From Nocardiopsis eucommiae (lineage in GTDB: Bacteria; Actinomycetota; Actinomycetes; Streptosporangiales; Streptosporangiaceae), in contig CP074402.1 in NCBI GenBank assembly GCA_018388625.1, positions 5,084,001 to 5,148,000 on the forward strand: a stretch of DNA of 64,000 bases, read 5' to 3'. The notes under the pieces are model-generated. The model made no database searches. It worked only from the letters and a program-made list of their open reading frames with translations, and had not been told where the DNA came from. Position 1 is the first letter of the stretch. Each line of letters opens with the position of its first letter. This document shows, piece by piece, positions 1 to 64,000 of the stretch. A program made the position numbers and the translations under genes.

Positions 1-376
1 GGAACGGCGCTGGGATCCGTTCTTCCCGGATTCTCTGGGCATGACTTCCGAGCCCTTCTTCAAGGGGTGGTCGGTGGGAGTCCTCGGTGGTGGAGGGGCC
101 TTCGAGGGCCGAACACGGTCACATTAACACCAGGCGAGCAAGGATTTTTTGTATGGCCCGAAAACCATTACCCTGCAAATCGCGCATTTCCTCCTATTCC
201 TTTTCCCGGCCCCGCCCCGCGCGACGGCCTGGCGTCGGGGCGGCGTAGCCTGCACAATGAACCGAACGCCGTTCTAGTAACCCACCGTTCCCGTCAGCCG
301 TCGTTCCGGCCCCACCGTTCCACGCACCACCCGCCCCACAGTCACCTCTCCCGACCCACGCCCCGGAGGCACCACC
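1..376. other. non-coding left edge
   Basis: No convincing gene. Frames open here have arginine/proline-rich shadow composition. The part around 115-190 is clearly more AT-rich than its surroundings and is the likeliest place for the promoter of the gene starting at 377. Confidence 0.4.
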
Positions 377-1469
377 ATGGGACCCCTCAACGGAATCCGC
401 GTCATCGAGTTCACCGGCATCGGACCGGCGCCGATGGCCGGGATGCTCCTCGCCGACATGGGTGCCAGCGTCATCCGGATCGACCGCCCCGGGGCCGCCG
501 AGGCCATGACCTCCGGCGCCACCGGACCGCACATGAGCGAGGGCCGCGCCGTGCTCGGCGCCGACCTCAAGTCCGAGGAGGGGATCGCCCGCGCCCGCGA
601 GCTCGTCTCCCGCGCCGACGTCCTCCTGGAGGGCTTCCGCCCCGGCGTGATGGAACGGCTGGGCCTGGGCCCCGACGACTGCCTGGAGCTGAACCCGGGC
701 CTGGTGTACGCGCGCGTCACCGGCTGGGGCCAGGAGGGACCGCTGGCGCACACCGCCGGGCACGACATGAACTACGTGTCCGTGAACGGCGCCCTGCACT
801 CCATCGGACGCGCGGACGGGCCTCCGGTCCCCCCGGTCAACCTGCTCGGTGACTTCGCTGGCGGCACCATGTTCGCGGTCACCGGTGTACTGGCGGCCCT
901 CCTGGAGCGGCGGGGCTCCGGACTCGGTCAGGTCGTGGACGCGGCGATGGTGGACGGCAGCTCCCTGCTGATGTCGATGGTGCACGAGGACCGCGCGCGG
1001 GGTTCGTGGACCGACGAACGCGGCACCAACTACCTGGACACAGGGGCGCCCTGGTACGACGTCTACGAGTGCGCCGACGGCCGCCACCTGTCCGTGGCCT
1101 GCATCGAGCCGCAGTTCTACGCCGCGTTCCTCGCGGGGACGGGGCTGGACGGCGAGGAGCTGCCCGAGCAGTGGGACACCGAGGGGTGGCCCCGGCTTCG
1201 GGCACGCTTCGCGGAGGTGCTGCGCACGCGCGACCGCGACGAGTGGGGTGCGGTCTTCGAGGGGACCGACGCCTGCGTGGCGCCGATCCTGTCGCTGGCG
1301 GAGGCCCCGACCACCCGCACGTCCGGGCCCGTGGCGCGCTCGTGCGGGAGGGCGACCGGGTCGTGGCCGGCCCCGCGCCGAGGTTCGGCCGCACCCCCGG
1401 TGAGGTCACCCGGGGGCGCCCGTTGCCCGACGCCGACGCCACCCTGAAGGAGTGGGGCCTCACCCCTGA
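377..1469 (+). CDS. family III CoA transferase (CaiB/BaiF, alpha-methylacyl-CoA racemase-like), frameshifted
   Basis: Probably a cytoplasmic acyl-CoA racemase or CoA transferase of fatty-acid or branched-acyl metabolism. The N-terminus GPLNGIRVIEFTGIGPAP and the following MLLADMGASVIRIDRP are typical of the Mcr/CaiB family, and the catalytic Asp region (TAGHDMNY) is at about residue 130. ATG at 377 has GGAGG seven bases upstream. The open frame leaves family-like sequence near 1311, where one missing C in GACCACC switches frame; reading then continues as THPHVRARGAL and on to DADATLKEWGL. A second missing C near 1463-1466 would put the stop at 1469, giving about 364 residues, a normal Mcr length; without it the frame runs to 1566. 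Exact substrate unknown. Confidence 0.8.
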
Positions 1470-1606
1470 GCCCTGTGGCCCGGGACTCGCGCCCCGGCAC
1501 TCGGCTGGCCCCGGGCCCGCGGCGGCCCCGGAACCTCCCCGGATCCCCCCTTCCGGAGCCCCCTGACCGGAATCGCCGTTTTCCCCGCTCAGAGGCGTGT
1601 GATCAC

Positions 1607-1612
1607 TAGGGT
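1607..1612 (+). promoter_or_regulatory. -10-like hexamer TAGGGT upstream of the 1651 gene
   Basis: TAGGGT fits the actinobacterial -10 consensus TANNNT and would start transcription about 30 bases before ATG 1651. No clear -35 is visible. Confidence 0.35.
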
Positions 1613-1650
1613 GGGCGACCAGTGAGGTGATCGCGATCGGGGGGACCGCC

Positions 1651-3963
1651 ATGTCACCGAGTCGACGGCTCGGCCTGCGCTCGGAACGGTGTGCAACCGG
1701 AGGGCGTGCCCGAGAACGGCCTGGGCACCCCGGCCGACGCCCCGGCGGGCGCCTGTACGCCCTCCTGCTGGTGGTGGCGGCCCTGATCTGCACGGCCCCC
1801 GCCGCCGCGAGCTCCGCGGGCTCACCCGAACTCGACCCTGGCCGCGCCGGCCCGCCCGGCGGCCCGGTCGTGCTGGTGGGCGTGCCGGGGCTGCTCTGGG
1901 AGGACGTCACCCCCGAGCACACGCCCACGCTGTGGGAACTGGCCGAGGCCGGGGCGATCGGCAACGTGTCCATTCGCACCGCCAACTCCCGGACCTGCCC
2001 CACGGACGGCTGGCTCTCCGTCTCGGCGGGGCAGCGCTCCCTGTCCGACCGGGAGCGCTTCACCGTGTGCGAGCCCGCGCCGGAGCCGGTGGTGGACGGT
2101 TCGGGCGCGACCGTCCCGGGGTTCCGGGACTTCGCGGAGCAGAACGCGCGGTCGGTGTTCGCCGCCCCCGTGGGCCTGCTCGGGCAGACCGTGCGCGACC
2201 AGGGCGGTCTCACCCTGGCCGCCGGGCCGGGGGCCGCCCTGGGCGCCGCCGACGAGTCGGGCCGGGTGGACCACTACGTCGACTCGGCGCGGGACCTCTC
2301 CCAGGAGCGCCTGAGTGGCGTCTCCCTCGCGGCCGTGGAGCTGCCCGAGCTCACCAGCCTCTACCCGGCCGACTCCGAGGACGGGGACGAGCCGCAGGAG
2401 GCCAACCCGGAGGACGTTCCCGAGCAGGTCCGCGAGGACACCCTGGAGACCCTCGACTCTCGGCTCTCAGCTCTGATCGGGAACCTGCCCGGCGGCGCCA
2501 CCCTGATGGTGGTCGGGGTCTCCATGGACACCGGGCCCTCACAGCTGACCGTCGCCCTCACCGGGGAGGTGACCGACCAGGGACTGGTCGGTCCCGCCTC
2601 CTACCTGGCCTCGGAGTCGACGCGTCGCCCCGGGCTGGTGGCTCTGACCGACACCACCGTGACGGTGCTGGCCGAACTGGGGTTGGACGCGGGTGTGCCC
2701 ACCGGCGGACGGGTGTGGCAGACCGCCGACCGCCCCCAGCCCGTGGAGGAGGCGGTGGTCCGCCTGGTGGACTTCAACACCGCCGCCGTGGTGGTCGGCG
2801 CGGCGATCCCCGGCTTCTTCAGCGGGCTGGTCGCCATCCAGCTGCTCATCTACGCGGCGGCGGCCTACGCCATGCACCGGTACTCCTGGGGCGAGCGCGG
2901 CAAGCGGGCCGTGGTGCTGTCGGTGACCCGGGTCGTGGCCCTGGCGGGCGCGGCCTTCCCCGTGGCGAGCTACCTGGCCAATCTCATCCCGTGGTGGGCG
3001 ACGCAGCTCCCGCCGCTGGCGCTGCTGGCCTCGGTTCTGGCCGTGGACGCCCTGGTCGTGGCGCTGGCGGTGGCGGGACCGTGGCGCCGGACGATCCTCG
3101 GACCGATGACGGTGGTGGCGGGCGCGACCACCCTCGTGCTCTTCCTCGACCTCTGCTTCGGCGCCCACCTCCAGATGAACTCGCCCACCGGGTACTCACC
3201 GATCGTGGCGGGGCGTTTCTACGGGATAGGGAACATCGCCTTCGCGACCTTCGCGACCGGCATGCTGATGGCGGTCGCGGGCATCTCCCACTCGCTGATA
3301 TCGCGGGGCAGGCGACGCACCGCGGTGGTCACGACCCTGCTGGTGGGTACCGCCTCGGTGCTGATCATCGGCTGGCCGGGGCTGGGGACGGACTTCGGCG
3401 GCGTGATCGCGCTGATCCCCGGCCTCGCGGTGACGACGATGATGATCGCGGGGGTGCGGATCACCGCCCTGCGCCTGGCGGCGGTGGGCGCGGTCTCGGT
3501 CACCTCGATCTCCCTGCTCGCCTGGATGGACTACCTGCGGCCGGTGGAGGACCGCAGCCACTTCGGCGCGTTCGCGGAGCAGGTGCTGAACGGGGACGCA
3601 GGGACGGTGCTGGCCCGCAAGCTGGGAGCCATGCTGGGCACCCTGGGCAACTGGCACCTCACCCTGTTGGCCGCCGGGGCCCTGGTCTTCCTGTTCGCCG
3701 TCCTCAACCGGCCGGGGAAGTGGCGGATCGGCGCGCTCCAGCGGGCCTACGAGTACGCCCCGACGCTCCGGGCCGGTCTGACGGGTTCCCTGGTGACGGC
3801 CCTGGTGGGCTTCGCGGCCAACGACTCCGGCGTGGCCATCCCCGCGCTGGCGCTGACCGTGGCGGTCCCGCTCACGCTGTCCGCGTGCGTGTGGGCGCTC
3901 CAGCAGCGGGAGCGGGAGCCCGCGGAGGTCCCGAGGGAGACCTCCTACGTCCCCAAGGCGTGA
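1651..3963 (+). CDS. large membrane protein with N-terminal phosphatase-fold extracellular domain
   Basis: About 770 residues. A signal or anchor segment at roughly residues 30-55 (LLLVVAALICTAP) is followed by a 320-residue domain opening GPVVLVGVPGLLWEDV and holding RTCPTDGWLSVSAGQR, which resembles the alkaline-phosphatase/sulfatase-like fold of a conserved actinobacterial membrane family. The C-terminal half has roughly ten hydrophobic helices (for example AVVVGAAIPGFFSGL and ALVGFAANDSGVAIPALALTV). Domain order suggests an enzyme-like head outside the cell on a polytopic base. ATG 1651 is preferred over GTG 1627 because a G-rich Shine-Dalgarno lies just upstream. No partner gene is obvious and the function is unknown. 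Confidence 0.7.
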   Translation: MSPSRRLGLRSERCATGGRARERPGHPGRRPGGRLYALLLVVAALICTAPAAASSAGSPELDPGRAGPPGGPVVLVGVPGLLWEDVTPEHTPTLWELAEAGAIGNVSIRTANSRTCPTDGWLSVSAGQRSLSDRERFTVCEPAPEPVVDGSGATVPGFRDFAEQNARSVFAAPVGLLGQTVRDQGGLTLAAGPGAALGAADESGRVDHYVDSARDLSQERLSGVSLAAVELPELTSLYPADSEDGDEPQEANPEDVPEQVREDTLETLDSRLSALIGNLPGGATLMVVGVSMDTGPSQLTVALTGEVTDQGLVGPASYLASESTRRPGLVALTDTTVTVLAELGLDAGVPTGGRVWQTADRPQPVEEAVVRLVDFNTAAVVVGAAIPGFFSGLVAIQLLIYAAAAYAMHRYSWGERGKRAVVLSVTRVVALAGAAFPVASYLANLIPWWATQLPPLALLASVLAVDALVVALAVAGPWRRTILGPMTVVAGATTLVLFLDLCFGAHLQMNSPTGYSPIVAGRFYGIGNIAFATFATGMLMAVAGISHSLISRGRRRTAVVTTLLVGTASVLIIGWPGLGTDFGGVIALIPGLAVTTMMIAGVRITALRLAAVGAVSVTSISLLAWMDYLRPVEDRSHFGAFAEQVLNGDAGTVLARKLGAMLGTLGNWHLTLLAAGALVFLFAVLNRPGKWRIGALQRAYEYAPTLRAGLTGSLVTALVGFAANDSGVAIPALALTVAVPLTLSACVWALQQREREPAEVPRETSYVPKA

Positions 3964-4554
3964 CCCATACACCAGGAATCCGAGTAGCGGTCAACCGGCG
4001 GGGGCACGACCTGGCGTCGCTCCCGTCACGAAACGGCCACGGCCCTGTGGTAAAGTCCGAGGTTGGACGGCCCCGACGCCAACGCGTCCCAGCGCCCTGA
4101 CGGCGCGCCGGGAGGAGTCGGGTCCGCCGGGGACCACCGGCCCAGCCACGGTCCCCGCCGCGGCCCACCGGGGAATGCCCGCCGTCGCGGGCGGGTTCTC
4201 ACTGGCGGAGGGCCCGGCCCGGCCGCCGGCTCCCGCAGGATGGCCGAGCACGGGGACACCATGAACCGCGCCCTCGTCGCACGACGCAAGTCACACCGAT
4301 GACACACGGCACCAGGAACGCCTGGCCCAGGCCAGGCGTTGTAGGGATGCCGTGCTTTTCCGAGCAAACCAGGCGAGAAAGGCGTTTCCTCCCCGGTTCG
4401 CAGCCCGGGGCACCACGCAAGGAACTTGATGAACCATCAGCTTGGCTCACGCGGTAACGCAACCATCGCACCGGTCACCGCACGTCCCCGGTGGGGAGAC
4501 GCGCGGCCTGCCTCGACGACCCGTGGGGCACGGCCCGAGTACGCCGGAGTCGCC
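3964..4554. other. 590-bp intergenic region with one strong hairpin
   Basis: No frame here looks like a protein. The only structure I see is the nested hairpin at 4305-4354, followed by a purine-rich stretch. The region separates two plus-strand genes and may hold the terminator of the first and the promoter of the second. Confidence 0.4.
4305..4354 (+). terminator. nested perfect hairpin, terminator-like or structured leader
   Basis: Outer arms CACGGCA (4305-4311) and TGCCGTG (4348-4354) enclose an inner perfect 11-bp stem, AACGCCTGGCC (4317-4327) with GGCCAGGCGTT (4330-4340) and a two-base loop. CTTTTC follows at once, so it could terminate plus-strand transcription. Confidence 0.5.
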
Positions 4555-4911
4555 ATGCCCGACCTGATCATTTCCTCCACCCTCCACGAGGCCGGACGAG
4601 TCCTGGCCCTGGACGGGGAGATCGACATGGCCACCGAGAACCGCTTCCAGGAGGCGGTCACGGAGGCGCTGACCACGCAGCCCTTCGGTCGCGTCGTGCT
4701 GGACTGCGCCGACCTGCGGTTCATCGACTCCAGTGGGCTGCGCGTGCTGATCCGCGCTCACAAGGCCGCCAAGGAACAGCAGGCCCTCCTGGTGATCGCC
4801 GCTCCGGTGCCGCGCGTCATGCAGACCCTGCGCGTCACCTCGCTGGACACCCGTATCCCGGTGTTCGCCTCGGTCGCCCTGGCGCTCAGCGCCCCGCAGA
4901 CCGCCCAGTAG
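4555..4911 (+). CDS. STAS-domain anti-sigma factor antagonist
   Basis: A 118-residue single-domain protein. It has the STAS core: GEIDMATENRFQEAV early, then VVLDCADLRFIDSSGLRVLI, whose Ser pair at about residues 60-61 is the usual phosphorylation site of SpoIIAA/RsbV proteins. In this family the unphosphorylated form binds an RsbW-like kinase and frees a sigma factor. ATG 4555 has GGAG a few bases upstream and removes an unlikely 43-residue basic extension of the open frame. It stands alone, with its cognate kinase probably elsewhere; the HATPase proteins at 23 and 32 kb are candidates. Confidence 0.85.
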   Translation: MPDLIISSTLHEAGRVLALDGEIDMATENRFQEAVTEALTTQPFGRVVLDCADLRFIDSSGLRVLIRAHKAAKEQQALLVIAAPVPRVMQTLRVTSLDTRIPVFASVALALSAPQTAQ

Positions 4912-4934
4912 CCGCACCCGCCTCCGGGCACCAC

Positions 4935-4968
4935 GAAGGCCCCGCGTCAGGACGCGGGGCCTGTCTTC
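4935..4968. terminator. bidirectional hairpin terminator
   Basis: Perfect 11-bp stem GGCCCCGCGTC (4938-4948) with GACGCGGGGCC (4951-4961), loop AG, extended by GAA/TTC-type pairing. It lies between convergent genes. Confidence 0.75.
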
Positions 4969-4992
4969 GTGTGTGGGGCCGGTGTCCTCCGG

Positions 4993-5700
4993 TCAGAAGA
5001 ACAGCAGCCACACGCCCAGAAGGGTGACGGCGACGTTCACCAGCAGGAACACTCCGACCCACAGGGTGCCCGGCAGTCCGGTGAGCCGGGCCAGCTGGTC
5101 CGCGTCGGAGTGCGGGGAGGGGTTGCGCACGCGCTGCGACTGGAGCTCGATGACCGGGCGCACCCCGGCGAACAGCAGGAACCAGATGAACAGGTAGGCG
5201 AAGGCCCCCTGGACCTCGTCCGGGGTGAACCAGCTGACGCCGAAGACCACCGCTCCGGTGACGACGATCGACAGCACGCCGTAGAAGTTGCGGATCATGA
5301 GCAGCATGGCGGCGAGCACGACGATGCTCAGCCACAGCAGCGCGGTGATGTAGCCCGCCTTCAGCATCATGATGCCGAGCAGGCCGATCACGCTCGGGGC
5401 GACGTAGCCCGCGAAGACCGTGAGGATCATGCCGATGCCGGTGGGCCTGCCCCGGGAGACCGTCACCCCGGACGTGTCCGAGTGCAGCCGGATCCCGGTC
5501 AGCTGACGTCCGCTGAGCAGGGCCACGAGCGCGTGCCCGCCCTCGTGGGCGATGGTGACGACGTTACGGGCCACGCGCCAGGGCGGGCCCAGCAGCACGG
5601 CCGCCAAAGCCACCACGGCGGCCGTGACGATGATCCACTGTTCCGGATCGGGCTGGCCGGTCACCACGTCCTGCCACACGTCGCCCAAGCTCGTTCCCAC
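4993..5700 (-). CDS. M50B-type membrane metalloprotease
   Basis: About 235 residues with six or so hydrophobic segments. The second carries HEGGHA (HExxH), the zinc-binding motif of M50 site-2-type peptidases, in VVTIAHEGGHALVALLSG at about residues 47-64. The glycine-rich loop GYVAPSVIGLLG matches the M50B family common in actinobacteria. GTG 5700 is chosen because GGGAG lies six bases upstream; the open frame extends to 5745. Substrate unknown; the family also contains members without proven proteolytic activity. Confidence 0.75.
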   Translation of the reverse strand: MGTSLGDVWQDVVTGQPDPEQWIIVTAAVVALAAVLLGPPWRVARNVVTIAHEGGHALVALLSGRQLTGIRLHSDTSGVTVSRGRPTGIGMILTVFAGYVAPSVIGLLGIMMLKAGYITALLWLSIVVLAAMLLMIRNFYGVLSIVVTGAVVFGVSWFTPDEVQGAFAYLFIWFLLFAGVRPVIELQSQRVRNPSPHSDADQLARLTGLPGTLWVGVFLLVNVAVTLLGVWLLFF

Positions 5701-5943
5701 CACTGGTCTCCCGACTTCCCGCATCGACCGGTGCGCGCCCGCCACCGGAACTCCTGTCAGCGGGCCCGCTCACCCGGCGCCGCGGCGGCTGGGAGGCGCG
5801 GGGGAACGCGGCCCTTGCCGAACTTTAGGGCATTTCGGAGAGTGCCGTGTGTGTCGGTCGATCACCGGCCGGACCGAAACGGGTGCCGGTCCTGGCTTCG
5901 GTGAACTGCTCGAACGCCCGGACCGGCCCGGGGGCGACCGCCG

Positions 5944-6387
5944 TCAGACCTCCTCGGCCTCGGCCGCCGCCTTCAGCCGCTCCAGCGTCCGGACGATCCC
6001 CCTGGCGTTGCGCGCGGGGGATCCGCTCAGGACGTGGAAGGCGGTCTGGCCCCGCGAGTAGTCGAAGGTCTCGGTGACGAGGGTCCCGCCCTCGGGCAGT
6101 TCGCGGAGCTCGTAGCGCCAGCGGTGCGAGCCCACGTGCTTCCAGGCGATGAGCCGCCCCTCCTCGAACTCCACCACGCGGTTGGTCATCCGGTAGGGGA
6201 GGCCGAGCATCTTCATGTCCATGCCGAACTCGGAGCCCAGTTCCAGCCGCTCCGGGCCGTGCTGCGCGCCCTGGACGGTGCCGGAACCGTCGATCACGGC
6301 GTGCTGGGACGGTGTGGCGACGAGGTCGAAGATCCGCTTGGCCGGGGCGTCGACGACGACGCTCCGGGCCACCATGTGTTTGGGCAT
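5944..6387 (-). CDS. SRPBCC (START-like) family protein
   Basis: 147 residues, the full length of a single polyketide-cyclase/dehydrase-like domain. VVDAPAKRIFDLVATPSQHAV is the usual first helix region, and GSHRWRYELRELPEGGTLVTETFDY the usual strand pair lining the cavity. Such proteins bind hydrophobic ligands; no catalytic role can be read from the sequence. ATG 6387 opens directly with the domain. Confidence 0.8.
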   Translation of the reverse strand: MPKHMVARSVVVDAPAKRIFDLVATPSQHAVIDGSGTVQGAQHGPERLELGSEFGMDMKMLGLPYRMTNRVVEFEEGRLIAWKHVGSHRWRYELRELPEGGTLVTETFDYSRGQTAFHVLSGSPARNARGIVRTLERLKAAAEAEEV

Positions 6388-6443
6388 GACGGAATCATGT
6401 CACCGTCGCGGACCACTCCCCCACCGGGGCTGTCGGGCGGGGT

Positions 6444-7386
6444 TCACTCGCGCACCTCGTGCCGCTCGACCCCGGCCAGCTCCCCTCCGAGGAGACGTGC
6501 AGCACCCAGAACGAGCCCTTTCGCAGGCCGCGCTGCTGCGACAGTGGCGCGCCCAGCCGGGTCAGGGCCTCGGTGAGCAGGTGCGGGACCAGTTCACCGT
6601 GGGTGCACACGACCGTCGGCCGTCGCTCGTCCAGGACGCGCCCGATGACCTCCCGGGCCTCCTCCACGTCGTATCCCCCGACCTCGCTCCCCACCGTGAG
6701 GGCGCGCTCGGTCCTCAGGGGGACGTCGCACTCGACCGTCAGCGGGAGCAGGGACTCCGTGCAGCGGGCCGCCGACGAGGACACCGCGCGCAGGCTCCCG
6801 TAGGCGCCGAGCACCCGGGGCAGGGCCAGGGCGTCGGCGCGGCCGGTCGCGTCGAGCGGTCGCAGCAGGTCGCTGTCGTTCCAGGAGCGCTTCTCCCCGC
6901 CGACAGGTGGCGCAGCAGGATGACCGGGAAGGTCCGGGCGGGCCCGACCCGGAAGTTGTCGATCACCTGGACGTCGTGGTCGTAGGTGAGGCGGGTGCGG
7001 GCCTCCTCGAGGGCGACCCACTCGACCGTCTCCACCTCCTCGTTGGGTTCGTAGTCGATCACCCCTCCCGGCTGCGCCGGGGTGGCCGCCCACCACTCGA
7101 CCTGCTTGGGCCAGCCGTCCTTGAGGTAGCGCTGCGGCGGGAGGCGGCGCCCCATGACGGGGGTCAGGCCGGTCTCCTCCTCGACCTCGCGGACGGCGCC
7201 GATGATGGGGTGCTCGCCGTTCTTGAGCTTGCCCTTGGGCAGGGTCCAGTCGCCCCGGTCCGGGCGCCGGATGAGGACGACCTCCCGGCCGGCGGGGCCG
7301 TCGCGCCAGAGCACGGCCCCACCCGCGCGGATGGGCTCCAGGTAGCCGCCCACCGCGGTGTCGCGCGGAGGGAAGGCGCTGGTCAT
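6444..7386 (-). CDS. mutT1: MutT1-like NUDIX plus histidine phosphatase protein, two frameshifts
   Basis: Two-domain enzyme of the mycobacterial MutT1 type, which clears 8-oxo-dGTP and diadenosine polyphosphates. The N-terminal NUDIX domain has the box GKLKNGEHPIIGAVREVEEE at about residues 50-70. The C-terminal histidine-phosphatase domain retains a HGELVPHL segment; its RHG start is read as LLRHLSAGEKRSW. Two missing bases are inferred, in the C runs at 6895-6898 and 6482-6485; with both restored the protein ends VERHEVRE at 6444 and is about 314 residues, matching the family. It lies directly downstream of ppk, the same pairing as Rv2985-Rv2984 in Mycobacterium tuberculosis. Confidence 0.85.
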
Positions 7387-7458
7387 GCGGATCTCGGGGT
7401 CGTTCGCGCGCGGGGTACCGCCTCGGGGCCCCGTGACCGGCCCCGTACTCGTGGGTGT

Positions 7459-9558
7459 TCACCCGTCCACCACTCTCAGGTGCCGGTCGCCTCGCAGGGT
7501 GTCCTGGAGGTCGACCAGCGGTTGGCCCTCCTCGTCGTGGGTGACCCGTTTCCACGAGCCGTCGGGTTCGAGCCGCCACGAGGAGGTGCTGTCGGACATC
7601 GCCAGGTCCATGATGCCCACCAGTCGGCGGCACTGCTCCGGGTCCGCGATCCGGACCAGCGCCTCCACGCGCCGGTCGAGGTTGCGGGGCATGAGGTCGG
7701 CGCTGCCGATCCACACCTGGGGGCGCCAGCCGTTGGCGAAGACGAACACCCTGGAGTGTTCGAGGAAGCGGCCCAGGATGCTGCGCACCCGGATGTTCTC
7801 GGACAGGCCCGGCACCCCGGCGCGCAGGACGCAGCTGCCGCGCACCCACAGGTCGACGTCCACCCCGGCCTGCGAGGCGCGGTACAGGGCGTCGATGATC
7901 TCCTCGTCGACGAGGGAGTTCACCTTGATCCGGATGTGGGCGGGCTCGCCCTTGAGACTGTTCGCCACCTCGGTCTCGATCTGCCGGAGCAGTCCCTGGC
8001 GCAGGGCGGCGGGGGCCACGAGCAGCCTGCGGTAATGCTTCTTGCGGGAGAACCCGGTGAGGCTGTTGAAGAGGTCACTGACGTCCTCGCCCACCTCCGC
8101 GGCGGCGCTGAACAGGCCGAAGTCCTCGTAGATCCGGGCGGTGCTCGGGTTGTAGTTGCCGGTGCCGACGTGGCAGTAGCGGCGGAGCAGGCCGTCGTCG
8201 TCCTGGCGGATGACCATGGACAGCTTGCAGTGGGTCTTGAGCCCCACGACCCCGTAGACGACGTGGCAGCCCGCCTCCTCCAGTTTGCGGGCCCACTGGA
8301 TGTTGTTCTGTTCGTCGAAGCGGGCCTTGACCTCGACCAGCACCACGACCTCCTTGCCCTCCCGGGCCGCCTCGATGAGCGACTCGACGATGGGTGAGTC
8401 GCCGCTGGTGCGGTAGAGGGTCTGCTTGATGGCCACGACCTGGGGGTCGGTGGAGGCCAGGGCGAGGAACCGTTCGGTGGTGGTGGCGAAGGACTCGTAG
8501 GGGTGGTGGACCAGGACCTCGCGTTCGCGGATGGTCGCGAAGAGGTCGCCGGAGGTGAGGGCACGCGGTTCGACCGGGACCATGGGCGGGTAGCGCAGGT
8601 CGGGGCGGTCGGTGTCCGCGATCTGCGCGAGTCCGGCGAGGTTGAGCGGGCCGGGGACCCGGTAGACCTCCTCGGCCTCGGCGCCGAGCTGCTGGCTGAG
8701 GATCGACAGCACCTCGTCGCTGATGGTCTCTTCGACCTCCAGGCGCACGAGGGGACCGAAGCGTCGACGCAGGAGTTCGTTCTCCAGGGACTGGACGAGG
8801 TCGTCGGTCTCGTCCTCGTCGACCTCCAGGTCGGCGTTGCGGGTGACCCGGAAGGCGTGGTGCTCGACCACCCGCATGCCCTCGAAGAGCTGGGGCAGGT
8901 GCGCGGCGATGATGTCCTCGACCGGGAGGAAGCGGCCGCCGCCGTGGGTGGTGAGCTCGATGAAGCGGGGCAGGGCGCTGGGCACCTTGACGCGGGCGAA
9001 CATGTGCCGGTCGTCGCTGGTGTCGCGCACCGTGACGGCGAGGTTGAGCGAGCGGCCCGAGATGTAGGGGAAGGGGTGCGCGGAGTCGACCGCGAAGGGT
9101 GTCACCAGGGGGTAGATGGAGCGGCGGAAGTAGCCGTGCAGGTACTCGCGTTCGCGGTCGTCCAGTTCGCTCCACCGGACGATGCTGATGCCCTCCCGGG
9201 CCAGGGCGGGGGCGACGCTGTCCTCGAAGCAGGCGGTCAGACGCAGGATCTGGTCGTGCGTGAACAGGGAGATGCGCTCCAGCAGGTCCCTGGGGTGGTG
9301 TCCGCTGGGCGAGGCGACGGACAGGCCGGTGGCCAGCCGTCGTTTGAGCCCGGCCACGCGCACCATGAAGAACTCGTCGAGGTTGCTGGAGAAGATCGCG
9401 AGGAACCGCGTCCGTTCGAGCAGCGGGATGTCCTCGTCCTCCGCGAGTTCGAGGACCCGCTGGTTGAAGCGGAGCCACCCCTCCTCCCGGTCCATGAACC
9501 TGTCGGCGGGAAGGTCGGCGGCGGGCCCCGCTGGCGTTGGCGCTGATTCCGTGCTCAC
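7459..9558 (-). CDS. ppk: polyphosphate kinase 1
   Basis: Makes inorganic polyphosphate from ATP. The frame covers all four PPK1 domains: N-terminal RFMDREEGWLRFNQRVLELA, head domain, and two C-terminal catalytic domains. The autophosphorylated histidine lies in RYCHVGTGNYNP and the second conserved histidine in GRFLEHSRVFVFANG. GTG 9558 is preferred because GGGGAG sits ten bases upstream, giving 699 residues; ATG 9582 is possible but has no Shine-Dalgarno. It precedes mutT1 on the same strand, probably one operon. Confidence 0.95.
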   Translation of the reverse strand: MSTESAPTPAGPAADLPADRFMDREEGWLRFNQRVLELAEDEDIPLLERTRFLAIFSSNLDEFFMVRVAGLKRRLATGLSVASPSGHHPRDLLERISLFTHDQILRLTACFEDSVAPALAREGISIVRWSELDDREREYLHGYFRRSIYPLVTPFAVDSAHPFPYISGRSLNLAVTVRDTSDDRHMFARVKVPSALPRFIELTTHGGGRFLPVEDIIAAHLPQLFEGMRVVEHHAFRVTRNADLEVDEDETDDLVQSLENELLRRRFGPLVRLEVEETISDEVLSILSQQLGAEAEEVYRVPGPLNLAGLAQIADTDRPDLRYPPMVPVEPRALTSGDLFATIREREVLVHHPYESFATTTERFLALASTDPQVVAIKQTLYRTSGDSPIVESLIEAAREGKEVVVLVEVKARFDEQNNIQWARKLEEAGCHVVYGVVGLKTHCKLSMVIRQDDDGLLRRYCHVGTGNYNPSTARIYEDFGLFSAAAEVGEDVSDLFNSLTGFSRKKHYRRLLVAPAALRQGLLRQIETEVANSLKGEPAHIRIKVNSLVDEEIIDALYRASQAGVDVDLWVRGSCVLRAGVPGLSENIRVRSILGRFLEHSRVFVFANGWRPQVWIGSADLMPRNLDRRVEALVRIADPEQCRRLVGIMDLAMSDSTSSWRLEPDGSWKRVTHDEEGQPLVDLQDTLRGDRHLRVVDG

Positions 9559-9752
9559 AGTGGGCAGACTCCCCTTTTTCATGACCACACGGTGACCGCC
9601 CCGTGAGGGGAGAATGACCGCAACGCGACTGCTATGGAGCATCTGTACCCACATCGCGGCCCGTGTCCCTGGACACCGGGCAAGATTTCCCTCATGACGC
9701 GACCACACGCCCCACCTGACCTGGTGGGACGTGGGCTGGCGGAGCGGTGCCG

Positions 9753-10697
9753 CTACTGGTTGATGCCGATCTGGAGGTCGGGCGGCAGAATGAGCAGGAA
9801 CATCGAGACGCGCATGAGGATGTTGAGCCAGGTGTTACGGAAGCAGGCCCACAGGTAGCCGTAGAACAGCCCCGCGGCGCCGTAGGTGAGCAGGGCCATG
9901 CCGGTGTCGTGCACGAAGTCGATCCCGGGCAGCTGGGAGACGGCGTCGTAGGGCTGGATGAACGCGTAGGTCATCGCGAACACCACCGAGGTCAGCACGA
10001 TGCCGCCCCAGCGACCCAGGATCAGTTCCAGACGGCTCTGCATCATTCCCCGGAAGAAGATCTCCTCGCAGAGGGCGATGACGGTGAAGGCGACCAGCAT
10101 GGCGTACAGGGTGAGCGAGGGCGGGGGCAGCCCGATGTGCGGCGTGATCAGGAACCCGATCAGCAGCACGGAGACGACCACGGGCACCAGACCGAGCCAG
10201 CGCCAGGGTTCGCTCACCTTCAGGGCGATCGAGGGCATGGCCGTACCCTTGCCGTCGACGGTCAGCCCCGAGCGGTCCAGGATGAGCAGCGGGACGGCGA
10301 ACAGGAACAGCAGTCGCGAGACCAGCGCGACGGACATCGCGAGGTCCGGGGAGACGCCGGTCTGCTCCCCGTAGACGGTGAAGATCCACGACAGCATGAC
10401 CATCGACAGGACCAGACCGACGAGGAGGAGGGCCATCCAGCCCAGTTCGCGGTAGACGGGGTGCCCGTCCATGGCTGCGGCGATCCGCCGGTCGAGCTCG
10501 TCCCGCCGCCCGAACGCCCGGACCAGCCCCCAGGCGATGACCATGCCGATCACCATCGGCATCCAGGAGATCAGGAACAGCACGGACGACCCACCGACGT
10601 CGTCCCGCATCGCCGGGCGGACGAGCGTCGGCCCGACGATCAGGACTACGGCGAGGGCGACGGCCCAGGCGAGCCCCCATCTTCGCACCATGGTCAC
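9753..10697 (-). CDS. CPBP-family intramembrane protease
   Basis: 314 residues with about eight membrane helices. The signature CEEIFFRGMMQSRLE at about residues 200-214 carries the EExxxR motif of the CPBP (Abi/Rce1-like) glutamic intramembrane endopeptidases; downstream helices hold further weakly conserved positions (FAMTYAF). Members process prenylated or hydrophobic peptides or serve in bacteriocin immunity; no such neighbour is present. The GTG start at 10697 follows GGGGGA by five bases; ATG 10691 is also possible. Confidence 0.8.
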   Translation of the reverse strand: MTMVRRWGLAWAVALAVVLIVGPTLVRPAMRDDVGGSSVLFLISWMPMVIGMVIAWGLVRAFGRRDELDRRIAAAMDGHPVYRELGWMALLLVGLVLSMVMLSWIFTVYGEQTGVSPDLAMSVALVSRLLFLFAVPLLILDRSGLTVDGKGTAMPSIALKVSEPWRWLGLVPVVVSVLLIGFLITPHIGLPPPSLTLYAMLVAFTVIALCEEIFFRGMMQSRLELILGRWGGIVLTSVVFAMTYAFIQPYDAVSQLPGIDFVHDTGMALLTYGAAGLFYGYLWACFRNTWLNILMRVSMFLLILPPDLQIGINQ

Positions 10698-10828
10698 AAG
10701 TGTCCCCCTGTCTCAGAACACACATTCTGCACCAGGGAAAACTAAAAGCGACTTAATGACTACGGTATGTCGTTACCCCGTTGTCACCGCCGTCCCGACA
10801 CGCGCGGTGAACCAGGAAGGGAACCCCC

Positions 10829-11527
10829 GTGACCCACGCCGACTACGACGCCTTCGCCGAGGCGTACTCGGCCGAGAACGACTCCAACCTCATGAACGCC
10901 CACTACGAACGCCCCGCCATGCTGGACCTCGCGGGTGACGTCGACGGCCGCCGCGTCCTGGACGCGGGCTGCGGCTCCGGCCCCCTCTCCCTGGAACTCC
11001 GCGACCGGGGCGCCGTGGTGACCGGGTTCGACGTCAGCGCGGAGATGGTCGGGCTGGCCAGGAAGCGCCTCGGGGACGACGCCGACCTGCGCGTGCACGA
11101 CCTCGCGCGGCCGCTCCCGTACTCCGACGGCGCGTTCGACGACGTGGTCGCGTCCCTGTCGTTGCACTACCTCAGGGAGTGGGAGGGGCCGCTTCGGGAG
11201 CTGCGCCGGGTCCTGCGACCGGGGGGACGCCTCCTCGTCTCCGTGGACCACCCCACGGCCCACGTGCTCCTGCGGCCGGGCACCGACTACTTCACGGTCG
11301 CCCCCTGGCTCGCGGAGGTCGAGTTCCGGGAGAGCAGGGCCGTCCTGAACGTCTGGCACCGCCCGCTGTACGCCATGGTCAGGGACTTCACCCGGTCCGG
11401 GTTCCGCGTCGCGGACATCGACGAACCGGCCGTCGCGGAGGACACCCCCGACCACCTGCGGCCCGAGTTCCGCCACGGGCACACCCGGTTCCTCGGGTTC
11501 CTCTTCTTCGTCCTGGTGGCCGAGTAG
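10829..11527 (+). CDS. class I SAM-dependent methyltransferase
   Basis: 232 residues with a Rossmann methyltransferase core: motif I VLDAGCGSGPLS at about residues 40-51, acidic strand-2 residue in VTGFDVSAEMV, motif II/post-I DDVVASLSLHYL, and motif III LRPGGRLLVSV. This is the Methyltransf_11 (UbiE/small-molecule) layout; substrate unknown. GTG 10829 has AGGAAGGGA about ten bases upstream. It is transcribed away from the CPBP gene and ends at a hairpin shared with ehuA. Confidence 0.85.
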   Translation: MTHADYDAFAEAYSAENDSNLMNAHYERPAMLDLAGDVDGRRVLDAGCGSGPLSLELRDRGAVVTGFDVSAEMVGLARKRLGDDADLRVHDLARPLPYSDGAFDDVVASLSLHYLREWEGPLRELRRVLRPGGRLLVSVDHPTAHVLLRPGTDYFTVAPWLAEVEFRESRAVLNVWHRPLYAMVRDFTRSGFRVADIDEPAVAEDTPDHLRPEFRHGHTRFLGFLFFVLVAE

Positions 11528-11570
11528 GCGACCCGGTCGGGCGCCCGGGTCGGGCGAGAGGGACGTCGGA

Positions 11571-11595
11571 GCGGGGCGGGCGCGGCCCGCCCCGC
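11571..11595. terminator. hairpin terminator between methyltransferase and ehuA
   Basis: Perfect 11-bp stem GCGGGGCGGGC (11571-11581) with GCCCGCCCCGC (11585-11595), loop GCG, between convergent genes. Confidence 0.7.
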
Positions 11596-11609
11596 ACTCG
11601 GGGCCCTTC

Positions 11610-12446
11610 CTAGTGTCCGTTCTCCAGGACCGACTTGAGGAAGGTCTTGGTCCGTTCCTCCTGGGGGTCCCCGAAGATCTGGTCCGGGTGCCCCGCCTCG
11701 GCGATCCGGCCCTGGTCGAACATGAGGACCCGGTGGGACACGTCCCGCGCGAAGCCCATCTCGTGGGTGACGCACAGCATCGTGATGTCGGTGGTCTCGG
11801 CCACCTCGCGCAGCACGTCCAGCACACCGGCCACCAGCTCCGGGTCAAGGGCGGAGGTGACCTCGTCCAGCAGGAGGATCTCCGGACGCATCGCCAGGGC
11901 GCGGGCGATCGCCACGCGCTGCTGCTGGCCGCCGGACAGCTGGGTCGGGTGGGCGTCGACCTTGTCGCCCAGGCCCACCAGGTCCAGCAGTTCCTCCGCC
12001 CGGGCGCTGGCCTCGTCCTTGGACAGGCCGAGGACGTGGACCGGCGCCTCCATGACGTTCTTGCGCACCGTCATGTTGGGGAACAGGTTGAACTGCTGGA
12101 ACACCATGCCGATGCTCTTGCGGCGCTGCCGCAGGTAGCTCTCGCTGGCCGGGGCCAGGCCGCTGCCCTTGGGCATGTGGCTGAACGGCTCCCCGCCGAT
12201 GTCGATGCGCCCCTCGGTGACCTTCTCCAGCGTCATGAGCAGGCGCAGGATGGTGGTCTTGCCCGAGCCGCTCGGCCCGATCAGGGTGACGCGCTCCCCG
12301 GCGGCCACGTCGAAGTCGAGGTGGTCGAGGACGGTGAGGTCGCCGAAGCGCTTCACCACCTGGTCGAAGACGATCAGCGGTCCGTCGGCGGCGCTGTCTC
12401 CGACACCCGGCGCCGTCGTGTTCTCAGGGGTATCAGACGGCGACAT
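11610..12446 (-). CDS. ehuA: ectoine/hydroxyectoine ABC transporter ATP-binding protein
   Basis: Energises osmolyte import. 278 residues with Walker A GPSGSGKT (about residue 60), Q-loop FQQFNLFP, signature LSGGQQQR and Walker B ILLLDEVTSALDP, in the polar-amino-acid ABC family. It is the last gene of a four-gene set (binding protein, two permeases, ATPase), and its start overlaps the upstream permease stop by 14 bases, so it is translationally coupled. The assignment to ectoine rather than another amino acid rests on the adjacent ectABC genes and the EhuBCDA-like composition. Confidence 0.85.
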   Translation of the reverse strand: MSPSDTPENTTAPGVGDSAADGPLIVFDQVVKRFGDLTVLDHLDFDVAAGERVTLIGPSGSGKTTILRLLMTLEKVTEGRIDIGGEPFSHMPKGSGLAPASESYLRQRRKSIGMVFQQFNLFPNMTVRKNVMEAPVHVLGLSKDEASARAEELLDLVGLGDKVDAHPTQLSGGQQQRVAIARALAMRPEILLLDEVTSALDPELVAGVLDVLREVAETTDITMLCVTHEMGFARDVSHRVLMFDQGRIAEAGHPDQIFGDPQEERTKTFLKSVLENGH

Positions 12447-13098
12447 ATCGCTTCTCCAGTCGTCGAATCACAATCGCGGACGGGATGCTCACCAGGAGGA
12501 AGAGGAACCCGACCATGGTGAACGTCTCCACGTAGCGGAAGTCCTTGCTGCCGACCTGCTGGGCCACGGCCAGCAGCTCGACGACTCCGATCGCGAAGAG
12601 CAGGGGCGTGTCCTTGAACATCGCGATGAGGTAGTTGCCCAGCGCCGGGATGACCCTGCGGATGGCCTGGGGCAGCACGATCGCCGTCCAGGTCCGCGAG
12701 GTCGGCAGGCTCAGCGCCCGGGACGCCTCCCACTGGCCCTTGGCCACGCCCTCGATGCCGGAGCGGTACACCTCCGCGGTGTAGGCCGCGTAGTGGACGC
12801 CGATGACGACGACGCCGATCGTGAACACCGAGATGTTGGCGGGGGACAGTGCGAAGACGAACACCAACTGGATGACCAGCGGCGTCGTCCGGATGAACTC
12901 CATCAGGAAGTGCACGAGAGTGCCGAAGACCGGCACCCGCCGGACCACCGCGATGAGCAGGCCCAGGGTCAGGGCGATGGCGTAGCCGATCACCGTCGCC
13001 TGGATGGTGACCAGCAGGCCGCTGAACAGGTCGGGCAGGACCTGGCCGGTGTACTGGAAGTCCCACAGGCCGTTCACGAACTCCATGAGGCCGTTCAC
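12433..13098 (-). CDS. ehuD: ectoine/hydroxyectoine ABC transporter permease EhuD
   Basis: 221 residues with about five membrane helices. The cytoplasmic EAA loop EASRALSLPTSRTWTAIVLP at about residues 135-154 is the contact to the ATPase. HisM-type permease of polar amino-acid importers; pairs with the upstream permease, whose end it overlaps by four bases. Confidence 0.85.
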   Translation of the reverse strand: MNGLMEFVNGLWDFQYTGQVLPDLFSGLLVTIQATVIGYAIALTLGLLIAVVRRVPVFGTLVHFLMEFIRTTPLVIQLVFVFALSPANISVFTIGVVVIGVHYAAYTAEVYRSGIEGVAKGQWEASRALSLPTSRTWTAIVLPQAIRRVIPALGNYLIAMFKDTPLLFAIGVVELLAVAQQVGSKDFRYVETFTMVGFLFLLVSIPSAIVIRRLEKRYVAV

Positions 13099-13823
13099 TT
13101 GGCCACCCCCACCTTCGTACCGACTGTCGGGGGTCGCAGGAGCCCGAGGATCCCTCCACCGGACGGCGGGACGCGGCCCAGCCTGCGGTTGGCCCGCCGT
13201 TCGAGGAGCCGCACACCGAAGATGAGGACCTGGGCGATCAGGTAGTAGAGCGCGAAGGCCACCAGGAAGACCGGGATGGTCTCACCCGAGAGGCGGCGCA
13301 GGTCGTCGGCGATCCACGAGAGGTCGTGCATGGAGACCAGGTAGACCACGGCGGTGGCCTTCATGAGCTCCACGACCAGGTTGCCGAACGTGGGGAGCAT
13401 CTGCGCCCACGCCTGCGGCAGGACCACCAGGCGCATGCGCTGCGCCCAGGACATGTTCAGGGCGACGGTCGCCTCGACCTGTGCCCGGGGCACCGCGTTG
13501 ATCGAGGAGCGCACCACCTCGGCCCCGTAGGCGCCGAGGTTGAGGCCCAGCGCGAGAATCGCGGCGAACATGTCCTCCAGCTGGAAACCGCTCAGCAGGG
13601 GCAGGGCGTAGATCAGCCAGTACATGACGACCAGCGCCGCGATGCCGCGGAACACCTCCACGTACACCGTGGCGACGGCACGCGGCAGCCAGTGCCGCAT
13701 CGTGCCCATGACGCCGAACGTCATCGCCAGCACGAAGGCCAGGACGATGCCGCCGAGCGTGAGCTGGATCGTGAGCAGCGTCCCGTCGAGGAAACGCGGC
13801 CACTGTGCGATCAGGAACTCCAC
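13095..13823 (-). CDS. ehuC: ectoine/hydroxyectoine ABC transporter permease EhuC
   Basis: 242 residues with five hydrophobic helices. The EAA motif EATVALNMSWAQRMRLVVLP lies at about residues 118-137. N-terminal FLDGTLLTIQLTLGGIVLAF is typical of this permease class. The hydrophilic C-terminal tail (RRANRRLGRVPPSGGG) is slightly long for the family. It starts six bases after the binding-protein gene ends. Confidence 0.85.
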   Translation of the reverse strand: MEFLIAQWPRFLDGTLLTIQLTLGGIVLAFVLAMTFGVMGTMRHWLPRAVATVYVEVFRGIAALVVMYWLIYALPLLSGFQLEDMFAAILALGLNLGAYGAEVVRSSINAVPRAQVEATVALNMSWAQRMRLVVLPQAWAQMLPTFGNLVVELMKATAVVYLVSMHDLSWIADDLRRLSGETIPVFLVAFALYYLIAQVLIFGVRLLERRANRRLGRVPPSGGGILGLLRPPTVGTKVGVAK

Positions 13824-13829
13824 GCGGAA

Positions 13830-14759
13830 TCAGCCCTCACAGAGCGCGGCGGTGGTGGTCCCGTCGGGCAGGTCGTCCTCGGTGAACCCCCACTCCTCTC
13901 CGAGTTCGAGCAGGCGACCGCTCTCAGTGAACTCGGCGACGACGCGGTTGATCTCCGAGAGGAGCTCCTCGTCCTCGGGACGGACGCACAGCCCGCCCCA
14001 GCCCTTCTCCTCGTTCCCGTCCATCACCGGGTAGAAGGGGTCGGACACGGTGTACTGGTCCTCCATGTTCCGCTCGATGAGCAGGTAGGAGTGGGACACG
14101 GCGAGCATGGACACCGCGTCCACGCGGCCGCTCTCCAGCAGCTCGAAGCCGCGGGTCTGGTCGGGGATGAGTTCGAGCTGCCCCGAGGGGACCTCGAAGT
14201 ACTCGGCATAGGTCTGCTCGACCGACCCGTTGAGCACGGCCAGCTTGAGGTCCGGGTTCTTGACGAAGTCCTCGAAGTGCTGGATCTTCTCCGGGTTGTC
14301 CTTCGCCACCAGGAACGCTTCGGGAGACGTCGCGGTGGGCTCGCTGAACGCGACCTCCTGGCAGCGTTCGGGTGTGATGAACACACCGGCCGCGATGACG
14401 TCGTAGCGGTTGGCCTGGAGTCCGGGGATCAGACCGTCCCAGGAGGTGGCCGACGCCTGGATCTCGGGGACGCCCAGCTCCTCGAAGACCGCCTTGGCCA
14501 CCGCGGGCGACTGTCCCGCCGGGTTGCCGCTGGAGTCGACGAAGCCGAAGGGCACCTCGTTGGCCAGGGCGACCGCCACGAACCCCTGCTCGCGCAGGCG
14601 CTCCAGGGTGCTCTGGCCCTCCGCGTTCTGGCCGCCGCTCCCGGAGTCGACCCGACTGCACGCCGCGAGGCCCGCGACCGCCGCACCTGCTCCGGCCAGG
14701 CGGAAGGCGTCTCGACGTCCCCAGGTTCCCCGCCGACGCGCTGGTACCTGATTCTTCAC
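13830..14759 (-). CDS. ehuB: ectoine/hydroxyectoine-binding lipoprotein EhuB
   Basis: Extracellular solute-binding protein (family 3) of the importer. GTG 14759 follows GAGGAGC by four bases and discards an arginine-rich upstream extension. The N-terminus has a twin-arginine-like signal (GRRDAFRLAGAGAAVAGL) ending in the lipobox LAAC, so it is probably exported folded and lipid-anchored. The binding domain starts TLERLREQGFVAVALANEVP and contains GLIPGLQANRYDVIAAGVFI. First gene of the ehuBCDA operon, 398 bases after ectC on the same strand. Confidence 0.85.
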   Translation of the reverse strand: MKNQVPARRRGTWGRRDAFRLAGAGAAVAGLAACSRVDSGSGGQNAEGQSTLERLREQGFVAVALANEVPFGFVDSSGNPAGQSPAVAKAVFEELGVPEIQASATSWDGLIPGLQANRYDVIAAGVFITPERCQEVAFSEPTATSPEAFLVAKDNPEKIQHFEDFVKNPDLKLAVLNGSVEQTYAEYFEVPSGQLELIPDQTRGFELLESGRVDAVSMLAVSHSYLLIERNMEDQYTVSDPFYPVMDGNEEKGWGGLCVRPEDEELLSEINRVVAEFTESGRLLELGEEWGFTEDDLPDGTTTAALCEG

Positions 14760-15156
14760 GACTGCTCCTCGAAAACTCGCGGGTGCGGAGCCTTCGCCCG
14801 AAGGACGGGGCGAGGCCTCACGCGTTCGGAATGCTTGGGCGCCTCGTGTGGGCGCATCCGCGGCGCGATGGCCGCGGTCGTGACCGTTGCCCGGGTGCTC
14901 GGGACGACGGCGCTGGTACGGGGTCTCCCTCCCCGAGCCCGAGGTGCAGTAACTGAAGACGAATAGTCCGTTATGCACTGGTTATGAGTCTCTGTTCGTC
15001 GGGTGACCCGACGACACTCCTCCTCCGAGCTGGCCACCTGTGGTTCGTGACTATGGGTTCTTATGCCCGTTACCGAGTGGTTCCTACCCCTGGGAACGTG
15101 AAAGCGGGGCCCGGAACTCCGGACCCCGCTCCCTGCGGGCTTTTCGCGCCTGCGGA
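14760..15156. promoter_or_regulatory. ectC-ehuB intergenic region with direct repeat and palindrome
   Basis: No gene. An AT-richer block holds a direct repeat GTTATG at 14970-14975 and 14981-14986 (11-base register) and a perfect palindrome CGTCGGGT-G-ACCCGACG at 14997-15013. It lies upstream of ehuB and is probably the ehu promoter/operator; no exact promoter could be fixed. Confidence 0.45.
15103..15130 (-). terminator. hairpin downstream of ectC
   Basis: Thirteen-base arms 15103-15115 and 15118-15130 pair with one G-U-type mismatch and a two-base loop, just after the ectC stop. It suggests ectABC and ehuBCDA are separate transcripts or are joined by read-through. Confidence 0.6.
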
Positions 15157-15557
15157 CTAGGCGTTGACGTCCTCCTCGACGACCAGCGGGTACACGCCGT
15201 TCTCGTCGTGGACCTCACGGCCGGTGACCGGGGGTTGAAGACGCAGAGCACGCGGAAGTCGGTCTTCGGGCGGACCGTGTGCTTCTCGTGGCCGTTGAGC
15301 AGGTAGAGGGTGCCCGGGGTGATGATGTGCTTCTCCCCGGTCTCCTCGTTGGTCAGCTCGGCCTCGCCCTCGATGCAGTGCACGAGCTCGATGTGGTTGG
15401 CGTACCAGAACGTCGACTCGGTGCCCGCGTACAGGACGGTCTCGTGGAAGGAGAAGCCGACCTTCTCCTTGGCCAGGACGATCCGACGGCTGCGCCAGTT
15501 CTCGGTCTTGATGTCAGCGTCGGTGTCGTTGACCTCGTCCATACTGCGAACGATCAC
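15157..15557 (-). CDS. ectC: L-ectoine synthase, one frameshift
   Basis: Closes N-gamma-acetyl-diaminobutyrate to ectoine. Starts [16 protein letters not shown] at GTG 15557 with GGAG six bases upstream. The cupin core is visible: [34 protein letters not shown], and [13 protein letters not shown] with metal-binding residues. One base is missing from the G run at 15230-15234; restoring it gives [20 protein letters not shown] and a stop at 15157, 133 residues, the usual EctC length. Last gene of ectABC. Confidence 0.93.
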
Positions 15558-15669
15558 TTGTGTCTCCTTCACGCTCTGATGCGCGCTGTATGCGCTGGTG
15601 GTACACGGTACGGGGCCGACCGGCACCCCGGGTAGAGGTACTGGCCGGCCCCGCGCCCGATTCGGTGGG

Positions 15670-15697
15670 CACGCCGGTCCGAAACGGCCCCGGCGTG
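15670..15697 (-). other. ectB-ectC intercistronic hairpin
   Basis: Arms CACGCCGG (15670-15677) and CCGGCGTG (15690-15697) form a stem right after the ectB stop. It could tune the EctB:EctC ratio or protect the upstream mRNA. Confidence 0.4.
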
Positions 15698-15700
15698 TCG

Positions 15701-16970
15701 CTAGGCGGTCTGGGGAACCTTGACCGCCGCGCGGACGGCGTCGGCCATGATGTCCAGACCGGCGGTGAGCTCCTCCTCCGTCGTGGTGAGCGGCGGGAGG
15801 AGCTTGGCGACCTCGTCCTCGGGGCCGGAGGTCTCCAGGAGCAGGCCGCGGTCGAAGCACCCGGCGGCGACCTTCTTGGCGATGCCGCCCTCGGCGTCGA
15901 AGGCCAGACCGCGAGCCAGGCCGCGACCGCGCACGTGGGCGCCGAAGTCGGCGTGCTCGGCGGCCATCTCCGCGAGGCGCGCCTCGACCAGCTCGCCCTT
16001 GGCCAGGGTGGCCTGGGCGAAGGTGTCGTCGGACCAGAAGCGGCGCAGCGCCTCGGTGCCGGTGACCATGGCCGGGTTGAACCCGCGGAAGGTGCCGTTG
16101 TGCTCGCCCGGCTCCCAGACGTCCAGCTCGCGCTTGAACAGCGTGAGCGCCATCGGCAGGCCGTAGCCGCTGATGGACTTGGACAGGGTGACGATGTCCG
16201 GGGTGATGCCGGCCTCTTCGAAGCTGAAGAACTTGCCGGTGCGGCCGCAGCCCATCTGGATGTCGTCCAGGATCATCAGGATCCCGTACTCCTCGCAGAG
16301 CTCCGAGAGGCCGCGCAGCCACTCGGCGCTGGCGACGTTGATGCCGCCCTCGCCCTGGACCGCCTCGACGATCACGGCCGCCGGGGCGTCCAGACCGCTG
16401 CCGCTGTCCTCAAGGAGGGAGCGCAGCCACAGGAAGTCCGGGGTCTTCCCGTCGAGGTAGTTGTCGAACGGCATGGTGGCCACGTGGTCGAGCGGCACAC
16501 CGGCGCCGCCGCGTTTCATGGAGTTGCCGGTGACGGCCAGGGCGCCCAGGGTCATGCCGTGGAAGCCGTTGGTGAAGTTGATGATGGTCTGGCGGCCGGT
16601 GTACTTACGAGCCAGCTTGAGCGCGGCCTCGACCGCGTTGTTCCCCGCCGGGCCGGGGAACTGGACCTTGTAGTCCAGGTTCCGGGGCGTGAGGATGACG
16701 TCGTCGAAGGTCTTCAGGAACTCGCGTTTGGCCACGCTGTACGCGTCGAGGCTGTGGACGATCCTGTCGTCGGTCAGGTACTCGATGAGCGAGGACTTCA
16801 GCTCGGGGTTGTTGTGCCCGTAGTTGAGCGATCCGGCCCCGGCGAAGAAGTCCAGGTACGGGCGGCCGGACTCGTCGTGGACGTGGCTGCCGACCGCCTT
16901 GTCGAAGACGACAGGCCAGTTCCGGCAGTATCCGCGGACTTCGGACTCGAGGCGCTGGAAGGTCTCCATC
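15701..16970 (-). CDS. ectB: diaminobutyrate-2-oxoglutarate transaminase
   Basis: Class III PLP aminotransferase that converts aspartate semialdehyde to L-2,4-diaminobutyrate using glutamate. 422 residues from ATG 16970 (AGGAA seven bases upstream). Visible family features: [51 protein letters not shown] with the PLP-binding Asp, and [14 protein letters not shown] with the Schiff-base Lys. The longer open frame to 17572 fuses shadow sequence from ectA and is rejected. Middle gene of ectABC. Confidence 0.95.
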
Positions 16971-17060
16971 GTGATGTTCCTTGGTTCCTTTCCCCAACTT
17001 CGTGGGCTCAGGGCTGAGACGAGGGGCGGGTGGGGATCGCGTTCGATCCGGAGCGGACGG

Positions 17061-17603
17061 TCAGTCGGTGTCGGAGTGCGCGCCGATGGGACCGATGCGC
17101 ACGAGGTCCTCGGGGTCGTGGGGTCCTTCTCCGTCCTTGGGGAAGTGCTCCGCGCCGAAGAGCGGGCTCCACACGGCCTCGGCGCCCAGGCTCCGCGCGA
17201 ACGAGGAGAAGAGGGCCCGGGAGGCCTCGTTGTCGGGGGTGACGGTCGCTTCGAGGTAGCGCAGGCCCTGGTCGACGAGGCGCTCGCCGATGAAGTCGAG
17301 CATCCGGCGGGCCAGTCGCTGACCCCGGTACTCGGAGCCGACGGCCACCTGCCAGAGGAAGTACGTGTCCGGGCTGTCGGGACGGACGTAGCCGGTGACG
17401 TAGGCCGCCATCCGGCCGTCGGCGTCCCGGGCCACGACGCTGGTCGTGGCGAAGTCCCGGCACCAGAGCGTGTAGGCGTACGGGGAGTTGACGTCCATCC
17501 CCGTGTCGCCGGCCAACCGCCACATGTGCGGCCCGTCCTCCGGGGAGGGGTGCGCGAGGCGCACGACCTCACGGCCCGCGGCCTCCGTGGTCTCGGAGCT
17601 CAC
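17061..17603 (-). CDS. ectA: diaminobutyrate acetyltransferase
   Basis: GNAT acetyltransferase that acetylates diaminobutyrate, the first committed ectoine step. 180 residues from GTG 17603, which has a G-rich Shine-Dalgarno; the frame runs further to 17657 without family similarity. Family blocks: MDVNSPYAYTLWCRDFATTS, acetyl-CoA binding region WQVAVGSEYRGQRLARRMLD, and EATVTPDNEASRALFSSFAR. First gene of ectABC; no ectD hydroxylase follows in this window. Confidence 0.93.
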   Translation of the reverse strand: MSSETTEAAGREVVRLAHPSPEDGPHMWRLAGDTGMDVNSPYAYTLWCRDFATTSVVARDADGRMAAYVTGYVRPDSPDTYFLWQVAVGSEYRGQRLARRMLDFIGERLVDQGLRYLEATVTPDNEASRALFSSFARSLGAEAVWSPLFGAEHFPKDGEGPHDPEDLVRIGPIGAHSDTD

Positions 17604-18200
17604 AGCCCCACCTTCGATTCGGTCGCGTGCTTGGAGGTTCGTTCGTTGATGTGGCACGTCGATCGAACTTAGCGAAAGAAGGTCAAAGGAGTTTCAGCGA
17701 GATTCCGCCCAGATGTTTGGGAGGATTACCAATGGGTAGGGCTTGTTTATTTAGCAGCTTGATTCCGCATGGGACGGGGTTCCCAGATGACGCTGGGTAG
17801 CGGCCGCCCTCCCCGTCCACGCCCTGTCTATCAGGGGCTTCGGCCCCTGGGGCGGACCTGCGTCGCGCGAGGTGGGAGGTGACTCGCGGGCGGGTGGTCG
17901 GCAACCGTCAGGGTCAAACATAGAGCCTCCACGGGGAATATTAAGCGTGCGTTAAGTCACATCAATTCGGTGGAAAGCTCGCGACATATCGCCCTGAGTG
18001 AGCCGCCCCGCACGTCACACGTTACGCGGGCCGCCCGCTGGAACCAGCTGTACGCAGGAATTTCCTCGGCCCGCGCGCCGAACAATCCACCGTCGGGGTC
18101 GGGCCGAAACCGCCCCGCGCCCCCGGCGCGATCGGACGCACGGAGACCGGCGCCACCGTCGGACGACCTTGATGAATCCCCGACTTTCCATCAGACTCTG
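17604..18200. promoter_or_regulatory. ectA-whiB divergent control region
   Basis: About 600 bases without a gene. It contains an AT-rich block near 17690-17760 (likely ectA control) and a hairpin CAGGGGC-TTCG-GCCCCTG at 17832-17849 with a UUCG tetraloop, terminator-like. A 73-residue minus-strand frame at 17683-17904 looks non-coding. Confidence 0.4.
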
Positions 18201-18229
18201 TGTAGTACGACCTGATGTAGTACTACAAT
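18201..18229 (+). promoter_or_regulatory. whiB promoter overlapped by a TGTAGTA dyad
   Basis: A perfect 12-bp palindrome TGTAGTACTACA (18216-18227) lies eight bases after a further half-site TGTAGTAC (18201-18208). The palindrome overlaps a good -10, TACAAT (18224-18229); the half-site is exactly 17 bases upstream, at the -35 position. A repressor bound here would block the promoter. BlaI/MecI-type repressors use TGTA/TACA half-sites, so that family is one candidate (inference). Confidence 0.55.
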
Positions 18230-18354
18230 TAGTCGCACCGCTGAGCCGCAGCCCACGCGGGTCCGGCACCCCGGGACGGCAGTGCGGACTCGAACTTCGT
18301 CGCCCCCGCCGTAGGAACACGGCGGGAACCACTGACCAGGGATCGGAGGCGTCC

Positions 18355-18618
18355 GTGAACCGCCTGTACCACGACAGCGAGGACTGGGTCGAGCAGGGGA
18401 ACTGCCGTTCGTACGACCCCGAGATCTTCTTCCCGGTGAGCAGCACCGGGATCGGCCGCACCGACACGGAGCGCGCCCTGGCCGTCTGCCGCAGCTGTAC
18501 TGTTCGCCCGGAATGTCTGCGGTGGGCCCTGCGCGCCGGAGAGGCTCACGGAGTCTGGGGTGGCACCACCCCCGAGCAGCGTCGCTACATGCGCCGCGAG
18601 CTGGTTCCGGCGAGCTAG
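18355..18618 (+). CDS. WhiB-family iron-sulfur transcriptional regulator
   Basis: 87 residues. Four cysteines sit as in WhiB proteins: one in QGNCRSYDPEIFFP, then CRSC and C in AVCRSCTVRPECLRWAL; these hold a 4Fe-4S cluster. GVWGGTT is the family turn motif and the tail RRYMRREL is the basic DNA-contact segment. GTG 18355 has GGAGG five bases upstream. Monocistronic, preceded by a dyad-overlapped promoter. Such proteins act by binding the principal sigma factor. Which subfamily is uncertain. Confidence 0.93.
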   Translation: MNRLYHDSEDWVEQGNCRSYDPEIFFPVSSTGIGRTDTERALAVCRSCTVRPECLRWALRAGEAHGVWGGTTPEQRRYMRRELVPAS

Positions 18619-18747
18619 GTGGAAGGCGGAGCCGCCGGACGCGAGGGTTCGCGTCCGGCGGCTCGTCGCCGTCACCGAGGGCCCCACTCCGAGACGTTCG
18701 AGCGCGTTCTCACGTCCGGAGGTCTTGCGGGCCCCTGTGGCACGGCC

Positions 18748-18761
18748 TAGGTTCACTATCG
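18748..18761 (+). promoter_or_regulatory. leaderless promoter for the 18761 gene
   Basis: TAGGTT at 18748-18753 matches the -10 consensus and ends seven bases before GTG 18761, with no Shine-Dalgarno between. Transcription would start at or next to the start codon. Confidence 0.55.
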
Positions 18762-19330
18762 TGCGACCCGCTCACGGCACGCTCCGACTCACACGCACGG
18801 CACTCCTCGCCGGCGCGTGCACCGGTCTTGCCTGGATGGGCCACAACATCGGGGCCGACAACCCCGCCGGGGCCTGGGGGTTCCTCCTGGCCACGGCCTT
18901 CCTGTACGGCCTCCTGTGGCGGTTCACCCGGATCATGCGGGGCTTCGGCGACATCTTCGCCGTGATGGCCCTCGCACAGGTCGCCCTGCACCTGATCCTC
19001 CAGCTGTCCGGCCCCGGGGTCGTCCCGATCGACCACGCCGGGCACGGATCCGCCTTCCTCGGCCTCGCGCCGGGCATGCTGTTCGCCCACCTGTGGGCGG
19101 CCCTGCTCACCTCCGCGCTGCTGGCCCACGGCGAGTCCGCGCTCTGGTCCCTCGTGACCGCCGTCGCCCGGGCCCTCCCGCGGCCGCCGCGCCTGCCCGA
19201 CCTGGCGTCCGTGGAGTCCGGGGCCGCGCCCGTCGCGCCCCCGTCCCCGACGCCCTCTCCCCCAGAGCCGTCGACGCACGGCCCGCGCGGGCCTCCCGGT
19301 TCGCCCGCGTTCCGCCCGGCCCTCCCGTAA
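18761..19330 (+). CDS. histidine-containing polytopic membrane protein
   Basis: About 189 residues with four or five hydrophobic segments (LTRTALLAGACTGLAWMGH; FLLATAFLYGLLW; AVMALAQVALHLILQL; MLFAHLWAALLTSALLAH) and a proline-rich tail. Several histidines sit in or near the segments (MGHNIG, PIDHAGHGS). GTG 18761 is preferred over the open-frame start at 18560 because a leaderless -10 sits just upstream. It precedes a CopC-like gene, which suggests a role in copper or metal handling; that is inference and I do not recognise the family. Confidence 0.7.
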   Translation: MRPAHGTLRLTRTALLAGACTGLAWMGHNIGADNPAGAWGFLLATAFLYGLLWRFTRIMRGFGDIFAVMALAQVALHLILQLSGPGVVPIDHAGHGSAFLGLAPGMLFAHLWAALLTSALLAHGESALWSLVTAVARALPRPPRLPDLASVESGAAPVAPPSPTPSPPEPSTHGPRGPPGSPAFRPALP

Positions 19331-19440
19331 CCCCCGGTTCCGGCGGTCGAGGCGGTCCCACCGAAGATCCCGGACGAGCACCGGTCCCCGACCCGTGCCC
19401 GCCGGGCGCGAACCGCACCCGAACGGTCTGAGAGAAGATC

Positions 19441-20058
19441 ATGAGAAGAATCCGTACCGCGGCCCTGGTCGCCCCCTTCGCCGCCGCGCTGCTGCTGGCT
19501 CCCGCCCCCGCCTTCGCCCACGACGTGCTGATCGCCTCCGACCCGGAGGACGGCGCCGCCCTCGACGCCGCCCCCGAGGAGGTCACGCTGACCTTCAACA
19601 ACGCCCCGATGGCGGGTGGCAGCGGCAGCGCGATCGTCGTGACCAGCCCCGAGGGCACGGAGATCCAGGAAGGCGAGCTGACCTTCGACGGCACCGACGT
19701 GTCCGTCGCCCTCGCGACACCCACCGAGGCGGGCGAGTACGGCCTCTCGTTCCGGGTGGTCTCCTCGGACGGCCACCCCATCCAGGACACCCTGAGCTTC
19801 TCGCTGTCCGAGGAGGCCGTCGCGGCCGCCGCCCCGGAGGAGACCGAGGAGGAGCCGGCCGCCGCCGAGGAGGAGGCCCCCGAGGAGGCCGCCGACGAGA
19901 CCCCCGCCGCGGAGGAGACCGCGGCCGAGGAGGGCGGGACCTCCCCGCTGATGGTCCTGGCCGGCGTGGTCGTGGCCGTCGCGGCCATCGGCGCGGTCGT
20001 GCTCGTGGTCGTGCGCTCGCGCAACCGCCCCGGCTCCGGTGAGGGCTCCCAGAAGTAG
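19441..20058 (+). CDS. CopC-domain copper resistance lipoprotein-like protein, membrane anchored
   Basis: 205 residues. A signal peptide (TAALVAPFAAALLLAPAPAFA) releases mature HDVLIASDPEDGAALDAAP, whose first residue His is the copper ligand position of CopC proteins. The CopC beta-sandwich (EVTLTFNNAP, VVSSDGHPIQDTLSF with the second His) is followed by a long Glu/Ala-rich linker and a C-terminal helix (MVLAGVVVAVAAIGAVVLVVV). Likely binds copper outside the membrane. There is no fused or adjacent CopD; the preceding membrane gene may fill a partner role. Confidence 0.85.
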   Translation: MRRIRTAALVAPFAAALLLAPAPAFAHDVLIASDPEDGAALDAAPEEVTLTFNNAPMAGGSGSAIVVTSPEGTEIQEGELTFDGTDVSVALATPTEAGEYGLSFRVVSSDGHPIQDTLSFSLSEEAVAAAAPEETEEEPAAAEEEAPEEAADETPAAEETAAEEGGTSPLMVLAGVVVAVAAIGAVVLVVVRSRNRPGSGEGSQK

Positions 20059-20063
20059 CGGAA

Positions 20064-20107
20064 CGCCGGAGGGGCCCGCACGCTTCGGCGTGCGGGCCCC
20101 TCCGGCG
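20064..20107. terminator. strong bidirectional terminator
   Basis: Perfect 20-bp stem, 20064-20083 with 20088-20107, and a TTCG loop. It lies between convergent copC-like and PP2C genes. Confidence 0.85.
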
Positions 20108-20119
20108 GTCAACGGACCG

Positions 20120-20881
20120 TCACCGTCTCCTGGCCAGGAGGATGCTGATGTTGTCCTTGCCGCCGGCCTCCATGGCGGCCTGCCACAGGGCGTGCACGGC
20201 GGCCTCGTCGCTGCCCGCCTCCGCGATCATCCGCTCCATCTCCTCCGGCAGCACCAGGTCCGACAGACCGTCGCTGCACATGAGCCAGGCGCTGGGGTCG
20301 GCGGCGTCGTCCCGTCCCACATGGGGGACCATCGACCCGCCGGAGCTGCCGCCCAGGGACTGGGTGATGAAGTTGGTGGTGACGGGGCGGCCGTCCTCAG
20401 AGGGAGGGAGGGCCGGGGAGTCGTCCTCGGAGAGCTGGCGCAGGTGGCGGCCCTCCAGACGGTAGGTGCGGGAGTCACCCACGTTGAACCAGAAGTTGCC
20501 GTCGCTGTTGAGCAGGACGCCGGCGACCGTGGTCCCCATGCCGGAGAACTCGGTGTGCTGAAGCGCGTGGTCCTTGATCTCCTCGTCGATGTTGGTGAGG
20601 AGCTGGGCGATCTCCTCCGGGCCGTTGAGGCGCGGCCCCATCTCGGCCATGCGGTGCACCGCGTGCTCGGAGGCGATCTCTCCGGCGGCCTGGCCGCCGA
20701 TCCCGTCCGCGACCGCGAGGATGACCGGTTCACTCACCGGCAGCACGCAGCGGACCGGGGAGGTCATGTTCGCGCTGGCGACGGTGAGAGCACCCATGAC
20801 CACGGAGTCCTCGTTGGCGGGGCGGATAGCGCCCCGGTGCGTGAGGGCCGTGACAATGACTTCCCCACCAGCGACACCCAT
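20120..20881 (-). CDS. PP2C-family serine/threonine phosphatase
   Basis: About 253 residues. PPM motifs are present: RPANEDS (motif 1), VADGIGGQAAGEIAS (motif 2, metal Asp and DG), GTTVAGVLL, GDSRTYRL, LMCSDGLSDLV (DG) and GGKDNISILL (D-N). These assemble a two-metal centre that dephosphorylates Ser/Thr-phosphorylated proteins. ATG 20881 is chosen because GGGAGGAAG precedes it; the open frame to 21004 adds a non-conserved tail. No signal or membrane segment, so cytosolic, unlike PstP. Kinase partner not in the window. Confidence 0.9.
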   Translation of the reverse strand: MGVAGGEVIVTALTHRGAIRPANEDSVVMGALTVASANMTSPVRCVLPVSEPVILAVADGIGGQAAGEIASEHAVHRMAEMGPRLNGPEEIAQLLTNIDEEIKDHALQHTEFSGMGTTVAGVLLNSDGNFWFNVGDSRTYRLEGRHLRQLSEDDSPALPPSEDGRPVTTNFITQSLGGSSGGSMVPHVGRDDAADPSAWLMCSDGLSDLVLPEEMERMIAEAGSDEAAVHALWQAAMEAGGKDNISILLARRR

Positions 20882-21730
20882 ACGCCCTTCCTCCCGTTTC
20901 ATCGGCCGTGGCCGGTTGCCCGGCGTCTGGCGCCGGGCCTTGGTCGAGTCCCGTACATCGTCTGGATTCTGTAACCGTACCGAGCCACCGCCGGAGTCGG
21001 TCAAAATCCGCGTACATCATGGCGGAAAACACCCGGATATGCAGTTCCCGCACCGGTTTTCGCCGCCAAAAGTGTTGTGGCGGTTGATCCTGGGACGTGT
21101 GTGGTGCCGTCGTTCGGTTCGGGTCTGACAGTAGCGGTGCCGGGGACCTCCCGACAGGGCCCACCGCCAGGTTCGGCCAACCCGCAGACCAGAGGCCCCG
21201 TACGGGTCCGGTCCCACGGCTCCCCGACCCGCGCCGGGCACCCCGTGCCGTCCCGAAGGCGATCGGCGCCACGTTGTCGGTTCCGTGAGGGTCTGGCAGA
21301 ATGGACCCGTTGGGTGTCTAAGACGCAGACACACACGACCGCCCCGGGCGGTGCCCTGACCTCCTCAGGTGCCCCGGTGGCTCGAACTCCCTTTCGACGG
21401 TCGTTTGGTGTGGTCTCATGCGTCCTTCCCTTCCTCTCTTCTCCTCTCCGGTCTCCACCGTCCGTGCGCGCCGCGTACGCGCGGCGCTCCGTGCCGCCCG
21501 CCATCCCCCTCCACCGGGCCCCGATCCCGGACGCGTCCTCCGCTGAACCGTCCGCCACGATCCCCCGGTCCCGCCGCCCCGTACCCGGGCGGCACCGGCG
21601 CCACCGCGGCCGCCGGCGACGGACCCACCGCGCAAGCCCCGCCCGGGAGGATTCCGACTCCCCGCTCCGGAGTCCCACCGGGCCCATCCACGACGGACAC
21701 CACGGCGGTGTCCAAGGAGTCCAAAGCCCA
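20882..21730. other. 850-bp intergenic region
   Basis: No protein-like frame. Its main readable feature is the promoter at 21274-21302, which would give the glycosyltransferase a leader of about 420 nucleotides. Open frames through 21370-21730 are Pro/Arg/Ser-rich shadows. Confidence 0.45.
21274..21302 (+). promoter_or_regulatory. sigma-70-like promoter TTGTCG-17-CAGAAT
   Basis: -35 TTGTCG at 21274-21279 and -10 CAGAAT at 21297-21302, spacer exactly 17 bases, pointing towards the glycosyltransferase. Confidence 0.45.
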
Positions 21731-23003
21731 GTGAAGATCGCCATGGTCGCCGAACACGCCAATCCCCTCCCCGCTCACCGGGGCGAACCGGCCTGCCCCG
21801 CGAGCCTGCACGTGTGTGCCCTGTCCCGCCAGCTCGCCAAGCGCGGGCACCGGGTGACCGTCTACGTCCGCCGCAGTGACCCCGACCAGCCCGACGGCCG
21901 CACCCGCATGGCGCGCGGCGTCTCGGTCGCCTACCTCGACGCGGGGCCCGCCCGTCCGCTCTCGGAGGACGAGCACGCCGAGCACACCGGCGCCTTCGGC
22001 ACCGCGCTCGCCGCCGTGCTCGACGAGGACGTCCCCGACGTCCTGCACGCCATCGGCTGGACCAGCGGTCTGGCCGCACTGCACGCCCAGGCGCACAGCG
22101 AGAAGGACCAGAGCGGGACCCCGATCGTCCAGACCTTCCACTCGCTCAACGCCAGCGAGCAGCGCTCCGGCCTGCCCGACCGGCCGGACCGCGCCCGCAT
22201 GGAGACGATCCTCGCCGCGCGCGCCGACCACGTGCTGGTCAACTCCACCGACCAGCAGGGGAGCTGGCCCGCCTGCGCGTGCCCCGCCACCACGTGAGCG
22301 TCGTGCCGTTCGGCGTGGACCCCGACCACTTCAGCGTGGAGGGCAGCGCCTCCGCCGAGCCGTGGCACTCCCGCCGCGAGGAGCGCGCCCGACTGGTCTC
22401 CGTGACCTCCCTGACCGAGGCGGGGGCGCCCGGCGTCTGGTCGAGTCGATGGTCCGCCTGCCCGAGGCCGAGTTGGCGCTCGTCTCCACGGCCGAGGACC
22501 AGGAGGTCGCCCTGGACGAGAACGCCCGCGGGATCGAGCTGCTCGCCAAGGAGCTCGGCGTGGACGACCGCGTGCACCTGACCGGTCCGCTGGAGCGCAA
22601 GGAGCTCCCGCGCCTGCTGCGCTCGGCCGACGTGTTCGTGTCGGCCGCGTCCTACGACCCCTACGGCGGCGCGGTCCTGGAGGCCATGGCCTGCGGACTG
22701 CCCGTGGTGGCCACCGCCACCGGCGCGGTCCCCGGGGCGGTCCTGCACCGCACCAGCGGGGTCCTGATGCGCTTCGGCCGTCCCGACGAGGTCGCCCGCT
22801 CGGTACGCGCCGTGCTGAACACGCCCACCATGAGCACCGCCTACGGGATCGCCGCGGTGGACCGCGCCCGTTCCCGGTTCACGTGGCAGCGGATCGCCAT
22901 CGAGACGGAGCTCGCCTACGAACGTTCCCGTCCACAGCTGGCCGCGCGCGACGAGATCGAGGAGGATGAGGCGGACCTCCTCCTGTCCGGTTCCCCCAAC
23001 TGA
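21731..23003 (+). CDS. GT4-type glycosyltransferase, two frameshifts
   Basis: Retaining GT-B glycosyltransferase. The N-terminal domain begins VKIAMVAEHANPL and includes LHVCALSRQLAKRGHRVTVYVRR; the C-terminal nucleotide-sugar domain has LLRSADVFVSAASYDPYGGAVLEAMACGLPVVAT, the E-x7-E-like donor motif. One G is missing at 22258-22261 and another at 22422-22426; with both restored the sequence reads continuously from VNSTDQQG through PRHHVSVVPFGVDPDHF to RLVESMVRLPEAELALVS. GTG 21731 has AAGGAG upstream. Seventeen bases separate it from the next gene. Acceptor unknown. Confidence 0.85.
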
Positions 23004-23020
23004 ACGGTCCGCCCACACCG

Positions 23021-23997
23021 ATGACCTTCGAACACCAGGGACTCCTCTTCCGCCATGAGAGACGGTTCCACGACGTGGCGTCGGAGCGGCTGCGATCCGC
23101 CGTCCGCGCCGACGCCCACGTCGTGCTCTCCGTCGCCGACCCGACCCCGCTCCTGAACGGGCTCGACCGGCACGAGCGAGGCAGGGTGGAGGTCATCGGG
23201 AGGGACGACCTCTACGAGGCCCCTGGGCGCACTCTGGCCGCCCTGCACCGCTTGGCCCTCCTCCACGGCCCGGGAGAGGTGAGCGTCGTGGCCGAGCCGC
23301 CACTGGCGCCGCTCGTCCACGGACCCACGATGGAGCTGCGCGAGTGGCACCGTCTGGAGTCGGTGTTGAGCACCGCGTTGGCGCCGATGCGCATGCGGAT
23401 GCTGTGCGTGCACGACGAGCGCTCCCTGGGGCCGGGGGTGCGGGCCGCGATACGGGCGACGCACCCGACGCTCGTGGGCGAGGCGGGCCCGCGACCCAAC
23501 CCCGCGTACCGCGGAACGGAGGCCTTCGGCCAGCGGCCGCTCGCGCCGGAACCGCTCTCCGTGCGGGGACCGGTGCACCGCCTGGAGATCGGGCAGTCGC
23601 TCCCCGGCTGCGCGAGGAGATCGCGTCGCTCGCGAGCGCGGTCGGTCTGCCTCCGAGCCGCGTGGACAGCATGGTCGTGGCGGTGAACGAGCTCGCGGCG
23701 AACGTGCTCGAACACGGCGCGGGCAAGGGCAGCGTCCACCTGTGGCGGGCGCCGGACCGGTGGGTGTGCGACGTGTTCGACGAACACGGCGACCTCAGCG
23801 ATCCGCTCGCCGGATACCGCCCGGCCGACACGCTCAGGTCGCGCGGCTACGGGCTGTGGATCACCCGGCAGACCTGCGACTTCCTGGAGATCTGCGGCAG
23901 CGGCGAGGGGTCGCTGACCCGGCTCCACTTCGTCGATCCGACGCGCGCGGACTCGGGCCGCACGGGGTGCGGCCGGAGTGCCGGGGTCAGCCCTTGA
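23021..23997 (+). CDS. MEDS-domain plus HATPase anti-sigma-type regulatory kinase, frameshifted
   Basis: About 325 residues. The N-terminal 190 residues (RHERRFHDVASERLRSAV; DLYEAPGRTLAALHRL) resemble the MEDS sensory domain. The C-terminus is an RsbW-like HATPase_c_2 domain with the N-box MVVAVNELAANVLEHGAG and G-box RGYGLWITRQTCDFLEI. One C is missing at 23602-23605; restoring it joins the halves as GQSLPRLREEIASLASAVGLP. Such proteins bind a sigma factor and a STAS antagonist in turn; a STAS gene faces it, overlapping by 11 bases at the 3' ends. ATG 23021 has no clear Shine-Dalgarno. Confidence 0.8.
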
Positions 23998-24333
23998 GCG
24001 TGTCCACGGCGTTGTCCGTGCTCGCGTCGATCGGGATGACCTGGTCGATACCGGCTATCACGAACAGGCGGTTCACCTGCTGCTGCGGTTCGGTGACGAC
24101 GAGTCCGAGCCCGAGGTCACGGGCCTGACGGAAGGCCGAGACCAGCACCCCGATGCAGCGGGAGTCGCAGAAGCCCACCTTGGCCAGGTCCACCACCACA
24201 CCGACGGGCAGGGGTGCGGACAGCACCTCGTCCAGAGCCTCCGCGAGCGCGGGCGAGGTGACCGCGTCCATCTCCCCACGGGTGTCACGACGACGACGCC
24301 ATCCTCGCGGCGGATCGAGATGTCTGACGTCAC
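23987..24333 (-). CDS. STAS-domain anti-sigma factor antagonist, frameshifted
   Basis: About 115 residues from GTG 24333, which follows AAGGAG. It opens MTSDISIRREDGVVVVTPVGEMDAV once the C missing at 24274-24277 is restored, and continues GVVVDLAKVGFCDSRCIGVL. At the position of the phospho-serine of SpoIIAA proteins (normally DSSG) it reads CDSRC, so one Ser is kept and the context is altered. It overlaps the convergent MEDS/HATPase gene by 11 bases; the two are plausible partners. Confidence 0.8.
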
Positions 24334-24494
24334 GCTCGGTTCTCCTTGTCGTTCGCGTGCACCGTGGGAGCTCGACGCACCCCGGGCGGACCGACCGCCA
24401 CCGCGTACCGCGACGGCCCCGAACCCTCATCATGACGGCTCACTGTCACGCTCGGGACTCGGAGTGACCTCGACACGTAGGCGAACCCGCCGCC

Positions 24495-25265
24495 TCAGCG
24501 CCCGTCTGGCCTCGGACGGCGCGACCTCTGCGGTCCGGTGTTCTCCGCGACGAGGTCCCGGGCCACGTCCACGACCTTCTTCCGGTTACGCTGCGCGACC
24601 TGCCGCAGTGCCGCGAAGGCGGTGTCGGCGTCACAGCCCCGGGCGTGCATGATGATGCCCTTCGCCTGGTCGATCACGGTGCGCGCGGACATCGCACGGC
24701 GCATGTGGGCGGACTCGCGGGCGGCGTCGGCCCGGCGGTCGGCCGTGTTCAGGGCCATCGCCGCGTGCTCGGCCAGCAGGGCGGTGAGCTGGGAGACGAC
24801 CTCCTCGTCGAAGGCGTCGGCGCGCCCGGAGTGCACGCCGAACGTAAGGATGCGGTCCTCGTCACCGTCGTCCCCGGACAGCTTGCTGGGCTGGGTGACG
24901 GAGGAGCGGTCGCCGCACTGGACCGCCATGCTCGTGTACCGGGGCCAGCGGTGTTCCCGCAGCACGTCCGCGACGCGGACCTGGGTCATCTCCCGGACCG
25001 CCTCCACGGTGGGGCCCTGGTCGGTCGTGTACTGGTGTTCCAGGGCCTCCGCGAGGTCGGAGTGCGAGGCGCCGTAGTCGGTGACCACGTGCCGGATGGA
25101 GCCGTCCCGGCCCACCACCTCGCGCCAGACCACCACGAGCGCGGCCGAGCAGCCGGGCACCCCGAGGGAGGCGGCCCGGCTCATCTGGTCCAGGGCGCGT
25201 TCGAGGGTGGTGTGCTCCTCCTGCCCCAACGCACCGATGTCACGGGCGAGGTGTTCGATCCACAC
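24495..25265 (-). CDS. GAF-ANTAR RNA-binding antiterminator-type regulator
   Basis: 256 residues from GTG 25265 (GGAGGAGG eight bases upstream). The N-terminal GAF domain (ALDQMSRAASLGVPGCSAALVV through DRILTFGVHSGRADAF) is followed by a C-terminal ANTAR three-helix domain, MSARTVIDQAKGIIMHARGCDADTAFAALR, with the conserved AKG and the alanine/phenylalanine pattern. ANTAR domains bind paired hairpins in nascent RNA and prevent termination. Divergent from the PAS/GAF gene at 25398, sharing a 130-bp promoter region. Confidence 0.88.
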   Translation of the reverse strand: MWIEHLARDIGALGQEEHTTLERALDQMSRAASLGVPGCSAALVVVWREVVGRDGSIRHVVTDYGASHSDLAEALEHQYTTDQGPTVEAVREMTQVRVADVLREHRWPRYTSMAVQCGDRSSVTQPSKLSGDDGDEDRILTFGVHSGRADAFDEEVVSQLTALLAEHAAMALNTADRRADAARESAHMRRAMSARTVIDQAKGIIMHARGCDADTAFAALRQVAQRNRKKVVDVARDLVAENTGPQRSRRPRPDGR

Positions 25266-25397
25266 AGTCCGAACCTCCTCCGACGATTCCCGGCTCCCCT
25301 CTCCAAAGGTAACCTTCGGGGGACCCTCGACCGGACCGGCCGGGTGTTCGGGCCCGTCGCCGGCGGGACGTCCTCGACGATGACCGGGAGATCGTGC

Positions 25398-26550
25398 GTG
25401 CCGGAGAAACTCGCCAGACTGCAACGGGAGATCGCCGCTCTGAGTGAGCGCATCAGCGCCCTGCGCAGTACGCACGCCATGTACCCCGACGACGCCCGGG
25501 GCACCGCCGAGGCCGCCCTGGCCGAGCTGGAGTACGCCGAACGCCTGCTGGAGTCCGCCGGGTCGGAACTGGCCCGGTCGCACAGCGAACCCCCGAGCCA
25601 CGCAGACCTGCCGACGAGGGCGACCGCGCCCTGCTGCGCGCGGTGTTCAACGAGCTCAGCGTGCCCGTGGTGCTGCTCGACCACGACGGCTACGTCCGCA
25701 GGATCAACGGGGCCGGGGCCACCCAGCTGGGCAGTGCGCCCGGCTACCTCACCGGCAAGCCCTTCACGCACTTCGTGGACCTGCGCAAGCGGGCCGCCAT
25801 GCAGTCCTGGCTGGCCGCCGTCCTGCGCGGGGACGGTCCGGCGCACCTGGAGTCGAGGCTGGCCCAACGCGGCTGGGCGGAGGACGTGCACCTGACTCTC
25901 ACCCGCCTGGAGCTGCCCACCGAGGCGCAGCCGCTGGTGCTGGTGGCGATGTCACCGCCCATGAGCGGGACTGAGGAGGAGGGCCCCGCCCCCTGGAGTC
26001 CGAGGTCGAGGACCAGGTGGTCGTTCTGGCCGCGCGGCGGCTGGACGTGCTCACCCGGATGACCCGGCTGCTGCTGCGCGGCACCACCCCGACCCGGGAC
26101 CTGGCCCTGACGGACGCCGCCGACCTCCTGGCCGACTCGTACGCCGACTGGGTGATCATCGACGTCTGCGACCTGCCCGAGGGTCCACGGGCGGCCCGCC
26201 GCGCGGCCGTGGTCGGCCCCGCCGACGCCCCCGAGGGGCAGCGCGAGGAGGTCGCGGGGCTCACCCCCGGCGACTCCGACATCCCCGGCGAGGTGCTGGG
26301 CCGGGGCCAGTCCCTGCTCTTCCCCCTGATCGAGGACGAGACGGTCCTGGGCCACTCGGGGAGCGGCGCGCCCCTCCTGTCGGCCCTGGGCGCGGGTTCG
26401 CTGCTGTCCGTCCCCCTGAGGGGCAGCCGTGGCGTACGCGGAGCCCTCACCCTGATCCGACGCAGCAACCGGGGCAGCTTCCGCCTCGCCGACCTCGGAC
26501 TCATCGAGGAGATCGGCGAGCACATCGGGCTGGCGCTCCCGGCCCGCTAG
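25398..26550 (+). CDS. PAS and GAF domain sensory protein, two frameshifts
   Basis: About 385 residues. A short N-terminal coiled coil (KLARLQREIAALSERISALRS) leads to a PAS domain (FNELSVPVVLLDHDGYVRRI; GYLTGKPFTHFVDLRKR) and a GAF domain (LLLRGTTPTRDLALTDAADLL; GSLLSVPLRGSRGVRGALTLI). No kinase or output domain follows, so it probably works by protein-protein contact. Frame is restored by one C at 25611-25612 and one at 25989-25993. GTG 25398 has GGGAGA six bases upstream; ATG 25380 is the alternative. Ends 21 bases before the palindromic element. Confidence 0.75.
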
Positions 26551-26571
26551 AGGTGTTGGCTGTGCTTGTTG

Positions 26572-26925
26572 TGCATCTCCGCTTCGCTTCGATGCGTGTT
26601 CGGGCGCCCGGAAAGGCAGGAACCTTCGGCACCTGCGGTGTGATGGCTCGTTCCTCGCAATCCCACCTCCGGCACCTCCAGAACCCTGCCGGCGCCCGAA
26701 CGAAAGCACCCCCTGGTGGCCTCGGGCCCTGAGCGGGACTCACGACTGTGGTGGACGTGAGTCCCGCCCACACACCTCCACCACAGGGGGTACCCGTTCG
26801 GGCGCCGCCAGGGTTCTGCAAGACGAGTCAAGCCGCCAGCGAGGAACGAGCCAGGCACAGACGAGGATGAAGAACAGCTGGCTTCTTAGGCGCCCGAACA
26901 CGCATCGAAGCGAAGCGGAGATGCA
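26572..26925. repeat. 354-bp nested palindromic element with 37-bp perfect terminal inverted repeats
   Basis: Terminal repeats 26572-26608 and 26889-26925 are perfect inverted copies of 37 bases, starting TGCATCTCCGCTTCGC. On the same axis (about 26748) lie further inverted blocks: 26645-26658 with 26838-26851 (14 bases), 26678-26702 with 26795-26819 (about 24 bases, one mismatch), and 26733-26744 with 26755-26766 (12 bases). GTTCGGGCGCC or its complement occurs four times at near-equal spacing. No protein frame fits. It lies between convergent genes and could be a MITE-like element, a very large bidirectional terminator, or a structured RNA. Confidence 0.85.
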
Positions 26926-26936
26926 AAGAAGTGCTT

Positions 26937-27575
26937 CTACTCCGGCCCGTGCAGCGTGTCCACCAGGGTGGACAGCCGTGAGGCCGACCGGTCGACCCTG
27001 CGGACGGCGTCCACGAGCGGCTGGTCGACCTCCTGGTAGTTGTCGACGATGTGCTCGCGCAGGGCGGCGAGGTCGGTCTGGACCTGGCGGGAGCGCTGGG
27101 CGAGCTGTTCGGCCAGGACCCGGCCGGGTTCGCCGGTCTCCTGGTTGAGGACCCGCTGGAGCGACCTGGCCTGTTCGCGCATCTGTGCCTTGAGCTGGTG
27201 CAGCTCCACGAACACCTCGACCTTGGAGCGCAGCACCCACGGGTCGAACGGTTTGATCAGGAAGTCCACCGCGCGTGACGAGTAGCCGCGGAAGACCTGG
27301 TGCCGATCGACTTCCTGGGCGGTCAGGAAGATGATCGGCACGTCCTTGGTCTTCTCGCGCTGCTTGATGTGCGCGGCGGTCTCGTACCCGTCCATGCCCG
27401 GCATGATCACGTCGAGCAGGATGACCGCGAAGTCGGTGCCCAGAAGGTGCTTCAGCGCCTCCTCACCGGAGTTGGCCCGGACCAGGTTCTGGTCGAGGGA
27501 CGTGAGGGCCGCCTCCAACGCGATGAGGTTCTCGTCGCGGTCGTCGACGAGAAGGATGTTGGCCTTCTGAGTCAC
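26937..27575 (-). CDS. osaB: response regulator with C-terminal coiled coil, OsaB-like
   Basis: 212 residues. REC domain at about 1-125 with acidic pair in LLVDDRDEN, phospho-acceptor Asp in VILLDVIMPGMDG, Thr in FLTAQ and Lys in LIKPFD. The C-terminus is a long helix (ELHQLKAQMREQARSLQRVL) rather than a DNA-binding domain. This matches the Streptomyces coelicolor OsaB type, needed for osmoadaptation and encoded next to a HAMP-repeat hybrid kinase. It begins six bases after osaA ends, so the two form an operon. Confidence 0.85.
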   Translation of the reverse strand: MTQKANILLVDDRDENLIALEAALTSLDQNLVRANSGEEALKHLLGTDFAVILLDVIMPGMDGYETAAHIKQREKTKDVPIIFLTAQEVDRHQVFRGYSSRAVDFLIKPFDPWVLRSKVEVFVELHQLKAQMREQARSLQRVLNQETGEPGRVLAEQLAQRSRQVQTDLAALREHIVDNYQEVDQPLVDAVRRVDRSASRLSTLVDTLHGPE

Positions 27576-27581
27576 TGCTGG

Positions 27582-32003
<4,422 letters not shown>

Positions 32004-32347
32004 GAACCCCTCCTCAATCCCGCACGTCTTCTCGGCCACCGAACGCGCACGGCCCACGGTGAAAGGGCCCCGCGCGCGTCGCGCGCACGGGACTCTGGGG
32101 GCGCACGTGCCTCACGCGCGCCCCTGGTGACATCCCGTCACGCTACCGTCGCGGAATACCACCCGAAAGAAGCGGATGTGTCGTCTTACACTAACTGCCT
32201 GAGCCAAAGCGCACAGGAGTGTTGGCCATGTTGCCCTTTCGCTCATGGCTGACCGACCCCGGGGCAGGCCCGGGCACGCCGTTCCCCTGAGGGGTCACGG
32301 AAGGTTCGGGGTGGTTCGGGGTTCCCCGGGAGGACGGCACGCGTATC
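32004..32347. promoter_or_regulatory. osaA-osaC divergent promoter region
   Basis: 344 bases without a gene between two divergent stress-signalling genes. An AT-richer stretch at 32150-32200 contains TACACT near 32187 as a possible -10 towards osaC. I could not fix either promoter or find a clear sigma-B-type box. Confidence 0.35.
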
Positions 32348-34585
32348 GTGGCAGTGACCACCCCTCCCACACCCGCGCCCAGTGACGAAGGACACCGACG
32401 GCTTGGCAGCACAAGACGCGTTGAAGGTCGCACGACGAGAGTTCCCCCGGCTCCCGAGACCGCGGCGGCCGCCCGAGAGTTCGTGCACGACACCCTCCTC
32501 AGCTGGGGTGTGCCCGATCCCTTCGACGACATCATCCTGCTGGTGAGCGAGCTGGTCACCAACGCCGTCATCCACGCGGACTCCGCGCTGGAGGTGACGG
32601 TGCGCCGCTCGGAGGGGTCGACCGAGGTGATGGTCACCGACTCAGCTCCGGAGCGCGCCGTCCCGCAGGCGGGGCCGCTCGCCGTGGACACCTCGCCCTC
32701 CACGGGCGACGAGCGCAGCGGGGGCCTGGGACTGGCCCTGGCGTCGGCCATCGCGTCCAGCTGGGGCGTGAGCTACGGGCGCAACGACAAGGCCGTGTGG
32801 TTCCGGATCGAGGACCGGCCGGACGACCACCCGTCGTTGGAGTCCCCTCCGGTGCGCCGTGGCCCCTCCCGCCCGGTGCGGCCGCCCGCGTGGTCCGCGC
32901 TGGACTCCGCGCTGGGCTCCCGGCTTTCCCTGCCCCAGCTGCTCGAACGCACCGTGGAGTACTCGACCACCGCGCTGAGCGGGGACGCGGCGTACGTCGC
33001 GCTGGCGACCTCCGACGAGACCATGTGGGAGGTGCGCTCCGCGGTGGGGCTCACCGGCGGCGCTCCCTGGCGTCCGCTGCGGGTGCGCTCGGAGGAGATC
33101 TTCCCGTCAGCCGCGCCCGAGCCCGGCCCCGTGATCAACGACGACATGATGATCTCCCGCACCACCCGGGGCGCCCTGGCCAGGGCCGGGATGCGTTCGC
33201 TGGTGACAGCGCCGCTGATCGTCGACGGCCGGGTGACGGGTCTGCTCGGTGTGGCCTCCACGCGGGCCCGGCACTTCGGTCCCGCGGCGGCCAAGCGGCT
33301 CCAGGAGGGCGCCGACCTGATCGCGCTGCCGGTGGAGCGGTCCCGGCTGGCCGAGGTCGAGCTGAGCCGTCGCGCCTCGCTGAGCTTCCTGGCGGAGGCC
33401 AGCGACCTGCTCGCGGGCACCCTGGACGAGCGGATGACGGGTGCGCTGGCCGCGCAGCTGATCACCTCTCGGCTGGGCCGGTGGTGCGCCATCCACACCA
33501 TCAACGAGCTCGGGATCTCCAGGCTCACCCACGTGGTGCACGGCGACGAGAACCTCAACGACGTCCTGCGTTCCCTGCTGACCGCGCTGCCCCCGCGCGA
33601 GCAGCGCGAACCCGGTCCGCTGTGGTCGCACAAGGACCTGGTCCAGGAGGGTCTGGACGAGCAGATGACCGGCTCGATCGCGCGCGGCCCGGCGATCAGC
33701 ATCCCGCTGGTGGCCCACGGGCGCGCGCTCGGCCGGATGACCATCGGCAAGAACGACTCGGACGACTTCACCCGCGAGGAGGCCGACGTCGCGGACGACC
33801 TCAGCCGCCGGGTGGCGTCGGCCATGGAGAACGCGCGGCTGCACGAGCGGCACACGTCGATGAGCACGGCGCTCCAGCGCAGCCTGCTGCCGCCCAAGGA
33901 CAAGGAGCCGGTGATCCCCGGTGTGGACCACGCGGTCTACTACCGGCCCTCGGACGAGCGCAGCGAGGTGGGCGGGGACTTCTACGACGTGTTCTCGGCG
34001 AGCGGGCGCTGGTGCTTCGCCATCGGTGACGTGTGCGGCACCGGCCCGGAGGCCGCGGCGGTCACGGGGCTGGCCCGGCACACGCTGCGCGCCCTGGCCC
34101 GGGAGGGGTTCACCCCGGCGCACATCATGCAGCGGCTGAACCTGGCGATCCTGGACGAGAACACCTCGACCCGGTTCCTGACGATGCTCTACGGGGAGAT
34201 GACCCCGGCCACCGACGAGGCGGGCGGGATGCGCGTGCGCATGGTCTCGGCCGGGCACCCGCTGCCGCTGCGCCTCAACCAGAAGGGCGAGGTCGAGCCC
34301 TTCGGCACCTCGCAGCCGCTGCTGGGCGCCTTCGAGGACGTGGGTTTCAGCACCGAGAGCGTGGACATCCGCCCCGGAGAAGTGGTGCTGGCCGTGACGG
34401 ACGGCGTCACCGAGCGCCGCAGCGGCTCGGACATGCTCGGTGACGAGGGTCTGATGAAGATCTTCTCCGGCGCGGCGGGCCTCACCGCGCAGGCCGTGAT
34501 CAGCCGGATCGACCGTGAGCTGGAGGAGTACGCCCCGGGCGGCAACTCCGACGACACCGCGATGCTGGTCCTGCGCTTCCTGTAG
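32348..34585 (+). CDS. osaC: OsaC-like multidomain regulator: HATPase, GAF, GAF, SpoIIE phosphatase
   Basis: 745 residues. An RsbW-type HATPase_c_2 domain (about 30-155; N-box LLVSELVTNAVIHADSAL, G-box GGLGLALASAI), two GAF-like domains (about 195-335 and 345-505), and a C-terminal SpoIIE PP2C domain (about 530-745; EVGGDFYDVF, AIGDVCGTGPEAA, VLAVTDGVTERR, NSDDTAMLVL). The combination of anti-sigma kinase and antagonist phosphatase in one chain matches S. coelicolor OsaC, which damps SigB activity after osmotic stress and is likewise divergent from osaA. GTG 32348 has GGGAGGA about 13 bases upstream; GTG 32354 is possible. Confidence 0.88.
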   Translation: MAVTTPPTPAPSDEGHRRLGSTRRVEGRTTRVPPAPETAAAAREFVHDTLLSWGVPDPFDDIILLVSELVTNAVIHADSALEVTVRRSEGSTEVMVTDSAPERAVPQAGPLAVDTSPSTGDERSGGLGLALASAIASSWGVSYGRNDKAVWFRIEDRPDDHPSLESPPVRRGPSRPVRPPAWSALDSALGSRLSLPQLLERTVEYSTTALSGDAAYVALATSDETMWEVRSAVGLTGGAPWRPLRVRSEEIFPSAAPEPGPVINDDMMISRTTRGALARAGMRSLVTAPLIVDGRVTGLLGVASTRARHFGPAAAKRLQEGADLIALPVERSRLAEVELSRRASLSFLAEASDLLAGTLDERMTGALAAQLITSRLGRWCAIHTINELGISRLTHVVHGDENLNDVLRSLLTALPPREQREPGPLWSHKDLVQEGLDEQMTGSIARGPAISIPLVAHGRALGRMTIGKNDSDDFTREEADVADDLSRRVASAMENARLHERHTSMSTALQRSLLPPKDKEPVIPGVDHAVYYRPSDERSEVGGDFYDVFSASGRWCFAIGDVCGTGPEAAAVTGLARHTLRALAREGFTPAHIMQRLNLAILDENTSTRFLTMLYGEMTPATDEAGGMRVRMVSAGHPLPLRLNQKGEVEPFGTSQPLLGAFEDVGFSTESVDIRPGEVVLAVTDGVTERRSGSDMLGDEGLMKIFSGAAGLTAQAVISRIDRELEEYAPGGNSDDTAMLVLRFL

Positions 34586-34601
34586 CCCGTTCCCCGGCCC
34601 T

Positions 34602-34633
34602 GTCGCCCCCGCCCCGCCCGGAGCGGGGGTGAC
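34602..34633. terminator. hairpin between osaC and the NarL regulator
   Basis: Eleven-base arms 34602-34612 and 34623-34633 (one G-U-type pair), ten-base loop, between convergent genes. Confidence 0.65.
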
Positions 34634-34643
34634 GTGCGTGCGG

Positions 34644-35249
34644 TCAGAGCCAGCCCATGTCCTGGGCGGTGCGGATGGCGGACATGCGGTTGTCGGCACC
34701 GGTCTTCCCGATGGCGTTGGACAGGTAGTTGCGGACCGTGCCCTCGGTGAGGTGCAGGGCCGCGGCGATGCGGGCGACGGTCGCGCCGTCGGCGGCGGCG
34801 CGCAGCACCTCGGCCTCGCGGTCGGTGAGCGGGCTCTCCCCGCCGACCATCGCGGCGGCGGCCAGTTCGGTGTCGATGTAGCGTCCGCCCTCGTGGACCC
34901 TGCGGATGGCCCCGGCGAGCTGTTCGACCGGGGCGTCCTTGGCGAGGAAGCCCCGGGCCCCGGAGGTCAGGGCGCGGCGCAGGTAGCCGGGGCGGCCGAA
35001 GCTGGTGAGGATGACGACCCCGCAGTCGGGGGCGCGCCGCTTGAGTTCGGCGGCGGCCTCCAGCCCGGTGGCGCCGGGCATCTCGATGTCCAGGACGGCC
35101 ACGGCGGCCCCGTGTTCGAGGACGGTGTCCACCACCTGGTCGCCCCGGCCCACCTCCGCGACGACCTCCAGGTCGTCCTCCAGTCCGAGGAGCGCGGCGA
35201 TCGCTCCGCGCACCAGGTGTTCGTCGTCGGCGAGCACGAGCTTGATCAC
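34644..35249 (-). CDS. NarL/LuxR-family response regulator
   Basis: 201 residues from GTG 35249, which opens directly with VIKLVLADDEHLVRGAI after a GGAAGG Shine-Dalgarno; the frame extends to 35351 without similarity. REC domain: acidic pair in ADDEH, phospho-Asp in VAVLDIEMPGATGLE, Lys in FLAKDAP. C-terminal LuxR helix-turn-helix: LTDREAEVLRAAADGATVARIAAAL and GTVRNYLSNAIGKTG. DesR-like. No histidine kinase is adjacent, so it is an orphan here. Confidence 0.9.
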   Translation of the reverse strand: MIKLVLADDEHLVRGAIAALLGLEDDLEVVAEVGRGDQVVDTVLEHGAAVAVLDIEMPGATGLEAAAELKRRAPDCGVVILTSFGRPGYLRRALTSGARGFLAKDAPVEQLAGAIRRVHEGGRYIDTELAAAAMVGGESPLTDREAEVLRAAADGATVARIAAALHLTEGTVRNYLSNAIGKTGADNRMSAIRTAQDMGWL

Positions 35250-35437
35250 GGGTGGGGCCTTCCCTGTCGTTCCGGGTCCTGGAGGCGGGGGCGGGGTATC
35301 GTTTCGGACATTGTGGTACATGGATCCCCTGCCTTCGCGGGGAGTACACATCGGGGCACACCGCCGACCAGGGCCGGAGCCAACTCGAAACCACGCTGTA
35401 TCGGGCTCTCACCCTGTTCTAACCCACGCCCCCCAAG

Positions 35438-37181
35438 ATGAAGCAAGTCAGTACATCGTCCCGTCAGCTGGAGGATGAGTTGCACCCGAACGACCCGAGT
35501 GAAGGTCCGGAGACCGGTGCTGGAGCCGAGCACGGCGACGCCGAGCACGGTCGCACCGGGTCCGGTGCCACGGACCAGCCCGAGACCGGTGGGGCGTCCT
35601 TCGAGGGCTCCCTCCCCGAGGACGACGGCGTGACCGGCCAGGAGGCGCCGGGCGAGCCGGCCCCCGGCCCGTCCGCACCCCACTTCTCCGCGCCCGAGGG
35701 CCCCGAGCCCGGCTGGGCGACCGGCCCCAACGACACGGACCGGGCCTCCTACGTCTTCCCCGGCCCCGAGGGCCACCCGGGTACCGCTCCCGGTGCCGCA
35801 CCGGAGGGCCCCCGGCCCGCCGACGGCCCCGAGCGTCCCGGTGGCGTCGGGGGCTTCGGCGCTCCGCAGGGCCCGCCCGCGGGGCACCCGGTTCCCGGGG
35901 CTCCGCCCCAGGGCCCGCCCACCGCGGCCTTCATGGCCGGGGGCACGGCGGCCCGCAGGGGCCCGGCGGCGTCGGTGGCGGGTACCCCCGAGGTCCGCAG
36001 CAGACGGGTCCGTTCGGCCCGCCGCAGTACCAGCAGTTCGGCCCGGGGCCGTTCCCCGGTCAGCCGCAGCAGGCCGAGCGCAGGCGCGGCACCAGTCGGA
36101 TCGTGGTCGTGGCGGCGGCGACCGCCCTGGTCACCAGCCTCATCGTCGGACCGGCGGCCGCTCTGGGCACCGCCTACCTGATGCCCGGTGGGGCGAGCTC
36201 ACCGATCAGTTCGCTCACCGGCGAGCAGGGGTCGACCGCGACCGAGGGCGCCGTCGGTGACGTCGCGGACCAGGTCCTGCCCAGCGTGGTCTCCATCCAG
36301 ACCAGCGCGGGCGGCGGCAGCGGCGTGATCATCTCCTCGGACGGCCAGATCCTGACCAACGCGCACGTGGTGGAGGCGGCCGGTGAGGGCCCCTGCTCGT
36401 GCGGTTCAACGACGGCACCTCGGCGGAGGCGGAGCTGCTCGGGGCCGACCCGGTCTCCGACATCGCCGTGCTCAAGGCCCAGGGCCGTAACGACCTGACC
36501 CCGGCCACGCTCGGGGACTCCGACCAGGTGGGCGTCGGCGGCGACGTGGTGGCGATCGGTTCGCCGCTCGGGCTGTCCGGCACCGTGACCACGGGCGTGG
36601 TGAGCGCCCTCAACCGTCCGGTGAACACCGGTGCCACCGAGAGCGGCGACAGCCAGACCGCGACGGTGATCAACGCGATCCAGACCGACGCCGCGATCAA
36701 CCCCGGCAACTCCGGCGGCCCGCTGGTGAACATGTCCGGTGAGGTGATCGGCGTCAACACCGCCATCGCCGGGCTGTCCCAGGAGAGCGGTTCGGTGGGT
36801 CTGGGGTTCGCCATCCCCATCAACCAGGTCCGACCGATCACCGAGCAGCTGATCGAGACCGGCAGCGCCAGCTACCCGGCCATCCAGGCCACCATCGCGC
36901 CCAGCCCGGTCGGCGGCGCGCAGATCATGGACCTGACCAAGGACGGGGCCGCCGAGAAGGCGGGCCTGAAGGTCGAGGACGTGGTCGTGTCCGTGAACGG
37001 TGAGGCCGTGTCCTCGCCGGACCAGCTGATCGCCCAGATCCGTGCCCTCCGGCCCGGCGACGAGGTCACCCTGGGCGTGCTGCCCGGTGGCAGCGGCTCG
37101 GAGCAGGAGGTCACGGTGACGCTGGGCGAGCAGAGCGCCGCAGCGGCCGAGGAGGAGGCCTCGGAGATCGAGGAGGACTGA
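35438..37181 (+). CDS. HtrA-like S1C serine protease with PDZ domain, two frameshifts
   Basis: About 581 residues. A long Pro/Gly/acidic cytoplasmic N-terminus (1-220) precedes one membrane helix (IVVVAAATALVTSLIVGPAA), then an extracytoplasmic trypsin-like domain with His in TNAHVVEAAG, Asp in DPVSDIAVLK and Ser in NPGNSGGPLV, and a C-terminal PDZ domain (GLKVEDVVVSVNGEAVSSPDQ). Bases are missing in the runs 35939-35943 (G) and 36390-36393 (C). Role: envelope protein quality control. The MprAB-like pair 4 kb downstream is the kind of system that controls PepD, an HtrA protease, in mycobacteria. Confidence 0.88.
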
Positions 37182-37214
37182 CGGGGGCGTCTTCCTTCCC
37201 TTTCTCCGATCCCA

Positions 37215-37256
37215 GGACGGGGGCGGGCTGGCCGCGGGGCCGGCCCGCCCCCGTCC
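37215..37256 (+). terminator. 19-bp-stem terminator after the HtrA-like gene
   Basis: Arms 37215-37233 and 37238-37256 pair along 19 bases with one G-U-type pair and a four-base loop. Confidence 0.75.
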
Positions 37257-37484
37257 GCTGTGCGGGGGTCGTTGGTCCCGAACCGACACTCCCCGCCCGG
37301 GGATGGTGACTTGACACACAAAGGCGGACACGGAGAGTATTCATCCCTGCGCCTTGTGCTAGGTCGCCGGTCGCCTCGGCGTCACCGGAAGGATGGCGAC
37401 GGTCCATACCGGTGGACCACACTCGTGGCAGCCACACCGGACCAGAGCACGGCCCAGCCGCTCGACGCCTCCAGGAGAACCGGT

Positions 37485-38742
37485 ATGTCCACGTCCTTCG
37501 CATCGAAGTCCCCCACCGTTCCCCGGTCTCCGGAGCAGGGACGCGGGGGCGCCGCGTCCGGGTCCTCATCGGCACCGACACCTACCCGCCGGACGTGAAC
37601 GGCGCCGCCTACTTCACCGCCCGGCTCGCCCACGGCCTGGCCGGACGCGGGGCCGAGGTGCACGTCCTGGGCCCCTCCCCACGGGCCGCCCCTACGTGGC
37701 CGAGCGGGACGGGGTGGTGGAGCACCGGCTGCGGTCCATGCCGTCGCTGGCGCACGAGAGCGTGCGCCTGGCACTGCCGCCCGGGGTGCGCGGGCACCTG
37801 AACCGGCTCCTGGACCGGTTGCGCCCCGACACCGTGCACATCCAGAACCACTTCCTGGTCGGGCGGATGCTCACCCACGCCGCGCGTGCCCACGGAATCC
37901 CGGTGGTGGCCACCAACCACTTCATGCCCGAGAACCTCTTCGACCCCATGCGCGTACCGGAGTCCCTGCGCCCGTACGCGGCCCGGCTGGCCTGGTGGGA
38001 CCTGGGTCGCGTCCTGTCCGGGGTCGAGCACGTGACCACGCCGACCCCGGCCGCCGCCGAGCTCCTGACGGACCAGGGGTTCGCCCGCCCGGTGGAGCCG
38101 GTCTCCTGCGGCATCGACCTGGTGCGTTTCCAGCCGCTGCCCGGCAGGGCCCGTGCCGCCGAGCGGAGGCGTCTGCGGGAGGGGTTCGGAATCCCCGATC
38201 TCACGACGATGCTGTTCGTTGGCCGCCTGGACGAGGAGAAGAACGCCGACGAGCTGGTCAGGGCCGTCCGTCTCCTTCCCGGGGTCCAGCTGGTGCTGGC
38301 CGGACACGGCGCGCACCGGGCGCGGCTGGAGGAGCTCGCCCGCGCGGAGGGGGTCACCGACCGGGTGCTCTTCCTCGGGTTCGTCTCCCACGAGGACCTG
38401 CCCGACGTGTACCGGTGCGCGGACGTGTTCACCATCGCGGGAACGGCCGAGCTCCAGAGCATCGCCACCCTGGAGGCCATGGCCAGCGGTCTGCCCGTGG
38501 TGGCGGCCGACGCCATGGCCCTGCCCCACCTGGTGGAGGAGGGCCGCAACGGCTACCTGTACCGGCCCGGCCACCCCGACGAGCTGGCGGAGCGGCTGCG
38601 CCTGGTGGTGGAGGACGAGGCGGCGCGAGCACGGATGGGCGAGCACAGTCGGCTGATGGCGTCCCGGCACAGTCTGGAGGACTCGCTGGAACGCTTCGAG
38701 CGGATCTACCGGGACGCGACGGTCGGCACCCGCCCCTGGTGA
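37485..38742 (+). CDS. GT4-family glycosyltransferase (PimB/MgtA-like), two frameshifts
   Basis: About 420 residues. ATG 37485 has AGGAG eight bases upstream; the family core starts VRVLIGTDTYPPDVNGAAYF after one G missing at 37545-37549 is restored, and a C missing at 37689-37692 reconnects GRPYVAERDGVVEHRLRSMP. The acceptor domain has VHIQNHFLVGRML and TNHFMPENL; the donor domain has FVGRLDEEKNADELVRAV and IATLEAMASGLPVVAADA. NHFMPEN-containing GT4 enzymes include mannosyltransferases that build PI-mannosides or glycolipids; donor and acceptor here are inferred only. Confidence 0.85.
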
Positions 38743-38812
38743 GGGCCAGGTCCGAAACGTCGGTACCTCCTGGTTCGCTCTCCGGGAACGGAACTCGACC
38801 AGAGGAGCGCCC

Positions 38813-39238
38813 ATGGGCACCTGGGGCAGCGGGAACCTCGACAACGACACGGCCGCCGACCACCTGTCCGGCGTCGTCGACCGGCTCGTCGGGGAGGTCG
38901 CCGCGGTGATGGCCGGCGACCCGGTCGAGTGGGAGGCGGACGAGTACTGGGGCGACGCCGTGCCGTGCCACCTGGAGCTGCTGTACGTCCTCGCGCGTGA
39001 GGGCTACTCGGGTGGGCGGCTGCCCGCACCCGAGGTGGTCCTCGGGTGGCGGCGGGACTACATGGCGGCCTGGGAGCGGAGCATCGACGGCCTCGAACCC
39101 TCTCCCCTGTTCAGGGAGGAGCGCCGGGCCGTCCTGCTCCGCACCTTCGACCAGCTGGCCGAGCTGTCAGGCGCCCCGGGCTCCCCCTCAGGGGCCGGTC
39201 AGGGCGGGCTCCCCGGACCCGGTCGACCGGGCGGCTGA
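38813..39238 (+). CDS. DUF4259 family protein
   Basis: 141 residues. The opening MGTWGSGNLDNDTAADHL is diagnostic of DUF4259, followed by two helical segments (VVDRLVGEVAAVM; LELLYVLAREGYSGG) and a Gly/Pro-rich tail. Soluble, no known activity. ATG 38813 has GAGGAG about five bases upstream. Its last 40 bases overlap the end of the convergent sensor-kinase gene. Confidence 0.8.
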   Translation: MGTWGSGNLDNDTAADHLSGVVDRLVGEVAAVMAGDPVEWEADEYWGDAVPCHLELLYVLAREGYSGGRLPAPEVVLGWRRDYMAAWERSIDGLEPSPLFREERRAVLLRTFDQLAELSGAPGSPSGAGQGGLPGPGRPGG

Positions 39239-40933
39239 CCCGGATGACCGGGCGACGATCCCGGCGACGGCCCGAGCGGTCCGGCGGGCGGCTGCCCCTG
39301 GGGAGCCGACGGCGGAGGTCCCTGCGGGTGTCCCGGCGGAGTGGCCGGTGGCCCCTGGGGACCCGACTGAGACCCCGGCGGAGTGACCGGTGGCCCCTGC
39401 GGCACGGGCGGCGGACCGTCCTGCGGCGGCTGGTGGAGCGGCAGCTGGAGGCCGATCACCATGCCACCGCCCTCACGGTTGCGGGCGAACACCCGGCCGC
39501 CGTGGGTCTGCGCGATCTCCCGCACCATGGCCAGGCCCAGACCCGAGCCGGGCAGCCCGCGCGCGACCGTGGCCCGGAAGAAGCGCTCGAAGAGGTGCCC
39601 GATCTCGGCCGGGTCCACCCCGGGCCCCGGTCCAGGACCTCCACCACTCCCCGCGGACCCGGATGACGATCGGCGCGTTCCCGTCGGGGTCGAACTTGGC
39701 GGAGTTCTCCACCGGGTTGGCCAGAGCGCGCTCCAGCGACCCCGGACGGCCCCACACCACGCTGTCGTCGGCGTCCACCAGGATCTCCCGGCCGGTGCGC
39801 CGTCGACTGCGCGCCGCCACCCGCTCCGCGATCCCGGCGAGCGCCACCGCGCTCGGCGTCTCGTCCTCGTGGTTGCCGGTCGCCAGCCCGACCAGCTCGT
39901 TGACCAGGCCGGTGAGCTCCCGGGTCTCCCCCTGGAGGTCGTCGATCAGCCGCTGCCTGCCCTCCGGGCTCAGCCGGTCCACCCGGCCCAGCACCTGGAC
40001 GTTGGTGTGCAGGCTGGTGAGCGGGGTCCTCAGTTCGTGCGCGGCGTCCTGCACGAGACGGCGCTGTTCGTCCTTGGACCGGGCCAGGCGGGCCAGCATC
40101 GCGTTGAACGCGCTGCTCAGCCGCCCCACCTCGTCGTTGCCCGGCTCCTCCGGGGCACCGACCGCGCCGACCGCGTCGGCTCGTTCCCCGGTGCCGTTAC
40201 GGTTCGGGGTGACGGGGTCCAGGCGACCGGTGGAGCTCACGTACTCGGCCGCGTCGGTCAGCCGGACCAGGCGGCCGGTGATGCGGTGGCCGACCAGCCA
40301 GCCCACCGAGGCCGCGCACAGGGCGACCAGCAGCCCCACCCACAGGATCTGGACGGCCAGCCGTCCGATCATCTGCTCCACCGGCGACAGCCGTTGCAGG
40401 AGCTGGATCGCCCCGTGTCCCTCTCCCAGGGACACGGTGCCCACCCGGTACTCCTGGCCCTGGACCAGGGTCTCGCGGGTGTCCACCACCCCGGCGTCGT
40501 CGGCCCGCGCCACCTCCAGGTCCTCGCCGGTGGGACTGAAGGAGGAGAGTTCGTGCCGGTTGGCGAGCAGCTGCGCCCAGGTGCCGTCCGGGGTGAGGAT
40601 CTGGGCGTCCAGGCTGCCGGGCGCCAGGAAGGTGAAGGTGCTGCCGTCCGGGGCGTCCTGGTTGTTCCTCGCGGAGATCTCCAGCTGCCGGGACAGGTTC
40701 TGCACGGCCTCGTTGAACTCGCTCTCGGCGTCAGCCCGGATGAGCGCGGCGGCGGTGCTGTAGGCCAGGGTGCCGACCAAAGCGATGGTGACCGCCGCGA
40801 CCAGGGCGAACAGCACGGCGAACCGGGTGCCGAGGCGCCACTCGCCGGGGTGCAGGACGACGCTGCCGCGCGAGGCGCCGTTGGCGGCGGGAGCTCCGGT
40901 GGGGTCCGTCGTGGGTGCGTTCACGGGCCTCAC
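39199..40933 (-). CDS. MprB-like sensor histidine kinase with proline-rich tail, two frameshifts
   Basis: About 578 residues. Two membrane helices (FAVLFALVAAVTIALVGTLAY; ILWVGLLVALCAASVGWLVG) bracket an extracytoplasmic sensor of about 160 residues; then HAMP, HisKA with phospho-His in DAAHELRTPLTSLH, and HATPase_c, whose G2 box GSGLGLAMVREIAQTHGG is reached only after restoring bases missing at 39649-39652 and 39618-39621. The last 80 residues are Pro/Gly/Gln repeats not usual in the family. GTG 40933 overlaps the regulator stop as GTGA, so translation is coupled. Confidence 0.87.
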
Positions 40934-41628
40934 CCCTGGGGACGCAGCGTGTACCCGACGCCCCGGACCGTCTGGATCAACGGCGGACCGCCGTCCTCCA
41001 GCTTGCGGCGCAGGTAGCTGATGTAGACCGCGAGGTTCTTGGACTCGGGGCCGAAGTCGTAGCCCCAGATGCGGTCGTAGATGGTGGCGTGGTCCAGCAC
41101 GATCCCGGCGTTGCGCATGAGGAGTTCGAGCAGGTCGAACTCGGTCTTGGACAGCTCGATCTCCCGCTCGCCCCGCCAGACCCGGCGGGCCCGGCCGTCC
41201 AGGCGCAGCTCGCCCACCCGCAGCGGTGCGTCCCCGTCGACCTCCTCCGGCACCGGCGCGGCCCGGCGCAGCAGGGCGCGCAGCCGGGCCAGGAGCTCGT
41301 CCAGCTCGAAGGGCTTGGCGAGGTAGTCGTCGGCACCGGCGTCCAGCCCCGCCACCCGCTCCGGGGTCTCCACCCTGGCGGTGAGCATGAGGATCGGGGT
41401 GCGGTCGTGTTCCGCGCGCAGCACACGGGCCACGCCGAGCCCGTCGACCCCGGGCATCATCACGTCGAGGACGAGCAGGTCCACGGGGTCCGCGTGCACG
41501 GCGGCCAGGGCCTGGACGCCGTCCGCCGCCGTCCGCACCGTGTACCCCTCCAGTTGGAGGGCGCGTTCCAGGGACTCCCTGATGGCCCGGTCATCGTCGG
41601 CGATCAGGACGGTGGCGGTGCTTTCCAT
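40930..41628 (-). CDS. OmpR-family response regulator, MprA-like
   Basis: About 232 residues. REC domain: ADDDRAIRE, phospho-Asp in LLVLDVMMPGVDGLG, LTARVE and YLAKPFELDE. C-terminal winged helix: IELSKTEFDLLELLMRNAG and YDFGPESKNLAVYISYLRRK, ending VRGVGYTLR. The start is set at ATG 41628, where family similarity begins, with GGGAG about 11 bases upstream; ATG 41646 is possible. Operon with the sensor kinase. MprA-type regulators answer envelope stress. Confidence 0.9.
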   Translation of the reverse strand: MESTATVLIADDDRAIRESLERALQLEGYTVRTAADGVQALAAVHADPVDLLVLDVMMPGVDGLGVARVLRAEHDRTPILMLTARVETPERVAGLDAGADDYLAKPFELDELLARLRALLRRAAPVPEEVDGDAPLRVGELRLDGRARRVWRGEREIELSKTEFDLLELLMRNAGIVLDHATIYDRIWGYDFGPESKNLAVYISYLRRKLEDGGPPLIQTVRGVGYTLRPQG

Positions 41629-41697
41629 GGCCCCATGCTCTCCCACGTTGGTGAGAGGGCGGTAAGAGGCGGGCCGGAGGGAGACGAGACCGGTGGC

Positions 41698-42644
41698 TCA
41701 GGCGCCGGGGTCGAAGGTCCGGGTGCGGCCGAGCCCGGCGGCACGGCCCTTGCCCGCCACCACCAGCGCCATCTTGCGCGAGGCCTCGTCGAGCATCTCC
41801 TCACCGAGCATCACGGCGCCGCGCCGGTCCACGGTGGTGGCGTGCTCGTAGGCGTCCAGGATCAGCTCGGCGTGGTCGTAGTCCTCCTGGGAGGGGGCGT
41901 AGGCCTCGTTGACCGCCTCCACCTGGAGCGGGTGCAGGACCCACTTCCCGTCGAACCCGAGGGCGGCGGTGCGTCCGGCCGCCCTGCGGAGGGCGTCGAC
42001 GTCACGGATCTGGAGGTAGGGGCCGTCGATGGCCTGGAGCCCGTGGGCGCGCGCCGCCACGAGGATGCGCATGAGCACGTGGTGATAGGCGTCGCCGGTG
42101 TCGTATCCGGGCGGCTGCTCCCCACGACCAGGCTCTTCATGTTGACGGAGGCCATGAAGTCGGCGGGTCCGTAGACCAGCGTCTCCAGGCGGGGTGAGGC
42201 GGCGGCGATCCGGTCCACCTCGACCAGGCCCCGGGCGTCCTCGATCTGCGCCTCGATGCCGATCCGGCCGACCGGGAGGCGGCAGGCGCGTTCGATCTGG
42301 GTGAGCAGGGTGTCCAGCCACTGGACGTCCCGGGCCTCGGTGACCTTGGGCAGGACGAGGGTGTCGACGTGGGCGCCGGCCCCCTCGACCACGGCGATGA
42401 CGTCGCGGTAGGCCCACTCGGTGGTGACGTCGTTGACGCGTACCGACCGGACCCGCCCCTCCCAGCCGCCGTCGTTGAGCGCGCGGACCACGGTGGCGCG
42501 GGCGTCCTCCTTCTCCAGCGGCGCCACGGCGTCCTCCAGGTCGAGGAAGAAGGCGTCCGTGCGCAGTCCCCGGGCCTTCTCCACGAACCGGGGGTTGGAC
42601 CCCGGGACCGCGAGTACCGACCGTCGTGACCTGAGTTCGCCCAT
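41698..42644 (-). CDS. CitE/HpcH-like CoA lyase, frameshifted
   Basis: About 316 residues. TIM-barrel features of the citrate-lyase-beta/malyl-CoA lyase family: RSVLAVPGSNPRFVEKA, DAFFLDLEDAVAP with metal-binding acidic residues, VLPKVTEARD, IEAQIEDARGL, and GKWVLHPLQVEAVNEAYAP. Cleaves or hydrolyses a 3-hydroxyacyl-CoA-type substrate. One base is missing in the C run 42120-42123, restoring SLVVGEQPPGYDTGDAYHHVL. No other citrate lyase subunits are near, so it is the stand-alone type. ATG 42644 follows a GGGGAGCGGG sequence. Confidence 0.85.
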
Positions 42645-42811
42645 CGTCGCCCGCTCCCCTGCCCTGTGTTCCGCTGCTGTTGGCCGCACGGGTCATCATC
42701 GCACCGTGCCCGGGCGCCGCACGAGGCGCGCCCCCGTCGCTGCGTAGAGTGTGAGCTGGGACGGGGGCCGCTCCTTCGTCCGGGGACACGCAGGGGAACA
42801 CGGGAGTACAC

Positions 42812-45189
42812 ATGTCCGCGACGCTTCGCCCGACCAGCGCCCACTGGGGCAGCTACCAGGTCGAGGTCCACGACGACCGGGTGGTCGGCGCGCGCGCCAA
42901 CCCGGGTGACCCGGAGGCGGCGCCCGTCATCGGCAACACGCCCGTGGCCCAGCACCACCGCACCCGGGTGGCCCGCCCTGCGGTGCGCCGCCGGTGGCTG
43001 GAGCACGGCCCCGGCCCGGACCCGCGCAGGGGCGACCCCGAGGACGCCTACGTGGAGGTGGAGTGGTCCACCGTGCTGGACCTGCTCGCCGGTGAGCTGG
43101 ACCGGGTGCGCACGGAGCACGGCAACGAGGCGATCTACGGGGGTTCCTACGGCTGGGGCAGCGCGGGCCGCGTCCACCACGCGCAGAGCCAGCTGCACCG
43201 GTTCCTGAACACCGTCGGCGGGTACACGCGGTCGGTGAACACCTACAGCCACGCCGCCCTGGAGGTGCTGTTCCCGCACCTGATCGGTACGCGGGCGGCC
43301 ACCCGCCTGTTCAGCCGGGTACCGTCCTGGGAACGCATCCGGGAGCACACCGAACTGCTGGTGAGCTTCGGGGGCCTGCGGGTCTCCAACACGTGGACGA
43401 CCTCGGGCGGTCGGGCGGCCCAGACCGCCGGTGGCGCGATGCGCGCGGCCTCGGACGCCGGGGTGGAGTTCGTGTCGGTGTCCCCGTTGCGCGACGACAC
43501 CGACGCCGGGGTGAAGTCGGCGTGGGTCTCGCTCCGGCCGGGGACGGACACCGCCGTGATGCTGGCCCTCATGCACGTGCTGTTCCGTGAGGGCCTGGCC
43601 GACACCGCCTTCCTGGACCGGTACACGGTGGGTGCCGACCGTGTGCGCGCCTACGTCCTGGGCGAGCGGGACGAGCACGGCGACCCGGGCGGGGTGGAAC
43701 GCTCCCCGGAGTGGGCCGAGCGGGTGAGCGGGGTACCCGCCGCCGACCTGCGTGCCCTGGCCCGGCGGATGGCGGAGAAGCGCACCCTGGTCAACGTGGG
43801 CTGGTCGGTCCAGCGGGCACGGTACGGCGAGCAGCCGCTCTGGGCGGGGTTCGCGCTGGCCTGCGTCCTGGGCCAGGTGGGGCTGCCGGGCGCGGGTTTC
43901 GCGTCCGGGTACGGCTCCATGGGCAACTACGGGGGCGGGGCCACCCCGCTGGGGCTGCCGCGCATGCCGCAGGGGAACAACGCCGTCCGCTCGTCCATCC
44001 CCGTCGCGCTGGTCTCCGACATGCTGCTGCGCCCCGGGCAGGCCTACGACTTCAACGGGGAGAGCCGCGTCTTCCCGGACATCAGACTCGTGTACTGGGC
44101 GGGCGGCAACCCCTTCCACCACCACCAGGACCTGGCCCGGCTGACCACGGCCTTCGGGCGCCCGGACACCGTGGTGGTGCACGAGACGCACTGGACCGCC
44201 ACCGCCCGGCACGCCGACATCGTGATCCCCTCGACCACCGCGCTGGAGCGGAACGACCTGGCGGCCAGCCAGGGTGACCTGGCGCTGCGCGCGATGCCGC
44301 GCGTGGTCCCGCCGCACGGGCGGGCGCGCGACGAGTACGACACCTACGCCGACCTGGCCGAACGCCTGGGTGTACGGGAGGAGTTCACCGAGGGGCGGAG
44401 CAGCGGCGAGTGGGCGCGGGTGGTCTACGAGCGGTGGCGGGCACTGCTGGCCCGCCGCGACCTGGAGGTTCCCGGCTTCGACGAGTTCTGGGAACGGGGC
44501 CGGATCGACATGCCCGCCCGTGTCGAGGACGAGACGCACCTGGGCGAGTTCCGCGAGGACCCGGAGGGCAACGCGCTGCGGACGCCGAGCGGCCGGATCG
44601 AACTGTACTCGGAGACCATCGCGTCCTTCGGCTACGAGGACTGCCCCGGGCTCCCGGTCTGGCTGCCGGGTCCCGCGGTGACCGGGCCGGGCGGCGCGGA
44701 CGACGGGCCGGGCGGGCGGCACCGCGCCGTCGGCGGTGACGACCGACCGCTGGTGCTGGTCGCCAACCAGCCCGCCACCCGTCTGCACAGCCAGCAGGAC
44801 ATGGGCGGGTACAGCGTCTCCCGGAAGGTCCACGGCCGCGACCCGCTCCGTATGCACCCCGACGACGCCGAGCGGGCCGGGGTCCACGACGGCGACGTGG
44901 TGCGGGTGACCGGCGCGCGCGGGTCGTGCCTGGCCGGGCTCGTGGTGAGCGACGCCCTGCGACCCGGGGTGGTCCAGCTCTCGACCGGCGCCTGGTACGA
45001 CCCCTCGGGCGCCGACGTCACCTGCGTGCACGGCAACCCGAACGCCCTCACCGAGGACGTGGGGACCTCGGCCCTGTCCCAGGGCTGCACCGGCCAGCTG
45101 GTGCGGGTGCGGGTGGAGCCGTACGGGGGCACCCCGCCGAGGGTCCGCGCCTTCGACCCCCGGTCGGTGTGGAGCCGATCGAGGGCTGA
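42812..45189 (+). CDS. BisC/TorA-type molybdopterin oxidoreductase
   Basis: About 792 residues. YGGSYGWGSAGRVHHAQSQLH near residue 111 carries the Ser-type molybdenum ligand region of the DMSO/TMAO/biotin-sulfoxide reductase group. Later blocks VYWAGGNPFHHHQDLARL, HWTATARHADIVIPSTTALER and the C-terminal dinucleotide-binding domain (LHSQQDMGGYSVSRKVHGRDP) complete the family. There is no N-terminal Tat signal and no Fe-S cysteine motif, so it is probably a cytoplasmic S- or N-oxide reductase of the BisC type. One C missing at 45157-45161 moves the stop to 45189 (FDPPVGVEPIEG); otherwise the frame runs on into shadow. ATG 42812 has GGGAG five bases upstream. Confidence 0.88.
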
Positions 45190-45215
45190 CGAGGGCGCCC
45201 CGAGACGGGGACGGG

Positions 45216-45233
45216 CCGGTCCGGGCGGACCGG
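45216..45233. terminator. short hairpin between convergent genes
   Basis: Perfect CCGGTCC (45216-45222) with GGACCGG (45227-45233), loop GGGC. Confidence 0.45.
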
Positions 45234-45255
45234 GATCCGTTCCCGCCCGGCCGGG

Positions 45256-47393
45256 TCAGCGGCGGATCAGGCGGTTCACCCTGGCGGGCAGGATGAATCC
45301 GACCAACCCCAGGAACGCGTACCCGACCTGGCCGGGGGCGAGCATGCCGAGGATGGCGCCGGTGTTGGCGGTGGGGGCGCGCAGGAACTCGCCCATGCGC
45401 GGGTGGGCGCGCGGCACGGCGTTGCCCACGGTGAGCAGGCTGAGCACGGCCAGGCCGGTGAGGGAGGTCCACACCAGGGTGGCGGTGTCCGCCGCCGTGA
45501 GCCAGCCGAGGAACAGCTCCACAGCCCGCACCGCGTACCCGGGGGTCCCCTCCGGCGCCGCTCCCGACACGGCCCCGGGCCCGAGGGCCAACAGCGCGGC
45601 CGCGCCCACCACGATGCCCGTGGTTCCGGCCAGGCCGATGCGGTGAGCCAGGTCCTGGGCGTTCTCGGACAGCTCCTCCTGGGAGGGGTGGCGGCGCCAG
45701 CTCCGGCCCCGTGAACGGGCCTCACCCATGGCGTTGGCCCGGCGCCAGCGGAGGAACCGCAGGGCGTCGGCCAGGGCCCCCGGGCCCTGTTTGGCGGCCA
45801 TGGTGGCGGTGGCGAGCTCGTGCGCGATGGTGGTGACCGCGGTGGCGAGGGTGACCGGCAGGTCCACCCAGGACAGCGCGATCCGCCGGAAGAGCGGCGC
45901 GATGTCGGCCGGGACGCGCACCCGCAGCGCCACCGACCTTCCGTGCGCCCGGCGGCGCAGCCCCGGCAGCGGGGTGCGACCGGGCAGCGGGGGCGTGGTC
46001 TCGGCCGCCGTGGCGATCACCCGGTAGTCCATGGCCACCGCGAACAGCAGGGCGACCAGCAGCAGCCACGGGGTGAGCGCGCCACCGCCGAACAGCGTGT
46101 GCACGAAGGTGGAGAAGCCGTCGAGGCGGGCCCCGGCGGCCCGGGCGTTGACGTCCAGGTGATCCAGGAACACCAACGAGGTGGCCAGGACCGGAAGCAG
46201 CCACAGCCAGCCCCCGTACCGGCGCCCGACGATCGCCAGGCCGAGGGTGGCGCCGATCAGCCCGGTGGCGACGGCGTGCCCGGCGTACGGTTCGGGCGCG
46301 GCCCCGCTCACCAGGCCGGTGGCGGGGTCCATCAGGGGCGCGGAGATCCCCACGAACAACCGTTCGGCCAGCTGGAACCCGGCGCCGGACGCGGCGGCGA
46401 GCAGCAGGAAGTCCACGGCGGACAGGCGGCGCACGCGGCGGCGGGCCAGCACCACCAGGAGCAGCAGCGGGACGAGTTTGCCCGCCTCCTCCACGGTGAC
46501 CGCCACGTAGGTCTGGCTGAGCACGTCGTCGACGTCCCACCCGAGAGCCCCGCTGACCAGGGCCGAAAGCAGGGCCAACGGCCAGACCAGGAGGGCGCCG
46601 AGCGCGGTCGTGCGCAGGAGCGTGGCGAAGGAGACGGTCCGGGAGCGCGCGAGCACCGCCAGCTGGAACAGCAGGAGGTAGGTGAGGAAGAGGGCGGGCG
46701 GGGCCGCGCCCAGGGCGGGGACCGCGAGCGGGGCGACCAGCAGGACGCCGAGCATGAGCCAGCCCCAGGTGCCGCGCAGGGCCCGCAGGGAGCGGACGGT
46801 CCCCGGTCTGCGTTCGCGGGCGCGTTCGGCCGCCCGGGCGAGCCGTTCGGCCAGGTCGGGTCCGGGGACGCGGGTGGCGCGCGCGTGGCGGGCGCCGGGT
46901 TCGACGCAGTTGTGTTGCTGGGCCGCGCGGAGCAGGTCGGGCCGGTTGGCGGCCAGGGCCCTGGTCGCGAAGTCGGCGCGAACCCGGGGATGTCCGGGCC
47001 GACGATCTCGCGGACGAAGTCCACCGGGCCCGAGGCGACGGTGAGTTCGCTGGCGGAGACCAGGACGGCGGCGGAGAAGTCCTCGACGCACACGAGGAAG
47101 TCGGTGGGGGTGGGCCCCCATCCCCGGATGAGGTCGATGAGGGTGTCGGTGTCGAGGGGGACCTCGGTCACCGGGTCGTAGGAGTACTCCGCGCGGGTGC
47201 GGCAGACCAGGAGCCGGTCGACGCCCAGGGCCCGTCCGGCCTCGACGACGCCCCGGATGAGGTTGCGGTCGCGCGGCACCACGAAGGGGGTGGTGACCTT
47301 GCCCCTGGCCTGGATCCACTGCTGGGAGAACTCGGTGGGACCGGCACAGACGCGCAGCACGAGGTCGCGCGCGAGCATCGCCTGTTCTTCCAT
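45256..47393 (-). CDS. PrsW-like intramembrane protease with N-terminal soluble domain, frameshifted
   Basis: About 712 residues. The N-terminal 170 residues (LVLRVCAGPTEFSQQWIQARGK; LIDLIRGWGPTPTDFLVCVEDF) are soluble and unrecognised. About ten membrane helices follow, with PrsW-family elements: VTVEEAGKLVPLLLLVV (EExxK), ASGAGFQLAERLFVG, GHAVATGLIGATLG and FLDHLDVNARA. A second C-terminal membrane block contains TTIAHELATATMAAKQG. The two reading frames join if one C is restored at 46983-46985 (IPGVRADFATRALA). ATG 47393 follows GAGGAAG. PrsW enzymes clip anti-sigma factors or receptors; no target is identified. Confidence 0.78.
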
Positions 47394-47528
47394 GGACTTC
47401 CTCGTGCCGGGGGCTGGGTGCGTGGGCCGGGCGTGTCCCGTGGGAGGCGCGGCCCCGCATGAGCATAACGGCGAGGGGGTCTCGTGGAACATGTGAGTTC
47501 GCGGCGATTGTTCGGTTGACGTACGTGT

Positions 47529-48854
47529 TCAGGCGAAAGGGTGGCTCATGACTGGTGAGTCCGGTTTCGGCCGTTCTCCGGGACGCCCGGTAGCGCTCTT
47601 GGAGGGGCGCGGACCGGCGCCGAAGGCGTCGCCGCACAGCTGCGCGAAGTGGCGCAGCACCGGCAGGGACAGCGCCCAGCCGGTCATCGCCCAGCCCAGG
47701 TTCAGGTGTTCCATGGCCCGTGCCAGGGCCGTGACACCGCTCCACCGGACCCCCTCGGCGTTCTCGTAGGTGAGTCGGTACAGCACCTCGGGGTGTTCGG
47801 CCGCGGGACGCAGGGTCAGGGCGGTCGGCCCGCGCGCGGCCAGCCAGGCGCCCACGCCACGGCAGGGGTCGCAGTCGGCCGCGACGTACAGGGTGCCCCC
47901 GGACCTCCCCGGCCACGGTCGCCAGCGCGGCAGCCACGCGCGCACGCCCGCCCGGTACGCGTCCCAGCTCTCACCGAAGGAGGCGCGCAACTGTGCGCCC
48001 TCGTGCCAGGAGGCGAACCCGGCGCCGTAGGCCAGGGCGACGGGGACCCCCACCAGCAGCGGCGGGTGGAGCAGGCCCAGAACCAGGTAGAGGAGGGTGA
48101 CGGTGAGCTGCATCGGATTGCGCACGTACGCGTAGGGTCCGCTGGTCACCAACCGTGCGGGCGGGTCGTGGGGCAACGGGGTCCCGCCGCCCACCGTCGC
48201 GAACTCCCGTGCCGCCGCCAGGCCGGGCAGGCAGACCAGGGCGAGCAGCTGCGCGCCCGCGGTCAGCGCCTCCGGGGAGGCGGACCACCGCCAGGTGAAC
48301 CCGGTCGGGACCGTGGCCAGCACGTACACCGGCAGCAGCACCATCAGGCCGAGGGCGAGCACCGCCTGCGCCCACATCCGGGCGTGGACCAGCTGACCGC
48401 GCCGGGTCCAGTAGGCGAGCAGCAGCGCGGGGATCAGGCAGAGGGTGGCGCCCAGGAACTCACCGAGCAGCCAGAGCGGGCCCAGCACCACCACCGGTTC
48501 GGCCAGCGGCATGAGGAGGAGGTCGAGCCAGACCAGCACGGCCGTGACCATCGGGACCGGCAGGAACCGGAGCATCAGGGCGGGCAGCGCGCCCCACAGC
48601 AGCACCCAGGCCAGCAGCAGGTCCACCGGTACGCCCTGCCACACCGCGCCCCGCGCGTGGAAGGACCACCAGCCCTCCCACTGAGCGATCAGGTTCAGCG
48701 GCAGCAGGGTGAGCAGGGCCCAGCCGGAGGCGACGATCATCGCCGCGACCTCCCGCCGCCGGGGCGCCCGCCACAGGCAGAGCGCCGCGACGGCGAGCAC
48801 CGGCAGGAGGAGGCCCACGCCCCGGACGACCAGGGCGGGGAGTTCGGGCGTCAC
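47529..48854 (-). CDS. ICMT-like methyltransferase fused to a DCC thiol-redox domain
   Basis: 441 residues. About seven membrane helices, then the ICMT/PEMT signature: TSGPYAYVRNPMQLTVTLLY (about residues 240-260) with later SWHEGAQLRASFGESWDAY and VRAWLPRW. After residue 320 comes a thioredoxin-like DCC (DUF393) domain opening LYVAADCDPCRGVGAWLAARG with a CxxC-type pair (DCDPC), and GVTALARAMEHL. Isoprenylcysteine-type methyltransferases and DCC proteins are normally separate; here they are fused. Its start overlaps the upstream gene's end by four bases. Confidence 0.75.
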   Translation of the reverse strand: MTPELPALVVRGVGLLLPVLAVAALCLWRAPRRREVAAMIVASGWALLTLLPLNLIAQWEGWWSFHARGAVWQGVPVDLLLAWVLLWGALPALMLRFLPVPMVTAVLVWLDLLLMPLAEPVVVLGPLWLLGEFLGATLCLIPALLLAYWTRRGQLVHARMWAQAVLALGLMVLLPVYVLATVPTGFTWRWSASPEALTAGAQLLALVCLPGLAAAREFATVGGGTPLPHDPPARLVTSGPYAYVRNPMQLTVTLLYLVLGLLHPPLLVGVPVALAYGAGFASWHEGAQLRASFGESWDAYRAGVRAWLPRWRPWPGRSGGTLYVAADCDPCRGVGAWLAARGPTALTLRPAAEHPEVLYRLTYENAEGVRWSGVTALARAMEHLNLGWAMTGWALSLPVLRHFAQLCGDAFGAGPRPSKSATGRPGERPKPDSPVMSHPFA

Positions 48855-49909
48855 CGGGCGTCACCGCCCGAGAGCGCCTGGGCCTCCCGCTGGAAGGTCC
48901 CCGCGAGGTAGTCGGCGGCCAGGTCCGTGACGTGGGACTGCACGGGACCGAAGTACCACGAGGGGTCGTAGGTGCGGGTGTACTCGATCTCCCAGGTCAG
49001 CCGGGTGCCGTCGGGTTCGCCCCGCCAGGTGGCCACCGCGCGTTCCATCCGCATCCAGTTGGCGAAGGCGGTGTCCTCGGTGACCGCGAAGACCACCCGA
49101 CCGCCGTCGGCGCGGACCTCGCTCTCCACGACCTCCAGCCCCAGGTGGCGCGGGGTGGGCTCGGCGCCGGGGGCCAGGGTCCGGCGCGGGGTGAAGTGGA
49201 CGACCCGGGTGTCGCCCTCCTCCAGCCCCGAGCCGACCGCCTCGACCGGTTCCGGGAAGGGGACGGCGCTCAGCAGGAGGGCGTCCGGGGCGGCGTAGGC
49301 GGGTGGGGCCGCGAGGGCGGCGGCCACGTCGGCGGGGTCGGCGCCGACCAGCACCGATCCCGTTCCGGCGTCCTCTCTTGGGAGCAGGGAGAACCCGGCG
49401 ACCCCCTCCAGGGCCAGGGCGAACAGGAGCGGGACGGCCAGCAGCGCGTTGGAGTGGCGCCTGTCGGTCCGCCGGAGCGCGCCGACCACCCAGGCGACCA
49501 GGGCGACCACGCCGTAGATCAGCGGAGCGGAGATGACCAGGCAGACCATGCCCTCCCCGAGCATCGGTCCGGCCATGAGCAGACAGACCGTGGTGACGGC
49601 CATGGCGACGGCGCCGGCGCCGCGCACCCGGACGCAGAGGACCACGAGCAGGGCCAGCATGGCGGGCAGCCCGACGTAGAACAGGGCGGTCTGGTCCAGG
49701 CCGCCGAACCGGGTCACCCGGACAGCGAGCAGGGCGGCGAAGACCGCGAGGACGATCCCGGCGAGGATCCACCGGGCCGCCGTGGGCCTGGAGACTCCCT
49801 CGCCGTCCTCGGGAACGCCCCGGACGGGTTCCGGGTGGTGTTCGGCCGCGTACCGATCATCCGTCTCCCGGTCGGAGGGGCGGTCCGGTTCCTGGGGCGG
49901 CTGGGTCAC
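48851..49909 (-). CDS. membrane protein with C-terminal SRPBCC-like domain
   Basis: About 352 residues from GTG 49909, after GAGGAGG. An acidic, Pro-rich N-terminus (1-45), about five helices (WILAGIVLAVFAALLAV; ALLAVPLLFALALEGVAGF), then a soluble 170-residue region (AVPFPEPVEAVGSGLEEGDT; TWRGEPDGTRLTWEIEYTRTYDPSWYFGPVQ) that resembles the second half of START-like SRPBCC domains. Operon with the ICMT-DCC gene (four-base overlap) and divergent from the TetR gene across a 26-bp operator, so probably its target. Confidence 0.7.
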   Translation of the reverse strand: MTQPPQEPDRPSDRETDDRYAAEHHPEPVRGVPEDGEGVSRPTAARWILAGIVLAVFAALLAVRVTRFGGLDQTALFYVGLPAMLALLVVLCVRVRGAGAVAMAVTTVCLLMAGPMLGEGMVCLVISAPLIYGVVALVAWVVGALRRTDRRHSNALLAVPLLFALALEGVAGFSLLPREDAGTGSVLVGADPADVAAALAAPPAYAAPDALLLSAVPFPEPVEAVGSGLEEGDTRVVHFTPRRTLAPGAEPTPRHLGLEVVESEVRADGGRVVFAVTEDTAFANWMRMERAVATWRGEPDGTRLTWEIEYTRTYDPSWYFGPVQSHVTDLAADYLAGTFQREAQALSGGDAR

Positions 49910-49958
49910 GGTGGGCCTCCTCGGCCGTCGCTCTGGGTTGACGACCTGATTAAAGCAC

Positions 49959-49984
49959 ACGGTTTAATCACTCGATTAAACCGT
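49959..49984. promoter_or_regulatory. 26-bp TetR-type operator
   Basis: Perfect inverted repeat ACGGTTTAATC (49959-49969), spacer ACTC, GATTAAACCGT (49974-49984). A further GATTAAA half-site lies at 49948-49954. It overlaps TATGAT (49984-49989), a good -10 for the TetR gene, and lies in the 103-bp divergent region. Confidence 0.8.
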
Positions 49985-50012
49985 ATGATGAAACCCGACC
50001 CGAGGGAGGACC

Positions 50013-50649
50013 ATGTCCAGGACCGGCGGCGGAAGCCGCAAGAACAGCGCCGAGACCAGGGAGCGCCTGATCACGGCGGCCAGCGAGGTGCTGCGCGAGG
50101 AGGGGTACGCCGGAGCCTCCGCCCGGGCCGTCGCCACCCGCGCGGAGGCCAACTCGGCGCTGGTCTTCTACCACTTCGGCGGGGTCGACCAGCTGCTGCT
50201 CGCCGCGCTCGACCGCTCCAGCGCCGAACGCATGACCCTCTACCGGGAGCTCGCCGGGCAGGCACGCACCCTGGAGGAGCTGGTGGAGGTGGCCACCCGC
50301 GTCTACCGGACCGACCTGGAGCGCGGCTACATCGCGGAGTTCTCCGAACTGGTCGCGGCGGCGGTCACCAAGCCGGAGCTGCGCGCGGAGATCAACCAGC
50401 GCTCCCAACCGTGGATCGACTTCATCGCCGGCGAGTGGGATCGTGTGCTCGGGGGTCACCCCTGGGCCGGCTGCTGCCCGCGCAGGAGGTCGCCTACGCG
50501 GCGATCACCTTCTACCTGGGCGTGAACCTGTTCTCGGTACTCGACGAGGACCGCAGCCGCACCGAGGGCGTGTTCGACCTGGCCGGGACGCTCGCACCGC
50601 GCGCCAAGCTGCTCACGCTGCGCCTGCCCCGCCGGGGGACCCCGAGTAG
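50013..50649 (+). CDS. TetR-family repressor, two frameshifts
   Basis: About 212 residues. N-terminal helix-turn-helix: RERLITAASEVLREEGYAGASARAVATRAEANSALVFYHFGGVDQLLLAAL. The C-terminal ligand domain continues RLLPAQEVAYAAITFYLGVNLFSVL once the C missing at 50459-50462 is restored; a G missing at 50634-50638 gives the stop at 50649 (RLPRRGDPE). Without correction the frame fuses into the NUDIX gene. It sits across a perfect operator from the 48851-49909 gene and probably represses both itself and that operon. Confidence 0.88.
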
Positions 50650-50671
50650 GCAACCCGAGAAGGAGAGCACC

Positions 50672-51151
50672 GTGAACGTGGAGATCGCCGAGGGGATCGC
50701 CTTCCCCGACACCGCCGACGGCGAGCGCTGGGTCGCCGGGGCCGTGGTCGTCGACGCGCGGGGCCACGCCTTCGCCCAGCGCAGGTCGGGCACCCGCAAG
50801 GTGTTCCCGCACTGCTGGGACATCGTCGGGGGACACGTGGAGGACGGCGAGACCATGCTCCAGGCGCTGGCCCGCGAGATTCGCGAGGAGACCGGTTGGA
50901 CCCTGTCCGCCGTGGTCGCGGAGCTGTACCGGCTGGACTGGGACCCGGGTGACGGGGTGACCCGACGCGAGGTCGACTACCTGGTCCGGGTGGACGGCGA
51001 CCTGTCCGCCCCCGCTTTGGAGGCCGACAAGCACACCGAGTACATGTGGGTCGACGACTCCACACTGCACCTGCTGCGCGACTCCCGCGACCCCGGCGAC
51101 TACTTCATCACCGACATCGTCAGGCTCGGCCTGGAGGCCGCCCGGTCGTGA
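50672..51151 (+). CDS. NUDIX hydrolase
   Basis: 159 residues from GTG 50672, with AAGGAG six bases upstream. The NUDIX box GGHVEDGETMLQALAREIREETGW lies at about residues 50-73 and is complete. RWVAGAVVVDARGHAFAQRRSGTRKVFP is the usual preceding strand region. Substrate unknown. Cotranscribed with the TetR gene and convergent with nnr, whose end it overlaps by 32 bases. Confidence 0.88.
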   Translation: MNVEIAEGIAFPDTADGERWVAGAVVVDARGHAFAQRRSGTRKVFPHCWDIVGGHVEDGETMLQALAREIREETGWTLSAVVAELYRLDWDPGDGVTRREVDYLVRVDGDLSAPALEADKHTEYMWVDDSTLHLLRDSRDPGDYFITDIVRLGLEAARS

Positions 51152-52703
51152 CCTCCGCGACCGCGAGGGGCAGCGCGTCCAGCAGGTCCGAGGCGCTGAT
51201 CGGGGCACCCTCCCGGGCCAGGACCGCCGCCCGCCCGTGCAGGTAGGCGCCGCACATCGCGGCGTCCTGCCCGGACAGACCCGAGGCCAGCAGCGCCCCG
51301 GCCACCCCTGACAGCACGTCGCCCGAGCCGGCGGTGGCCAGCAGCGGGGTGCCCGTGGGGTTGACCACCGTCCGCTCACCCGGGTGGGCGATCACCGTCG
51401 TGGACCCCTTGAGCAGGACCGTCGACCGGTACAGCTTCGCGGCCCGGGTGGCCTGCTCCAACCGGTGCGCCTCGATCTCCGCGCGGTCGGTGTCCGGCAG
51501 CAGTCGGGCCAGTTCCCCCGCGTGCGGGGTGAGCAGGGTCGGCGCGCCCCGCCGGTGCACCAGCTCGGTGAGGGCGACGCTGCTCGACACCAGGTTGAGG
51601 GCGTCCGCGTCGAGCAGCACCGGGACGTCGCTCTCCAGGAGGGCGCGCAGCTCGTCCGCGTTGGCGGGGTGGGTGCCGCGGCCGGGCCCGACCACCACAG
51701 CCGAGACGCGTCCCGGACCGAGGTCGGTGCTGCTCCTCGGGTCCAGGTGCAGCCCCACGACCTCAGGCCAGCGGGCGATCACCTGGGAGAGGACGTCCTC
51801 GCCGCCCCCGTAGCGGACCATGCCCACCCCGGTGCGCAGCGCGCCGCCGACACACAGGACGGCGGCGCCCCGGTACTGGTCGGACCCGGCCCGGACGGCG
51901 AGCACGCCCCGGCGGTACTTGTCGTCCTCGGCGGAGGGAACGGGCAGGAGTCGGGCGATGTCCACAGCCTGTGGACGGACGAGGTCGGCCTCGGGCAGCT
52001 CCGGGTCCAGCCCGATGTCCACGAGGCTGACCCGCCCGGCCCGCACCGCTCCCGGGTCGACGAACAGCCCCGGCTTGTACGTGCCGAAGGTGACCGTGGC
52101 GTCCGCGCGCACCGCCTCCCCGGGGACCTCCCCGGTGTCGGCGTCCACCCCGCTCGGCAGGTCCACCGCGACGACGGCGGCGGGCGCGTCCGACGCCAGG
52201 ACGGCGAGCGAGGCGTAGGGTTCGCGCAGTCCGCCGCTGCCACCGATCCCGACCAGGCCGTCGACGAGGAGGTCGGCGTCCAGGACCGCCGCCCGCGCCT
52301 CGGCGGTGATCAGCGCGCGGGGCGCACCACCCTCCCCGTGAGTCCCGAAATTCCTTTGGGCCCCAGGCGCCCCGGAGGCCGCGGCCGGGCCGTTGTCGAT
52401 CATCCGACCGCCCGCCGCCCGCAGCGCGGCCAGACCCTCGGGATGGACCCGTCTGCCCGCCAGAACCGCACGCACGCACGCGCCCCGCGCCGCCAGGCTG
52501 GCCCCCGCGAAGAGGGCGTCACCGCCGTTGTCGCCGCCGCCGACCAGCAGCGTCACGCGGGAGCCGTGGACGCGGGGCAGCATGCGGGCGCAGTGGATGG
52601 CCAGGCCCATGGCGGCCCGGCGCATCAGAGCGCCTTCGGGGAGTCGGGCCATGAGCGCCTGTTCGGCCTCCCGGACGACGCTGACGACGTGGGCGGAGCG
52701 CAT
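51120..52703 (-). CDS. nnr: bifunctional NAD(P)H-hydrate epimerase/dehydratase
   Basis: Repairs damaged hydrated NAD(P)H. 527 residues. The epimerase half (about 1-220) has LLVGGGDNGGDALFAGASLAARG and VAVDLPSGVDADTGEVPG; the dehydratase half (about 230-527) has KYRRGVLAVRAGSDQYRGAAVL, VGPGRGTHP, LLDADALNLV, LTPHAGELARLLP and the ATP-type loop ATAGSGDVLSGVAGALLA. ATG 52703 begins MRSAHVVSVVREAEQAL, the usual start. A low-complexity insertion (GPAAASGAPGAQRNFGTHGEGG) lies in the epimerase half. Confidence 0.92.
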   Translation of the reverse strand: MRSAHVVSVVREAEQALMARLPEGALMRRAAMGLAIHCARMLPRVHGSRVTLLVGGGDNGGDALFAGASLAARGACVRAVLAGRRVHPEGLAALRAAGGRMIDNGPAAASGAPGAQRNFGTHGEGGAPRALITAEARAAVLDADLLVDGLVGIGGSGGLREPYASLAVLASDAPAAVVAVDLPSGVDADTGEVPGEAVRADATVTFGTYKPGLFVDPGAVRAGRVSLVDIGLDPELPEADLVRPQAVDIARLLPVPSAEDDKYRRGVLAVRAGSDQYRGAAVLCVGGALRTGVGMVRYGGGEDVLSQVIARWPEVVGLHLDPRSSTDLGPGRVSAVVVGPGRGTHPANADELRALLESDVPVLLDADALNLVSSSVALTELVHRRGAPTLLTPHAGELARLLPDTDRAEIEAHRLEQATRAAKLYRSTVLLKGSTTVIAHPGERTVVNPTGTPLLATAGSGDVLSGVAGALLASGLSGQDAAMCGAYLHGRAAVLAREGAPISASDLLDALPLAVAEVTTGRPPGRA

Positions 52704-53068
52704 GGTTCACACCTTTCGAGGGGCGGTGCCTCCATCGTGGCGCACGCCCCGGAACGCGCCCGCACCGCCACGCACACGGGCCACACCAATCCCCTCGGCA
52801 CCACCGGTCCGGCCGACACGGCCGCCTCGGCACGCCCACGCCGCTGAGGCACGCGCGCGGCCGCACGCGAGACGCCCACCGTGCCCGAACACACCGGCTC
52901 GGGCCGGAGGGCGTGCGAGCCGCGCCCTTGGGCGTCGGGCGAGGCGACGAGCTCGGATGGGGACGCGCCCGGACCGGATCGGACACGTGTGGTGCTCACT
53001 GGACTACTTTTTGATGTGACCGCAGGTGGCAGGGCAGGGCCACCCGATGTCCCACGGAGGGGCCCACC
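52704..53068. other. 365-bp intergenic region
   Basis: No gene. TACTTT at 53005-53010 could be a -10 for the small gene at 53069. Frames here are Arg/Pro/Ala-rich shadows. Confidence 0.35.
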
Positions 53069-53487
53069 ATGACACCCGGCTACCGTCGCTTCGCCAAGTC
53101 CACCGGCCAACCGCTGAAGCCTCGGGAGTGGCACCGGATCGAGTTCGACCTGCGCGACGGTCGGCCTCCGACCGATCCGGCGGAACTGGCGGGGGCCGCC
53201 GAGCCCGGTGGTGCCCTGTACGACCTCGCGGTGGGAGTGACGCTCACCAACATCACCCCGGGCCGGGAGGTCCAGCTGCGCGCGGTCGAGTTCGCGCCGG
53301 ACGGCTCCCTCCACCGGGAGCTGCCGGTGGAGGTCACCACCCACGCGGTCGGGCACGGGGGTTCACCTACGCGTGGAAGGACCGCCTGGAACCGGGCCAC
53401 CGCGTCGAGGTCTGGGCGGCGCAGTCCGGGGAGTCCGACGCGCACCTGGTCTCCGCCGAGGCCGTGGTGTTCCTCTGGCCCCTCTAG
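53069..53487 (+). CDS. stand-alone beta-domain protein, paralogue of the neighbouring amidase C-terminus, frameshifted
   Basis: About 139 residues after restoring a G missing at 53357-53361. It matches the last 140 residues of the next gene block for block: YRRFAKSTGQPLKPREW, YDLAVGVTLTNI, QLRAVEFAPDG, GFTYAWKDRLEPGHRVEV and SAEAVVFLW against HRRFEKDKAQKLEPGSW, YDISVGVTLEGL, QIRLTEYEPNG, HFTYSWKGNLGEGRRVRV and ATADVFYW. No signal peptide. ATG 53069 has GGAGG about ten bases upstream. The domain is unknown to me; it could be a cell-wall-binding or structural partner of the amidase. Confidence 0.72.
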
Positions 53488-53596
53488 TCACTTGAGACAC
53501 AAAAGGGACGCGCGACCCAGAAATCACTTTCTACACATATAGCCCGTTGTCACGGAATCGACACGTAGAGAAGTCCTCGCAGGGGACAATGGGTCC

Positions 53597-54556
53597 ATGC
53601 CTCGACCAAGCAAATATGTGTCCAGGTCCGATCTGGGCTGGGGGTCCTCCCCCGCAGAGCAGGCCAACCCCCGCTCCGGTCTCGTCATCCACTACGACAG
53701 CAGCGACCAGAACCTCGCGAACAAGAACCACTCCTCCTGCGTCACCTACTGGCGCAACACCCGCAGCTTCCACACCGGCCCCTCCCGGGGCTGGGCGGAC
53801 ATCGGGTACAGCTGGATGGCCTGTCCCCACGGGTACGTGCTCGAAGGGCGCGGACTGTACCGGACCCAGGCCGCGCAGCCCGGCGGGAACTCCTCCCACT
53901 ACTCCTGCACCCTGGCCACCGGTCCCTCCGACCCGATCACCCCCGACCAGATCAACGCGGTCCGACAGCTGCGGCAGTGGCTCATGGAGCCGGACACCTC
54001 CATCTCCGGCAAGGTGCTCGGCCACCGCGACTTCATCTCCACGTCCTGCCCAGGCGACAAGGCCTACGCGCTGGTCAAGGACGGCACCTTCGCCAAGGCT
54101 CCCGGAAACACTGAAGGAGACGACGACATGCCCTCTCACCGCAGGTTCGAGAAGGACAAGGCCCAGAAGCTGGAGCCCGGCAGCTGGGCGAGCCTGGCCT
54201 TCGACAAGCGGCACGACGGCGAGACCGGGGAGTTCTACGCCCTCGTCGGGGTCGAGGAGACCAAGGGCGCCTACTACGACATCTCCGTCGGGGTGACCCT
54301 GGAGGGGCTCGACTCCGGCGCCGAGGCGCAGATCCGCCTCACCGAGTACGAGCCGAACGGGGACGGCGGCTGGAAGGTGGCGCGCAACCGGCCGATCGAC
54401 AGCCCCGTGCACGTGGGCGGCCGCGCTCACTTCACCTACTCGTGGAAGGGCAACCTGGGTGAGGGACGCCGGGTGCGCGTGCGGGTGGCGCAGTACGGCA
54501 AGGTCGAGGCCCAGGTCACGTCCGCGACCGCCGACGTCTTCTACTGGAAGCGCTGA
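53597..54556 (+). CDS. PGRP/amidase-2-type N-acetylmuramoyl-L-alanine amidase with novel C-terminal domain
   Basis: 319 residues. The N-terminal 170 residues are a peptidoglycan-recognition amidase domain: GLVIHYDSSDQNL (first zinc His), RGWADIGYSWMACPHGYVLEGRG, and LGHRDFISTSCPGD (second zinc His and Cys). The C-terminal 140 residues, from MPSHRRFEKDKAQ, repeat the fold of the protein encoded just upstream. No signal peptide is visible, unusual for a wall hydrolase, so export may be non-classical or depend on lysis. ATG 53597 lacks a clear Shine-Dalgarno. Confidence 0.85.
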   Translation: MPRPSKYVSRSDLGWGSSPAEQANPRSGLVIHYDSSDQNLANKNHSSCVTYWRNTRSFHTGPSRGWADIGYSWMACPHGYVLEGRGLYRTQAAQPGGNSSHYSCTLATGPSDPITPDQINAVRQLRQWLMEPDTSISGKVLGHRDFISTSCPGDKAYALVKDGTFAKAPGNTEGDDDMPSHRRFEKDKAQKLEPGSWASLAFDKRHDGETGEFYALVGVEETKGAYYDISVGVTLEGLDSGAEAQIRLTEYEPNGDGGWKVARNRPIDSPVHVGGRAHFTYSWKGNLGEGRRVRVRVAQYGKVEAQVTSATADVFYWKR

Positions 54557-54564
54557 ACCGGTGG

Positions 54565-54589
54565 ACCCGGCCCCGGGACGGGGCCGGGT
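54565..54589 (+). terminator. terminator after the amidase gene
   Basis: Perfect 11-bp stem ACCCGGCCCCG (54565-54575) with CGGGGCCGGGT (54579-54589), loop GGA, nine bases after the stop. Confidence 0.75.
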
Positions 54590-54673
54590 ACGCGGTGGTG
54601 TCCGCCAACGACTACGATGCGTCGTAGTTTGTTGGGTCCGCTGACATGGGCGGACGTGCGGAGCGGAGGCGGC

Positions 54674-55036
54674 GTGGTCGACTGGCTGACCATGACCATT
54701 CAGATGGTGTCGTTGGCGATGGCCGTGTGGTGTCTCGTCTCCACCTTCCGCGACCAGCCGATGCTCGTCCCCCACCTGGTGGGCATGGGCGTGCTGTGGC
54801 TGCTGGTCCTCGGACAGGTCGGCGCGGTCACCGTGGCGATGGTCGGCGGCGAACGCCCGGGGGAGACGGTCATGCTCGTCTCCTACCTCGCGACCGTCGC
54901 GCTGCTGCCGCCCGCCTGCGCCGTGTGGGGGTTCATGGAGCGCAGCAAGTGGGGTCCGGCCGTGATCGCCTTCGCCTGCCTGATCCTCCCCGTCCTCCTG
55001 GTCCGCGTCGAGCAGATCTGGAGCCCCGTTGTCTGA
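54674..55036 (+). CDS. small four-helix membrane protein
   Basis: 120 residues with four hydrophobic helices (MTIQMVSLAMAVWCLVSTF; GVLWLLVLGQVGAVTVAMV; MLVSYLATVALLPPACAV; VIAFACLILPVLLVRVEQIW). GTG 54674 follows GGAGG by four bases; the frame extends to 54617. Overlaps the next gene by eight bases, so the pair is one operon. I do not recognise a function. Confidence 0.7.
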   Translation: MVDWLTMTIQMVSLAMAVWCLVSTFRDQPMLVPHLVGMGVLWLLVLGQVGAVTVAMVGGERPGETVMLVSYLATVALLPPACAVWGFMERSKWGPAVIAFACLILPVLLVRVEQIWSPVV

Positions 55037-55457
55037 GGTATCCGCCGACCGCACCCTGCGCACCGGCCCCGGCCGACTGCTGGTCGCGGTGTACGCCGTC
55101 TTCGCGCTCGCGGCGACCGCGCGCGGCTCCTACCAGCTGGCCACCCGGTTCGACGAGGCCCCGCTGGCGTACGGACTCTCCGTACTCGCCGGGCTGATCT
55201 ACCTGGTCGCGGCGGTGGGCCTGGCCCGTGCCGGACGCACCTCGCGCGTGGTCGCGCTGGTGTCGGTGTCCGTGGAGATGATCGGGGTCCTCGTGGTGGG
55301 CGCACTGAGTGTGCTGGCCGCCGGGGCGTTCCCGGACGACACGGTGTGGTCCCACTTCGGCAGCGGCTACCTGTTCATCCCGCTGGTGCTGCCGGCCCTG
55401 GGGCTCTGGTGGATCCTGCACGTCCACCGCATGGACCGGGACGCGGCGCGCCCCTAG
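55029..55457 (+). CDS. small four-helix membrane protein
   Basis: 142 residues starting at TTG 55029 (GGAGC upstream), overlapping the end of the preceding gene. Helices: LLVAVYAVFALAATARGSYQL, GLSVLAGLIYLVAAVGLARA, VVALVSVSVEMIGVLVVGAL and LVLPALGLWWILHVHRM. The overlap predicts coupled translation and possibly a two-subunit membrane complex. Function unknown. Confidence 0.7.
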   Translation: MSEVSADRTLRTGPGRLLVAVYAVFALAATARGSYQLATRFDEAPLAYGLSVLAGLIYLVAAVGLARAGRTSRVVALVSVSVEMIGVLVVGALSVLAAGAFPDDTVWSHFGSGYLFIPLVLPALGLWWILHVHRMDRDAARP

Positions 55458-55584
55458 GCGCACCTGACGGATGTCGTCCCTCTTGGTCGTCGGCCTCCGA
55501 CGCCCCTCTCCCCAAACCCGCCCGATCTGTGGCGAAGCCGACCCGCCCGTCCAGGCATGGACCGGCACCCTCGGGGCATGGGTG

Positions 55585-55998
55585 ATGCCTATGGAGGCAC
55601 ACACCCGAACGCGCACCCCCAGTCGGACGCCCCTCACCCCTGCGGCGGTGGGCGGCCCCGTCGTCCTCGCCGTCGGCCTGGTCCTGACCCTCTCGGCCTG
55701 GGACGACGCCGTCCCCGACCCCGCCCGGCACCAGATCTTCCTCTCCCTGTGGTTCCTGGGCGCCGCCCTCCTGGCGGCCCGGCTGTTCCTCGACGGCCTG
55801 CCCTCCGCCCCGTACCTGCCCCGGAGCGCGGTGACGTTCGCGATCGGACTGGTGGGCTCGGCCTCCGTGGCCACCATGCCGTGGTCGGACCTCGGCTCGG
55901 TCTTCTGGTACCAGCTGTGGTTCTCCGTCCCGCTCCTGACCGGGTTGGCGTACGCGGCCTTCCGCCCCTCCTCGGGCCCCTCCGCCCCCGGCGCCTGA
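55585..55998 (+). CDS. small four-helix membrane protein
   Basis: About 137 residues. Helices: AAVGGPVVLAVGLVLTLSAW, IFLSLWFLGAALLAARLFL, AVTFAIGLVGSASVATM and LWFSVPLLTGLAYAAF. Start uncertain: ATG 55585 or 55591 remove a non-hydrophobic, Arg/Pro-rich 38-residue extension. No known family recognised; no clear link to the neighbours. Confidence 0.55.
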   Translation: MPMEAHTRTRTPSRTPLTPAAVGGPVVLAVGLVLTLSAWDDAVPDPARHQIFLSLWFLGAALLAARLFLDGLPSAPYLPRSAVTFAIGLVGSASVATMPWSDLGSVFWYQLWFSVPLLTGLAYAAFRPSSGPSAPGA

Positions 55999-56046
55999 CC
56001 GCAACCGTGCGTCGGGGCGCGGCGACTCTCCGACAGGTGCCCCCAC

Positions 56047-56059
56047 TAGGCTGTCGCCA
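56047..56059 (+). promoter_or_regulatory. leaderless promoter for the sulfurtransferase
   Basis: TAGGCT (56047-56052) ends six bases before ATG 56059 with no Shine-Dalgarno, the standard spacing of a leaderless actinobacterial transcript. Confidence 0.6.
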
Positions 56060-56912
56060 TGTCCGATCAGACGCTGTCCCTGCCGGTGGCCGTTTCCGCC
56101 GCCTGGCTCCGTGACCACCGCGACGAGGTGGTCCTCGTCGACTCCCGCTGGTACCTCGACGGCCGCTCCGGCCGCGAGGCCCACCTGAACGGCCACATCC
56201 CCGGGGCCGTACACGCCGACGTGGACACCGACCTCGCCGCGCCCTCCAGCGACGAGGGCGGCCGCCACCCGCTTCCGGCCGCCGCCGACTTCGCCCGCAC
56301 CCTGGGCCGTCTCGGGATCGGTGACCGCTCCTCCGTGGTCGTCTACGACGACGCGAACGGTTCCGTGGCCGCACGCCTGGTGTGGATGCTGCGGGTCCTG
56401 GGCACCCCCGCCGCCTTCCTCGACGGCGGTCTCCCCACCTGGACCGGCGACCTGGAGAAGGGTGAGGTGAGCGCCGCCCCCGCCCACCGGACTGCCCTTC
56501 CCTGGCCCGCGGACCGCATCGTCGACACCGACGCCCTCCAGAAGGAGCTGGCCGACCCCGACCAGCTGCTCCTGGACGCCCGTGTGCACGGCCGCTTCAC
56601 CGGTGAGGCCCCCGCCCCGGTGGACGCCCGCGCCGGTCACATCCCCGGCGCCCGCAGTGCCGAGTGGCCCGCCAACCTGGCCCCGGACGGCCTCCTCGCC
56701 GCACCCGAGGTCCTGCGTGAACGCTTCGCGGCCCTCGGCGCGGACTCCGCCCGCACCGTCACGGCCTACTGCGGTTCCGGGGTGACGGCCTGCCACGACC
56801 TCCTGGCCCTGGAGCACGCGGGGTTCGGCGGGACCCGCCTCTACCCGGGCTCGTGGAGCCGTTGGGGAGGGGACGACGCCCTCCCCTGGAGACCGGGGAC
56901 CCCCGCCCCTGA
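56059..56912 (+). CDS. thiosulfate/3-mercaptopyruvate sulfurtransferase
   Basis: Two tandem rhodanese domains. The first (about 1-140) has VVLVDSRWYLDGRSGREAHLNGHIPGA; the second (about 155-280) has LLLDARVHGRFTGE, AGHIPGARSAEWP and the active-site loop YCGSGVTAC with catalytic Cys. CGSGVT favours 3-mercaptopyruvate sulfurtransferase over thiosulfate types, whose loop differs. The open frame runs to 57012, through a strong terminator; one G missing at 56895-56898 would end it at 56912, giving 284 residues, the normal length. Leaderless start. Confidence 0.88.
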
Positions 56913-56934
56913 CGACGGACCGAGACCCGACCCA

Positions 56935-56969
56935 CCACGGGGCCCGCGCGACACGCGCGGGCCCCGTGG
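56935..56969 (+). terminator. 16-bp perfect terminator stem
   Basis: Arms 56935-56950 and 56954-56969 pair perfectly with loop ACA. Its position inside the uncorrected sulfurtransferase frame supports an earlier true stop. Confidence 0.8.
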
Positions 56970-57230
56970 CGTTCCCGGCACGCTGCGTACCGGTCCCCGA
57001 GACAGACCGTAAACCACCTAGGCTGGAGGGAGTAACGGTCCGAAAAATCCGGAACGTGCTGGTCCTGCGCACTGCTGACACCCGAGACGAGTTCCCCCAG
57101 CGCCCTCTTTCCCTGACCCGATCCGGCCAGGAGCGGAACCACACCTCCCGCACCGGCGTCACATCGCACGGGACCGCCCGGCCCCGGGAGAACCCCCAAG
57201 ACGTGCTTCACCGCGAATCGAGGAACACTG

Positions 57231-57830
57231 GTGATCGAACTCCTCCTGCTACTGATTCTCATCGCCGGGATCGTGATCGCGGTCCTGGTATACAAGCAGC
57301 GCTCCCAGGCCCAGAAGAAGGACACACCGCCCCCGCCTCCCCAGGACCCCTTCGCCGCCTCCGCCACGACCGACACCGCCGGTGACCCGCGCAACATCAA
57401 GGCGGGCGACATGATCGACTGGGGCAACGAGCGGACCTGGATCCGTGGCACCCTCCGTCTGTCCGAGGGCGGTTACGTCTGGTCCGAGCACTTCCTGGAG
57501 GTCGAGGGCGGCAAGCGCTGGCTCTCGGTCGAGGAGGACCCGGACGTCGAGCTGGCCCTGTGGACCGGCCGCCCGGACCTGACCATGGTCCCCCAGGGCA
57601 AGTCCATCGAGCTGGAGGGCGTCACCTACAAGCTGGAGGAGAAGGGCTCCGGCTCCTACCGCTCCGAGGGCACCACCGGCCTCAAGGCCGAGGGTGGCAT
57701 GGACTACGCCGACTACGAGTCCGAGGACGGCCAGCTGCTCGCCTTCGAGCGGTTCGACCACGGCAGCTGGGAAGTCAGCACCGGAACCAAGGTCGCCCCC
57801 GGTACCTTCACGATCTTCCCCGGGAGCTGA
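57231..57830 (+). CDS. DUF4178 domain membrane-anchored protein
   Basis: 199 residues. One N-terminal helix (ELLLLLILIAGIVIAVLVY), a Pro-rich linker, then a DUF4178 beta-rich domain (IKAGDMIDWGNERTWIRGTLRLSEGGYVWSEHFLEV; KSIELEGVTYKLEEKGSGSY; DGQLLAFERFDHGSWEV). GTG 57231 has GAGGAA upstream. First gene of a cluster with DUF2617, a lipoprotein and a membrane spermidine synthase, a grouping I recall as recurrent in actinobacteria. Biochemical role unknown. Confidence 0.85.
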   Translation: MIELLLLLILIAGIVIAVLVYKQRSQAQKKDTPPPPPQDPFAASATTDTAGDPRNIKAGDMIDWGNERTWIRGTLRLSEGGYVWSEHFLEVEGGKRWLSVEEDPDVELALWTGRPDLTMVPQGKSIELEGVTYKLEEKGSGSYRSEGTTGLKAEGGMDYADYESEDGQLLAFERFDHGSWEVSTGTKVAPGTFTIFPGS

Positions 57831-57837
57831 CACCCAC

Positions 57838-58349
57838 ATGCGCGCGAGCATCAGCGCCCCCTTCGTCGACACCAAGGCCGACGACCTGGTCTGGACCCTG
57901 AGCCACCCGTTGGTCGCACCCCTCGCCACCCGCGCCGTCACGGTGTCGGGCAGAGAGGTCGAGCTACGGGTGCTCGGCGCCTCGCACCAGGTGGTCCTGC
58001 GCCCCGGTCCCGACGGCGGTGAGCTGGTGGAGACGGTCGCCTGTCTGCCGGGTTCCTCCGGCGGACTACCCGGCAACGCCGAGCACCCCCTGCCTGGGGT
58101 GGGCGACTACCGCTTCGACTCGGTCGTCGAGTCGTTGTCTCGCGCGGAACTCGCCCGCCGGGTGGCGGGGGTCCACGACGCGACCTCCGACTCGCCCGGC
58201 GGGCTCCTCGTCGCCTTCCCCGGTGATCCACTCGCGATCACCGCGCTGCACCTGACCTCCGGCAGCGGGGCGTCCCTGCGCTGGCGCACCTGGCACGCCT
58301 ACCCGCAGAGCGACGAACTGGTGACGACGACCACGACCCTGACCCCTAA
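57838..58349 (+). CDS. DUF2617 family protein
   Basis: 170 residues. Begins MRASISAPFVDTKADDLVW; core LGASHQVVL, ETVACLPG, GDYRFDSVVESLS, and SLRWRTWHAYPQSDELVTTTT. Soluble, function unknown. A C missing at 58343-58346 places the stop at 58349 (TTTTLTP), directly before the Shine-Dalgarno of the next gene; uncorrected, the frame runs through that gene to 58440. Seven bases separate it from the DUF4178 stop. Confidence 0.85.
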
Positions 58350-58361
58350 GAGGAGGCCGAC

Positions 58362-58733
58362 ATGGCCACGACCACGACCAGGGGAGCCCGTGCTCCCAGA
58401 CACAAGCTCGCCGCGATCAGCGGGGCGACCGCCCTGCTGATCCTCCTCTCGGCCTGTTCCAGCGGCGGCAACAACGCCGACTGCGACCCGAAGGACGACC
58501 CCAGCGCGAGCACGACGAGCTCCACCAGCTCGACCACCACCGGGACCACGAACACGGCGTCCGGCCCCACTCCCAGCCCGTCCCCGACCGACGACTGCTC
58601 CAACGGCCGCAGCGGCGGTGGCGGTGGTTTCTTCTTCTTCGGCGGCTTCGGCGGCGGAGGCAACAACAACTCCAACAACAGCGGCGGCAGCGGAAGCGAC
58701 AACCGCGGCGGAGGCTCCGGCTTCGGCAAGTAG
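58362..58733 (+). CDS. Gly/Asn/Ser-rich lipoprotein
   Basis: 123 residues. Signal peptide with lipobox LLSAC at about residue 32, then a Ser/Thr/Pro linker (STTSSTSSTTTGTTN) with two Cys, and a low-complexity C-terminus holding GGGGGFFFFGGFGGGGNN. GAGGAGG precedes ATG 58362. It holds the slot of a lipoprotein in the DUF4178 cluster, but the glycine-rich tail looks unlike an enzyme and more like an assembly or aggregation-prone segment. Confidence 0.75.
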   Translation: MATTTTRGARAPRHKLAAISGATALLILLSACSSGGNNADCDPKDDPSASTTSSTSSTTTGTTNTASGPTPSPSPTDDCSNGRSGGGGGFFFFGGFGGGGNNNSNNSGGSGSDNRGGGSGFGK

Positions 58734-58744
58734 TCCGCGCGTGC

Positions 58745-58776
58745 GGGGGTCGGGCTGGGCTCCCAGCCCGACCCCC
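58745..58776 (+). terminator. 15-bp terminator between lipoprotein and spermidine synthase genes
   Basis: Perfect arms 58745-58759 and 58762-58776, loop CT. Expression of the downstream gene may be reduced or separately driven. Confidence 0.75.
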
Positions 58777-58822
58777 GACGTCGTCCGCCCGCCCTCGTGT
58801 CCCTTCCTGAGAAAGCAGTACC

Positions 58823-60411
58823 TTGAGCGAGACCACGGCCCAAGCACGGCCCCGACTCCCGGTGCCGCCGCGCGCGGCCCGGTTCTTCGTTCTGCTGGCG
58901 GTGTTCATCTGCGCCGCCTGCGGCCTGGTGTACGAGCTGGCCCTCGTCGCCATCGGCAGTTACCTGCTCGGTGACACCATCACCCAGGCCTCCGTGGTCC
59001 TGTCCGTGATGGTGTTCGCCATGGGTGTGGGTTCCCTGCTCTCCAAGCGGTATCAGTCCCGTCCGGCGCTGTCGTTCGCCGTGGTGGAGGGGCTGCTGTC
59101 CCTGGTCGGCGGCCTGTCGGTCCTGTTGCTGTACGGGTCCTTCGCCTGGCTGTCGGCCTCCGCCTACCAGCCCACCCTGGTGCTCCTGGCGTTCGTGATC
59201 GGCACGCTGATCGGTATCGAGATCCCGCTGCTGATGACGCTGATCCAGCGCATCCGCAAGCAGGAGGCCTCCGAGGCGGTGGCCGACCTGTTCGCCGCCG
59301 ACTACGTGGGCGGTCTGATCGGTGGTCTGGCCTTCCCCTTCCTGCTGCTCCCGCTGCTGGGGCTACCGAAGGGCGCCCTGATGGTGGGTGTGCTGAACGC
59401 GGTGATCGGCGTGGCCGTGGTGCTGTGGCTCTTCCGTACGGACCTGACCCGGCTCGCCTACGTGGGGCTGACCGTCGGGCTGACGTTCATCGTGGCGGTC
59501 CTGGGTCTGGCCTACTACTTCGCGGAGAACTTCGAGGTGGACGCCCGCCAGGCCATGTACCGCGACCCGATCGCGCACGCGGAGCGCAGCGAGTACCAGG
59601 AGATCGTGCTCACCCAGTCCCTGGACGGCCGAGACGTGCGCATGTTCCTCAACGGCGACCTCCAGTTCTCCACGCTGGACGAGTACCGGTACCACGAGTC
59701 GTTGATCCACCCGGCGATGGACGGGCCCCGCGAGGACGTGCTGGTCCTCGGCGGCGGCGACGGCCTGGCCATCCGGGAGCTCCTGCGCTACGACGACGTC
59801 GAGTCGGTGACCCTGGTGGACCTGGACCCGGCCGTGATCGAGCTGGCCTCGACGGAGCCCGTGATCCGTGACCTCAACGACGACTCCTTCCAGGATCCGC
59901 GCGTGAGGGTGGTCAACGCGGACGCCTTCCAGTGGCTGCGCGACAACCGGGACCACTTCGACGTGGTGATCGCTGACCTGCCGGACGGCACGGACGTGGG
60001 CACCTCGAAGCTGTACACGATCGAGTTCTACGCGCTGTTGGAGCAGGCCCTGGACCCGGAGGGCCGCGTGGTCGTGCAGGCCGGTTCACCGTTCTTCGCG
60101 CCGGACGCCTACTGGAGCGTGGGGCACTCGCTGGAGGAGGCCGGGCTCGCGGTCACTCCGTACAACGTGGACGTGCCGACCTTCGGGAACTGGGGCTTCT
60201 ACCTGGGGGTGTCCGACGCCGAGTCGGGCGGCGCCCCCGAGCTGGGCCTGCCGGAGGACCCCCCGAGCTGCGCTTCCTGGACGAGGACCTGCTGAGCGCG
60301 GCGCTGGTCTTCCCCATCGACCGCAGGGAGGCCGAGGTGGAGTCCTCGACGATGATGCATCCGAGGATCATCGGTTACCACCAGGACCGGCAGGCCTGGC
60401 GCGGCTACTGA
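58823..60411 (+). CDS. membrane-fused polyamine aminopropyltransferase (SpeE-like), frameshifted
   Basis: About 529 residues. Seven membrane helices (VLLAVFICAACGLVYELALVA through GLTVGLTFIVAVLGLAYYF) are fused to a spermidine-synthase domain with VLVLGGGDGLAIRELLRYDDVESVTLVDLDP (SAM site), NADAFQWLRDN and VIADLPDGTD, the catalytic Asp region. One C missing at 60259-60264 restores the C-terminus PPELRFLDEDLLSAALVFPID and RIIGYHQDRQAWRGY, stop 60411. TTG 58823 is the likely start. Membrane-fused SpeE homologues may act on substrates other than putrescine. Confidence 0.87.
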
Positions 60412-60495
60412 CCGTCGCGGGCAACCCCTTTTCCTTCCCTTGAACCCTCCGACGAAACTCCCTCCACAAGAACCGAAAATCTGTAGCGGTGAAGG

Positions 60496-60933
60496 TAGAC
60501 ATGCGTTCTACTCGCTGCTAGTTTTTCTGCCACAGCCACTGAGAAACACGGCTGGACCACCGGATACTCAGGTGGAGAGCAGGTCGGCTCGACGGCGCGC
60601 ACGTGCTTCAAGGCGTCGGGAGCCGGTAGGAAACGCAGGAACGCTGTAGGGCTCGACCGGCGCACGGTTGTGCGGCGTCGGGAGCCGGTAGGACGCAGTC
60701 GAAAGCAGTGCACGAAGTGAGAACGAGAGGAGTAGGTGCCATCAGGATCGCCCGAGCCGGGAGAGGTTCCGCTCGGGTACCGCAGGCCCCGATTCGGAAG
60801 AAGGTGGTCCACGGTCACACAACAGCGATCCCCGCGATCCCGATTCAGCTCGACCTCGGGAAGCGGAAGACCGGCAGCGTCCGGTAGGTGGTATTGAACT
60901 CTCGGGCCCCAGCGCCGTACGGCGCTGGGGCCC
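60496..60933 (+). ncRNA. candidate ~400-nt non-coding RNA or long leader upstream of a MerR gene
   Basis: A near-consensus promoter (-35 TAGACA 60496-60501, 17-bp spacer, -10 TAGTTT 60519-60524) opens a 555-bp region with no convincing protein. It holds small hairpins (CAGCC/GGCTG 60533-60554; CCACC/GGTGG 60557-60575; CCCGAGC/GCTCGGG 60751-60777), a 20-bp direct repeat at 60612-60631 and 60674-60693, and a terminator at 60904-60933. I cannot match it to RNase P, tmRNA, SRP RNA, T-box or B12 patterns. It may be a stand-alone RNA or an attenuator for the downstream regulator. Confidence 0.5.
60904..60933 (+). terminator. 30-bp perfect palindrome, terminator or attenuator
   Basis: Arms 60904-60917 and 60920-60933 pair over 14 bases with a two-base loop, 33 bases before the TTG start of the MerR gene. 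Confidence 0.75.
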
Positions 60934-60966
60934 TCGACGTGCGTACAGGAGAAGAAGGACACCCAC

Positions 60967-61287
60967 TTGCCCCGTCCCGAGACCGGTCACCGGTTCGACG
61001 ATGACGACTACCCCGCCTACACGGTGGGCGCCGCGGCGGAGATGGTCGGCGCCACGCCGTCCTTCCTGCGCGCCCTCGGTCAGGCCAGGCTGATCGAGCC
61101 GCTGCGTTCCGAGGGCGGCCACCGCCGCTACTCCAGGTACCAGCTCAAGCTCGCCGCACGCGCTCGCGAACTTGTCGACGAGGGCACGCCGATCGAGTCC
61201 GCCTGCCGCATCATCATCCTGGAGGACCAACTGGAGGAGGCCCTGCGCATCAACGAGGAGCTGCGCGCCGCCGACCCGCCCAGCTGA
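60967..61287 (+). CDS. short MerR-family regulator
   Basis: 106 residues. The winged helix-turn-helix opens AYTVGAAAEMVGATPSFLRALGQARLIEPLRSEGGHRRYSRYQL, followed by a coiled-coil helix (ARELVDEGTPIESACRIIILEDQLEEALRINEEL) for dimerisation. There is no effector domain and no Cys ligand, so it is the small HspR/BldC-adjacent type rather than a metal sensor. TTG 60967 has AAGGA eight bases upstream. Sits directly after the candidate RNA. Confidence 0.85.
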   Translation: MPRPETGHRFDDDDYPAYTVGAAAEMVGATPSFLRALGQARLIEPLRSEGGHRRYSRYQLKLAARARELVDEGTPIESACRIIILEDQLEEALRINEELRAADPPS

Positions 61288-61315
61288 ACGCGGCCGCACC
61301 CGTCGGCTTCGTAGC

Positions 61316-61344
61316 GGACCCCCGTCCGACAGGGACCGGGGTCC
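61316..61344 (+). terminator. hairpin after the MerR gene
   Basis: GGACCCC (61316-61322) and GGGGTCC (61338-61344), followed by TTCC. Confidence 0.5.
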
Positions 61345-61532
61345 TTCCCGTTCCTCGGGATCCCCGAGCCCGCGCCGCACCCGGTGACGGGGGACGAGCG
61401 GGACGACGACAGAATCGAGGGGTGGCCCCCGGCCTCCGCCCTGGACGGGAGCGGAGGGACACCGGTACCGGCGCGGCCACGGCAGGACGGGGCAGAACGA
61501 GCCCCGACGTCATCCCCCACAAGGAGCCCCAG

Positions 61533-62499
61533 GTGATCCAAGCCGAGTTCCACACACGGGACATCCCCCGGCGGAGCGACTCGGGTACTGGCAGGAGTGC
61601 GTGGCGAGGACGCACGCCCCCTGGTGCTCAGCAGCGACGAGCCCGACACCTTCCAGGCCCACCAGAGGCTCCTGGACCTGAACGGGGTCCTGCTCTGGCC
61701 CAGCGTCTTCCGACCCGTGGTCTTCACCAGGACACGACCCCTCATCCGGGGCTCGGACCCGGAGAACCTCCACCTGACCCTGATCTTCCGCGGTCGGCTG
61801 GACGGCGGTTTCGGCCGCACGTCGATCGACGTCGGAGCGAACGAGATCAGCGTCATCGACTCGTCCACCCCCTTCTCCATCCGCGCGTGCGGTGGACACG
61901 TGGAGCAGCACGGGATCGGCTTGGAGGTCCCCAGGGCACGGCTGCCGCTCCCTCGAAGCTGGTGGGCCGGATCGCCGGAGCGAAGTTCTCCGCCTCCTCC
62001 GGCTACGGGGCGCTGACGAAGAGCTTTCTCAGCACGCTGGCGAACGACCCGACTCTCCACGGTCCCAGCGATGTCGACCGCCTCTCCACGGTCCTGTGCG
62101 ACCTGCTCTCCGGGATGTTCGCCCAGTCGCTGGAAGCCGAGGACCTGCTGCCGCCGGAGACGCGGAGACAGACTCTCCTCCTGAGAATCAAGCGCTTCAT
62201 CGACCAGCGGCTGGGCGATCCGGATCTGACCCCTTCGCGGTGGCCTCCGCCCACCACGTCTCGGTCCGGTACCTGCACCGGATCTTCCAGGAGCAGGGCG
62301 ACACCGTCACCGCGTGGATACGCGAGCGGCGACTGGCCCGGGCCCGCCACGACCTGGGCGACGAGACCCTGGCGCACGTTCCCGTCTACCTGATCGCGCG
62401 CAAGTGGGGTTCTCCAGCGCCGCGGTGTTCAGCCGGACCTTCCGCGACGTCTACGGCGTCTCCCCCAGGGACGTGCGTCCCGGACGCACCAGCGGGTGA
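61533..62499 (+). CDS. AraC-family regulator, five frameshifts
   Basis: About 324 residues when five single missing bases are restored (runs at 61565-61569, 61617-61621, 61950-61952, 62230-62233, 62406-62409). The N-terminal AraC-binding-like domain reads FHTRDIPPAERLGYWQECVARTHAPL, then FRPVVFTRTRPLIRGSDPENLHLTLI. The C-terminal double helix-turn-helix reads VASAHHVSVRYLHRIFQEQGDTV, WIRERRLARARHDLGD, and WGFSSAAVFSRTFRDVYGVSPRD. GTG 61533 has AAGGAG six bases upstream. Five lesions in one gene could also mean decay, but all are of the same homopolymer kind as elsewhere. Confidence 0.78.
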
Positions 62500-62631
62500 G
62501 ACCGTGCACCGGGCCGGGACGCCGGTGGATTCCTTGACCTGGTGCGCACGGTTTCTTGACCTTCGTCGACACGGTCCCGCGAGGTGCCTAGCGTCAGCGA
62601 TGACCGATGTTCCCCGACCGGAAGGCCGCTC

Positions 62632-63121
62632 ATGCGCCGACACACCTCCCCCGTGCCCTCACCGCTGGTCTCTCGAAGATCGGCGTGCTCGCCGCCGCAC
62701 TGGCCATCCCCTGACCCTCATGGGAGCGCCCGCCCAGGCACACGAGGTCGACTCGCCTCAGCCCCGCGTGGTCGCCGAACGTGTGGAGTCGAGCGGGACC
62801 AAGGTGACGACCTTCTCTGACGGTGGGGTCGTTCGGGACGCACCGGCAGGATCAGTGGAGGCGATGGACACCTCGTGCAGCAGTAACTCGCTCTGCCTGT
62901 GGGGTGGAACCAACTACACCGGGAGAAAGGTCTCGACCAACGTGTCCCTTGGCTGCTGGACCCTGATCGGCCCCATGAACACCCGCTCCCTGAAGACCGG
63001 ATCGAACCGGTCCCTGCTGGGGCTGTACTCGGGACGACAGTGCACGGGATCGGTTTCCCCCAGCTACGGGCCCGGATCCAGCGCTCCCTCGGTGTACTAC
63101 GCCACGGCCTCGGCCCTGTAG
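62632..63121 (+). CDS. secreted peptidase inhibitor family I36-like protein, two frameshifts
   Basis: About 163 residues with bases restored at 62648-62652 and 62708-62711. Reads a signal peptide (SKIGVLAAALAIPLTLMGA then AQA cleavage) and a mature Cys-rich beta domain: SLCLWGGTNYTGRKVSTN, GCWTLIGPMNTRSLKTGSN, LLGLYSGRQCTGSVSPSYG. These are the crystallin-like repeats of the I36 (SMPI-type) inhibitor family. Probably inhibits a secreted metalloprotease; the AraC gene just upstream may control it. Confidence 0.75.
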
Positions 63122-63598
63122 GGGCTCATCGCCTGATCCACCAGATCAGCGGTCACAGGTCACGCGCGGTGGGGGCGACCCCTGGTAACACCCCCATGGC
63201 GGCCCTGGCCTCGACGGACCGGGCCTCATGAGCCCGGAAGAGCGACTGGACGTCGACTGGTCTCGGGGACACGGCGGGACGCCCAAGCGATCCGTGGAGC
63301 GACGGCCCACACCACCCGGCCGGGTTCACACCTGGGGAGGACGGACCCCACTCCACCCGGCCGGGAACCGGTGGGCATCGTCGAAACAACGGCCGCTGGG
63401 GCGGCTCCCGTCGATACGGCCCCGACTCACGAACCCCCGCGGCCACGGGTCGCGGGGGTTCCTTCCTGCCTCCGACTCCGCGGTGACGCTCGCCGTGAGG
63501 CACGGGGCGAGCGAGCCGGGACCGAGGTGTGTCGGTTTGTCCGGCCGACCTGGTACAAGGGAGCGACCCACACGACACGACCGTGAAGAGACCCCCTG
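63122..63598. other. 477-bp intergenic region
   Basis: No convincing gene. Contains the terminator at 63431-63461 and two copies of CACCCGGCCGGG (about 63310 and 63354), each with a CCCGGCCGGG palindrome core, of unknown meaning. Confidence 0.4.
63431..63461 (+). terminator. 11-bp terminator stem
   Basis: GAACCCCCGCG (63431-63441) with CGCGGGGGTTC (63451-63461), nine-base loop. Confidence 0.7.
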
Positions 63599-64000
63599 AT
63601 GCGCCCCACCCTGCCTCCACCGCCCGAGGACGAGACCGAGCACGTGCCCGGCGCCCTGCTGGTCCGTGGCGACTGCGACGACCCCGCATGGAACGACGTG
63701 CTCGTCCGTATGGGCGAACTGCCCGGCATGGTCGCCCCCGCCCCCGGGCAGCCCCTTCCCCGGGCGCAGGGGCCCATCCCCCGGCGCCTGCTCGTGGCCC
63801 AGGGCCCCGACTGGCGGGGCGTCGTTCCCGAGGAGGTGTCCCAGACCCTGGACGGCGAGAGCGCCTGGCGTCCCGACCTGGTCCTGATCGCCGACGCCGG
63901 CACCACCCGCGATCCCGAGTTGCGCCCGCTCACGGCCTTCCTTCCCAGCGATGACGACCTCTTCCGTTTCCGTGTCACGCCCCGCCAGGCGGCCATGACC
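63599..64000 (+). CDS. partial DUF6924-like protein
   Basis: Runs off the right edge; 134 residues visible. ATG 63599 opens MRPTLPPPPEDETEHVP, then GALLVRGDCDDPAWNDVLVRMGELPG, LVLIADAGTTRDPELRPL and DLFRFRVTPRQAAMT. The pattern of an N-terminal LLVR.D..D..W and a later FRV.P resembles DUF6924 proteins, but the diagnostic C-terminus is missing. Confidence 0.55.
   Translation, partial: MRPTLPPPPEDETEHVPGALLVRGDCDDPAWNDVLVRMGELPGMVAPAPGQPLPRAQGPIPRRLLVAQGPDWRGVVPEEVSQTLDGESAWRPDLVLIADAGTTRDPELRPLTAFLPSDDDLFRFRVTPRQAAMT

Follow-up and report, generated by a model that had tools for sequence, protein, structure and literature searches.

The window, a stretch of 64,000 nucleotides from the genome of Nocardiopsis eucommiae (contig CP074402.1, positions 5,084,001 to 5,148,000), holds a nested palindrome between two convergent genes (Table 1). 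An open reading frame (26017-26550) ends to its left, and to its right lies osaB (26937-27575), a response regulator gene named as in the original prediction, which adjoins a gene for a HAMP-rich hybrid histidine kinase and whose protein shares 90% identity with its best named match, in Nocardiopsis lucentensis. The convergent flanks and the short distance to the osaB stop were confirmed, with 11 nt separating position 26925 from it. Among inverted repeats with arms at most 600 nt apart, the palindrome ranked first in the window. Folding compared with dinucleotide shuffles gave z-scores of -13.2 and -14.0 on the two strands, and none of 100 shuffles equalled it. The 37-bp perfect inverted ends, the inner blocks in register and the four occurrences of GTTCGGGCGCC were likewise borne out by the sequence and by repeat searches, and the four occurrences form one inverted pair in each of the two units described below.

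Table 1. Features of the palindrome locus in window coordinates.
Feature	Position	Strand	Basis
TAG stop of the left convergent open reading frame	26548-26550	+	sequence, gene caller
Unit A (core type 2), made up of the T-rich lead at 26562-26572, both hairpins and the beginning of the C-rich tail	26562-26713	+	covariance model R1, full-length match, 163 bits; alignment A1
Left 37-bp perfect inverted end: hairpin 1 and start of hairpin 2	26572-26608	+	sequence, repeat search
Hairpin 1 of unit A: stem GCATC/GATGC, loop TCCGCTTCGCTTC	26573-26595	+	sequence; helix 1 of the family shows compensated stem variation
Hairpin 2 of unit A: GTTCGGGCGCC to GGCGCCCGAAC, conserved loop GGCTCGTTCCTCGC at 26645-26658	26598-26701	+	sequence, alignment, pairing test
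Centre: tails of both units, with an inverted repeat of its own	26714-26783		sequence, repeat search
Unit B, core type 1, on the osaB strand, beginning directly after the osaB stop	26784-26935	-	mirror in L001; stop distance
Right 37-bp perfect inverted end	26889-26925	-	sequence, repeat search
TAG stop of osaB	26937-26939	-	sequence, gene caller
Outer arms, 48 nt, 90% (perfect 37-nt ends inside)	26572-26619 / 26878-26925		repeat search, window
Inner block pair, 15 nt, 100%	26644-26658 / 26839-26853		repeat search
Inner arms, 41 nt, 80%	26679-26719 / 26778-26818		repeat search
Innermost pair, 17 nt, 88%	26746-26762 / 26770-26786		repeat search

The palindrome consists of two units of about 150 bp placed face to face. 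Each unit follows the same plan of a T-rich lead (GTGTTTnCTTT), hairpin 1 with a five-pair stem and the loop TCCGCTTCGCTTC, hairpin 2 running from GTTCGGGCGCC to GGCGCCCGAAC around the loop GGCTCGTTCCTCGC, and a C-rich tail. With the T-rich leads included, the composite spans 26562-26935 and is wider than the originally given 26572-26925. The 37-bp ends had been taken for the terminal repeats of one element, which they are not, being the outer parts of two whole facing units. Unit A corresponds to G000:C1:5110562-5110713 in genome coordinates by its covariance model match, and its sense strand is that of the left open reading frame. The 37 perfect base pairs arise because both arms carry the same version of hairpin 1. 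Fixed spacing despite diverged sequence, which had been read as selection on the blocks, was observed as described, and it is explained by the arms belonging to two core types, since the sequence between the blocks then differs with the blocks still in register. At three other places of the same genome (L027, L030 and L031, at 4735850-4735960, 5903560-5903760 and 4604440-4604540, respectively), units are flanked by tandem repeats (CACAGGCGTGAGTCCCGCCC.CACACCTCCAC, about 33-35 bp), and the palindrome centre is built of the same sequence.

Similarity searches in the 6.1-Mb genome of the window yielded 70 matches at E <= 1, in part overlapping, and 17 separate places at E <= 2.1e-6. Most of these matches were half-length, and only two others were nearly full-length (88% over 22-380 and 74% over 16-370); inspection of the copies showed the half to be the real unit. 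Two-armed composites occurred three times in this genome, the window copy included. Across genomes, DNA similarity at E <= 0.001 was present in 35 of 60 among the matches listed, comprising 34 of 37 genomes of the genus (own genome included) and 1 of 23 outside it, the latter with a weak match of 8.6e-4. The covariance model of core type 2 extended the family, among the matches listed, to at least 37 of the 140 genomes scanned in the order, with 30 belonging to the genus and 7 to four further genera of its family; copy numbers from this model are lower bounds, with at most 22 candidates scored per genome. Units were found by their loop motifs in loci fetched by similarity to the window, a procedure that misses degenerate copies. 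Most copies were single, and others stood in head-to-tail order with a spacing of 134-141 or about 201 bp or formed opposed pairs. Two core types and at least two versions of the outer stem were distinguished, with the hairpin loops nearly invariant across the family.

A chance palindrome or an assembly artefact, which had been named as a way for the prediction to fail, is practically out of the question, since dozens of other genomes contain homologous units and the own genome has three composites. The assembly itself carries signs of indels that would speak for an artefact. Adjacent or overlapping same-strand frames at 21730-23003, 23020-23997 and 25642-26550 look like single genes broken by frameshifts, which, together with a genome completeness of 84% in two contigs, suggests assembly indel errors. 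Plasmid and phage collections gave no match at 1e-5, and a plasmid or phage source was rejected, as the only similarities at E up to 1 were two weak plasmid matches from other phyla (E 0.1 and 0.3). No description of this repeat family was found in the mainly open-access literature covered.

Mobility was assessed by joining the flanks of 13 units and seeking the joined sites in seven relatives, by which 11 loci were fetched and 20 counterparts compared. Among the matches listed, 19 of the 20 counterparts were empty and one held an internally deleted copy, and each of the 11 loci had an empty site. Judging from these filled and empty sites, the units are mobile. The deleted copy type is illustrated by L256 (G002:C12:139500-140150), in which hairpin 2 is deleted and the lead, half of hairpin 1 and the tail are left behind the stop as a solo-like remnant. 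Genes ended at the identical codon in filled and empty sites, which rules out a stop codon provided by the element. What stands downstream of the stop in an empty site was retained in the filled one and had an inverted repeat of its own at several loci (both by eye). No regular target-site duplication of fixed length was seen at the 11 loci in comparison with their empty sites, in agreement with the original prediction; a 19-nt direct repeat with one mismatch, spanning the stop, occurred at one locus. By eye, the true unit ends of some copies matched over only 6-10 nt or so.

The position of units relative to genes was recorded with genes called by a codon-usage script trained on 16 open reading frames of the window, not with annotation. 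Duplicates were removed by identical stretches under a rule that varied slightly, giving 104 units, 99 with both neighbours and 83 on the same strand. The upstream gene lay on the strand of the unit for 86 of 104 units and was divergent for 18. Arrays with both neighbours were convergent in 40 of 78 cases and divergent in 3, and the baseline in the window was 9 convergent and 9 divergent among 51 neighbour pairs. Hairpin 1 began at most 18 nt past the stop in 46 of 81 same-strand units with both neighbours, against 11.7 expected under random placement of each unit within its own gap (maximum 24 in 5000 trials). Counted by distinct same-strand upstream genes, a unit lay within this distance for 34 of 50, and the nearest unit was farther away for 16. 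The two ends of the unit behaved unequally. Where a gap left 60 nt or more free, the lead end was at a stop in 32 of 67 cases vs. 2.7 expected (at most 12), and in 1 of 48 cases vs. 6.9 expected the other end lay at a stop on the opposite strand. A coding frame ended at the lead in 48 of 129 cases vs. 0.45 (at most 3) at shifted places. The first set contributed 44 of 99 to this count and the set added from more distant relatives 4 of 30; the link to stops is thus weak in the latter.

Among the 46 stop-proximal units, the lead started 1-5 nt past the stop in 39, most commonly at 4, and the stops were TAG in 28, TGA in 18 and TAA in none. Counted per gene family, TAG made up 22 of 34 vs. 50 of 156 other genes (p 7e-4), using one gene per family in the background, which avoids repeated orthologues of the osaB locus. 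The shortage of TAA was not significant on the same count (0 of 34 vs. 6 of 156, p 0.59). That any TAG or TGA could serve as a target was not supported, as units away from stops mostly had no such triplet at the lead by eye. In four species, units stood 12-15 nt past the stop of one PDZ/protease-like gene. Their stem and core versions differed, which suggests that units were inserted or replaced at this stop more than once.

At the osaB site, the loop of the long hairpin lay within 600 nt of the osaB stop in 13 of 30 genomes, one record of which reaches only 28 nt, and the gap between osaB and its neighbour was tiny in several relatives. Tandem units on the osaB strand were present in G018 and a single unit on the strand of the neighbour in G002, G017, G019 and G024, and only the window genome had units on both strands. 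The window palindrome is therefore a local state of a site that was hit in several ways. Hairpin 1 of unit A begins 22 nt past the stop of the left open reading frame, outside the usual 11-15 nt. An origin from two independent insertions at its own two convergent stops is weakened by the same two-armed arrangement, centre included, at two further places. The palindrome may have arrived as a composite, in which case its place would say little about the insertion of single units.

A second, unrelated palindrome family of about 55 bp (TGATCTTGCTACCAG ... CTGGTAGCAAGATCA) was noticed at the 3' flank of osaB in L071, L072 and L074 (genomes G007, G003 and G014, respectively). Among the matches listed, it had 119-191 exact half-sites in these three genomes and occurred in at least 12 of 40 genomes of the genus, with none in the window genome. 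Opposed half-sites of this family 1.2-1.9 kb apart (G014:C1:1719199-1720391 and 2681013-2682903) could bracket a full element.

Pairing was strongly kept within the repeat units. In 47 distinct units of core type 2, 36 pairs were formed in 96.6% of cells vs. 85.8% after shuffling, and two-sided changes were found in 22 of the 36 pairs and 166 cells vs. 14.0 and 40.7 shuffled, in a test that favours the structure as it was predicted from the same alignment. Sliding the partners lowered pairing to 36-53%. These pairing counts, like the covariance model, refer to type 2 only. The consensus fold of core type 1 was poorer, with 21 pairs of which 7 had two-sided changes, because two versions of the outer stem were mixed in it. 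Mismatches on the sense strand comprised 19 G.U and 39 A.C, or 14 and 26 without two poor pairs (p 0.08). Conserved pairing agrees with the proposal of a structured RNA, but RNA of the sense strand is not favoured because G.U showed no excess over A.C. Rfam gave three matches in window positions 26000-27500, all below the gathering score. Selection on a folded DNA strand, or template-switching repair between arms, would fit the pairing data.

A rival explanation is a 3'-UTR structure selected in place, in which units would serve as terminators without a U-tract or as protection of mRNA ends, and their proximity to stops would reflect function or survival and not the choice of a target. Units on the strand of the gene and beside its stop agree with it, as does the excess of convergent over divergent arrays. 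At one locus, an arm base was changed in the units of G019 and G002 and restoring changes were present in the other arm in G002 (by eye), which also speaks for such selection. Bacterial hairpins within 80 nt of stops and lacking a U trail are reported to terminate transcription in PMC8355165. However, filled sites keep what follows the stop in the empty site, sometimes with an inverted repeat of its own (by eye), the sense strand lacks the expected G.U excess, and selection alone does not require a lead that starts 1-5 nt past the stop. On balance, this explanation is unlikely.

Candidate movers were sought in the genomes of the genus. Y1_Tnp was not found in the own genome, which is 84% complete, and a Y1 transposase occurred in 13 of 40 genomes of the genus and in none of the copy-rich G018, G032, G003 and G004, while none of 20 Y1 loci carried the unit motif. 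REP or BIME sequences moved by a REP-associated Y1 transposase (RAYT) would share with the units their extragenic, alternating and tandem palindromes and their hairpins. Yet a Y1 transposase is neither present in the own genome nor tracks the family, and this origin was rejected as highly improbable. RVT_1 was detected in 12 of 40 genomes of the genus, with none in the own genome or in the copy-rich G018, G032, G003, G002 and G019, and like the Y1 genes, reverse transcriptases do not follow the distribution of the family. No mover was thus found among these candidates. As a separate observation, G007 and G014 had 22 and 10 reverse-transcriptase matches, respectively, many of identical score, which are possibly expanded group II introns.

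An autonomous copy was sought in three genomes, in which the hairpin 1 pattern was present at 21, 25 and 16 places, and no convincing inverted pair at transposon distance was found. The suggestion of a MITE-like element is therefore only partly sustained: dispersed copies and empty sites agree with it, but a regular target duplication and, in the three genomes, an autonomous copy were missing. If the unit were an ordinary MITE mobilised by a DDE transposase whose preferred target is most frequent at the stops of a GC-rich genome, this would account for mobile, dispersed units without an open reading frame and for a weak match of the ends (TGTTT...AAACA) in some copies (by eye). Such a near-symmetric element should insert both ways, yet stops are linked to the lead end only. 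The absence of a regular target duplication at the 11 loci and of a parent in the three genomes also counts against it, as does the observation, by eye, that units not placed at stops mostly lack a TAG or TGA triplet at their lead, and it is considered quite improbable.

The reading preferred here is that the palindrome is a two-unit composite of a non-autonomous, hairpin-forming mobile repeat of Nocardiopsis and its near kin, with orientation-specific insertion close to stop codons, to which a probability of about three in four is given. An enzyme acting in trans would move the unit, its lead end would be joined just 3' of the stop codon, and the route would perhaps read a folded single strand. 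A single-strand mechanism that reads the hairpins is a tentative suggestion, somewhat doubtful in itself. It is favoured by the unequal behaviour of the two ends, the lack of a regular duplication, the fixed orientation to the target and a pairing that is kept without a sense-strand preference for wobble pairs. A DDE transposase is the main alternative as mover, and other routes could be envisaged. Several points count against the preferred reading, namely the 4 of 30 stop contacts in the more distant set, the 16 of 50 upstream genes whose nearest unit is farther off, the 18 of 104 units with a divergent upstream gene, the use of called genes in place of annotation, the failure to find a mover and the 22 nt before hairpin 1 of unit A. 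The window palindrome probably acts as the 3' end of both transcripts or at least leaves that end undisturbed, and the giant bidirectional terminator of the original prediction may be a side effect.

MIRUs of mycobacteria, which like the Nocardiopsis units occur singly or in tandem, are the nearest known analogue. According to PMC12548453, they insert at start codons and have an internal open reading frame coupled at -4 nt; as described there, they resemble the Nocardiopsis units as short, non-autonomous, apparently mobile actinobacterial repeats that are anchored to a codon at a gene end. In contrast to that description, the Nocardiopsis unit is anchored to the stop, more often TAG than TGA, lies after it, often between convergent genes, and forms a covarying double hairpin. 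Insertion at start codons was not seen in the Nocardiopsis family, whose units lie after stops (TAG in 28 of 46) with the next gene often convergent or distant. REP/BIME and REPIN sequences are also extragenic palindromes in single, tandem and opposed order, whereas the Nocardiopsis unit is longer (about 150 bp), anchored to stops and not accompanied by a RAYT. REP hairpins are also described as bearing a conserved tetranucleotide tag (GTAG/CGTC). MITEs share the non-autonomous, dispersed state and empty sites in relatives, but the Nocardiopsis unit has no regular target duplication, weak terminal repeats, an orientation tied to the target and no parent found in three genomes. The family is thus not filed as MIRU on account of its anchor, structure and plan, as MITE for want of a regular duplication or parent, or as REP in the absence of a RAYT.

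Two further systems are comparable in part. The attC sites of integrons, which are characterised by R-box motifs and an integrase, are folded repeats of about 60-140 bp after the stop codon of the cassette gene, and a folded repeat after a stop codon is the feature they share with the Nocardiopsis units; the genes beside the Nocardiopsis units, however, stand at conserved loci with empty sites. Elements of the IS200/IS605 type transpose as single strands with subterminal hairpins, an asymmetric target and no target duplication, but differ in that their Y1 transposase does not accompany the Nocardiopsis family.

More broadly, and at somewhat less than even odds, the units might represent a kind of mobile bacterial DNA that recognises the stop codon when it inserts. 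Such a folded element of about 150-190 bp would insert in one orientation a few nt 3' of a stop, TAG more often than TGA, would settle at gene ends without breaking genes and may take over the end of the transcript, and its opposed pairs would form giant palindromes between convergent genes. Guidance of insertion by stops, if real, would give mobile DNA an inherent safe-harbour rule in genomes that are compact and GC-rich, and the question would become which machinery recognises the stop codon, at the level of DNA or RNA. Sister species offer empty sites at which such a rule can be tested directly. If true, it would also show where some giant palindromes between convergent genes come from and would supply naturally varied 3' ends of actinobacterial genes.
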